Source of the DNA: Anaerolineae bacterium
GTDB taxonomy: Bacteria; Chloroflexota; Anaerolineae; DTLA01
Length of the DNA stretch: 39,616 nt
Direction of reading: 5' to 3'
Assembly: GCA_029907165.1 (NCBI GenBank)
Contig: JARYMK010000006.1
Span: 1-39,616 of the forward strand
In this document: one piece after another, positions 1 to 39,616 of the stretch
Position numbering within the stretch: the first letter of the stretch is position 1
How the letters are laid out: each line of letters begins with the position of its first letter
The notes under the pieces: model-generated
The model's input: the letters and a program-made list of their open reading frames with translations, nothing else
The model's database searches: none
Told to the model about the DNA's origin: nothing
Translations under genes and position numbers: made by a program

Positions 1-536
1 AAATCCCAGTGCAGGGGGTGGTACTCCACCGGCTGGGGGTCAAAGGGATTCCACGTCTGGCGGCGCAGCACGTAGCGGGCGATGGCCTTGAGGTTGCGTT
101 TGTTGGCGAACTCCAGGACGTAGATGCCGCCGGGCGCGAGAATGCGGGCGATTTCGTCCATGAGGGCGGGCAGGTCTTCGGCGTGGTGGAGGACGCGGAC
201 GGTCAGGATGGCGTCAAACGAGGCGTCGGCGAAAGGCATGTGGTACCAGTTGGCCGCCACGTACTGGATGCCGTCGTCCCCCCAGGTGCGGCGGGCGTCG
301 CGCAGCTGATCGTCCGAGTAGTCCAGCAGGACCACCTCACGGAAGTGGCGATAGAGCGAGACCAACCTACCGAACCCCGCGCCGATTTCCAGAACCCGCG
401 CGCCCTGCAGGGGGATAAGCCGCCGAAGCGCAAATCGTTCGGCGCGGTCCTCGTATTCGCGGCCCTCACCCCAGAAATCCCGCTTGTACGTGCTCTCGCC
501 GTAGTCTATGATCCTCGGCTCGCCCTTGCCTCCCAC
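1..536 (-). CDS. Class I SAM-dependent methyltransferase, partial (3' end beyond window start)
   Basis: Not in the ORF track because it runs off the edge. Reverse strand from a GTG at 536 reads VGGKGEPRIIDYGESTYKRDFWGEGREYEDRAERFALRRLIPLQGARVLEIGAGFGRLVSLYRHFREVVLLDYSDDQLRDARR..., with motif I VLEIGAGFGR and an upstream CGGAGGG Shine-Dalgarno. Confidence 0.85.
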   Translation of the reverse strand, partial: MGGKGEPRIIDYGESTYKRDFWGEGREYEDRAERFALRRLIPLQGARVLEIGAGFGRLVSLYRHFREVVLLDYSDDQLRDARRTWGDDGIQYVAANWYHMPFADASFDAILTVRVLHHAEDLPALMDEIARILAPGGIYVLEFANKRNLKAIARYVLRRQTWNPFDPQPVEYHPLHWD

Positions 537-548
537 CTTACCCTCCGA

Positions 549-564
549 TGTTTCACGTGAAACA
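549..564. promoter_or_regulatory. parS-like ParB binding site, TGTTTCACGTGAAACA
   Basis: Perfect 16-bp palindrome matching the canonical bacterial parS consensus TGTTNCACGTGAAACA; extends to an 18-bp palindrome ATGTTTCACGTGAAACAT (548-565). Confidence 0.85.
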
Positions 565-686
565 TGACAACCTCACCGCAAAGGCGCAAAGAGCGCAGAG
601 AAAGCAAAAGGCAAACCCCTTGATCTCCGCGCATCCTGGAGTGAACAAGTAGTCGTTCCGGTGAACCTGTCGCTGTCGCCCCCGCG

Positions 687-1586
687 TTACCCTTGGGCCA
701 AGCAAACCGCGAGCCTCGCGCCGACCTCGGCGTTGCGGGCCAGCAGCGCCAGATTCGCCTCCAGCGACCGCCCCTCGGTAATCTGCGACACCCGCGCCAG
801 CAGGTACGGCGTGATGGCCTTCCCGCGCACCCCTTCGCGCTCGGCCTCGGCCAGTGCCCGCGCGATGGCCTCCTCCACGAGGGCATCGGGCAGTGCGGAG
901 TCTTCGGGAACGGGTACGCCCACAAGCACCGCTGTTGACAGGCCGGCGTCCCGATGGGCGCGGACGAAATCAGCCAGTGCCTCGGGCGTGTCCACGCGGA
1001 TGTCCACGGGCAGGCCACTGTCGCGGCAGTAGAAGGCGGGGAACCGGTCGGTCTGGTATCCCACCACAGGCACGCCGTGCGTTTCCAGCCACTCCAGCGT
1101 GAGCGGCAGGTCCAGGATACTCTTCGCGCCTGAGCACACGATGGCCATCGGAATCCGTGCCAGCGCGGGCAGGTCCGCCGACACGTCAAACGGCTGCCCG
1201 CGGTGCACCCCGCCGATGCCGCCCGTGGCGAACACGCGAATCCCGGCCCCGTGTGCCAGGTGCATGGTCGCGGCCACGGTCGTGCCGCCGTCCTCGCCCC
1301 TCACGGCGCACGCCGCCAGGTCCCGCAGGCTCACCTTGCGTGGGCGAGGGCTTTCGGCCAGGCGCACGAGTTCGTCGTCCCGCAGGCCCACGCAAGGCTT
1401 GCCCCCGAGCACCGCCACCGTCGCGGGGACTGCGCCGTGCTCGCGGACGATGCGCTCCAGGTGGCGAGCGGTGTCCAGATTCTGGGGGCGCGGCAGGCCG
1501 TGGGTGATGACGGCGGACTCCAGCGCCACAACGGGCTTGCCCGCTCGGAGAGCCGCTTGCACTTCAGAGGATACTTGAATATTCAT
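687..1586 (-). CDS. psuG: Pseudouridine-5'-phosphate glycosidase
   Basis: MNIQVSSEVQAALRAGKPVVALESAVITHGLPRPQN... and GGIGGVHRG are characteristic of the PsuG/IndA family; followed by a PfkB kinase partner. Confidence 0.92.
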   Translation of the reverse strand: MNIQVSSEVQAALRAGKPVVALESAVITHGLPRPQNLDTARHLERIVREHGAVPATVAVLGGKPCVGLRDDELVRLAESPRPRKVSLRDLAACAVRGEDGGTTVAATMHLAHGAGIRVFATGGIGGVHRGQPFDVSADLPALARIPMAIVCSGAKSILDLPLTLEWLETHGVPVVGYQTDRFPAFYCRDSGLPVDIRVDTPEALADFVRAHRDAGLSTAVLVGVPVPEDSALPDALVEEAIARALAEAEREGVRGKAITPYLLARVSQITEGRSLEANLALLARNAEVGARLAVCLAQG

Positions 1587-2512
1587 ACCACTAATCTTTC
1601 ATACAGGATATCCACGCTCAGGTCGGGGCAGACCGATTCCTTGCACTGGATGGTGGCGGCGGCCGCGGCCAACCCCAGACGCACCGCGTCGTCCACGTCC
1701 ATGTCGTTGAGCAGGCCGAAGATGACGGCAGCCGTCAGCGCGTCGCCCGCCCCCGTTAGGTCCACGATGTCGCACGGCACGGCGGGCAGGGTCCCGCTGG
1801 CCTCGCTGGTGGCATAGCACAGCCCCTTCTCGGCCAGCGTAACGATGGCCAGCCGCACGCCCATGGAGACCAGCGCCTTGGCCGCACGCAACGCCTTGCT
1901 CTTGTTGGTAACGGGCAAACCCGTCAGCACCTCGGCCTCGGCGGCGTTGGGCGTGATCATGTACAACTCGTTCAGGTAGGGCTTCAGGCGCGGCGCAAGG
2001 CCCGTGGTTGTCGGATCCGCGCACACGCGAATCTTGTGCTTGCGCGCCAGGGCGAACAGCGACCGCAACGCGCGCGGCGACAGGTTGGCGTCCACAGCGA
2101 TCAGCGCCGCCTCAGCGATGATGCGACGGTTGTAGTACAGGTACTGGGGCGTGATCAGCGACAGGATGTCCATGTCATGGATGGAGTAGGCCGGCTCGCC
2201 CCGCTCGTCGTAGATGGTCATGTAGGCGGCGGTGTGGAACTCGTCGGTGAAGATGGCGCGGTCCACGTTGATGCCACTCTCCTGGGCCTGGGCGAGGATG
2301 CGCCTGCCCGACCCATCCTTGCCGACGGCGGTGAGGAGCGTCGTGGGCACGCCCAGCCGGGCCAGGTTCTCGGCGATGTTCCGCGCCGACCCGCCCACGC
2401 TGATGCGGATGTCGCCCTCGCAGGACGTGCCCGGCTTCAGTCCTTTGTCGGGCCTGCCCTTGGTGTCCATTGCCGCCGCGCCCACCACAACCACCGGTGG
2501 ATACTCGTCCAT
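1583..2512 (-). CDS. PfkB-family carbohydrate kinase, probable pseudouridine kinase
   Basis: N-terminal GGSARNIAENLARLG and C-terminal DLTGAGDALTAAV PfkB signatures; overlaps psuG by 4 nt. Confidence 0.88.
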   Translation of the reverse strand: MDEYPPVVVVGAAAMDTKGRPDKGLKPGTSCEGDIRISVGGSARNIAENLARLGVPTTLLTAVGKDGSGRRILAQAQESGINVDRAIFTDEFHTAAYMTIYDERGEPAYSIHDMDILSLITPQYLYYNRRIIAEAALIAVDANLSPRALRSLFALARKHKIRVCADPTTTGLAPRLKPYLNELYMITPNAAEAEVLTGLPVTNKSKALRAAKALVSMGVRLAIVTLAEKGLCYATSEASGTLPAVPCDIVDLTGAGDALTAAVIFGLLNDMDVDDAVRLGLAAAAATIQCKESVCPDLSVDILYERLVV

Positions 2513-2550
2513 GTCGCTCCCTCCCTTCGCCGCCTATTGGCCGCTGCCCA

Positions 2551-2579
2551 AGGATAGCCGAGTTCACTCCGCAAGTCAA
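2551..2579 (-). promoter_or_regulatory. Sigma70-like promoter for the psuK/psuG operon
   Basis: Reverse strand TTGACT-N17-TATCCT just upstream of 2512. Confidence 0.6.
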
Positions 2580-2594
2580 ACGGACGCAGCGGCT

Positions 2595-2623
2595 TTGCCG
2601 CGCCGATAGTCCTACGCTATAAT
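2595..2623 (+). promoter_or_regulatory. Sigma70-like promoter for the 2663/3065/4764 operon
   Basis: TTGCCG-N17-TATAAT, 40 nt upstream of the ATG at 2663. Confidence 0.65.
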
Positions 2624-2662
2624 GACATCACGGTACCGAATCCCGCCACAAGGAGGCAGGAC

Positions 2663-3031
2663 ATGTCCGCTGGGAAGATTATCGGCTACATCTTCGCCGG
2701 AATCGCCATCCTGTTCGGCGTTCTGTTCCTCATCGCCGCTTTTGACGGCAGGCCCGTCGCCCAGGCTATCAGCAACTTCATCATCGCGGCCGTGCTCATC
2801 GGCATCGGCGTGGTCATCATCATCGCCATCAAAATGCGTGAACCGAAGCCGAAACAGGAGATCATCCAAAAGATTGACGTGTCGGGCGAGATCGCCATGG
2901 AGCGCCTGAAATGCAAGAACTGCGGCGCTCTTCTGGACAAGGACAGCATCAAACTGGCCGAGGGCGCCGTCGTCATCTCGTGCCCCTACTGCGGCACAAC
3001 GTACCAAATGGTAGAAGAACCGAAGTGGTAG
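2663..3031 (+). CDS. Small membrane protein with C-terminal zinc ribbon
   Basis: 122 aa; two hydrophobic helices (IIGYIFAGIAILFGVLFLIAA, FIIAAVLIGIGVVIIIAI) then CKNCGALL...CPYCGTTY. GGAGGCAGG upstream of the ATG. Confidence 0.8.
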   Translation: MSAGKIIGYIFAGIAILFGVLFLIAAFDGRPVAQAISNFIIAAVLIGIGVVIIIAIKMREPKPKQEIIQKIDVSGEIAMERLKCKNCGALLDKDSIKLAEGAVVISCPYCGTTYQMVEEPKW

Positions 3032-3064
3032 CCGACCCCGTCGGCTGAGTCTGGAGGTTGGCCC

Positions 3065-4762
3065 ATGCGAACTGGCCCGAAATGGATATTACGAGTCGCG
3101 CTCGTCATCCTGGCGGTTGTCCTCGTCGCGGTCCCTGCCGCCGCGCAGGACTACCGTTTCCGGGTGAACGAGCGGCTCGTCCATGTGTACATCAACGACG
3201 ACGGCTCCATCTGGATTGACTACACCATCACCTTCACCGCCGATCCGGGGTCGCACCCCATAGACATCGTGGACATCGGCCTGCCCAACTACGACTACAA
3301 CCTGGCCGAGGTCAAGGCCGATGTGGGTGGCGTGGAGATCAAGGACATCCGCCATTCGGAGTATGTGAAGCCCGGTGTGGAAATCCACATGGGCAAGTTC
3401 ACCATCCCGCCTGGCGGCACCGGCACGCTCCACGTCCTGGCGCGGGTGCGGAACATGGTCTTCCAGGACACCTCGGACCCCAACTATGCCAGCATGGAGT
3501 TCATCCCGCACTGGTACGATAGCGCCAACGCCCACGGGACGATGCACCTGGAAATCGTGGTGCATTTCCCGGAGGGCGTAACCAGCGAGGAATCCCGCTA
3601 TCACGATACCAAGTTCACCGACGCTGCCATCGTGGACAATCGGGTAACCTACGCCTGGATATATCCCGATGCCTCGCCCAGCCGACCGTACAAGGTGGGC
3701 GTCTCCTTCCCCAAGAAGTACCTCAAGAGCGGAGTTGAACTGAAGGTAACGCCCGAACCGCTGCCCCCCGCCGCGGGCGGAACCGACATCACCGACATCC
3801 TTTGCAGCGGGCCGATGTGCGTCATCCTGGGCATCCTGGGGTTCATCGCGTTCATCGTCCTCAGCACCCGCGGAGCCAACGTCCGCAAGATGAAGTACCT
3901 GCCGCCGGCGGTGGGCGTGGAGGGCGCGGGCGTGAAGCGCGGCCTCACCGCGGTGGAGGCGGCCCTCCTCTTGGAAGCGCCCCTGAACCGCGTCCTGACC
4001 ATGATCCTGTTCGGCCTGTTGAAGAAGGGCGCGGTTACCGTGTTGTCCGACAATCCGCTGCGCTTGCAGGCCAACGTACCCGCCCCCGAGGACTTGCGCG
4101 ACTACGAAAAGAAGTTTCTCGCGTCCATCGTGGACGACCAACTAGACGAGAAGAAACTCCGTCAGATGATGGTCGGCCTGGTCAAATCGGTGAACGAGAA
4201 GATGAAAGGGTTCAGCCGCAAGGACTCCGTGGCCTACTACAAGGACCTGGTCAGCCGAGCCTGGCAACAGGTGGAAGCCGCCGAGACGCCGGAGGTGAAG
4301 GCGCAACGGCTGGACGACGGGCTGGAGTGGACCATGCTGGACGACGACTGGAACAAGAAGGTGGGGCGCACCTTCGGCGACGAGCCGGTGCTCCTGCCCC
4401 GCTGGTGGGGCTACTACCGTCCCTGGGCCACCAGCACGAGCACCGCGTCGGGCGGCACGCAGACGGTTTCCACGCCCCGAACGGCCACGGGCGACGCGGG
4501 CCGCACCCCAACCATGCCCACCCTGCCGGGCGCGGCCTTCGCCAACACCATCGTGTCGGGCGTGGAGAGCCTGTCCAACCGCGTCGTGTCCAGCGTGGAG
4601 AGGTTCACGGGCAGCATCTCGTCGGTAACCAACCCGCCGCCCCCACCGCCCAGAACCAGCAGCAGCGGGCGCTGGAGAAGCGGCGGCGGTGGCGGTTGCG
4701 CTTGCGCGTGTGCATGCGCCTGCGCGGGCTGCGCCTGCGCGTGCGCGGGAGGAGGCCGCTAG
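3065..4762 (+). CDS. DUF2207-like secreted/membrane protein with Cys-Ala-rich C-terminal tail
   Basis: Signal peptide, N-terminal extracytoplasmic beta-rich region, central TM (CVILGILGFIAFIVLS), and terminal SGGGGGCACACACACAGCACACAGGGR. Family assignment from architecture only. Confidence 0.75.
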   Translation: MRTGPKWILRVALVILAVVLVAVPAAAQDYRFRVNERLVHVYINDDGSIWIDYTITFTADPGSHPIDIVDIGLPNYDYNLAEVKADVGGVEIKDIRHSEYVKPGVEIHMGKFTIPPGGTGTLHVLARVRNMVFQDTSDPNYASMEFIPHWYDSANAHGTMHLEIVVHFPEGVTSEESRYHDTKFTDAAIVDNRVTYAWIYPDASPSRPYKVGVSFPKKYLKSGVELKVTPEPLPPAAGGTDITDILCSGPMCVILGILGFIAFIVLSTRGANVRKMKYLPPAVGVEGAGVKRGLTAVEAALLLEAPLNRVLTMILFGLLKKGAVTVLSDNPLRLQANVPAPEDLRDYEKKFLASIVDDQLDEKKLRQMMVGLVKSVNEKMKGFSRKDSVAYYKDLVSRAWQQVEAAETPEVKAQRLDDGLEWTMLDDDWNKKVGRTFGDEPVLLPRWWGYYRPWATSTSTASGGTQTVSTPRTATGDAGRTPTMPTLPGAAFANTIVSGVESLSNRVVSSVERFTGSISSVTNPPPPPPRTSSSGRWRSGGGGGCACACACACAGCACACAGGGR

Positions 4763-4763
4763 C

Positions 4764-6131
4764 ATGGGCATCGTAGATAGAATCCGCGATTGGTTCACGC
4801 CGCAGAAGCCGCTCCAGAGGGGCATCTACCACTACCGATCGCCCGCGGGCCAGGAGGAGCGGTTCCGCCTGCACCTGCGCGTGGAGGAGGATGGGCGCGG
4901 CATCCTGGTCATCAATGCCGCCAAGGTGCTGCACCTCAATCAGACAGCCACCGAGCACGCCCGCCTCATCCTGCAGGAGAAGTCGCCCGAAGAGGCCGTC
5001 CGCGAGATCACTCGCCGCTACCGCGTCAGCAAGGAGCAGGCCCGCAAGGACTACGAGAGCCTGCGTGACACGATTCTGACCATGACGCGCACCGATGACG
5101 TGTGCCCCATCACGTACCTGGACGTGGAGCGGATTGACCCGTTCAAGACGCCGGTTTCGGCTCCATACCGCATGGACCTGGCACTCACGTACCGGTGCAA
5201 CGACGACTGTCCCCACTGCTACGTGGCCCGCGACCGCAACTTCCCCGAGATGCCCACCGAATCGTGGAAGCGCGTTATTGACCGGCTGTGGGACATCGGC
5301 GTGCCCCACGTAACCTTCACCGGCGGTGAGGCCACCCTGCGCAGCGACCTGCCGGAACTCATCCAGTACGCCGAGGACGTGGGCCTGGTAACCGGCCTGC
5401 TCACCAACGGGCGCAAACTGGCGGACAAAGCGTACCTGCAGCGCCTGCTGGACGCCGGCCTGGACCACATCCAGATCACGCTAGAATCCCACGACGAGGC
5501 GATCCACAACAAGATGGTGGGGTGCTCCGGCGCGTGGGCCGAGACCGTGGCGGGCATCGCCAACGCCGTCGCCGCCGATGTGTACGTCATCACCAACACG
5601 ACCCTCACCCATGACAACGTCCCCACCATTGAGGACACAATAGACTTTTTGGCCGAACTGGGCATCCGCACTTTCGCGTGCAACGGCATGATCTACTCGG
5701 GCAGGGGAAAGGTGGTGGGCACCGGCTTCACCGAGGCCGAGTTGCAGGACATCGTCCTGCGCGTGAAGGACGCTGCGGCGCGGAATGGAATGCGCCTCAT
5801 CTGGTACACGCCCACCCAGTACTGCGAACTGGACCCCATCAAACTGGAACTGGGCATCAAGACGTGCACCGCCGCCGAGTTCAACATGTGCGTGGAGCCC
5901 AACGGCGACGTGATCCCGTGCCAGAGTTACTACAAGTCCCTGGGCAACATCCTCACCGATGACTGGCACTCCATCTGGAACCACGAGACGGCCCGCTGCC
6001 TGCGCGACCGCACCTGGATTCCGGAGAAATGCAAGGATTGCCCGGACCTGGACCTGTGCGGCGGGGGCTGTCCCCTGTACGTGGAGGAGCACGCCTACCG
6101 CTGCCTGGATACCCAGTCCAACGCGGTGTGA
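4764..6131 (+). CDS. PqqD-like (RRE) radical SAM/SPASM protein
   Basis: Start taken as ATG 4764 (SD GGGAGGAGG), not the track's 4689. PqqD-like region HLNQTATEHARLILQEKSPEEAVREITRRYRVSKEQARKDYESL; radical SAM motif CNDDCPHC; TGGEATLRSDL; SPASM Cys cluster CVEPNGDVIPCQSYYKSLGN...CKDCPDLDLCGGGCPLY. Confidence 0.92.
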   Translation: MGIVDRIRDWFTPQKPLQRGIYHYRSPAGQEERFRLHLRVEEDGRGILVINAAKVLHLNQTATEHARLILQEKSPEEAVREITRRYRVSKEQARKDYESLRDTILTMTRTDDVCPITYLDVERIDPFKTPVSAPYRMDLALTYRCNDDCPHCYVARDRNFPEMPTESWKRVIDRLWDIGVPHVTFTGGEATLRSDLPELIQYAEDVGLVTGLLTNGRKLADKAYLQRLLDAGLDHIQITLESHDEAIHNKMVGCSGAWAETVAGIANAVAADVYVITNTTLTHDNVPTIEDTIDFLAELGIRTFACNGMIYSGRGKVVGTGFTEAELQDIVLRVKDAAARNGMRLIWYTPTQYCELDPIKLELGIKTCTAAEFNMCVEPNGDVIPCQSYYKSLGNILTDDWHSIWNHETARCLRDRTWIPEKCKDCPDLDLCGGGCPLYVEEHAYRCLDTQSNAV

Positions 6132-6167
6132 GGATTTCATCGGGAGATCGCGGAGAGGACATAAATT

Positions 6168-6198
6168 CCTCTGCGGTCTCCGCGTTCTCTGCGGTGAA
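6168..6198 (+). repeat. Dispersed 'CTCTGCGGTCTCCGCGTTCTCTGCGGTGAA' intergenic repeat (copy B)
   Basis: Shares the TCTCTGCGGTGAA core with copies near 572, 19656, 31152 and 38584/38799. Confidence 0.75.
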
Positions 6199-6221
6199 GA
6201 GTTTCAGAGGCGGGAACCCCC

Positions 6222-6971
6222 ATGGAGCCAGCCCTGACTCCGGCCGAGTGGGCCGAACACTTCCGGCGGCAGGCCGAATGGACCCGCGCGGCGCGGAATT
6301 ACCTGTACCGCCGCGCCGACCTACTGCGCGCCCGCCGCGTGCTGGACGTGGGCTGCGGCACGGGCGTCATCACCGAGGAGATGGCGGCGCGGACGCGGGG
6401 CCGCGTCGTGGGCCTGGACATCAACCCCCAGTTTCTGCGCCTCCGCGAAGGGCGCGGGGCAGACTACATCCTCGGCGGCGCGCTCTGTCTCCCTTTCGCC
6501 AGCGGCGCGTTTGATGTGGTGGTTTGCCACTTTGTGCTCATGTGGCTGCGCGACCCTCGGCGGGGCATGGCAGAGATGGTGCGCGTAACCCGCGCGGGCG
6601 GTTGGGTGCTTCTCTGCGCCGAGCCAGACTACGGCGCGCGGTTGGACTACCCCGACCTGCCCCACGCGGCATGGCACATTGAGGCGCTGCGGCGCGAGGG
6701 CGCCGATCCGTTCATGGGGCGCAAACTGCGCGCCTTGTGCGCCGAGCAGGGATTGGGTGCCGAGGTTGGTTGCCTGTCCGCGCCGTGGACGGCCGAAGCC
6801 ATCCGCGATTCGCTGGACGGCGAATGGGCGATGCTGACCCGCATCACGCGCGAATTCGTGGGCGAAAACGAGCGGCGTGCGGTGCGGGCGCGAGAGGAAG
6901 TCGCCATCGCCCGCGGCGAGCGGTTCGTGTTCATGCCGGTCTTCTACGCGGCGGCGCGAGTTCCCGGTTGA
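6222..6971 (+). CDS. Class I SAM-dependent methyltransferase
   Basis: VLDVGCGTGVITEEMA...GLDIN...FDVVVCHFVLMWLRDP motifs. Confidence 0.9.
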   Translation: MEPALTPAEWAEHFRRQAEWTRAARNYLYRRADLLRARRVLDVGCGTGVITEEMAARTRGRVVGLDINPQFLRLREGRGADYILGGALCLPFASGAFDVVVCHFVLMWLRDPRRGMAEMVRVTRAGGWVLLCAEPDYGARLDYPDLPHAAWHIEALRREGADPFMGRKLRALCAEQGLGAEVGCLSAPWTAEAIRDSLDGEWAMLTRITREFVGENERRAVRAREEVAIARGERFVFMPVFYAAARVPG

Positions 6972-7876
6972 TCGGGCGGGGCGTCCTGTCCGGTCAAAAT
7001 CGCCTCGGCCACCGCGTCGGGCGCTTCCTCCTGCACATTGTGCCCCGCGCCAGGGACTACGACCAGCCGCGCCAAGGGCTGCGCTTCCGCCAGCGCCCGC
7101 CCCATTGCCACCGGGTTGATGCGGTCGGCCTCGCCCCAGATGACCAGGGTCGGCACGGCCAGGCCCGCAAGCCGTTCCCGCAGCCCCCGCTGCTGCGCAG
7201 GAAGCCACAGGGCTAGCCGTCGCAGTGTGGAGAAGAACGCGCGGCGCTGGGCGTCGTCGGCCACGCGCTGGTTTACCCGCTGGTGCAGGAACTCCCGCTC
7301 GGGCTCCGGCAGGCCATCCAGGTGCGCGTAGTACGGCTCCAGCGAACGGTACGCCGCGTTGGCGTCCTTCTGGAAGCGGCGGTACAGGGATTCGCCCACG
7401 CCGGGAATGAGGAAAAGCAGCATGGCCGCGTCCAGTTTCTGCGACGGGGCGAACAGGCTGCCCGACACCAGAACGAGTTGTTCCGCGCGGTCTGGGCGTT
7501 GCAGCGCGGCGAAGTGGGCAATGACCGCACCAAGGGAATGCCCCACAAGCCCCACCCGCGCAATCCCCAGCGCGTCCAGCAGTTCAAACAGCGCGTCGCA
7601 GAAGAACGGCACGGTGTACGCGCGCCGTGGCTTGTCGCTGCGGCCAAAGCCGGGCAGGTCCACGGCGATGACGCGGAACCGCTCCGCCAGACGGGGAATC
7701 ACGTAGCGCCACGTATCGGCCTCGTTGCCCAGGCCGTGGATGAGAAGCAGAGGCGACCCTTCGGCAGGGCCTGCGTCGTACAGGAACAGCGACGCCGCGC
7801 TCCCCGGAAGCGCCACCCTGCGGGCGTGCGCCTCCAGCGCGGGCCAGGGGGCCATGGCGTGCGTCTGGGTGCTCAT
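6944..7876 (-). CDS. Alpha/beta hydrolase
   Basis: LLLIHGLGNEADTWRYV, VDLPGFGRSDKP, GLVGHSLGAVIA nucleophile elbow, and C-terminal GAGHNVQEEAP. Confidence 0.92.
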   Translation of the reverse strand: MSTQTHAMAPWPALEAHARRVALPGSAASLFLYDAGPAEGSPLLLIHGLGNEADTWRYVIPRLAERFRVIAVDLPGFGRSDKPRRAYTVPFFCDALFELLDALGIARVGLVGHSLGAVIAHFAALQRPDRAEQLVLVSGSLFAPSQKLDAAMLLFLIPGVGESLYRRFQKDANAAYRSLEPYYAHLDGLPEPEREFLHQRVNQRVADDAQRRAFFSTLRRLALWLPAQQRGLRERLAGLAVPTLVIWGEADRINPVAMGRALAEAQPLARLVVVPGAGHNVQEEAPDAVAEAILTGQDAPPDQPGTRAAA

Positions 7877-7937
7877 GCCGGCATTCCTCCTCTCGTCGTC
7901 TGCTATCCAGACCGCCGAGTGCGGCGCGCCCGCCTGA

Positions 7938-9713
7938 TCACTGCGTCGCTTGCCGCTGTGGCTCCGCCCACAGGGACAGGGCGTTGCCCTGAATCTCCCA
8001 CAGGTGGCGGTACAGCCCGTCGCGGGCCATCAGTTCCTCGTGGGTTCCCTGCTCCACGATGCGGCTTTCGTCCAGCACCACGATTTTGTCCGCGTTCCGG
8101 ACCGTGGACAGGCGGTGCGCGATGACAATCGTCGTGCGCCCCTGCATCAACCGCTCCAGCGCCTGCTGGATGAGAGCCTCGGTCTCGGTATCCACCGACG
8201 AAGTCGCCTCGTCCAGTATGAGGATGGGCGCGTCCTTGAGCACCGCCCGCGCGATGGCGAGCCGCTGCCGCTGCCCGCCCGACAGTTTCACGCCGCGCTC
8301 GCCGATGAGGGTGTCGTACCCATCGGGCAGTTGCGCGATGAACTCGTGGGCGTTGGCGATTTGGGCCGCGCGAATCATCTCCTCTTCGGTCGCGTCGGGG
8401 CGGCCAAACAGGATGTTCTCGCGCACGGTTCCGTGGAACAGGAACACGTCCTGCAAAACGATGCTGATCTGCTGGCGCAGGCTCTTGAGCGTCAGGTCGC
8501 GGATGTCGTGGCCGTCCAGGGTGATGCGCCCCTCGCAGACGTCGTAGAACCGTGGGATGAGGCTTGCCAGCGTCGTCTTGCCCACGCCCGTGGGCCCCAC
8601 CAGCGCGACGACAGTCCCGGGCGCGATGTGCAGATTGATGCCGTCCAGCACCTTATCGCCGGGCCGGTACCAGAAACTCACGTTCTCAAAGCGGATTTCG
8701 CCGCGCGCCCGCCCCTTGAGTTCCACCGCGTCGGGCCTGTCCACCATGTCCGGTTGCTGGGCCAGGAGTTCGCTCACGCGCTCTGCGCCGGCCAGCGACT
8801 GCTGCACGCTCTCCCACACGCCGCTCAGGGCGCGCACGGGCTGGTAGAACATCTCCAGGTATAGGAAGAACGCCACCAGGTCGGCCAGGGGCAGCGCCTG
8901 CTTCAGCACCAGTTGCCCGCCGAAGTACACCAGCACGATGGTGCCCAGCGACGAGGCGAACTCCACGAACGGGTGGAACATGGCCATCAGGCGCAGGGCC
9001 CGGAGCAGCGAGTCGCGGTACTTGACGATGTGCCCCCAGATGTGGGCCGCCTCGGCGTCCTCGCGTGTGAACGCCTTGATCTCGCGGATGCCCGACAGGT
9101 TGTCGTTCAGCGCGGCGTTGAGTTCGCCCAGTTCCACCTGCCGCGCGCGGAACGCCGGCCGCACGTAGCGCGTGATTCCCCGCATCGCCAGCGCAATGAG
9201 CGGGATGGGAATCATGCTCAGGAGCGTCAACTGCCAACTCATGCTGAGCAGCACCGCGGTTACGCCGATGAACATCAGGACGTTGACCAGCGCGTCGGGC
9301 ACTGCGTGGGCAATCAACTGCTCCAGCAAGTCCGAGTCGTTGACCACCCGCGACATCAACTGCCCGGTCTGCTTGTCCTCGTAGAAGCGCAGCGACAACC
9401 GTTGCAGGTGCCGGTACAGGTCGGCGCGAACATCGGCAACCACGTTCCAGCCCGCCACGTGGGCCATGTAACTGCGCAGGAAACTGAAGAAGCCCCGCGC
9501 CACGAAGACCGCCAGAGCCAGCAGGGCCAGCCGGGTAACCGTGCGCATGGTCTCCGGCCCCGCGCCGGGTTCGGTAACGGCGGCAATCATCGTCTTGACG
9601 ATCCACGGCGCGACCAGTTGCACGCCCACCAGGGCCAACATGCTCGCGATGGTGATCGCCAGCGCCCGCGAGTAGCGGCGGGCGCATCGGAATGCAAACC
9701 GAAGGGATTTCAC
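7938..9713 (-). CDS. ABC transporter, fused permease/ATPase (MsbA-like exporter)
   Basis: Walker A GPTGVGKTT, signature LSGGQRQR, Walker B ILILDEATS, plus TM domain. Start taken as GTG 9713 (VKSLRFAFRCARRY; SD GGAGG), shorter than the track ORF. Confidence 0.93.
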   Translation of the reverse strand: MKSLRFAFRCARRYSRALAITIASMLALVGVQLVAPWIVKTMIAAVTEPGAGPETMRTVTRLALLALAVFVARGFFSFLRSYMAHVAGWNVVADVRADLYRHLQRLSLRFYEDKQTGQLMSRVVNDSDLLEQLIAHAVPDALVNVLMFIGVTAVLLSMSWQLTLLSMIPIPLIALAMRGITRYVRPAFRARQVELGELNAALNDNLSGIREIKAFTREDAEAAHIWGHIVKYRDSLLRALRLMAMFHPFVEFASSLGTIVLVYFGGQLVLKQALPLADLVAFFLYLEMFYQPVRALSGVWESVQQSLAGAERVSELLAQQPDMVDRPDAVELKGRARGEIRFENVSFWYRPGDKVLDGINLHIAPGTVVALVGPTGVGKTTLASLIPRFYDVCEGRITLDGHDIRDLTLKSLRQQISIVLQDVFLFHGTVRENILFGRPDATEEEMIRAAQIANAHEFIAQLPDGYDTLIGERGVKLSGGQRQRLAIARAVLKDAPILILDEATSSVDTETEALIQQALERLMQGRTTIVIAHRLSTVRNADKIVVLDESRIVEQGTHEELMARDGLYRHLWEIQGNALSLWAEPQRQATQ

Positions 9714-9858
9714 GGGAATGTCCTCCAACTCGCAGGAACTACGGCGCAAGTTTACCACCAAACCGCAGGCGGGCAAAAGGCGCGTTCCTGTACGTGTTAC
9801 GCACCTCGCAGGTACGTCGCACGTACACAAATGCTGTGCCATTCTGCGTAGATACCTG

Positions 9859-10554
9859 CTACAGCGCCAGATTGTGCAGCGCGTGAATCAGGAACGACGG
9901 CAGCAGGCTCCGCGTCTTGGCAAAGACCACGCCCAGCAGCATGCCCAGAACCGTCAGGGACGCCACCGAGAGGATATCCACCGACGCCGCTGCTTTGCCA
10001 GGGACCAAGTAGTGTACGTAGTAGTGATAGAAGCCAAAGACTAGTCCCGACACCACCCATGACCGCGCGGCTCCCAGCGCCGACTCCAGCCGGGTCTGGA
10101 TCACGCCGCGGAACATCGCCTCTTCCAGGAGTGCAAAGAGGAGGCTGTTGGAGACGAAAGTCTGCAAGTTGAATTGATAGCCTCTGCCCTGCGCAATGGG
10201 CCATGCCAGCCGCGCGACCAGATACAGCGCCAGCAGGACCGCTACCCACGCCAGCGCCCGCTTGTTCTGAGGCATGCGAAAGCCTATGGCAGACAGCGAG
10301 CGCCGCCGCACGATCCACTCCATGATTGGAGGAGCGATCAGCAGAAATGCCAGATAGGCGCTGATCCAGCCGGAGAACCAGAACAGGTTGAACTTGATGA
10401 ACGGGACGATGAGCAGGCCAATGATGACAAGGGCCACTTCCAGGTATTCCCTGGCAGGCCTGCGGGTGGGGGCGAGGGCGGCGGAATACTTGCCGCGCTG
10501 GATCAGCACGATGAACACCGAGTGGATGGCGATCAATGCGATAGATGTGCCCAT
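9859..10554 (-). CDS. CPBP family intramembrane glutamic endopeptidase
   Basis: EEAMFRG, FGFYHYYVH and FLIHALHN motifs in a multi-TM protein. Confidence 0.88.
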   Translation of the reverse strand: MGTSIALIAIHSVFIVLIQRGKYSAALAPTRRPAREYLEVALVIIGLLIVPFIKFNLFWFSGWISAYLAFLLIAPPIMEWIVRRRSLSAIGFRMPQNKRALAWVAVLLALYLVARLAWPIAQGRGYQFNLQTFVSNSLLFALLEEAMFRGVIQTRLESALGAARSWVVSGLVFGFYHYYVHYLVPGKAAASVDILSVASLTVLGMLLGVVFAKTRSLLPSFLIHALHNLAL

Positions 10555-10607
10555 TGAATCACCCCCTGCAGCACAACTCTGGGCAGACGACAGAACCTGC
10601 CCCTATC

Positions 10608-11621
10608 TCAATACCACTCCAGCCAGCGCGTTTCGCCCGCGGGCACGAGGACAGCCCCCTTGCCCGGCGCCGCGCCCTCTTGCCGCATGACCAGCACCTG
10701 CCAGGCCAGGCGGTGATCGGCGGCGTCGGCGGGCGGGCGCAGTTCGGCAGGCAGCCGCCATGCGTTAGCCTTCGTCCAGTGTTCGCCTACGACATCGTCG
10801 CCCCGGTACACGCGCACCACGTACCACTCGTCGGCGGCCAGCAGCCCCACCGAGGCCCACTGCACGAACACGTTCGCCCTATCGCCGCGGTATACCGTCC
10901 CGTCGGGCGGCCACAGCAGGGCGGGCGCAGGGTACGGTGGGCCGGGCGTGGGCGTGCTGGTGGGGCGGAATGTGGGCGTCGGTAGCGGCGTGGGCGTGCC
11001 CGCCGGGATGATGATCGTCTGCCCCACGCGCAGGAGCGACGGGTCTTTGATGTTGTTGCGGCTCATCAGCAGGTTGACACTGGTGTTGAACTTCTTAGCG
11101 ATGCCTGACAGGGTGTCGCCCGACTCCACGGTGTACGCCTGCTCGCCAGGGGCCAGCGGGGGCGCGCCCGTGGCCGATGGCGTGCTCGCGGGCAGCGTCG
11201 CCTGCTGGGGCTGCGTCGCGGCAGGCTCCGGCGTCGGCGTCGGGCGCGGGATGATCAACTCCTGGCCGATGCGGATGATGGAGTCCGCCTGCAACCCGTT
11301 GGCCTCCAGGACGGCGCGCTCCGAGACCCCGTACTGCTTGGCGATGATCCCCACCGACTCGCCCTTCTGCACGATGTGGATGATGGGCGGCAGGGGCGTG
11401 AACGTCTGGGTGGGCGTCGCCGTGGCCGTGGGCGAAGGCGTGCGCGTCGGGCGGGGCGATGGCGATGGCGACTCTGCCGCCGCAGTCGCCGCCGGCGTGG
11501 GCGATGCCACCGTCGGCTGTTCCGCCGCCCTAGGCAGAATCGCCGCCAGTGCAGTCAGGGCCACCAGGGCCGCCAGCACCAGGGCAATGGGCAAAGCCGA
11601 TTCGCGTTGTCGCGCGTCCAT
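10608..11621 (-). CDS. LysM-domain protein (two LysM repeats, Pro/Thr-rich linkers)
   Basis: [28 protein letters not shown]...IGQELIIP and [29 protein letters not shown]...VGQTIIIP; N-terminal hydrophobic segment. Confidence 0.92.
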
Positions 11622-11627
11622 GTCCCC

Positions 11628-12209
11628 CTAACCCTGGGCGAGCGAGCCGTCAATGCCCAACGGAGCGGCCACCGACTTGAGCGCGTCAATCACGGTGGCG
11701 ATGTGTTCGTCCAGGTCCACGCCCAGTTCCGCCGCACCCTGCTCAATCTCCTCGCGGTTGACAGCGCGCGCGAAGGCCTTGTCCTTCCACTTCTTGCGGA
11801 CCGACTTCACCTCCACGTCGGCGATGTTCTTGCTAGGGCGCACCAGGGCCACCGCGATGACCAGGCCCGTGAGTTCATCCACGGCGAACAGGGCCTTCTC
11901 CAGGGGCGTCTGGCGCGGGACGCCGCTATAGTTGGCGTGGGAACGCACCGCGCGCACGATTTCCGCGGGCCAGCCCATGTCCTCCAGCATCTGCGCGCCA
12001 AAGAACGGGTGCCCGTCGGGTCCCATCGTCGGGTGCTCCTCGTAGTCCAGGTCGTGGATAAGGCCCACGATTCCCCACAGGTCCTCGTCCTCGCCAAACT
12101 TGCGGGCGTAGGCGCGCATGGCCGCCTCCACGGCGATGGCGTGCTTGATGTGCTCGGGTTCCTTGTTGTGCTCGTTGAGCAACCGCCAGGCTTCCTCTCG
12201 TGTTACCAT
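11628..12209 (-). CDS. HD-domain (HDIG-like) phosphohydrolase
   Basis: HIKHAIAVE...GLIHDLDYEEHP...VRSHANYSG metal-binding pattern. Start set to ATG 12209 (SD AGGGG); the track extension to 12257 is repeat-derived. Confidence 0.88.
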   Translation of the reverse strand: MVTREEAWRLLNEHNKEPEHIKHAIAVEAAMRAYARKFGEDEDLWGIVGLIHDLDYEEHPTMGPDGHPFFGAQMLEDMGWPAEIVRAVRSHANYSGVPRQTPLEKALFAVDELTGLVIAVALVRPSKNIADVEVKSVRKKWKDKAFARAVNREEIEQGAAELGVDLDEHIATVIDALKSVAAPLGIDGSLAQG

Positions 12210-12221
12210 GTTCACCCCTTC

Positions 12222-12255
12222 TGTCCTTCTGAGCGGCGAAGCCGCGAAGAATCTC
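12222..12255. repeat. GTC(A)TTCTGAGCG..GCGAAGAATCTC intergenic repeat copy
   Basis: TGTCCTTCTGAGCGGCGAAGCCGCGAAGAATCTC; related copy at 38689-38722. Confidence 0.65.
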
Positions 12256-12307
12256 ATGTAGCCGGTTGCGATTCACCTGCGTAAATGACAAGGGCAGGGG
12301 CTCCATG

Positions 12308-12341
12308 CCCTCACCCTAACCCTCTCCCATGGGGCGAAGGG
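12308..12341. repeat. CCCTCACCCTAACCCTCTCCCA..GGG palindromic repeat, copy 1
   Basis: CCCTCACCCTAACCCTCTCCCATGGGGCGAAGGG; second copy at 30382-30415. Confidence 0.75.
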
Positions 12342-13434
12342 ACTGTCGCCGCCGCGCGAGTTGCTGCTCCACGAAGGCCGCGAGTTGCCTCCGAAACTGC
12401 TCCACGCTGAAGCGGGCGGCATTGGCCCGCAACACGTCGGCGTCAAACTCCGCCTGCTCGCACCGCGCCACGGCCTCCATCAGCGATTCGGGCGTCTGCT
12501 CGCGGAACAGGATGCCGGTGCGCCCGTCCTGCACGGTGTCCAGCGCGCCGCCGCCGGCGAAGGCGATGACGGGCCGCCCCGCCGCCTGCGCCTCCACGGG
12601 CGTGATGCCGAAATCCTCCAGCCCCGGGAAGATCAGCGCCCGGCACCGCGCCATGTGATCGCGGACCTGTTCAAATGGTAGCCGCCCCAGGAAGGTAACG
12701 TTGGGCCGGGCCAGGGCCTCCAGCGCCTTGCGGTCGCGCCCCTCGCCGATGATGACTAGCGGCCTGCCCAGGCGGTTGAACGCCTCCACTGCCAGGTCTA
12801 TCCGTTTGTACGGCACGAGGCGCGACACGACGAGGTAGTAGTCGTCGTGCTTTGCGGCCGGCTCAAACCGCTCGGTGTGCACTGGCGGGTAAATGACCAC
12901 CGAGTCGCGCCGGTAGTATTTGGCGATGCGCTGGCGTACCGCCTCGGAGATGGCGACGAACGCATCCACGCGGTCCGCCGCCAGCCGGTCCCACATCCGC
13001 AATTGCGCCAGGAACGGCACCAGCGCCGCCTGGGCCAGTTTCCCCAGTCCCTCGCGGCGGATGTAGTTGGCGGTGTCCCACAGGTAGCGCGTGGGCGTCA
13101 GGCAGTAGCAGATGTGCAACGTCTCCGGCGGCGTGATGATGCCGTGGCAGAAACCGCTCTTGTTGCTGATGACCACATCGTACCCTGCAAAGTCAAACCG
13201 CTCAAAGGCCAGCGGGTAGAAGGGCAGGAATACCTGGTGTTTGCGCTTCACCAGGGGCCAGCGGTCCATAAACGACGTGCGGATGTCCCAGTGCCTGTAC
13301 GCATCCGGCATGCGTTCGCGCCAGTAGATGGATGTGTAGAGTGGGGCATCCGGATACATGTCCATCAGGACTTCCAGGACCCCCTCGGCTCCGCCCATCT
13401 GGTTCAGCCAGTCGTGGACAATGGCGACGTTCAC
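12316..13434 (-). CDS. Glycosyltransferase family 4
   Basis: MNVAIVHDWLNQMGGAEGVLEVL...LVVSRLVPYKRIDLAVEAFNRL...FPGLEDFGITPVEAQAAGRPVIAF. Confidence 0.92.
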   Translation of the reverse strand: MNVAIVHDWLNQMGGAEGVLEVLMDMYPDAPLYTSIYWRERMPDAYRHWDIRTSFMDRWPLVKRKHQVFLPFYPLAFERFDFAGYDVVISNKSGFCHGIITPPETLHICYCLTPTRYLWDTANYIRREGLGKLAQAALVPFLAQLRMWDRLAADRVDAFVAISEAVRQRIAKYYRRDSVVIYPPVHTERFEPAAKHDDYYLVVSRLVPYKRIDLAVEAFNRLGRPLVIIGEGRDRKALEALARPNVTFLGRLPFEQVRDHMARCRALIFPGLEDFGITPVEAQAAGRPVIAFAGGGALDTVQDGRTGILFREQTPESLMEAVARCEQAEFDADVLRANAARFSVEQFRRQLAAFVEQQLARRRQSLRPMGEG

Positions 13435-13649
13435 GAGTCCCCCTCAGAGACAGGCGCGGGCCCGATTTGCGGCCCGCATCGCGCGGCAGTATATCATAAC
13501 CCGCGAGGCAGGGCAAGCGCGGCGGGGGTTTGACACCCACGCGCTGCCTGGCTACCATTCGGGCAGGATTCACTCAAGCGCGGCCGTCAGCCCGTGCCCT
13601 TCAACCGCCCAGGGCGCGAGGCCAGAGGCCGCATCGCGGAGGACTGTCG

Positions 13650-14186
13650 GTGCTGCCGAAGCGGATCACAACGAAAGACGGCAATACGATCACGATCCGC
13701 CACGCGCGCGAATCGGACGCAGCGGCCCTCATCCGTCTTCTGGACGAGGTCTTCGCCGAGGAGGCCTTCATGGTGCGCGCGTCGTTCAACCAGACGCCGG
13801 AGGATGAGCGGGCGTTCATCCGAAGCGTAACGCCGCCCAGCCTGTTCGTGGTGGCCGAGCACAGGGGCGCGCTGGTGGGCTGGCTTTCGCTGTTCCGGCT
13901 CAAGGCCGAGTTCTGCCATCATGTGGCGGAACTGGGCATCGGCGTCCGGAAGGACTACCGCGGCGTCGGCGTCGGGATGGCCCTCATGCGAACGGCCCAG
14001 GAGTGGGCCAAGGCCGTGGGGTTTGAGAAGATCACCCTGGTCGTGCGGGCGTCCAACGCAGTGGCGCGGCGGCTGTACGAGAAGTGCGGCTTCGTGTACG
14101 AAGGCCACCGAATCCGCCAGGTCAAGTACCGCGGCCAGTACGACGACGATTACATGATGGCGTGGTTCGTGGACGCGGGGCCATGA
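13650..14186 (+). CDS. GNAT family N-acetyltransferase
   Basis: ITIRHARESDAAALIRLLDEVF...ELGIGVRKDYRGVGVGMALM...NAVARRLYEKCGF. GTG start at 13650 with SD GGAGG; the track start at 13530 is likely too early. Confidence 0.9.
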   Translation: MLPKRITTKDGNTITIRHARESDAAALIRLLDEVFAEEAFMVRASFNQTPEDERAFIRSVTPPSLFVVAEHRGALVGWLSLFRLKAEFCHHVAELGIGVRKDYRGVGVGMALMRTAQEWAKAVGFEKITLVVRASNAVARRLYEKCGFVYEGHRIRQVKYRGQYDDDYMMAWFVDAGP

Positions 14187-14230
14187 CCCACAGGCCGCGC
14201 GGGTTGACAGGTCCGATTCGCCGCGGCCGA

Positions 14231-14578
14231 TTATCCGGCTGCTTCCAGTTCATCCAGCAGCGCCACGGCCCGGCGCAGGTGCGGGATCACGATAGACCCG
14301 CCCACGACCAGCGCCACCGAGAAGACCTCAAACAGTTCCTCGCGGGTAACGCCTTCCCCCACGCAGCGGATGATGTGGTACGCGATGCAGTCGTCGCACC
14401 GCAGCACCATGGATGCCACCAACCCCAGCATCTCCTTGGTCTTGGTATCCAGCGCGCCCTCGTGATACGTCTGCGTGTCCAGGGCGAAGAACCGCTTGAT
14501 GACGAGGTTGTCCTCCTCCAGGATGCGCTTGTTCATGCGCTCGCGGAATTGCCGAAACTCCTCCAGCCGACTGCCCAT
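14231..14578 (-). CDS. Carboxymuconolactone decarboxylase/AhpD-like protein
   Basis: KTKEMLGLVASMVLRCDDCIAYHIIRCVGEGVTREELFEVFSVALVVGG, with CxxCxxxH. Confidence 0.9.
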   Translation of the reverse strand: MGSRLEEFRQFRERMNKRILEEDNLVIKRFFALDTQTYHEGALDTKTKEMLGLVASMVLRCDDCIAYHIIRCVGEGVTREELFEVFSVALVVGGSIVIPHLRRAVALLDELEAAG

Positions 14579-14748
14579 ACGCGCTCCTCGTGCGAAGTTG
14601 CGCTAGTCTAACGCGGGCGCAGAGGGGCGTCAAGAAGCGTGCCCCACCAACGGAGTCCGGAGACAGTCCACAGGAGATGCGTGGCCGTCAGTCGTCGTAA
14701 GACTTCGGCTTGCCGGAAGGCCAAGCGCGCCTTATGCTCACCAACGCT

Positions 14749-14777
14749 TTGGAAAAACCGTCCGGCGGTGATACAAT
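14749..14777 (+). promoter_or_regulatory. Sigma70-like promoter upstream of pcrA
   Basis: TTGGAA-N17-TACAAT, about 27 nt before ATG 14804. Confidence 0.55.
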
Positions 14778-14803
14778 GGGAACACCGCGCACAAGGAGAC
14801 CCT

Positions 14804-16993
14804 ATGGACTTGCTGGACGGCTTGAACCCACAACAGAGAGAAGCGGTGATCTGGGGGCATGGCCCAGCGCTGGTGCTGGCCGGCCCCGGCAGCGGCAAGA
14901 CGCGTGTCCTCACCCACCGCGTCGCCTACCTGGTGCGGGAGGTCGGCGTGGGGGCGCGGAATGTCCTGGCCGTTACGTTCACCAACAAGGCCGCCCGCGA
15001 GATGAAGGAGCGCCTGGTGCGGCTCCTCGGCGCTGAGTGCGAGGCCCTCGCCATCGGCACATTCCACGCCATCTGCGCCCGCATCCTGCGGCGGGAAGGT
15101 GCGCTGCTGGGCTACTCGCCTAGTTACACCATCTACGATGAGGACGACCAGCAGGCGGTGATAAAGAGGGTCATCAAAGAGTTGAACTTGGACGAGAAGA
15201 TATACCGTCCCGGCGCGATGCTCTCTGTCATCTCCAGGGCCAAGAACGACCTCATCGGCCCGGATGCATTGACGCCGCGTTCGTACAGGGAAGAGATCGT
15301 CGCGCGTATCTACCGGCGCTATCAGCAGGCGCTCCGCGAAAGCAATGCCATGGATTTTGACGACCTGCTGACGAACACCGTTCTCCTGTGGGAGCAGTAC
15401 CCGGATGTCTTGGAGCGATACCGCCGGCGCTACTCGCATGTCCTGGTGGACGAGTTCCAGGACACCAACGCGGCGCAGTACGTGCTGCTGAAGCAACTCG
15501 CCGGGGGCCACCGCAATCTGTTCGTCGTGGCCGATGAGGATCAGTCCATCTACTCCTGGCGCGGGGCCGATTTCCGAAACATTCAGCGGTTCCGCGAAGA
15601 TTTCCCCGAAGCGCCCGTCATCCTGCTGGAACGCAACTACCGCTCCATGCAGACGATCCTGGACGTGGCCAATGCCGTCATTTCCCACAACTACCACCGC
15701 ACCCCCAAGCGCCTGTTTACCGACCGCGGCCAGGGTGGGGTCGTGATCCTCCATGAAGCCTACGATGAGCAGGAGGAGGGCCAGTACGTCGTCGCCGAGA
15801 TTCAGCGGCTCATGAGCGAGGGCGTCCAGCCAGGCGATTGTGCGGTCATGTACCGCACCAACGCCCAGTCCCGCGCCGTGGAGGAGGCGTTCGTGCGGGC
15901 GGGGATGCGCTACAAACTGGTGGGGGCCACCCGGTTCTACCAGCGGCGCGAAATCAAAGACGTGCTGGCCTACCTGCGCATCGTGTACAATCCGGCGGAT
16001 TCGGCCAGCCTGAACCGCGTCATCAACGTCCCGCCGCGGGGCCTGGGGGCGCAGACCGTGGCGGCCCTGTTCGCATGGGCGGGCGAGCAGGGCGTGTCGG
16101 TCTGGGATGCGCTCCACATGCTGCGCGAGGCCGACCAGGGCGGCGACGTGGCCCACCCCATCGCGCCCCGCGCCGTGAAGCCGCTCCTGTCGTTCCTGAC
16201 CCTGTGGGAGGGCCTGGTGGAGGATAGCAAGGGGCTGGACGCGGCATCCATGCTCAGCCTCATCCTGGAGCGGACCGAATACCGCGCGTACCTGGACGAT
16301 GGCACGGAGGAAGGCCGCGACCGCTGGGACAACGTGATGGAACTGCTGAACGTCGCCAGCCAATACAGGGACATGGACGATTCGCTCGGTATGTTCCTGC
16401 AGGAGGTCGCGCTCGTGGCCGACGTGGACGAACTGGACGAGCAACCCAACGTCCCCGTGCTGCTCACGCTCCACATGGCCAAGGGACTGGAGTTCCCGGT
16501 CGTGTTCATCCTCGGCCTGGAGGAAGGCATCCTGCCTCATGCGCGCTCATCCGATTCGCTAGAGGAGTTGGAGGAGGAGCGACGGCTGTTCTATGTGGGC
16601 ATCACACGGGCGAAGGACCGCCTGTACCTGCTCCGCGCGTTCCGTCGCGCCACGTATGGGCGCAGCGCAATAGCGGAGCCGTCGCAGTTCCTGCGGGACA
16701 TTCCGCGGGAACTGACGAGCAACAAGCGGCGCACGTGGACGCCGCGCCCGTCGGTGTCGGCCTTCCAGGCCCAGCCCGCGGCCCAGGCCCCGCGCCGCGA
16801 GGAAGAGCGCCATGCGCGGCCTTCCGCGCTCGCCTTTGCCGCTGGCGACAGGGTCCTGCACCCCGTGTTCGGCGAGGGGACTGTGGTGAAATCCGAACTC
16901 ATCGCGGACGACGAGCAGGTAACGGTGGACTTCCACGCCAAAGGCGTAAAGACACTCTTGGCGCGCTTCGCAAAACTCCAGAAGGTGCGCTGA
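14804..16993 (+). CDS. pcrA: UvrD/Rep/PcrA-family ATP-dependent DNA helicase
   Basis: MDLLDGLNPQQREAV, GPGSGKTRVL, VDEFQDTN, DEDQSIYSWRGA, LTLHMAKGLEFPVVFI, and C-terminal PcrA/UvrD-type domain. ATG 14804 with SD AAGGAGA. Confidence 0.97.
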   Translation: MDLLDGLNPQQREAVIWGHGPALVLAGPGSGKTRVLTHRVAYLVREVGVGARNVLAVTFTNKAAREMKERLVRLLGAECEALAIGTFHAICARILRREGALLGYSPSYTIYDEDDQQAVIKRVIKELNLDEKIYRPGAMLSVISRAKNDLIGPDALTPRSYREEIVARIYRRYQQALRESNAMDFDDLLTNTVLLWEQYPDVLERYRRRYSHVLVDEFQDTNAAQYVLLKQLAGGHRNLFVVADEDQSIYSWRGADFRNIQRFREDFPEAPVILLERNYRSMQTILDVANAVISHNYHRTPKRLFTDRGQGGVVILHEAYDEQEEGQYVVAEIQRLMSEGVQPGDCAVMYRTNAQSRAVEEAFVRAGMRYKLVGATRFYQRREIKDVLAYLRIVYNPADSASLNRVINVPPRGLGAQTVAALFAWAGEQGVSVWDALHMLREADQGGDVAHPIAPRAVKPLLSFLTLWEGLVEDSKGLDAASMLSLILERTEYRAYLDDGTEEGRDRWDNVMELLNVASQYRDMDDSLGMFLQEVALVADVDELDEQPNVPVLLTLHMAKGLEFPVVFILGLEEGILPHARSSDSLEELEEERRLFYVGITRAKDRLYLLRAFRRATYGRSAIAEPSQFLRDIPRELTSNKRRTWTPRPSVSAFQAQPAAQAPRREEERHARPSALAFAAGDRVLHPVFGEGTVVKSELIADDEQVTVDFHAKGVKTLLARFAKLQKVR

Positions 16994-17034
16994 AGCCGGA
17001 AAGTGGGTATAATACGAAAAAGCCGCGAGGGGGT

Positions 17035-18783
17035 ATGTCAATGCGACGACGAGGCGGAGTCATCCTGAGCATTATTCTGTTGCCGTTGCTGATGCTCCTG
17101 GGCTATTTTGTCATGATGCGGTTCCAGGGTTCCTTTGAGGGATTCCGCACGCCTCTGAAAGATACGCTTCCGGAGGCAGCCTCCACCAGTCCGGTGGTGC
17201 AGCAGGTGGTGTACGTCATTGTGGACGGTTTGCGCTATGACACTTCGCTGGAGATGCCGTTTCTGAACGGCCTGCGGAAGAAGGGCGCGTATGCGGTCAT
17301 GCACAGTAAAGCCCCGTCCTACTCCCAGCCCTCGTGGACGACGCTGGTAACGGGCGCGTGGCCCGACATCAACGACTGCCCGCCGTTGAACGCCGACTAC
17401 GAGGACATCAAGCCTTTCGGCGTGGATCACCTGTTCGCGGTGGTACGCCGCGCCGGAATGACCAGCGCCGTCGCGGGCTTCAACTGGTGGGAGAAAATGA
17501 TCCCCCAGGATCTGCTCCAAGCAGGGTTCTATGTGGAGGGCGAGGATGATGCCGCTGACCGCGCGGTGCTGGCCAAGTCGCTGGAATTCCTGACGACGGT
17601 CCGCCCGAACCTGCTGCTTGTCCACTTTGACCAGGTGGACCACGCGGGCCACCTGTACGGCGGCGAGAGCGCCGAGTACCGCCAGGCCGCCTACGCCGTG
17701 GACGGCATGATCCAGCAGATTGTTGAGGCCATGGATCTGGAGGAGAGCGTGCTGGTCGTCGTGTCGGATCACGGGCACATCAAGCGGGGCGGCCACGGCG
17801 GGCATGATGCCGTCGTGCTCAAAGAACCGTTTGTGATGGTGGGCAAGGGCGTCGTGCCGGGCAACCTCGGCGACATTCAGCAGACCGACGTGGCCCCCAC
17901 CATCGCGGCCCTCCTCGGCGCAGCACCACCGTCGGCGACGCAGGGCCACATCCTGCTGGACGCGCTGGACCTCACCGTGGAGCAGAAGACCGAGAAACTG
18001 GTTTCCATGGCGCACCAGCGCATCGCCTTGGGCAACCTGTACCTGGACAGCATCGGGCAAGAGCCGCTGAGCGACGTGGCCCCTGGGGATGCCGCCGTCG
18101 CCCAGAGTTCCATTGAGGTGCGGAACTATGAGAGCGCGGCCCAACTGGCCCTGTATGCCATTGACCAGGTGGACTCGGAGATGGAAATCGCCACCGAGCA
18201 CCGCCTGCTTTCCGAACGCGCCTATCGCCGCGTGTTTGCCGTCCTCGCCGTGATTCTGCCGCTGTACCTGGTGTACCGGAAGCGGAGCGTGAGGGTGTTG
18301 TTCCTGGCGTTTGCGGCGCTGGTATCGCTGGCCGTTTATCATCTGTACTTCGTGCGGACGGGCAACGTGTATTCCTTGAGCACCATCGTGGGCCTGGACC
18401 CGTTCCTGATGGGCACGCTCAAGGGCACGGCCCTGGGGCTTGGGGTTGGGACGCTCATCGTGGTGGTGCGCCTGTGGGTGGAGAAGGAGCGGTCGTGGCT
18501 GAACATCGCCGGCGCCACCTACGGGTTCGTGTTCCTGACGCTCTACCTCGTCGGCGTCCAGTTGGCGGTGGCGTATCTGTACAACGGGCTGACCATCACC
18601 TGGCACCTGCCCGATTTCGCCGTCGGGTTCCACCAGTTCGTGGCGATGATCCAGTGGGTGCTAGTGGCAGGCATCGGGTTGGTGCTGCCCGTGGTTACGC
18701 TGCTGCTGAACGGCGCGCTGCCCCGCCTCATCTGGAAGGCCGAGCCGGTGGTGCGCTCGTGGTTGTGGCGTGCGGTGGCATAA
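17035..18783 (+). CDS. Type I phosphodiesterase/alkaline phosphatase superfamily membrane protein
   Basis: VIVDGLRYD...APSYSQPSWTTLVTG...VHFDQVDHAGHLYG...VVVSDHGH..GGHGG metal-binding motifs; C-terminal TM helices. Start taken as MSMRRRGG, not 16735. Confidence 0.88.
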   Translation: MSMRRRGGVILSIILLPLLMLLGYFVMMRFQGSFEGFRTPLKDTLPEAASTSPVVQQVVYVIVDGLRYDTSLEMPFLNGLRKKGAYAVMHSKAPSYSQPSWTTLVTGAWPDINDCPPLNADYEDIKPFGVDHLFAVVRRAGMTSAVAGFNWWEKMIPQDLLQAGFYVEGEDDAADRAVLAKSLEFLTTVRPNLLLVHFDQVDHAGHLYGGESAEYRQAAYAVDGMIQQIVEAMDLEESVLVVVSDHGHIKRGGHGGHDAVVLKEPFVMVGKGVVPGNLGDIQQTDVAPTIAALLGAAPPSATQGHILLDALDLTVEQKTEKLVSMAHQRIALGNLYLDSIGQEPLSDVAPGDAAVAQSSIEVRNYESAAQLALYAIDQVDSEMEIATEHRLLSERAYRRVFAVLAVILPLYLVYRKRSVRVLFLAFAALVSLAVYHLYFVRTGNVYSLSTIVGLDPFLMGTLKGTALGLGVGTLIVVVRLWVEKERSWLNIAGATYGFVFLTLYLVGVQLAVAYLYNGLTITWHLPDFAVGFHQFVAMIQWVLVAGIGLVLPVVTLLLNGALPRLIWKAEPVVRSWLWRAVA

Positions 18784-18822
18784 CCGGCTGGCGCGTGCAA
18801 TCTGGGTTCGCGGAGTTGGGCG

Positions 18823-19653
18823 ATGCGGGTGTTCATCACGGGGTGCAACGGACAACTGGGGCGCAGTCTCACGCCGCTCCTTGAGGGCGAGATTCTGTGC
18901 GGCGCGGACTTGCCCGACTACGACATCACCGACGCGCGGGCTATCCGTCGGGCCATCGTGGACTTCGCGCCGCATGTGGTGATCCACGCGGGGGCTTTCA
19001 CCAACGTGGACGCCTGCGAGACCGACCCCGACACGGCCTACCGCGTGAACGCGCTGGGCACTCACAACGTGGCCCTGGCCTGCCTGGAGTGCGGCGCGGA
19101 GATGGTGCACATCAGCACCAACGAGGTGTTTGACGGAACGAAGGACGCGCCCTATCTGGAGTTTGACACGCCGAACCCCATCAACACCTACGGCCGCACC
19201 AAGTGGGCAGGCGAGCAGTACGTGCAGCGGTTCTTGCACCGGTACTACATCGTGCGGACGGCGTGGCTGTACGCCCGCGGCGGCAACAACTTCGTGGCGA
19301 AGATTATCAAGGCGGCGGACGAGCGCGGGGCGCTCAGCGTGGTGAGCGACGAGTTCGGCTCGCCCACCTACGCCCCCGACCTGGCCGAGGCCATCGTGAA
19401 ACTCATCCAGACGCATCACTACGGTGTCTATCACTTCGTGAACGAGGGCGTCTGCTCGCGGTACGAGTGGGCGGTGCGGATTCTGGAGTTGGCGGGGCGT
19501 GGGCACGTGCCTGTGAAGCCGATTCACGCATCCGAGTGGAAGCGGCTGTCCAACCCGCCGCGGTACGCGCCGCTACGCAACTTCTGCGGCGCGGCGCTGG
19601 GCATCACGCTCCGCCCGTGGCAGGAGGCTCTTGCGGCCTACTTCGCGGAGTAG
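18823..19653 (+). CDS. rfbD: dTDP-4-dehydrorhamnose reductase-like NAD-dependent sugar reductase
   Basis: MRVFITGCNGQLGRSL, HAGAFTNVDACE, VHISTNEVFDG, TYGRTKWAGEQY, RTAWLYA. Confidence 0.9.
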   Translation: MRVFITGCNGQLGRSLTPLLEGEILCGADLPDYDITDARAIRRAIVDFAPHVVIHAGAFTNVDACETDPDTAYRVNALGTHNVALACLECGAEMVHISTNEVFDGTKDAPYLEFDTPNPINTYGRTKWAGEQYVQRFLHRYYIVRTAWLYARGGNNFVAKIIKAADERGALSVVSDEFGSPTYAPDLAEAIVKLIQTHHYGVYHFVNEGVCSRYEWAVRILELAGRGHVPVKPIHASEWKRLSNPPRYAPLRNFCGAALGITLRPWQEALAAYFAE

Positions 19654-19654
19654 G

Positions 19655-19725
19655 TTTGCCGCAGAGGGCACAGAGATTCTTAGGGACATGCACCCTCCGC
19701 GGTCTCTGCGTGCTCTGCGGTGAAA
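19655..19725. repeat. CCGCAGAG..CTCTGCGGTGAA inverted-repeat element (copy C)
   Basis: Left arm GCCGCAGAGGGCACAGAGA pairs with right arm TCTCTGCGTGCTCTGCGGTGAA. Confidence 0.8.
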
Positions 19726-19732
19726 CTATCAG

Positions 19733-20713
19733 TTGAGGAGGCACTTGTCCGGTCCGAGGGTATCTGTCATCATCCCAAACTGGAACGGCGCCCGGTATCT
19801 GGTAACGTGCCTGGACAGCCTGCGCCGCCAGGCGTACACCGACTTTGAGACGATTGTGGTGGACAACGCTTCTACGGACGAGTCGGTGGCGCTGATGGAG
19901 CGGGACTATCCGGAGGTGCGACTGATTCGGCTCAACGAGAACCGGGGCCTGACCGGCGGCGTCAACGCGGGCATCCGCGAGGCGCGCGGCGAGATCATCG
20001 TGCTGTTCAACAACGACACCGAGGCCGACGAGAACTGGCTGCGGGAACTGGTCGCGGCGCTGGACGCCCATCCCGAAGCGGGGATGGCCGCCACCAAGAT
20101 GATGCTGTTTGACCGCCGCCATGTCATCCATTCGGCGGGCGACTACTACCGCACCGACGGCATACCGGGGAATCGCGGCGTGTGGGAGGAGGATGCGGGG
20201 CAGTACGACGGCGACATCTGGGTCTTCGGCCCGTGCGGGGGCGCGGCGGCCTATCGGCGCTCGCTGCTGGACGAAATCGGCCTGTTTGACGAAGACCTGT
20301 TCATGTACTGCGAGGACGTGGACATGGCCTGGCGTGCGCAGTTGGCGGGGCATCGGTGTGTCTTCGCGCCCAGGGCGATCATCTACCACCGGCTCAGCGC
20401 CACCGGCGGGGGCAAGATCGCCAGTTTCTACACCGGTCGCAACACGATTTACGTGATCGCCAAGGATTACCCAGGCGATTTGCTGAAGAAGCACTGGAAG
20501 GATATTATCCGCGCGCAGTGGGGCATCGCCAAGGACGCGCTGCGGGCGTGGCGCGGCGAGGCGGCGCGGGCGCGGCTGCGGGGCATCCTGGCAGGCATCG
20601 GGCGCATCCCGCTGGCCTTGCGCAAGCGGCGGCAGGTGCAGCGCATGCGCAAGGTCTCGCCGGCGTACCTGGAGGCGTTGCTGACGCCCGCGCGGAGACA
20701 GGAGAAGGCATGA
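19733..20713 (+). CDS. Glycosyltransferase family 2 (rhamnosyltransferase-like)
   Basis: VSVIIPNWNGARYLVTCLDSL, NNDTEADENWL, EDVDMAWRAQLAGHR. Exact start uncertain (TTG at 19733 or 19745). Confidence 0.92.
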   Translation: MRRHLSGPRVSVIIPNWNGARYLVTCLDSLRRQAYTDFETIVVDNASTDESVALMERDYPEVRLIRLNENRGLTGGVNAGIREARGEIIVLFNNDTEADENWLRELVAALDAHPEAGMAATKMMLFDRRHVIHSAGDYYRTDGIPGNRGVWEEDAGQYDGDIWVFGPCGGAAAYRRSLLDEIGLFDEDLFMYCEDVDMAWRAQLAGHRCVFAPRAIIYHRLSATGGGKIASFYTGRNTIYVIAKDYPGDLLKKHWKDIIRAQWGIAKDALRAWRGEAARARLRGILAGIGRIPLALRKRRQVQRMRKVSPAYLEALLTPARRQEKA

Positions 20714-21525
20714 GTTCTGAAGGGGCCTATTTGACCATTGTGATACCCGCCTACAACGAGGAGAAGCGGCTCCCGGCCAACCTGGAAAAGGCGCTGGCCT
20801 TTGTGCAGGCCCAGCCCTACGAGACGGAGATCATCATCGTGGACGACGGGAGCACCGACGGGACGGTGGCGGCTGTGCGGGCGTTCGCCGGAAGGCACCC
20901 CCGCCTGCGACTGATTGAGAACGACCACCGCGGCAAAGCCTACACCGTGCGCACCGGAATGCTGGCCGCCACGGGCCGCTACGTCCTCTTCACGGACGCC
21001 GATCTGCCCACCCCGCTGGAGGAACTGAGCAAGATGTTCGCGGCGGTACAGGAAGGCTACGATGTGGTCATCGGCTCGCGCGAGGGGCTGGGCGCGCGGC
21101 GGGTCGGCGAGCCCTGGTACCGCCACTTCATGGGGCGCGTCTTCAACTTCGTCGTGCGGCTCGTCGCGCTGCGGCAGTTCCAGGACACCCAGTGCGGGTT
21201 CAAACTGTTCACCCGCGAGGCAGCGCATGACCTGTTCCGCCGCCTGCGCCTGTACGGCGACGACGCCAAGCCTGCCAAAGGCGGCACGCTCACCGGCTTT
21301 GACGTGGAGGTGCTGTACCTTGCGGTCAAGTCGGGCTACAGGGTCAAGGACGTGCCGGTGGAATGGCACTACGGCGAGAGCAGCAAGGTGCACCCCGTGC
21401 GTGAATCCATCCGCATGTTCCAGGACGTGGTGCGCATTCGGCTGAACGACTGGCGCGGGCGCTATCGCCAGCCGGTGGCGGCCAAGGGGCAGATGGGGGG
21501 GCATCCCCCCGAAGCGCACGATTGA
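20710..21525 (+). CDS. Dolichyl-phosphate glucosyltransferase-like GT2 (Alg5-type)
   Basis: TIVIPAYNEEKRLPANLEKA, IIVDDGSTDGT, FTDADLPTPLEEL, DTQCGFKLF. ATGA overlap with the preceding CDS. Confidence 0.9.
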   Translation: MSSEGAYLTIVIPAYNEEKRLPANLEKALAFVQAQPYETEIIIVDDGSTDGTVAAVRAFAGRHPRLRLIENDHRGKAYTVRTGMLAATGRYVLFTDADLPTPLEELSKMFAAVQEGYDVVIGSREGLGARRVGEPWYRHFMGRVFNFVVRLVALRQFQDTQCGFKLFTREAAHDLFRRLRLYGDDAKPAKGGTLTGFDVEVLYLAVKSGYRVKDVPVEWHYGESSKVHPVRESIRMFQDVVRIRLNDWRGRYRQPVAAKGQMGGHPPEAHD

Positions 21526-21598
21526 CCGAAAAGAGGCCGCCGCTAGTCGGCGAAGTGTTTAGGGGAAACTGTCTGTTTCTAGTGAGGAGAAGACGAGC

Positions 21599-23350
21599 AT
21601 GACCGAGCGAATTCACGTCTGCGTGGCCTGGCCCTATGTCAACGGCGACCTGCACCTGGGGCACCTGGCCGGCGCGTATATCCCGTGCGACATCTTCGCG
21701 CGCTACCAGCGGCTGCGTGGGCGCGAGGTGCTGATGGTCTCCGGTAGCGACACCCACGGCACGCCCATCACCGTGCGCGCTGAGGAGGAGGGCATCACCC
21801 CGCGCGAGGTGGTGGATCGCTACCACCCGCGCGACATTGAGGCCTATCTGAAACTAGGCGTTTCCTTTGACCTGTACACGGAGACCGACACCGAGAACCA
21901 CTGGGCGGTTACCCAGGACGTGTTCCTGACACTGCTGCGCAACGGGTACATCTACCGCGACGTGATGGACGCGCTGTACTGCGACCACTGCAAGCGGTAC
22001 CTGCCCGACCGGTACGTGGAGGGCACGTGCCCGTACTGCGGCAACCCCAGCGCGCGGGGCGACCAGTGCGACAAGTGCGGGCGCACGCTGGACGCCGTTC
22101 AACTCCTGGAGCCGCGCTGCCGGTTCTGCGGCCACCGGCCCCGAATACGGCAGACGGAGCACTTCTTCCTGGACTTGCCCAAACTCCGCCAGCCCCTGCT
22201 GGAGTGGCTCAGCGACGGCAAGGAGCACTGGCGGCCCAACGTGCTCCAGTTCACCTTGAACATGCTGAACGACCCCGAACTGCGGGGGCGGCCCATAACC
22301 CGCGACATCCCCTGGGGCATACCGGTGCCGGTGGAGGGGTTTGAGGAGAAGCGCATCTACGTCTGGTTTGACGCCGTCATCGGCTACTTGGCCGCCACGA
22401 AAGAATGGGCCAAACTCATCGGCGAGCCGGAACGCTGGCGCGACTGGTGGCAGGACAAGAACACCCGCAGTTACTATTTCATCGGCAAGGACAACATTCC
22501 GTTCCACACCGTCATCTGGCCGGGGATGCTCATCGGCTACGGCAACCTGAACCTGCCCTACGACGTGCCCGCCAACGAGTATCTGACGCTGGAAGAGAGG
22601 ACGCTGAGCAAGAGCCGCCGCTGGGTCATAGAGGTGCTGGACTTCCTGTCCCGCTACGACCCGGACACGCTCCGCTATATCCTGTCCATCAACATGCCCG
22701 AGACGCGCGATACGAACTTCTCGTGGGGCGAGTACGTGCGCCGCACCAACGACGAGTTAGTGGCCACCTACGGCAACCTGGTGCACCGCACCCTGTCCTT
22801 CGCTCAGCGCAACTTTGAGGGGCGCGTGCCCGAGCCGGGCGAACTTTCCGAGGCGGATGCGGCCATCCTGGCGCGGGCCGACGGCGCGTTCCAGACGGTG
22901 GGCGACCTGCTGGACGGGTGCAAGTTCAAGGCGGCCATCACCGAGGTCATGGCCGTGGCGCATGACGCGAACCGTTACCTGGACGCCAAAGCGCCGTGGT
23001 TCCAAATCAAGACGGACCGTCGCACCGCCGCCACGACGATTTACACCTGCCTGTGCGTTATCAATGACCTCAAGGTGCTGCTGGCTCCGTTCCTGCCGTT
23101 CTCATCCCAGCGGCTCCACCGCTTGCTGGGGTACGACACGGATATCTTCGGGCGGCAGTACACCGAGGTGGTGCAAGAGGCGACGCGGTCGCATCTGGTG
23201 CTGCGTTACGACGGGAGCGCGCTGGCGGCGCGATGGGAGCCGAGCCGCGTGCCGCCCGGACAGAAGTTGCCGCCGCCCACGCCGCTGTTCAGCAAGGTGG
23301 ACGAGAGCATCGTGGAGCAGGAACTGGCGCGGATGTCCGGCGGGGCCTAG
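21599..23350 (+). CDS. metG: Methionyl-tRNA synthetase
   Basis: VAWPYVNGDLHLGHLAGAYIPCDI (HLGH), GSDTHGTPI, zinc knuckles CDHC/CPYC/CDKC/CRFC, and TLSKSR in the KMSKS position. Confidence 0.96.
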   Translation: MTERIHVCVAWPYVNGDLHLGHLAGAYIPCDIFARYQRLRGREVLMVSGSDTHGTPITVRAEEEGITPREVVDRYHPRDIEAYLKLGVSFDLYTETDTENHWAVTQDVFLTLLRNGYIYRDVMDALYCDHCKRYLPDRYVEGTCPYCGNPSARGDQCDKCGRTLDAVQLLEPRCRFCGHRPRIRQTEHFFLDLPKLRQPLLEWLSDGKEHWRPNVLQFTLNMLNDPELRGRPITRDIPWGIPVPVEGFEEKRIYVWFDAVIGYLAATKEWAKLIGEPERWRDWWQDKNTRSYYFIGKDNIPFHTVIWPGMLIGYGNLNLPYDVPANEYLTLEERTLSKSRRWVIEVLDFLSRYDPDTLRYILSINMPETRDTNFSWGEYVRRTNDELVATYGNLVHRTLSFAQRNFEGRVPEPGELSEADAAILARADGAFQTVGDLLDGCKFKAAITEVMAVAHDANRYLDAKAPWFQIKTDRRTAATTIYTCLCVINDLKVLLAPFLPFSSQRLHRLLGYDTDIFGRQYTEVVQEATRSHLVLRYDGSALAARWEPSRVPPGQKLPPPTPLFSKVDESIVEQELARMSGGA

Positions 23351-23356
23351 CGCCCG

Positions 23357-24934
23357 ATGCACGCTGGTGGGACGGGAGGTTCGGCTTTGGATTCGCCCAG
23401 GGGGGATGTTCGGGGCCTGGGGTTGGCCGTCATCCTGATCGTGTATGTGCTGACGGCGGGCCTGTATGCTCTGCGCACGCCCCTGTGGCAGAATCCGGAC
23501 GAGCCCGCGCATTTCAACTACATCCGCTACATCTGGGAGGAGCAGCAACTGCCGGTTCTCCAGATGGGCGACTACCCGCACGCCTACCTGGAGGACATCA
23601 AGGCGCGTCGCTTCCCCCCGGACATGAGCATCGCCCCCATCCGCTACGAGTTCCACCAGCCGCCGCTGTACTATCTGATCGCCGCGCCGGTGTACGGCCT
23701 GGCAGGGAGCATCCCGCTGACGACGGGGGCGCAGGGCGTCATCGCGGCCCTAGGCGCGCCGACGAAGTGGGGATGGCCCCTGCCCGCCCAGGTCATGGCG
23801 CTGCGGTTCCTGTCCATTGCCTTTGGCGTGGGGTTCCTGGTCATCTGCTACCGGCTGGCGCACCTGATCTTCCCCGACGACCACCTGCTGGCACTGCTGG
23901 CGACAGGCTTCGCCGCCACCATCCCGATGCATGTGGCGATGAGCGCGGCGGTGAACAACGACAGCCTCGCCAACCTTCTGCTCGCGCTGGCGGTGCTCCT
24001 GATGCTCAAGGCTATGCGGGCCGAAGGCTCGCGCGCCGTGAGGACGTGGGTGTGGACGGGCGTGGTTGCGGGCTTGGCGATGCTCGCCAAATCCTCAACC
24101 TACGTGGCGATTCCCCTGGCGCTCGCGGCAATCGCGATGACCCCGGGACGGAGCGCCCGCTCGCTCGCGGTTCGCGCTGTGATGGTCTTCGGGCCGGCGC
24201 TCGCGCTGAACCTGCCCTGGTACATCCGCAACGCGGTGGTGTACGGTGGCGTGGACGTGCTGGGGCTTCAACGCCACGGTGAAATCGTGCTGGGCCAACC
24301 CACGACGGCGGAATGGGTGGCTCGGATGGGCCGGGGCGGCCTGGCGCGGGAGTTCATCGCCACCACGTTCCGCAGTTTCTGGGCGCAGTTCGGCTGGATG
24401 GGCGTCCTGGTTGATCAGCGCATCTACCAGGCGCTGGCGCTGGTGTCCCTGCTGGCGGTGGCCGGGCTGTGCCTGTTCCTGCTGCGGGCCGCGGCCAACC
24501 GGGGGATGCTGTCGGGGTTCCGGTGGAAAGCCCTGGGGCTTCTGGCGTTGTGGCTGGGCCTCACGGGCGCGGCCTACCTGTGGTACAACGCGCAGTTCGT
24601 GCAGCACCAGGGGCGCTACCTGTTTCCGGCGATGCCCGCCATTGCCCTGGGGATGGCGCTAGGCGTGCGCGAGACGTTCCGACCCACGCGAGCGCGGTTC
24701 CTGGCGCTGGTCAGCGCGCTGGGCATTGCCGCCAGCCTGGCGATGGTGGCGTTCACGGGCCGCGCGTTCAAGACGCTGTCGCTGCTGCTGGGGCTGTCGG
24801 CGCTGGGGTACGTCGTGATCTGGTGGCTTGGCCCCAGGCGGTCGTGGATATGGCATGTGGCCGCCTATGCGCTTTTCGTGGCGCTGGACTTCATTTGCCT
24901 TTTCGGCTATATTGTTCCATACTTCACAGGCTAG
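23357..24934 (+). CDS. GT-C type multi-TM glycosyltransferase (PMT/ArnT-like)
   Basis: Many TM helices with TPLWQNPDEPAHFNYI...FHQPPLYYLIAAPVYGL near the N-terminus, typical of DUF2142/GT39-like proteins. Confidence 0.78.
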   Translation: MHAGGTGGSALDSPRGDVRGLGLAVILIVYVLTAGLYALRTPLWQNPDEPAHFNYIRYIWEEQQLPVLQMGDYPHAYLEDIKARRFPPDMSIAPIRYEFHQPPLYYLIAAPVYGLAGSIPLTTGAQGVIAALGAPTKWGWPLPAQVMALRFLSIAFGVGFLVICYRLAHLIFPDDHLLALLATGFAATIPMHVAMSAAVNNDSLANLLLALAVLLMLKAMRAEGSRAVRTWVWTGVVAGLAMLAKSSTYVAIPLALAAIAMTPGRSARSLAVRAVMVFGPALALNLPWYIRNAVVYGGVDVLGLQRHGEIVLGQPTTAEWVARMGRGGLAREFIATTFRSFWAQFGWMGVLVDQRIYQALALVSLLAVAGLCLFLLRAAANRGMLSGFRWKALGLLALWLGLTGAAYLWYNAQFVQHQGRYLFPAMPAIALGMALGVRETFRPTRARFLALVSALGIAASLAMVAFTGRAFKTLSLLLGLSALGYVVIWWLGPRRSWIWHVAAYALFVALDFICLFGYIVPYFTG

Positions 24935-24960
24935 GCGGCGTGTTCGGCGGAGGTGGGGCG

Positions 24961-25314
24961 ATGGGCTTCTGGGAGCGCGTGCTGAAGAGCCTGACGGGTG
25001 GCAAGGGTGTTGCCGACCCCATGATCTACTGGGTGTACGTGCGGTGCGAGAAGTGCGGCGAGCCGCTGAAGGCGCGCGTGGACCTGCGCAACGAATTGAG
25101 CGCCGAATTTGGAGAACAGCGCGAGGACACGGTTTACACGACGCGTAAGGTCATCATCGGGAGCGGGCGGTGCCATGCGCCGGTGGAAGTGCGGCTGACG
25201 TTTGACTGGCGGCGCAACCTGCTGCGGCGCGAAATCTCCGGCGGCGCGTTTCTCACGGAAGCCGAATACCAGGCTGAAATCGGCCGTCAGAACTCATCAG
25301 GGGAGTCTTTGTAA
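24961..25314 (+). CDS. Conserved hypothetical protein with CxxC
   Basis: 117 aa MGFWERVLKSLTGGKG...YVRCEKCGEPLKARVDLRNEL...; ATG 24961 used instead of track start 24469. Confidence 0.65.
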   Translation: MGFWERVLKSLTGGKGVADPMIYWVYVRCEKCGEPLKARVDLRNELSAEFGEQREDTVYTTRKVIIGSGRCHAPVEVRLTFDWRRNLLRREISGGAFLTEAEYQAEIGRQNSSGESL

Positions 25315-25316
25315 CG

Positions 25317-26291
25317 ATGCCTCGTATTCAGAACAATGCAAGAGGGGAGCGGAAGCAAATCTGCGTGTTCAGCGGCCAGGCGCATCGGGTGCTGGCACTG
25401 GAAATCTGCGAGAACCAGGGGATTCCGCTGTCCCCGTCGGTTACCCGCAAGTTCAGCAACGACAACTTGTACGTCCAGTTGCAGGACAGCGTCCGCGAGA
25501 AGGACGTCTTCATCATCCAGCCGCTCACGTATCCCGTGAGCGACAACCTGGTGGAACTGCTCCTGCTGCTGGATGCGGCGCGGAGCGCGTCGGCCGGGCG
25601 CGTTACGGCGGTGATCCCGTACTACTCGTACAGCCGTTCGGACAAGAAAGACGAGCCGCGCATCTCCATCGCGGCCAAGCTCATCGCCGACCTCATCCAC
25701 ACGGCGGGTGCCAACCGCGTACTTACCATGACGCTCCACTCGCCGCAGGTGCACGGCTTCTTCCAGATGCCGGTGGATCACCTATCGGCCCATCCGGTCC
25801 TGGCCTCGCACTACCGCAAGAAGGACCTGTCCAACACGGTCGTCGTCGCGCCCGACATGGGCCACGCCAAGCGTGCTTTCGCCTTCGCCCGCAATCTGGG
25901 AGTTCCCGTGGCCGCCGGGACAAAGAAACGCCTGACCGACGAAACGGTGCACATTGAGACCATCATCGGCGACGTGCGGGGCAAGCGCGTCATCCTGTTT
26001 GACGACGAGGTGGCGACGGCAGGTTCGGTGATAGAGGCGGTGGCGCGGCTGCGGGAGATGGAGGTTACGGACGTGAGCCTGTGCTGCACCCACGGGGTTT
26101 TCTCCGGCCCCGCGATTCCGCGGCTGCTGGCGACGCCGGAGATTCACGAAATCGTTACGACCAACACCGTTCCCATACCACAGGAGAAGCGCATCAAGGA
26201 CATGCAGGTGCTGTCGGTCGCGCCGCTGTTCGCCGAGGCGATCCATCGGATTCACACTGGACAGTCCATGACGACGCTGTTTGAGTATTAG
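25317..26291 (+). CDS. prs: Ribose-phosphate pyrophosphokinase
   Basis: FSGQAHRVLALEICENQGIPLSPSVTRKFSNDNLYVQL...VFIIQPL...DEPRISIAAKLIADLI...ILFDDEVATAGSV (PRPP loop). Confidence 0.95.
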   Translation: MPRIQNNARGERKQICVFSGQAHRVLALEICENQGIPLSPSVTRKFSNDNLYVQLQDSVREKDVFIIQPLTYPVSDNLVELLLLLDAARSASAGRVTAVIPYYSYSRSDKKDEPRISIAAKLIADLIHTAGANRVLTMTLHSPQVHGFFQMPVDHLSAHPVLASHYRKKDLSNTVVVAPDMGHAKRAFAFARNLGVPVAAGTKKRLTDETVHIETIIGDVRGKRVILFDDEVATAGSVIEAVARLREMEVTDVSLCCTHGVFSGPAIPRLLATPEIHEIVTTNTVPIPQEKRIKDMQVLSVAPLFAEAIHRIHTGQSMTTLFEY

Positions 26292-26301
26292 GGGGCGTGG
26301 A

Positions 26302-26937
26302 TTACACTCCGTGCCGCCCGCCGCTACCCTGCGGTGCAGCGCCCGCGCCCTCGGCCTGCTGAATAGCCCGCGCCACCGCCGCGCCGAGGGCCCGCGCCCG
26401 CTCCAGCCACACCTCGTCGTTGCGTGCGCCCTTGCCCGCGTCGGCGTGGGGGATGAACAACTCGCCCACCGGCTCCACGCGGGCATCGTGGAAGAACAGG
26501 CGGATGGGCAACAGCGCGGCGGACGGGTCTTCGGTGGTGTCGCTGACCAGGATGATGCCGCCCTTCTTTACCTTCTCCAGGCGGGGTGTGAACACCGCTT
26601 TGCCGTCGGGGTCGCGCTCAATCCACGTGAGGCAGTTGGCGCGGTCTATCACGCGCTTCAACTGGGCGCTGACCGTGCCGTAGTAGATCGGCGAGCCGAT
26701 GATGATGCCGTCGGCGTTTTCCAGCACCTCGTAGATTTTCTGCATGTCGTCAAAGAAGAAGCAGTGATTGGGCGCTGGGTGCTTGGGACACGCCTGGCAA
26801 GGGCGAATGTCCATTTGGTTGAGGTGGAGGATTTCGGTGTCAGCGTCCAGCGAGGCCGCGCCTGCCAGGGCTTCGCGCACCAGCGTATCGGTGTTCATCT
26901 TAGGCCGAGGGCTCCCTACAAGGCCGACGATGCGCAT
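26302..26937 (-). CDS. Flavodoxin-like NAD(P)H/FMN reductase family protein
   Basis: MRIVGLVGSPRPKMNTDTLVREAL...ADGIIIGSPIYYGTVSAQLKRVIDR; start at 26937. Confidence 0.9.
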   Translation of the reverse strand: MRIVGLVGSPRPKMNTDTLVREALAGAASLDADTEILHLNQMDIRPCQACPKHPAPNHCFFFDDMQKIYEVLENADGIIIGSPIYYGTVSAQLKRVIDRANCLTWIERDPDGKAVFTPRLEKVKKGGIILVSDTTEDPSAALLPIRLFFHDARVEPVGELFIPHADAGKGARNDEVWLERARALGAAVARAIQQAEGAGAAPQGSGGRHGV

Positions 26938-26967
26938 GTTTCTCTCCCATCCCTGCACCGAGAAAGA

Positions 26968-26994
26968 GAAAACGAGGCGACGGGCCTCGTTTTC
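26968..26994 (-). terminator. Rho-independent-like hairpin downstream of the DksA/TraR-like gene
   Basis: 11-bp perfect stem GAAAACGAGGC / GCCTCGTTTTC with 5-nt loop; followed on the minus strand by TCTTTCTC. Confidence 0.7.
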
Positions 26995-27016
26995 TGGTCG
27001 GGGAACGCGCGGCGGG

Positions 27017-27391
27017 CTACTCGCGCGAGATGCGCGCTGCCGCCTGCCGCTCCAGTTCCTGCTTGCACTTCAGGCACAGCGTCGCCGTAGGCATGACCTT
27101 GAGGCGGGCCGGGTCAATGGGCTGGCCGCAGCGCTCACACAGGCCGTAGTCGCCCCGCTGGGTCATCCGAAGCGCTCGGTCTATCTCGGACAGTTTGTTT
27201 TCCAGGCTGCGAATCAGGGAGGCGATCTTCTCGCGCTCCCAGATATCGGGATCGCCCTCCTCGGGGGATGTCTCCAGGTCATAGGTCATCCCCTCGCGGA
27301 GGCGTGCGATGTTGGTCAGGGTTTCCTCGCGCTCTCGCTGGAGCCGTTCGCGAATCTCCTGCACATTTACCCGTACCTGGGTCATATCCAT
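27017..27391 (-). CDS. DksA/TraR C4-type zinc finger family protein
   Basis: Coiled-coil N-terminus; RMTQRGDYGLCERCGQPIDPARLKVMPTATLCLKCKQELE. Start ATG 27391 (SD AAAGGAG). Confidence 0.92.
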   Translation of the reverse strand: MDMTQVRVNVQEIRERLQREREETLTNIARLREGMTYDLETSPEEGDPDIWEREKIASLIRSLENKLSEIDRALRMTQRGDYGLCERCGQPIDPARLKVMPTATLCLKCKQELERQAAARISRE

Positions 27392-27419
27392 ACTCCTTTC
27401 CTGCGGCGAGGTGTGCATA

Positions 27420-27448
27420 CTTATAGCATCTTTCGCGCGCTGGGTCAA
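27420..27448 (-). promoter_or_regulatory. Promoter of the DksA/TraR-like gene
   Basis: Minus strand TTGACC-N17-TATAAG. Confidence 0.65.
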
Positions 27449-27564
27449 TGAAGTGGGGTGGGTTTACGAGGCGCCTGTTGGGCGTTGTGGACATTCGTCT
27501 CCAGAAATCGCGGTTTTTCTCCAAAAAACACGATTTTCCTCTCGTTTTTGCGTACCTATGCTCA

Positions 27565-27594
27565 TTTCACCCGCGCCGCACGTTCTGCTATAAT
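27565..27594 (+). promoter_or_regulatory. Promoter of ruvB
   Basis: TTTCAC-N18-TATAAT upstream of ATG 27625. Confidence 0.6.
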
Positions 27595-27624
27595 GGGAGG
27601 TACCTGTCAACGAGGAGCAAATCC

Positions 27625-28650
27625 ATGCGTGAGCGCATCACGTCGGGCAAGCCGCAGGCCCAGGATCGCACTGTGGACGCAGACCTGCGGCCCAAACGAC
27701 TGTCCGAATACATCGGCCAGGAGCGGCTGAAGGAGAACCTGCGCATCTTCCTGAAGGCGGCCAAGGGCCGCGGCGAGCCGCTGGACCATGTGCTGTTCTA
27801 CGGCCCCCCCGGCCTGGGCAAGACCACCCTGGCCTACATTATCGCCAACGAGATGGGCACCAACCTGAAAATCACATCGGGCCCCGCCATAGAGCGTCCC
27901 GGTGACCTGGCGTCCATCCTCACCAACATGAGCAAGGGCGATGTGCTTTTCATTGACGAGATTCATCGCCTGGGCAAGGCCGTGGAAGAAGTCCTGTACC
28001 CGGCGATGGAGGACTTCGCGCTGGACATCATCGTCGGCAAAGGCCCCTCGGCCCGCAGCGTGCGCCTGAAGCTACCGCGCTTCACCGTCGTGGGCGCGAC
28101 CACCCGCCTGGCGCTCATGACCTCGCCGCTGCGCGGACGGTTCGGCGTGGTGTACCGGCTGGATTTCTACGACCTGGCGGCGATGGAGCAGATCGTTACC
28201 CGTTCCGCCGCGATTCTGGGCGTGCGGCTCAGCCCGGAGGGGGCGCGGGAAATCGCCCGCCGGTCCCGCGGGACTCCCCGCGTGGCCAACCGCCTGCTGC
28301 GGCGCGTGCGCGACTTCGCCGACGTGCGGGCGCAGGGCGAAATCACGCTGGACGTGGCCCGCGAGGCGTTGAGCCTGTTGGACGTGGACGACCTGGGCCT
28401 GGACGAGGTGGATCGCCGCGTGATTCGCACCATCATTGAGAAGTTCGGCGGGGGGCCGGTGGGCCTGGACACCATTGCCGCGTCCATCAGCGAGGAGCCG
28501 GATACCATCATGGACGTCTACGAGCCGTACCTGCTGCAACTGGGCTTCCTGGAGCGCACCTCGCGGGGGCGAGTCGCCACGCGCCGCGCCTACGAACACC
28601 TGGGCATCCCCTATCCCGCCGACACGGCCCAGCAGCCGGGATTGTTCTGA
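27625..28650 (+). CDS. ruvB: Holliday junction branch migration DNA helicase RuvB
   Basis: [61 protein letters not shown]...FIDEIHRL...; start at ATG 27625. Confidence 0.98.
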
Positions 28651-29396
28651 TGGGCAAGGTCATCGTCCTGGACGCGGAAGGGAGGCAGGTCTCCTTCACG
28701 TCCGAGAAGAAAGCCGAGCGCCTGCTCCAAGAGGGCAAGGCGGTTGAGGTGAGCCGCGACCCGTTCACCATCCGCATCGCCCGCGTCGTGGACTTGCCCG
28801 CACGAGAGGAGCCGCCCGCGCCCGCACTTCCGGGCGAAGGCAAGCGCATCCTGCTGCACATCTGCTGCGGGCCGTGCGGAACGTACACTATCCAGCGCCT
28901 GCGCGACTTGGGGTTCTCCGTTACGGGCTACTGGTACAATCCGAATATCCACCCGTTTGCCGAGTACGAACTGCGGCGAGAGACCCTGCGCGGGTACGCG
29001 GAGCAGGTGAGCCTGCCCGTCATCTGGTACGAGACCTACGACATGCCACTGTATTTCCGCCAGGTCGCGGGGCACGAGGCTTTCGGCGAGCGGTGCCGCA
29101 TCTGCTATCGGCTGCGGCTGGAGCAGACGGCGCGAGCGGCGCGCGAGGGCGGCTTTGACGCCTTCACGACCACGCTGCTCATCAGCATCCACCAGGACCA
29201 GGAGGCAATTCGCCAAATCGGCGAGGAGGTGAGCGAGGCCATCGGCGTGCCGTTCTTCTACGAGGATTTCCGTCGTGGCTGGTCGGAACGGGGCCGCATC
29301 GCCAACGAGTATGGCCTGTACAAGCAAAACTATTGCGGGTGCCTCTACAGCGAGTGGGAGGCGGCCCGCGCGCGTGCGACCAAGAGGACCCGTTGA
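28650..29396 (+). CDS. queH: Epoxyqueuosine reductase QueH with N-terminal PLMP/RRXRR-like extension
   Basis: LLHICCGPCGTYTIQRL, YNPNIHPFAEYELRRE, ERCRICYRLRLEQTA, TTTLLISIHQD, YKQNYCGCLYSE. N-terminus VIVLDAEGRQVSFTSEKKAERLLQEGKAVEVSRDPFTIRI. Confidence 0.92.
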   Translation: MGKVIVLDAEGRQVSFTSEKKAERLLQEGKAVEVSRDPFTIRIARVVDLPAREEPPAPALPGEGKRILLHICCGPCGTYTIQRLRDLGFSVTGYWYNPNIHPFAEYELRRETLRGYAEQVSLPVIWYETYDMPLYFRQVAGHEAFGERCRICYRLRLEQTARAAREGGFDAFTTTLLISIHQDQEAIRQIGEEVSEAIGVPFFYEDFRRGWSERGRIANEYGLYKQNYCGCLYSEWEAARARATKRTR

Positions 29397-29459
29397 GGGC
29401 AGCGTGCCGCGTTTGGCCCGCGCAGCCCTCACACCAGAACGTTTCTAGGAGGGGTTGGA

Positions 29460-30362
29460 TTGGAGACTTTCATATTTGCTGCGCTGGTGATCCTGTTCCT
29501 CATCGCCTTGCTCGCGTCGGCCATCAAGATCGTGCGCGACTACGAGAGGCTGGTGGTGTTCCGCCTGGGCCGCTGCATCGGCGAGAAGGGGCCTGGGTTC
29601 GTCCTGCTGATTCCCATCGTGGATCAGCCGACGAAGGTGGATTTGCGCGAGTCGTACCTGCAGATTCCCCACCAGACCTGCATCACCAAGGACAACGCGC
29701 CGATTTCCATTGACTTCCTCATCTACTGGAAGGTCATCAACCCGACGCTGAGCGTGCTCCAGGTGCGAGATTTCGCGGGCGCGTCGGCGGGAATTGCCAC
29801 GACGACCTTGCGCGCGGTCATCGGCGACATCCTGCTGGATGACGTGCTGGCGAGGCGCGAGGAGATTAACCATATCCTGCGCGTGAAACTGGACGAGGTA
29901 ACCGAGCGTTGGGGCGTCAAGGTTACGACGGTGGAGATTCGCGAGATTGAGCCGCCGCGCGAGGTGCAGACCGCCATGAACCGCCAGATGGCCGCCGAGC
30001 GCGAGCGCCGCGCCATGGTTACCGAGGCCGATGGCAAGCGCGAGTCCGCCGTCAAGGTGGCCGAGGGCGAGAAGCAAGCCGCCATTCTCCGCGCCGAGGG
30101 CGCCAAGCAGTCAGCGATTCTCCAGGCAGAAGGCGATCGACAGGCTGCCATCCTCCGCGCCGAGGGGTTCTCGCTGGCCCTGGAGAAGGTCTTCAGCGTG
30201 GCCAAGGGCGTGGACAGCAAGACCATGAGCCTGCAGTACCTGGACGCGCTGCGGAGCCTGGGGGCGAGTCCCGCGACCAAGTTCGTGCTCCCGATGGAGT
30301 TCACTCGGTTGCTGGAGCCGTTCGTGGGCCACGCGGAGAAGGCCGCGAAGGCGGAGGAGTAG
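29460..30362 (+). CDS. SPFH/band 7 (stomatin-like) membrane protein
   Basis: TTG start; IVRDYERLVVFRLGRCIGEKGPGFVLLIPIVDQ...; C-terminal KQAAILRAEGAKQSAILQAEGDRQAAILRAEG coiled coil. Confidence 0.93.
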   Translation: METFIFAALVILFLIALLASAIKIVRDYERLVVFRLGRCIGEKGPGFVLLIPIVDQPTKVDLRESYLQIPHQTCITKDNAPISIDFLIYWKVINPTLSVLQVRDFAGASAGIATTTLRAVIGDILLDDVLARREEINHILRVKLDEVTERWGVKVTTVEIREIEPPREVQTAMNRQMAAERERRAMVTEADGKRESAVKVAEGEKQAAILRAEGAKQSAILQAEGDRQAAILRAEGFSLALEKVFSVAKGVDSKTMSLQYLDALRSLGASPATKFVLPMEFTRLLEPFVGHAEKAAKAEE

Positions 30363-30381
30363 GCCGCGCGCGCAAGTGTGC

Positions 30382-30415
30382 CCCTCACCCTAACCCTTTC
30401 CCAGTGGGAGAGGGG
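30382..30415. repeat. CCCTCACCCTAACCC.. palindromic repeat, copy 2
   Basis: CCCTCACCCTAACCCTTTCCCAGTGGGAGAGGGG. Confidence 0.75.
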
Positions 30416-30447
30416 ACGCTGCTTCGCTCCTTGCAGGTCGGGACTCG

Positions 30448-30475
30448 GTAGGGGCAGGGCTCAGGCCTGCTCCTA
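30448..30475. repeat. GTAGGGGCAGG..CCTGCTCCTAC inverted repeat
   Basis: 11-bp stem with one mismatch around GCTCAGG. Confidence 0.6.
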
Positions 30476-30521
30476 CGCGGGGGGCTGGCCCCGCGCGGGC
30501 CGACGCATGGAAAAGAAGAGG

Positions 30522-30608
30522 CGGAGGGAGTGGGATTTGAACCCACGGGGCATTTCTGCCCACGCGTTTTCGAGACGCGCGCATTCGGCCGGACTATGCT
30601 ATCCCTCC
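30522..30608 (-). tRNA. tRNA-Ser (anticodon CGA)
   Basis: Reverse strand GGAGGGATAGCATAGTCCGGCCGAATGCGCGCGTCTCGAAAACGCGTGGGCAGAAATGCCCCGTGGGTTCAAATCCCACTCCCTCCG; 7-bp acceptor, CTCGAAA anticodon loop, long variable arm, GGTTCAAATC T-loop. CCA not encoded. Confidence 0.96.
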
Positions 30609-30618
30609 GCGTAACCAA

Positions 30619-31080
30619 CTATTCGGTTGTCGTGCGCAGTCGGGCGAAGAAGCGGGCCAGGATGGCCGCGGCTTCCTCGGCCAGCACGCCGCCGGTTACC
30701 TCCACCCGATGGTTGAGCAGCGGCGACGCCGTCAGGTTGAGCACCGAACCCGCTGCGCCTGCTTTGGGGTCGGGCGCTCCGTAGACCAGACGTGGCAGCC
30801 GCGCCTGCACCATCGCGGCGGCGCACATGGCGCACGGTTCCAAAGTGCAGTAGAGCGTAACGCCGACGAGCCGCCAGCCGCCCAGCACGCGGCTGGCCTG
30901 TTGCAGCGCGATCATCTCGGCGTGGGCGGTTGGGTCGCGGCGGGTCTCGCGCAGGTTGTGCCCCCGCGCGATGATGACCCCGTCGCGCACGGCCACCGCG
31001 CCCACCGGCACTTCGCCCTTGTCAAGGGCGAGTAGCGCCTCTTGCAGGGCCTCGCGCATGTACCGTTCGTCGTCGCTCAC
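30619..31080 (-). CDS. tadA: tRNA-specific adenosine deaminase TadA
   Basis: MREALQEALLALDKGEVPVGAVAV...DPTAHAEMIAL...LEPCAMCAAAMV. GTG 31080 or ATG 31059 start; not the 580-aa track ORF. Confidence 0.95.
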   Translation of the reverse strand: MSDDERYMREALQEALLALDKGEVPVGAVAVRDGVIIARGHNLRETRRDPTAHAEMIALQQASRVLGGWRLVGVTLYCTLEPCAMCAAAMVQARLPRLVYGAPDPKAGAAGSVLNLTASPLLNHRVEVTGGVLAEEAAAILARFFARLRTTTE

Positions 31081-31087
31081 TGTCCCT

Positions 31088-31116
31088 ATTATACGAGCAA
31101 TGCGGTCTGTGGGCAA
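31088..31116 (-). promoter_or_regulatory. tadA promoter
   Basis: Minus strand TTGCCC-N17-TATAAT ending 7 nt before the GTG at 31080. Confidence 0.7.
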
Positions 31117-31126
31117 ATCATTTGTA

Positions 31127-31222
31127 TCTCTGCGGTGCAAGGTGAATCTTACTGCAGAGGCGCAGAGAGCGCGGAGAGAATCTGAAAATCGCTTCTGTGC
31201 CCTCTGTGTCTCTGCGGTGAAA
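31127..31222. repeat. CTGCAGAGGCGCAGAGAG..CTCTGTGTCTCTGCGGTGAAA inverted-repeat element (copy D)
   Basis: Arms 31152-31179 and 31194-31222 are imperfect inverted repeats; an extra TCTCTGCGGTG at 31127. Confidence 0.8.
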
Positions 31223-31242
31223 CCCCTCGTAAGGTGCAAAGA

Positions 31243-32106
31243 ATGACCTACATTCTTCCCGCTTCCGGCGGCATCAACCTGAGCGCGACCCTGCGCTGCG
31301 GGCAATCGTTCCAATGGCGTGCAGAACCCGACGGCGCTTGGCGGGGCGTCATCGGCGGCGCGGTGGTACGCGTCTGGCAGCAGGGCGACGCGCTGGCATG
31401 CGACACGTTGCTCCCGCCCGAGGCCGTGGCCGTCTACTTCCGCCTGGACGACCCGCTGGATGCCATTTACGCCACATTCCCGCCTGACCCCGCGCTGCAG
31501 CAGGCCGTGGAGGCGTACCGTGGCATGCGCCTCGTGCGCTATGAGGTGTGGGATGCGGTGCTGTCGTTCCTGTGCGCCACCAACGCCAACATTCCGCGGA
31601 TAGACAAGATGTTGGGCGCGCTGGCCGCCCGCTTCGGCGACCGCCTGGACGCCGATTTTCACGCCCTGCCGCGCCCGCACCAATTGGCCGGGTCTTCCGA
31701 AGGCGAGTTGCGCGCGCTGGGCCTGGGCTACCGCGCGGCCTACGTCCTGCAGGCGGCGCGGATGGTGGACTCGGGGCAGTTGGACCTGGGCGCGCTGGCG
31801 GCGATGGATTACGAGGCCTCCCATGTTCGCCTGCAGGCATTGCCGGGCGTGGGGCCGAAGGTGGCCGACTGCATCTGTCTGTTCTCCCTGGGTTGGTTGC
31901 AGGCGGTGCCGGTGGACGTGTGGGTGCGCCGCATCCTGTCGCAGCGCAAAGCGGGGCTGCGCTCGTACCGCGCCATGGCCGAGTTCGCCAGGGAGTGGCT
32001 GGGGCCATACGCGGGCTATGCGCAGCAGTACCTGTTCCACTACGAGCGCATGCGGAACGCGCCGCGCAGGGCGTGCGGTGTGTCCCCGGACTCGCGCGTT
32101 CGTTAG
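31243..32106 (+). CDS. 8-oxoguanine DNA glycosylase (OGG1-like, HhH-GPD)
   Basis: LSATLRCGQSFQWR, SFLCATNANIPRI, LPGVGPKVADCICLFSLGWLQAVPVDVWVRRIL (HhH and catalytic K/D region). Confidence 0.93.
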   Translation: MTYILPASGGINLSATLRCGQSFQWRAEPDGAWRGVIGGAVVRVWQQGDALACDTLLPPEAVAVYFRLDDPLDAIYATFPPDPALQQAVEAYRGMRLVRYEVWDAVLSFLCATNANIPRIDKMLGALAARFGDRLDADFHALPRPHQLAGSSEGELRALGLGYRAAYVLQAARMVDSGQLDLGALAAMDYEASHVRLQALPGVGPKVADCICLFSLGWLQAVPVDVWVRRILSQRKAGLRSYRAMAEFAREWLGPYAGYAQQYLFHYERMRNAPRRACGVSPDSRVR

Positions 32107-32522
32107 CCCAGCGGGGCCAGGGCAATGAGGATGTACATGCCGACGGCCAGGAGGAGCAGGGAAGCGGCGACCCAGACAATGATGCGCCGGTGGCTCATGC
32201 CGAGAGCGGCCAGCCCGGCCGTTACAGCATACGCGCCCAGCACGACGACGGCGATGGGAATGCCGAATACGCCATAGCGGTTCATGAAATAGTGTACGCG
32301 CTCGGTGCGCACGCGGGCAAGATGGCGCATCAGTTCGGGGCGCTTCTCCGCGTGAGAGCACGCCTTGAGGATGGCCAGCACGCCACCGAACTGTCCGGCG
32401 GTGGACAGGCCGATGGCCGCCGGAAGGCCCAGCCCCATTGCCAAGCCCGTTGTGGAGGGGAACCAGATGCCGCCCCAGGGGGCCGCACCCAGCAGGACAA
32501 CCACGAGCAACTTCGTGATCAT
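32103..32522 (-). CDS. Small multi-TM membrane protein (small multidrug export-like)
   Basis: 139 aa with several hydrophobic segments and FMNRYGVFGIPIAVVVLGAYAVTAG. Confidence 0.65.
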   Translation of the reverse strand: MITKLLVVVLLGAAPWGGIWFPSTTGLAMGLGLPAAIGLSTAGQFGGVLAILKACSHAEKRPELMRHLARVRTERVHYFMNRYGVFGIPIAVVVLGAYAVTAGLAALGMSHRRIIVWVAASLLLLAVGMYILIALAPLG

Positions 32523-32691
32523 GGGCCTACCCCGCGCGTCGGTCTATCGGGCACGCATAGTATAGCACAAGATTCCGATTTTGTACAGGGGGTTGCGAGA
32601 AAAAACGCTGCATGATGCGTGCCAGGGCTTCTCACAGAGGCAGGCGCAACCGGGCAACGTGCATGAGTGGTTGCCGCGCACTTGGCCCCGA

Positions 32692-32720
32692 TTGACACGG
32701 CGCGCCAAGCCGACTAGACT
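32692..32720 (+). promoter_or_regulatory. Promoter of the GT4 gene pair
   Basis: TTGACA-N17-TAGACT, 21 nt before ATG 32742. Confidence 0.65.
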
Positions 32721-32741
32721 TCTGCTCGCTGGAGCATAGCC

Positions 32742-33857
32742 ATGCGAATCGCCATAGACGGCAGGTACGTCCAAGACCACTTCCCCGGCATCGGCCGCTA
32801 TACGTACAACCTGGTGCGGGCGCTGTCCGCGCTGGGCGAGAGCGCCGAGTGGCTCGTCATCACCAACCCGCGCCTGCCCAACACGCGCTACGACCTGGCC
32901 GCTCTCGCAGCGCAGCCGGGGGTGCGGCTGGTGGCGTGCGACGTGGGCACCTTCTCGCTCCAGGAGCAGACGACGCTCCCGCGCGAGGTCGCTCGGCTCG
33001 GCGTTTCGCTTCTCCATTCGCCCTACTACGTCAAACCGTATCGCCTGCCTGTGCCGTCGGTGCTCACGTACTACGATGTCATCGGGCTGGTGTACCCGAA
33101 CGCACTGCCATCGGCGCGGGCGAGGGCCTTGTTCCGCCTGCTCTCCTGGTTGGCGCTGGCCGGGGCGGACAAGGTGATTCTCCTGTCCAGGTCAGCGCAA
33201 CGAGACGTGATGCGTCACTTCCGCGTGGCCGAGGCGAGGACCACCGTCATCTACCCGGCTGCCGATCCACAGTTCCAGCCCCAGCCTGCCGACGTCGTGG
33301 AGCGCGTGCGGCAGAAATATGGCCTAGAAGGGCCTTATGTGCTCTATGTGGGCATCAACAAGCCGCACAAGAACGTGGAGACGCTGGTAGAGGCCTGGGC
33401 CAGGGCCAAGCCGCAGGCCATGCTCGTCCTAGCGGGCCGCGAAGACCCGCGCTACCCGCAGGCGCGACAGCGCGTCGCGGCGCTGGGGATGGAGCGTCGC
33501 GTGCGGTTCCTGGGCGACGTGCCGGAGGCCGACCTGCCCGCGCTGTACTCGGGCGCGGCGCTGTTCGCCTTTCCGTCGCGGTACGAGGGGTTCGGCCTGC
33601 CCGTGCTGGAGGCGATGGCGTGCGGCGCGCCGGTGGTCTCGTCCGACGCCGCCAGTCTGCCGGAGGTAGTCGGTGATGCCGGCCCGCTGCTCTCGCCCGC
33701 AGACGTGGAGGCGTGGGCCGACGCACTGGTGCGCCTTCTGGGCAATCCCGCGACGCTGGAGGCCATGCGCGGGCGCAGCCTGGCGCGGGCGGCGGAGTTC
33801 TCGTGGGAGAAGGCCGCGCGGGACACAATGGCGGTGTATCGGGAGGTGGCTTCATGA
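32742..33857 (+). CDS. Glycosyltransferase family 4
   Basis: MRIAIDGRYVQDHFPGIGRYTYNLVRAL...YVGINKPHKNVETLVEAW...FPSRYEGFGLPVLEAMACGAPVVSSD. Confidence 0.94.
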   Translation: MRIAIDGRYVQDHFPGIGRYTYNLVRALSALGESAEWLVITNPRLPNTRYDLAALAAQPGVRLVACDVGTFSLQEQTTLPREVARLGVSLLHSPYYVKPYRLPVPSVLTYYDVIGLVYPNALPSARARALFRLLSWLALAGADKVILLSRSAQRDVMRHFRVAEARTTVIYPAADPQFQPQPADVVERVRQKYGLEGPYVLYVGINKPHKNVETLVEAWARAKPQAMLVLAGREDPRYPQARQRVAALGMERRVRFLGDVPEADLPALYSGAALFAFPSRYEGFGLPVLEAMACGAPVVSSDAASLPEVVGDAGPLLSPADVEAWADALVRLLGNPATLEAMRGRSLARAAEFSWEKAARDTMAVYREVAS

Positions 33858-34975
33858 GCGCACCCATCCGCGTGCTCCACGTGTACAAGGACTACTGGCC
33901 CGTGATGGGCGGGATTGAGAATCACGTGAAACTCCTGGCCGAGCGGCAGGCGGCCCTGGGCTTGGACGTAACAGTGCTGGTTACCAGTCGCACCCGCCGC
34001 ACGGAGGAAGTCCGCCTCAACGGGGTTCGGCTGATCCGGGCGGCGCGGCTCGCCACGGTCGCATCCACGCCCATCAGCCCCATGCTGTTCGCCTGGATGC
34101 GCCGCCTGCGCCCCAACATCGCGCACCTGCAATTCCCGTATCCGGTGGGCGAGGTGGCGAATCTCCTGGTGGGGCGCGCGGCCCGCACCGTCATCTCGTA
34201 CCAGTCAGACGTGGTGCGGCAGAAGGGCTGGCTGCGCTTGTACCGCCCCGTGCTGTGGCGGGTGCTGCAGGATGCCGACTGCCTCATCGCCAGCACGCCG
34301 AACTACGTAGAGTCGTCGCCCTATCTCAGCCGCCTGCGCCACAAGGTGGAGGTGATTCCGCTGGGCATAGACCCGAAGCCGTTTCTGCGCGAGTCGCCCG
34401 CGGCGAGCGAACTCCGCGCCCGATACGGTGGTCCGATTCTGCTGTTCGTGGGGCGGCTACGGTACTACAAGGGGCTGGACTGGCTCATCCGCGCCATGCT
34501 GCGCATCCCGGCCACGCTTCTGGTAGTGGGAACCGGCCCCATGGAGGCGGCCTGGCGGCAACTGGCGGCCGACGTGGGCGTGGCCGACAGGGTTGTGTTC
34601 GTGGGCGACGCGCCCGACGAGGATTTGCCGGCTTACTACCAGGCGTGCGACGTATTCGTGCTGCCCGCGTCCGAGCGCTCGGAGGCCTACGGCCTGGTGC
34701 AGTTGGAGGCGATGGCGTCGGCGCGGCCGGTGGTTTGCACCGAACTAGGCACGGGTACGTCCTATGTCAACCGGCACGGCGAGACGGGCCTGGTGGTGCC
34801 GCCGCGGGATGCCGACGCCCTGGCCGACGCTTGCAATCGCCTCATCGCCGACGCCAACCTACGGCGGGAGATGGGGACACAGGGGCGCGCGCGGGTCCTG
34901 GCCGAGTTCACCGCCGAGCGGATGGTGGCGCGCATCGTGGCGCTGTACGAGCGGCTTCTGGGGGAGCGCGCCTAG
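33854..34975 (+). CDS. Glycosyltransferase family 4
   Basis: IRVLHVYKDYWPVMGGIENHVKLLAE...LLFVGRLRYYKGLDWLIRAM...LPASERSEAYGLVQLEAMASARPVV. ATGA overlap with the upstream GT4. Confidence 0.94.
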   Translation: MSAPIRVLHVYKDYWPVMGGIENHVKLLAERQAALGLDVTVLVTSRTRRTEEVRLNGVRLIRAARLATVASTPISPMLFAWMRRLRPNIAHLQFPYPVGEVANLLVGRAARTVISYQSDVVRQKGWLRLYRPVLWRVLQDADCLIASTPNYVESSPYLSRLRHKVEVIPLGIDPKPFLRESPAASELRARYGGPILLFVGRLRYYKGLDWLIRAMLRIPATLLVVGTGPMEAAWRQLAADVGVADRVVFVGDAPDEDLPAYYQACDVFVLPASERSEAYGLVQLEAMASARPVVCTELGTGTSYVNRHGETGLVVPPRDADALADACNRLIADANLRREMGTQGRARVLAEFTAERMVARIVALYERLLGERA

Positions 34976-36087
34976 CGGGGAGAGGCGTCCTGCGACGCCT
35001 GGCGCAGCGCGTCCAGGATGCGCAAGTCGGCCGCCGAGAACGCCACCGACTCCGCCTCGTCCAGCCGAATCCATCGCCACGCTGCGCAATCCAGGGCCTG
35101 CGGTTCGGGTTCGCCAGGCTCAAGCCACGCATGGAAAGCGTGCAGCGTGATGCGGAAGTGGGTGTAGGCGTGCCTGACCACCGTCAGCCGCTTGCCGACG
35201 CGGATGCGAACGCCCAGTTCTTCCCGAATCTCGCGTGTCAGGCAGTCTTCCAGCGATTCGCCGGGTTCCACCTTGCCGCCGGGAAACTCCCACAGGCCAC
35301 CCAGAAGCCCTTCGGCGTTGCGGCGGGCAATGAGGAACACGCCGGGTTCGCGCCAGATGACGGCGGCGGTAACGTCGTAGTGGGGCGTCTGCTTGCGGGC
35401 CGCGCGCGGGGGGAACAGGGCCTGCGAGCCTTGCGCGTAGGCGACGCAGGCGAACGCCCACGGACACTGCTGACATAGGGGATTGCGAGGCGTGCAGACC
35501 GTCGCCCCCAGTTCCATGAGGGCCTCGTTAAACGCGCCGGCACAGCCGGTCGGCAACAGTGCCCGCGCCAACTCCCACAGCGCGCCGTCCAGACGCGCCC
35601 TGCTGGATTCGGCGACCGCGAAGACGCGGCTCAAGACCCGACGGATGTTGCCGTCCAGCGCAGGCTCGTCGCGGCCAAAGGCGATGCTCAGGATAGCGCC
35701 CGCCGTGTAGCGCCCCACGCCGGGGAGGCGGCGCAGCGCTTCGGCGTCGTCGGGCACGCGGCCCTTGTGCGCCGCCACGATTTCCTGGGCAGCCCTGTGC
35801 AGGTTGCGCGCCCGCGCGTAGTAGCCCAGCCCCTCCCACGCTTTGAGCACGTTATCCAGCGGCGTGCGGGCCAGCGTCTGCACATCGGGGAACAGGCGCA
35901 TCCACCGCTCAAAGTAGGGCACGACGGTTTCCACCCGCGTCTGCTGGAGCATGACCTCGGAGATCCACACGCGGTAAGGGTCGCGGGGTGTGGTGCGCCA
36001 CGGCAGCGGGCGCAGATGACCAGCGGCCCAGTCCAGGAGCGCGCTTTGGAGTTCCGCGTACTGTGCGGGCGGTGGAGTTTGTTCCAT
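34972..36087 (-). CDS. mutY: A/G-specific adenine glycosylase MutY with C-terminal NUDIX domain
   Basis: LPWRTTPRDPYRVWISEVMLQQTRVETVVPYFERW, LPGVGRYTAGAILSIAFG, FeS motif CTPRNPLCQQCPWAFAC, and C-terminal NUDIX GGKVEPGESLEDCLTREIREELG. Confidence 0.96.
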   Translation of the reverse strand: MEQTPPPAQYAELQSALLDWAAGHLRPLPWRTTPRDPYRVWISEVMLQQTRVETVVPYFERWMRLFPDVQTLARTPLDNVLKAWEGLGYYARARNLHRAAQEIVAAHKGRVPDDAEALRRLPGVGRYTAGAILSIAFGRDEPALDGNIRRVLSRVFAVAESSRARLDGALWELARALLPTGCAGAFNEALMELGATVCTPRNPLCQQCPWAFACVAYAQGSQALFPPRAARKQTPHYDVTAAVIWREPGVFLIARRNAEGLLGGLWEFPGGKVEPGESLEDCLTREIREELGVRIRVGKRLTVVRHAYTHFRITLHAFHAWLEPGEPEPQALDCAAWRWIRLDEAESVAFSAADLRILDALRQASQDASPR

Positions 36088-36127
36088 CTTCGCGCAAGGC
36101 TCCCGCCGGCGTCGGCAGGGCAGTGCC

Positions 36128-36775
36128 CTAGTCGCGGCCAAGCACGGTGCTGCGGCCGTTGTCGGCGGTGGCGCGATTGATTTCCATGACCTCCACGGTG
36201 CAGTCCAGGCACCACGCGGGACCGTCGCCCGGGCGAATCAGAGGCGCGCCGCACCGCAGGCACCGCAGCACCTCGCCGGTTTCAGCCAACAGGTCGTTGA
36301 CCAGTTTCCAGTCCACGTCGCGACGCAGGTTGAATCGCTCTTTCACACCATCCTTCGGCGCGGCACCAGCGACTTCCAGGGCGGCCAAATAGGCGGCGTA
36401 CCGCACGACGCGGTCTTCCTCAGGGTCGCGCAGCGTCTCCAGCAACTGGCGCAGGGCGCCCTTGTCGCGGGTGCGCGCCAAGAGAGCGCCCAGAGCGCGC
36501 GCCGCTGTGGCCCCGACGTGGGCACTGGTATCGTAGCGAAGCACGTACTCGCACAGAGGCCGGTAGTCGGCGATACGCCAGCGTATGGCCAGCACCTCCA
36601 GGGCAGCCGCCCGCACCTCTGGCGAGTTGTGCAGCACCAAATCCTCAATATCCTCATCCGCTTCGGTCAAGAAGCCGTCGGCGAAGCACCGCAAGACGGC
36701 GGGGATGTCCGCATCGTCAATGCGCCCCTCGCGCAAATCGTCCAGCAATTCATGTAGCGATAGCCGTTCACCCAT
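36128..36775 (-). CDS. HEAT-repeat-like protein with C-terminal zinc ribbon
   Basis: Helical repeat pattern (NSPEVRAAALEVLAIRW..., TSAHVGATAARALGALL...) and CLRCGAPLIRPGDGPAWCLDC. Confidence 0.7.
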   Translation of the reverse strand: MGERLSLHELLDDLREGRIDDADIPAVLRCFADGFLTEADEDIEDLVLHNSPEVRAAALEVLAIRWRIADYRPLCEYVLRYDTSAHVGATAARALGALLARTRDKGALRQLLETLRDPEEDRVVRYAAYLAALEVAGAAPKDGVKERFNLRRDVDWKLVNDLLAETGEVLRCLRCGAPLIRPGDGPAWCLDCTVEVMEINRATADNGRSTVLGRD

Positions 36776-37032
36776 GGGTGATTCCCAAAGACCTCATTTC
36801 CCCAATCTCGTGCCGTGCACGAGACGCGATTATACGCAAAACGGGGATTTTGGCGAATGGGCTCGTTTCGGAATTCGGTTCCCGGGTCTGCCGGCGGCTA
36901 TCGGGATTTCTCTAACCCCCAAGGCACCTGAGCAAAGCACGAGTATAGAACATCTTCTCGTGCGCGGCACGAGGAAAGCCCCGCACCGGGCTTACCAGCA
37001 CGCGATGAACCCGCGTCGCGGCCAGGCGAAAT

Positions 37033-37061
37033 TTGAAAAGACGGATGACAAGTGGTATCAT
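37033..37061 (+). promoter_or_regulatory. Sigma70-like promoter upstream of small ORF 37251
   Basis: TTGAAA-N17-TATCAT. Confidence 0.55.
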
Positions 37062-37250
37062 ATAGCCACAGACGGAACATCTCAACCGAATAACCTGTAC
37101 GGATTGTTTGTCCTCTTTGTTGTCCTCGCGGGAGGACGCGCCTGCGCAATGTTCCTCCCCAACAACCTCATAGCGAAGTGCCCGGTCAAGGCGTTGTCAG
37201 AAGTCCTTCTTATCCGCTGTCCAAACAAGAACAGAAAGGAGAAGCGACGA

Positions 37251-37403
37251 ATGAATCCGACAATCGCCAGGCTGCGCATGAGAATCTTCCGGCGGCAATG
37301 TGTCTCGTGGGATGGCGAAACGTTCACCATCGCCTTCCCGGGGTACGCCCACGTTCCCGAGATCAAGCAGCGGGCCGTCATTCCGCTGTGCTTTGAGGCC
37401 TGA
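37251..37403 (+). CDS. Small hypothetical protein (50 aa), possibly first part of a split gene
   Basis: AAAGGAG SD before ATG; MNPTIARLRMRIFRRQCVSWDGETFTIAFPGYAHVPEIKQRAVIPLCFEA then TGA TAG. Confidence 0.5.
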   Translation: MNPTIARLRMRIFRRQCVSWDGETFTIAFPGYAHVPEIKQRAVIPLCFEA

Positions 37404-37615
37404 TAGAAGACCTCGGGTCGGAGGGCAAGGCCCAGTGGCACTACAACCGAATCCGAATCAAGCCCGAGAAGCCCCTGACCAAAGAGGCCCACGACAGGTT
37501 CGCACGGGCGGCGAACAGTATGTGCAGGGCGTTCCTGAACAGGGAATTCTGGATGGGCATCGTCTTGGGGACCATCGTAGAGCGGAACCTGGGCGGCGAC
37601 GAAGAGGAGGAGTGA
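37400..37615 (+). other. Open reading segment in the -1 frame relative to 37251 (possible second half of split/frameshifted gene)
   Basis: Reads LIEDLGSEGKAQWHYNRIRIKPEKPLTKEAHDRFARAANSMCRAFLNREFWMGIVLGTIVERNLGGDEEEE; no ATG at its 5' end; overlaps the upstream stop. Confidence 0.5.
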
Positions 37616-37651
37616 GCCGGCCCAGACGACAACCCCGAAAGGTGCGTGGCA

Positions 37652-37683
37652 GATGGGGGAGGGATGCGCATCCCTCCCCCATC
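37652..37683. terminator. 32-bp perfect palindrome, possible bidirectional terminator
   Basis: GATGGGGGAGGGATGC|GCATCCCTCCCCCATC between convergent reading frames. Confidence 0.55.
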
Positions 37684-37703
37684 GCTGTTTCGCAGCAGCG
37701 TCG

Positions 37704-38492
37704 CTATGAGTCCCCGGCGCTCGCCCGCAGCCAGTACTGCTCGGCGGGGAAGCCGCCCCCCATGCGGAGCGCGTGGTCTCTCACGTGGCGGCGCATGTCG
37801 GCCTCATCCTGCCAGAAGATGGGGATTTGCGAGCGGTAGCGGGCAATGGCATCGCACTTGGCAGCCACATCCTCCTCCGCGAGGCGCACAATCTGCGGCT
37901 GCAACGCCCCTAGCGGCGACTGCGCTACCGCCTGGCGCACCGCGTCCTGATCCTCGGCGTACGGATAGTCTTCGTACCAAACCACATCTAGGCCGTCGCG
38001 CGCCACCAGCTGCAGCACAGCCGCCTGAACCACCTGGTGATCCACATGGTAGCCCGCCGCCAGCATGGCGTACACCCTTGGGCGCCCCGCATTGCGCCAG
38101 AACCGCCGCATCTCGGACGCGAGTGCCCGCACCTTGACGGGGTCGTTGCGGCTGATGCCCCCGAAGATGGCGTCGCGGTTGGGATATACCGGCTGCCCGG
38201 TGCGCGTGTGCAGGCGGTAAATGGCGTCCTCGTAGGCCCAGTGGATGGGATGGGCGCCCAGTATGGCCAGCGCCTCGCGATCCTCATGGCGGCGCAGGGC
38301 GATGGCATCGCCATGCGCGCCCCAACGCGCCTCCAGGGCGCGGGCGAACGGCGAGCGCACGTCGGTCTGCGCGCTGCCCGCGAAGATGGTGAGCACGCCT
38401 ACCGACAGCCCCGCGCGCGCCTGCTGATGAATAAGCCCCCCGCAGGATAGCGCGGCATCGTCCAGGTGTGGCGAGAGATAGAGAACGTCCAT
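37704..38492 (-). CDS. PIG-L/LmbE family deacetylase
   Basis: MDVLYLSPHLDDAALSCGGLIHQQARAG...RRHEDREALAILG...YHVDHQVV. Start ATG 38492 (SD GAGGAGG). Confidence 0.93.
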   Translation of the reverse strand: MDVLYLSPHLDDAALSCGGLIHQQARAGLSVGVLTIFAGSAQTDVRSPFARALEARWGAHGDAIALRRHEDREALAILGAHPIHWAYEDAIYRLHTRTGQPVYPNRDAIFGGISRNDPVKVRALASEMRRFWRNAGRPRVYAMLAAGYHVDHQVVQAAVLQLVARDGLDVVWYEDYPYAEDQDAVRQAVAQSPLGALQPQIVRLAEEDVAAKCDAIARYRSQIPIFWQDEADMRRHVRDHALRMGGGFPAEQYWLRASAGDS

Positions 38493-38583
38493 GTGGCCTC
38501 CTCGCAGGAATTCGCCCAAGGGGCACCAACCCCCTGGCGGGAAACGAGATGGCTGCAATGCTTCGGCTGCAAAGGCAATCAGA

Positions 38584-38827
38584 GCACCGCAGAGACGCGG
38601 AGAACGGATAGGACGCCAGTATTTGACCACAGGGATTCCTGATGGCGTGTCATTGCGATGGCGCAGCGCCCGAAGCAATCCCGGCAGCCTGTCATTCTGA
38701 GGCGCGGGGCGCCGAAGAATCCCCGTCAACCGACATGCTTCGCTTGCAATGACAACGGATGATTCTCTCTGTGGTCAACCTCTAGGAATCTTGGGGCTTC
38801 TCCGTGCACTCTGCGTCTCTGCGGTGA
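38584..38827. repeat. Composite repeat: CCGCAGAGACGCGGAGA..CTCTGCGTCTCTGCGGTGA arms (copy E) enclosing GTCATTGCGA/GTCATTCTGAG-type repeats
   Basis: Outer arms 38584-38605 and 38799-38827; inner TGTCATTGC (38648-38656) inverted to GCAATGACA (38746-38754), plus CTGTCATTCTGAGGCG..GCCGAAGAATC at 38689-38721. Confidence 0.7.
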
Positions 38828-38833
38828 GATGCG

Positions 38834-39616
38834 CTACAGCATCTTGCGCGGCCTGTACTGCAGGGCTTCAGCGATGTGGTGCAGTCGGATGTCCGCGCTT
38901 CCTTCCAGGTCGGCGATGGTGCGCGCCAACTTGAGAATGCGGTGGTACGCGCGGGCGCTCAACTGCAGCTGCTGCATGGCCGACTTCATCAGGCTCTTGC
39001 CATTGTCGTCAATCTTGCAGAACTCGCGCACCTCGGCAGGGCCCATGTCGGCGTTGCAGGCCAGCGGCGTGCCCGCGAACCGCTGCTGCTGGCGCTCGCG
39101 GGCGGCCTGCACCCGCCGGCGGATGACGGCCGACGGCTCGCCGCGCCGCTCGTCGGACAGTTTCTCGTAGTCCACGCGCGGGACTTCCACATGGATGTCT
39201 ATGCGGTCCAGGAGTGGCCCGGAGATGCGCTTCTGGTAGCGGCTGATGGTGCTCATGGAGCAGGTGCACTCGCGCACAGGGTCGCCGTAGTACCCGCACG
39301 GGCACGGGTTCATTGCGCCGACCAGCATGAAGTTGGCCGGGAAGGTCAGGCTGCCCTGGGCGCGGGCGATGGTTACGATCTTGTCTTCCAGCGGCTGGCG
39401 GAGCACCTCCAGCGTGCGCTGGCCGAATTCGGGGAGTTCGTCCAGGAACAGGACGCCGCGATGGGCCAGCGAGATTTCGCCCGGGCGGGGCCAGCGTCCG
39501 CCGCCCACCAGCCCGGCGTGGCTGATGGTGTGGTGCGGTGCGCGGAACGGGCGGTGGCGGATGAGCGGCACGTCGGGCGGCAGGCAGTCGGCCACGCTAT
39601 AGATGCGCGTGGCGTC
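38834..39616 (-). CDS. comM: YifB/ComM-type Mg chelatase-like AAA+ ATPase, partial (5' end beyond window)
   Basis: [64 protein letters not shown]...[12 protein letters not shown]...[32 protein letters not shown]. Confidence 0.96.

Follow-up and report, generated by a model that had tools for sequence, protein, structure and literature searches.

Organization of the locus

The window, which is the whole stretch of 39,616 nucleotides of Anaerolineae DNA that was analysed, contains the following features:

2595..2623, + strand: putative sigma-70-like promoter (TTGCCG-17-TATAAT), a consensus match only
2663..3031, + strand: small protein with two transmembrane segments (TM) and, at its C-terminus, a zinc-ribbon-like CxxC...CxxC; 57 of the 80 F1 loci have a homologue, a large number of these loci being cut by contig ends
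3065..4762, + strand: membrane protein with a Cys tail, 565 aa (sequence, TM prediction, AF2)
4523..4642, + strand: leader-like segment, residues 487-526 of the membrane protein (LPGAAFA...TNPPP), kept in relatives; putative recognition role
4697..4759, + strand: Cys tail (CA)5-G-(CA)3-GGGR, invariant; proposed substrate
4764..6131, + strand: PqqD (RRE)-radical SAM (CNDDCPHC)-SPASM enzyme (Pfam, AF2)
6222..6971, + strand: SAM methyltransferase of class I (UbiE-like); a homologue accompanies the system in 51 of the same 80, often contig-cut, F1 loci

The membrane protein gene ends in a TAG stop at 4760-4762 and the enzyme gene starts with an ATG at 4764, leaving the gap of one nucleotide already reported in a sequence-only reading of this DNA. 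A TATAAT promoter and a small membrane zinc-ribbon gene had also been placed upstream; both were seen, although all the zinc-ribbon models scored below cut-off for the 2663-3031 product. The promoter-like site matched the consensus at 10 of 12 positions, and two such sites were seen vs 0.5 expected from shuffles. On the - strand, two adjoining genes at 687-2512, divergent from the tail and enzyme genes, were by eye similar to a pseudouridine-5'-phosphate glycosidase and a PfkB-type sugar kinase.

The membrane protein and its Cys tail

In agreement with the signal peptide and central TM described earlier, the 3065-4762 protein has an N-terminal hydrophobic signal or anchor at residues 8-26 and a further single TM at 248-266 (TM prediction; about 248-276 when annotated as a feature). 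Basic residues follow this TM and, together with the layout of a signal and one TM, predict that the C-terminal part is cytoplasmic; the AF2 model, with an extracytoplasmic beta domain (residues 32-216) and a helical cytoplasmic part, is likewise consistent with the cytoplasmic tail proposed before. Only generic beta-domain matches (oligosaccharyltransferase subunits and M1 peptidase N-domains) were obtained in the fold search. The protein had been called DUF2207-like, a name that the window protein itself did not bear out: neither Pfam DUF2207 nor NCBIfam gave any match, even at E 0.1, and among 26 F1 members none matched PF09972 and one showed a weak DUF2207_C; kinship to DUF2207-like proteins was seen only via intermediates. 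Within the cytoplasmic part, the block EGAGVKRGLTAVEAA at residues 286-300 (window 3920-3964) was about 90% conserved, far above its surroundings.

The protein ends in ...SGGGGG-CACACACACAG-CACACA-GGGR, exactly as the tail had been read; its eight cysteines, formerly assigned to the last 20 residues, span the last 21 (seven in the last 20). Of the 396 class genomes surveyed with a DNA pattern for (CA)3G(CA)3, in which the GGGR end was not included, 65 had the tail (34 of 222 genera, 13 families), and the reversed-pattern control was negative in all 396. In every readable case GGGR followed directly after the pattern and closed the protein. The repeat numbers, counted on ORFs that were not de-duplicated, were mainly 4+3 (n = 33), 3+4 (n = 24) and 5+3 (n = 9), the others having 2-3 plus 3-4. 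Codon usage within the tail varied (TGC or TGT, all the Ala codons and all six Arg codons) at constant residues, indicating that the protein sequence of the tail is under selection and ruling out a low-complexity or repeat artefact.

An alignment of 26 rows (31-52% identity), most of them picked through the tail pattern, showed 100% conservation of the last ten residues and about 40% of the Gly/Ser spacer before the tail. Independently of the pattern, a profile built without the tail was used to recover F1 orthologues, and all those with an intact and readable C-terminus after de-duplication (n = 77/77) carried the tail, which was thus not missing from orthologues of the membrane protein. An apparent tail-less orthologue, L063, was rejected, since its frame was broken around an ambiguous base and the tail lay on the neighbouring ORF. 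Another candidate, L104 (990-4409, G048:C353), is a Ser/Thr kinase-AAA-TPR-like protein, encoded upstream of a radical SAM gene, whose C-terminus corresponds to residues 422-565 of the membrane protein, including the Cys tail. It was not used as proof of a portable tail, because its similarity to kinases gives way abruptly, near residue 988, to similarity with the membrane protein, and the draft genome holds several such kinases; a gene fusion and a misassembly cannot be told apart here.

The PqqD-radical SAM-SPASM enzyme

All three domains attributed to the 4764-6131 product scored above the Pfam cut-offs: PqqD (PF05402, 29.6 vs 23.4 bits), Radical_SAM (PF04055, 90.1 vs 29.5 bits) and SPASM (PF13186, 41.2 vs 21.5 bits). 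The CX3CX2C residues C145, C149 and C152 were invariant in 12 of 12 sequences; the SPASM cysteines C376, C386, C423, C426, C432 and C436 were also invariant. In the AF2 model (mean pLDDT 76, 12 sequences) the PqqD-like region consists of strands followed by three helices, and the top structural matches were SkfB (E 4e-15) and SuiB (E 6e-15), with anSME structures also among the fold matches; the PDB profile search gave SkfB (102 bits), PqqE (100 bits) and SuiB (66 bits). No NCBIfam model came near its cut-off, the best being PqqE (TIGR02109, 145 vs 381 bits), and a catalogued radical SAM family beside Cys-rich proteins, which the sequence-only reading had held to be possible, was therefore not recovered.

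Co-occurrence of tail and enzyme

The F1 enzyme was detected with the A1 enzyme profile, run on 392 of the 396 class genomes, in 71 genomes, and 62 of 63 tail-bearing genomes had it (Fisher p = 4e-61, a descriptive, uncalibrated value that ignores shared ancestry). In G345 the tail and a pseudo-rSAM were present and the active enzyme was not found. Nine genomes were enzyme-only by the pattern: five (G056, G107, G146, G367 and G372) had a shorter tail variant next door, G127 had a variant on another contig and in G359 the membrane-protein homologue was truncated at a contig end, while in G006 (85% complete) and G156 (68% complete) neither tail nor membrane protein was found. With seven of the nine explained in this way, a Cys-tailed partner is not commonly missing from genomes with the enzyme. 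Wherever tail and enzyme shared a contig they were on the same strand (n = 81/81 loci, both systems counted), with the tail gene first in 69. The enzyme gene was unlinked from the tail gene throughout family f5 and in part of clade B; the dedicated partner is encoded either nearby or elsewhere in the genome. The coupling of tail and enzyme is strongly supported, and the pair is a recurrent system, not a one-off.

Most clade A genomes carried an additional PqqD-bearing radical SAM paralogue lacking CX3CX2C and the SPASM cysteines (L058:8509-9663, L024:3827-4975 and L098:3963-5276 are examples of paralogues without CX3CX2C), and clade B had a separate one, in which CX3CX2C was lost and SPASM-type cysteines were kept. 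The genome of the window and its close relatives had no separate pseudo-rSAM, the active enzyme being the sole match, indicating that the paralogue is not essential. A catalytically dead paralogue could be a partner or accessory subunit; for thuricin CD, two radical SAM enzymes are described as acting jointly (PMC12093266). At L153 (G190:C35:2595-3743), a pseudo-rSAM was observed in a 97% complete genome in which the active enzyme and the tail protein were not found.

A second, parallel system

A second system, F2, comprises a DUF2207/TIGR04222-like protein with a Cys tail of about 50 residues (ACHS repeat, Cys and His alternating) ending, for example, in VSRF, whose gene lies directly before its own PqqD-rSAM gene. 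The F2 enzyme is related to the F1 enzyme (about 303-356 bits with the A1 profile), and all the intact, de-duplicated F2 orthologues recovered with a tail-less profile carried the Cys tail (n = 29/29). Unlike the window protein, F2 proteins do approach or reach DUF2207: 12 of 16 relatives matched PF09972, one of them at 25.2 vs 24.4 bits, and the match to TIGR04222 was weak (34.2 bits, cut-off 43). F2 loci were accompanied by a two-TM zinc-ribbon-like gene (n = 32/35) and a coiled-coil-like gene (n = 34/35), examples being L177:9861-10352 and, without a Pfam match, L178:3681-4826, respectively. On three F2 contigs, DUF2207-like paralogues with Gly tails were Cys-free and had no adjacent enzyme of the PqqD-rSAM kind, providing an internal control for the coupling. 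In the phylum sample, G405 was the only genome outside the class with either system, and it had both.

Proposed modification of the tail and alternative explanations

Co-occurrence within one class (Anaerolineae-like) points to a hitherto undescribed tail-modifying system, and the gene pair is rather probably a protein-maturation system in which the enzyme modifies the tail of the membrane protein. The tail is likely the substrate of the enzyme, mainly because the nearest folds, SkfB and SuiB, belong to peptide-modifying RRE-rSAM-SPASM enzymes; it counts against this reading that the known thioether substrates of radical SAM-SPASM enzymes are mostly short peptides. The lineages with unlinked genes, and the genomes G006, G156, G345 and G190 with their missing partners, also weigh against it. 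Cysteine has a slightly better than even chance of being the modified residue. A thioether would be the likeliest product, since characterised Cys-rich partners of RRE-rSAM-SPASM enzymes end up as thioethers, yet taken by itself this product is somewhat doubtful.

In the mechanism proposed, the PqqD-like N-terminus of the enzyme would bind approximately residues 487-526, just before the tail, in the cytoplasm, and the radical SAM/SPASM part would modify the tail's Cys-Ala repeats. Several intramolecular, sactionine-like Cys thioethers would be formed, perhaps with Ala as acceptor, and the modified tail would remain on the membrane protein as a rigid or a metal- or redox-active cytoplasmic element. 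The recognition segment and the biological role are weak parts of this scheme, and may be otherwise. It is conceivable, at somewhat less than an even chance, that proteins are covalently modified here in a way that forms a class of its own, a cytoplasmic (Cys-Ala)n tail being turned by the radical SAM enzyme into a permanently anchored cross-linked or metal-binding ladder, with an ACHS version that arose in parallel within the same class of bacteria and possibly, in many lineages, a dead-paralogue accessory subunit. Radical SAM RiPP enzymes are usually seen as makers of small peptide natural products, and if the proposal is true they would extend to the standing modification of a large membrane protein. 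The substrate, CACACA...GGGR, would be very simple and nearly invariant, and open to direct testing and engineering.

The tail might instead escape covalent modification and bind metal, FeS or heme or have a redox role, the enzyme using it as a docking or cluster-donating partner while its own substrate is another one, perhaps in a small-molecule pathway with the methyltransferase. The Cys-rich character of the tails, the Cys/His alternation of the F2 repeat (ACHS), which suits metal binding, and the zinc-ribbon-like and methyltransferase genes in the neighbourhood are compatible with such a role, whereas the PqqD/RRE domain suggests that the substrate is a peptide or a protein, peptide maturases have the nearest folds and no part of the membrane protein is more constant than the tail; this explanation was considered unlikely. 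Less credit still was given to the membrane protein as an oversized precursor, whose tail would be modified and then cleaved off to give a small ribosomal peptide product. A C-terminal core placed after a spacer and a leader-like segment, with the spacer variable and the core fixed, resembles such an arrangement, but no conserved protease or exporter was apparent among the conserved neighbours, conservation spans the whole membrane protein and not the leader alone, and natural-product cores are usually more variable than this tail.

Finally, tail and enzyme could be neighbours by inheritance, without a functional link. Both are restricted almost entirely to a single class, and part of the co-occurrence therefore stems from common ancestry. 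That it would account for the association altogether is nevertheless very improbable, given the match in 62 of 63 genomes with many absences in between, the retention of the pair in at least 13 families, even with changed gene order or unlinked genes, and the existence of two distinct kinds of tail with a separate radical SAM enzyme for each.

Relation to known systems

A literature search centred on sources other than subscription journals returned no paper on this pairing of tail and enzyme. The proposed maturation system shares the RRE, radical SAM and SPASM architecture and fold with the sactisynthases SkfB (PMC6231123), AlbA and CteB and with SuiB and PqqE, as well as a Cys-rich partner encoded beside the enzyme. 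It differs from them in sequence, the structural match showing an identity of about 20%, and from sactipeptide systems (reviewed in PMC8172795) in that the partner is a membrane protein of 565 residues and not a short ribosomal precursor peptide. A radical SAM/SPASM enzyme is also found in the ACGX system (TIGR04340), on whose model (cut-off 400 bits) the window enzyme scored 64 bits, and for which no published chemistry was found in the literature search. The name ACGX refers to an Ala-Cys-containing repeat, the putative substrate there. SPASM enzymes can act on whole proteins rather than on small peptides, as anaerobic sulfatase maturase does, and in this respect the latter resembles the system proposed; unlike the window enzyme, it modifies a single internal residue, without a PqqD domain or a Cys-repeat tail.

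The nearest parallel, described in PMC12452194, pairs MNIO (DUF692) enzymes and membrane proteins of the TIGR04222 family: the proteins have C-terminal Cys-rich tails, predicted to be periplasmic, are often encoded beside MNIO enzymes and are suggested there as substrates, with the chemistry left undefined. Both systems combine a membrane protein, a low-complexity C-terminal Cys tail and an adjoining RiPP-type enzyme, which would make DUF2207/TIGR04222-like membrane proteins with enzyme-modified Cys tails a recurring theme, with MNIO enzymes taking part in other bacteria, and the pairing would provide a handle on the role of these widespread proteins. In contrast to the TIGR04222 systems, TIGR04222 did not match the window protein, the enzyme is a PqqD-radical SAM-SPASM protein instead of MNIO, and the tail, consisting strictly of CA or ACHS repeats, is predicted to be cytoplasmic.
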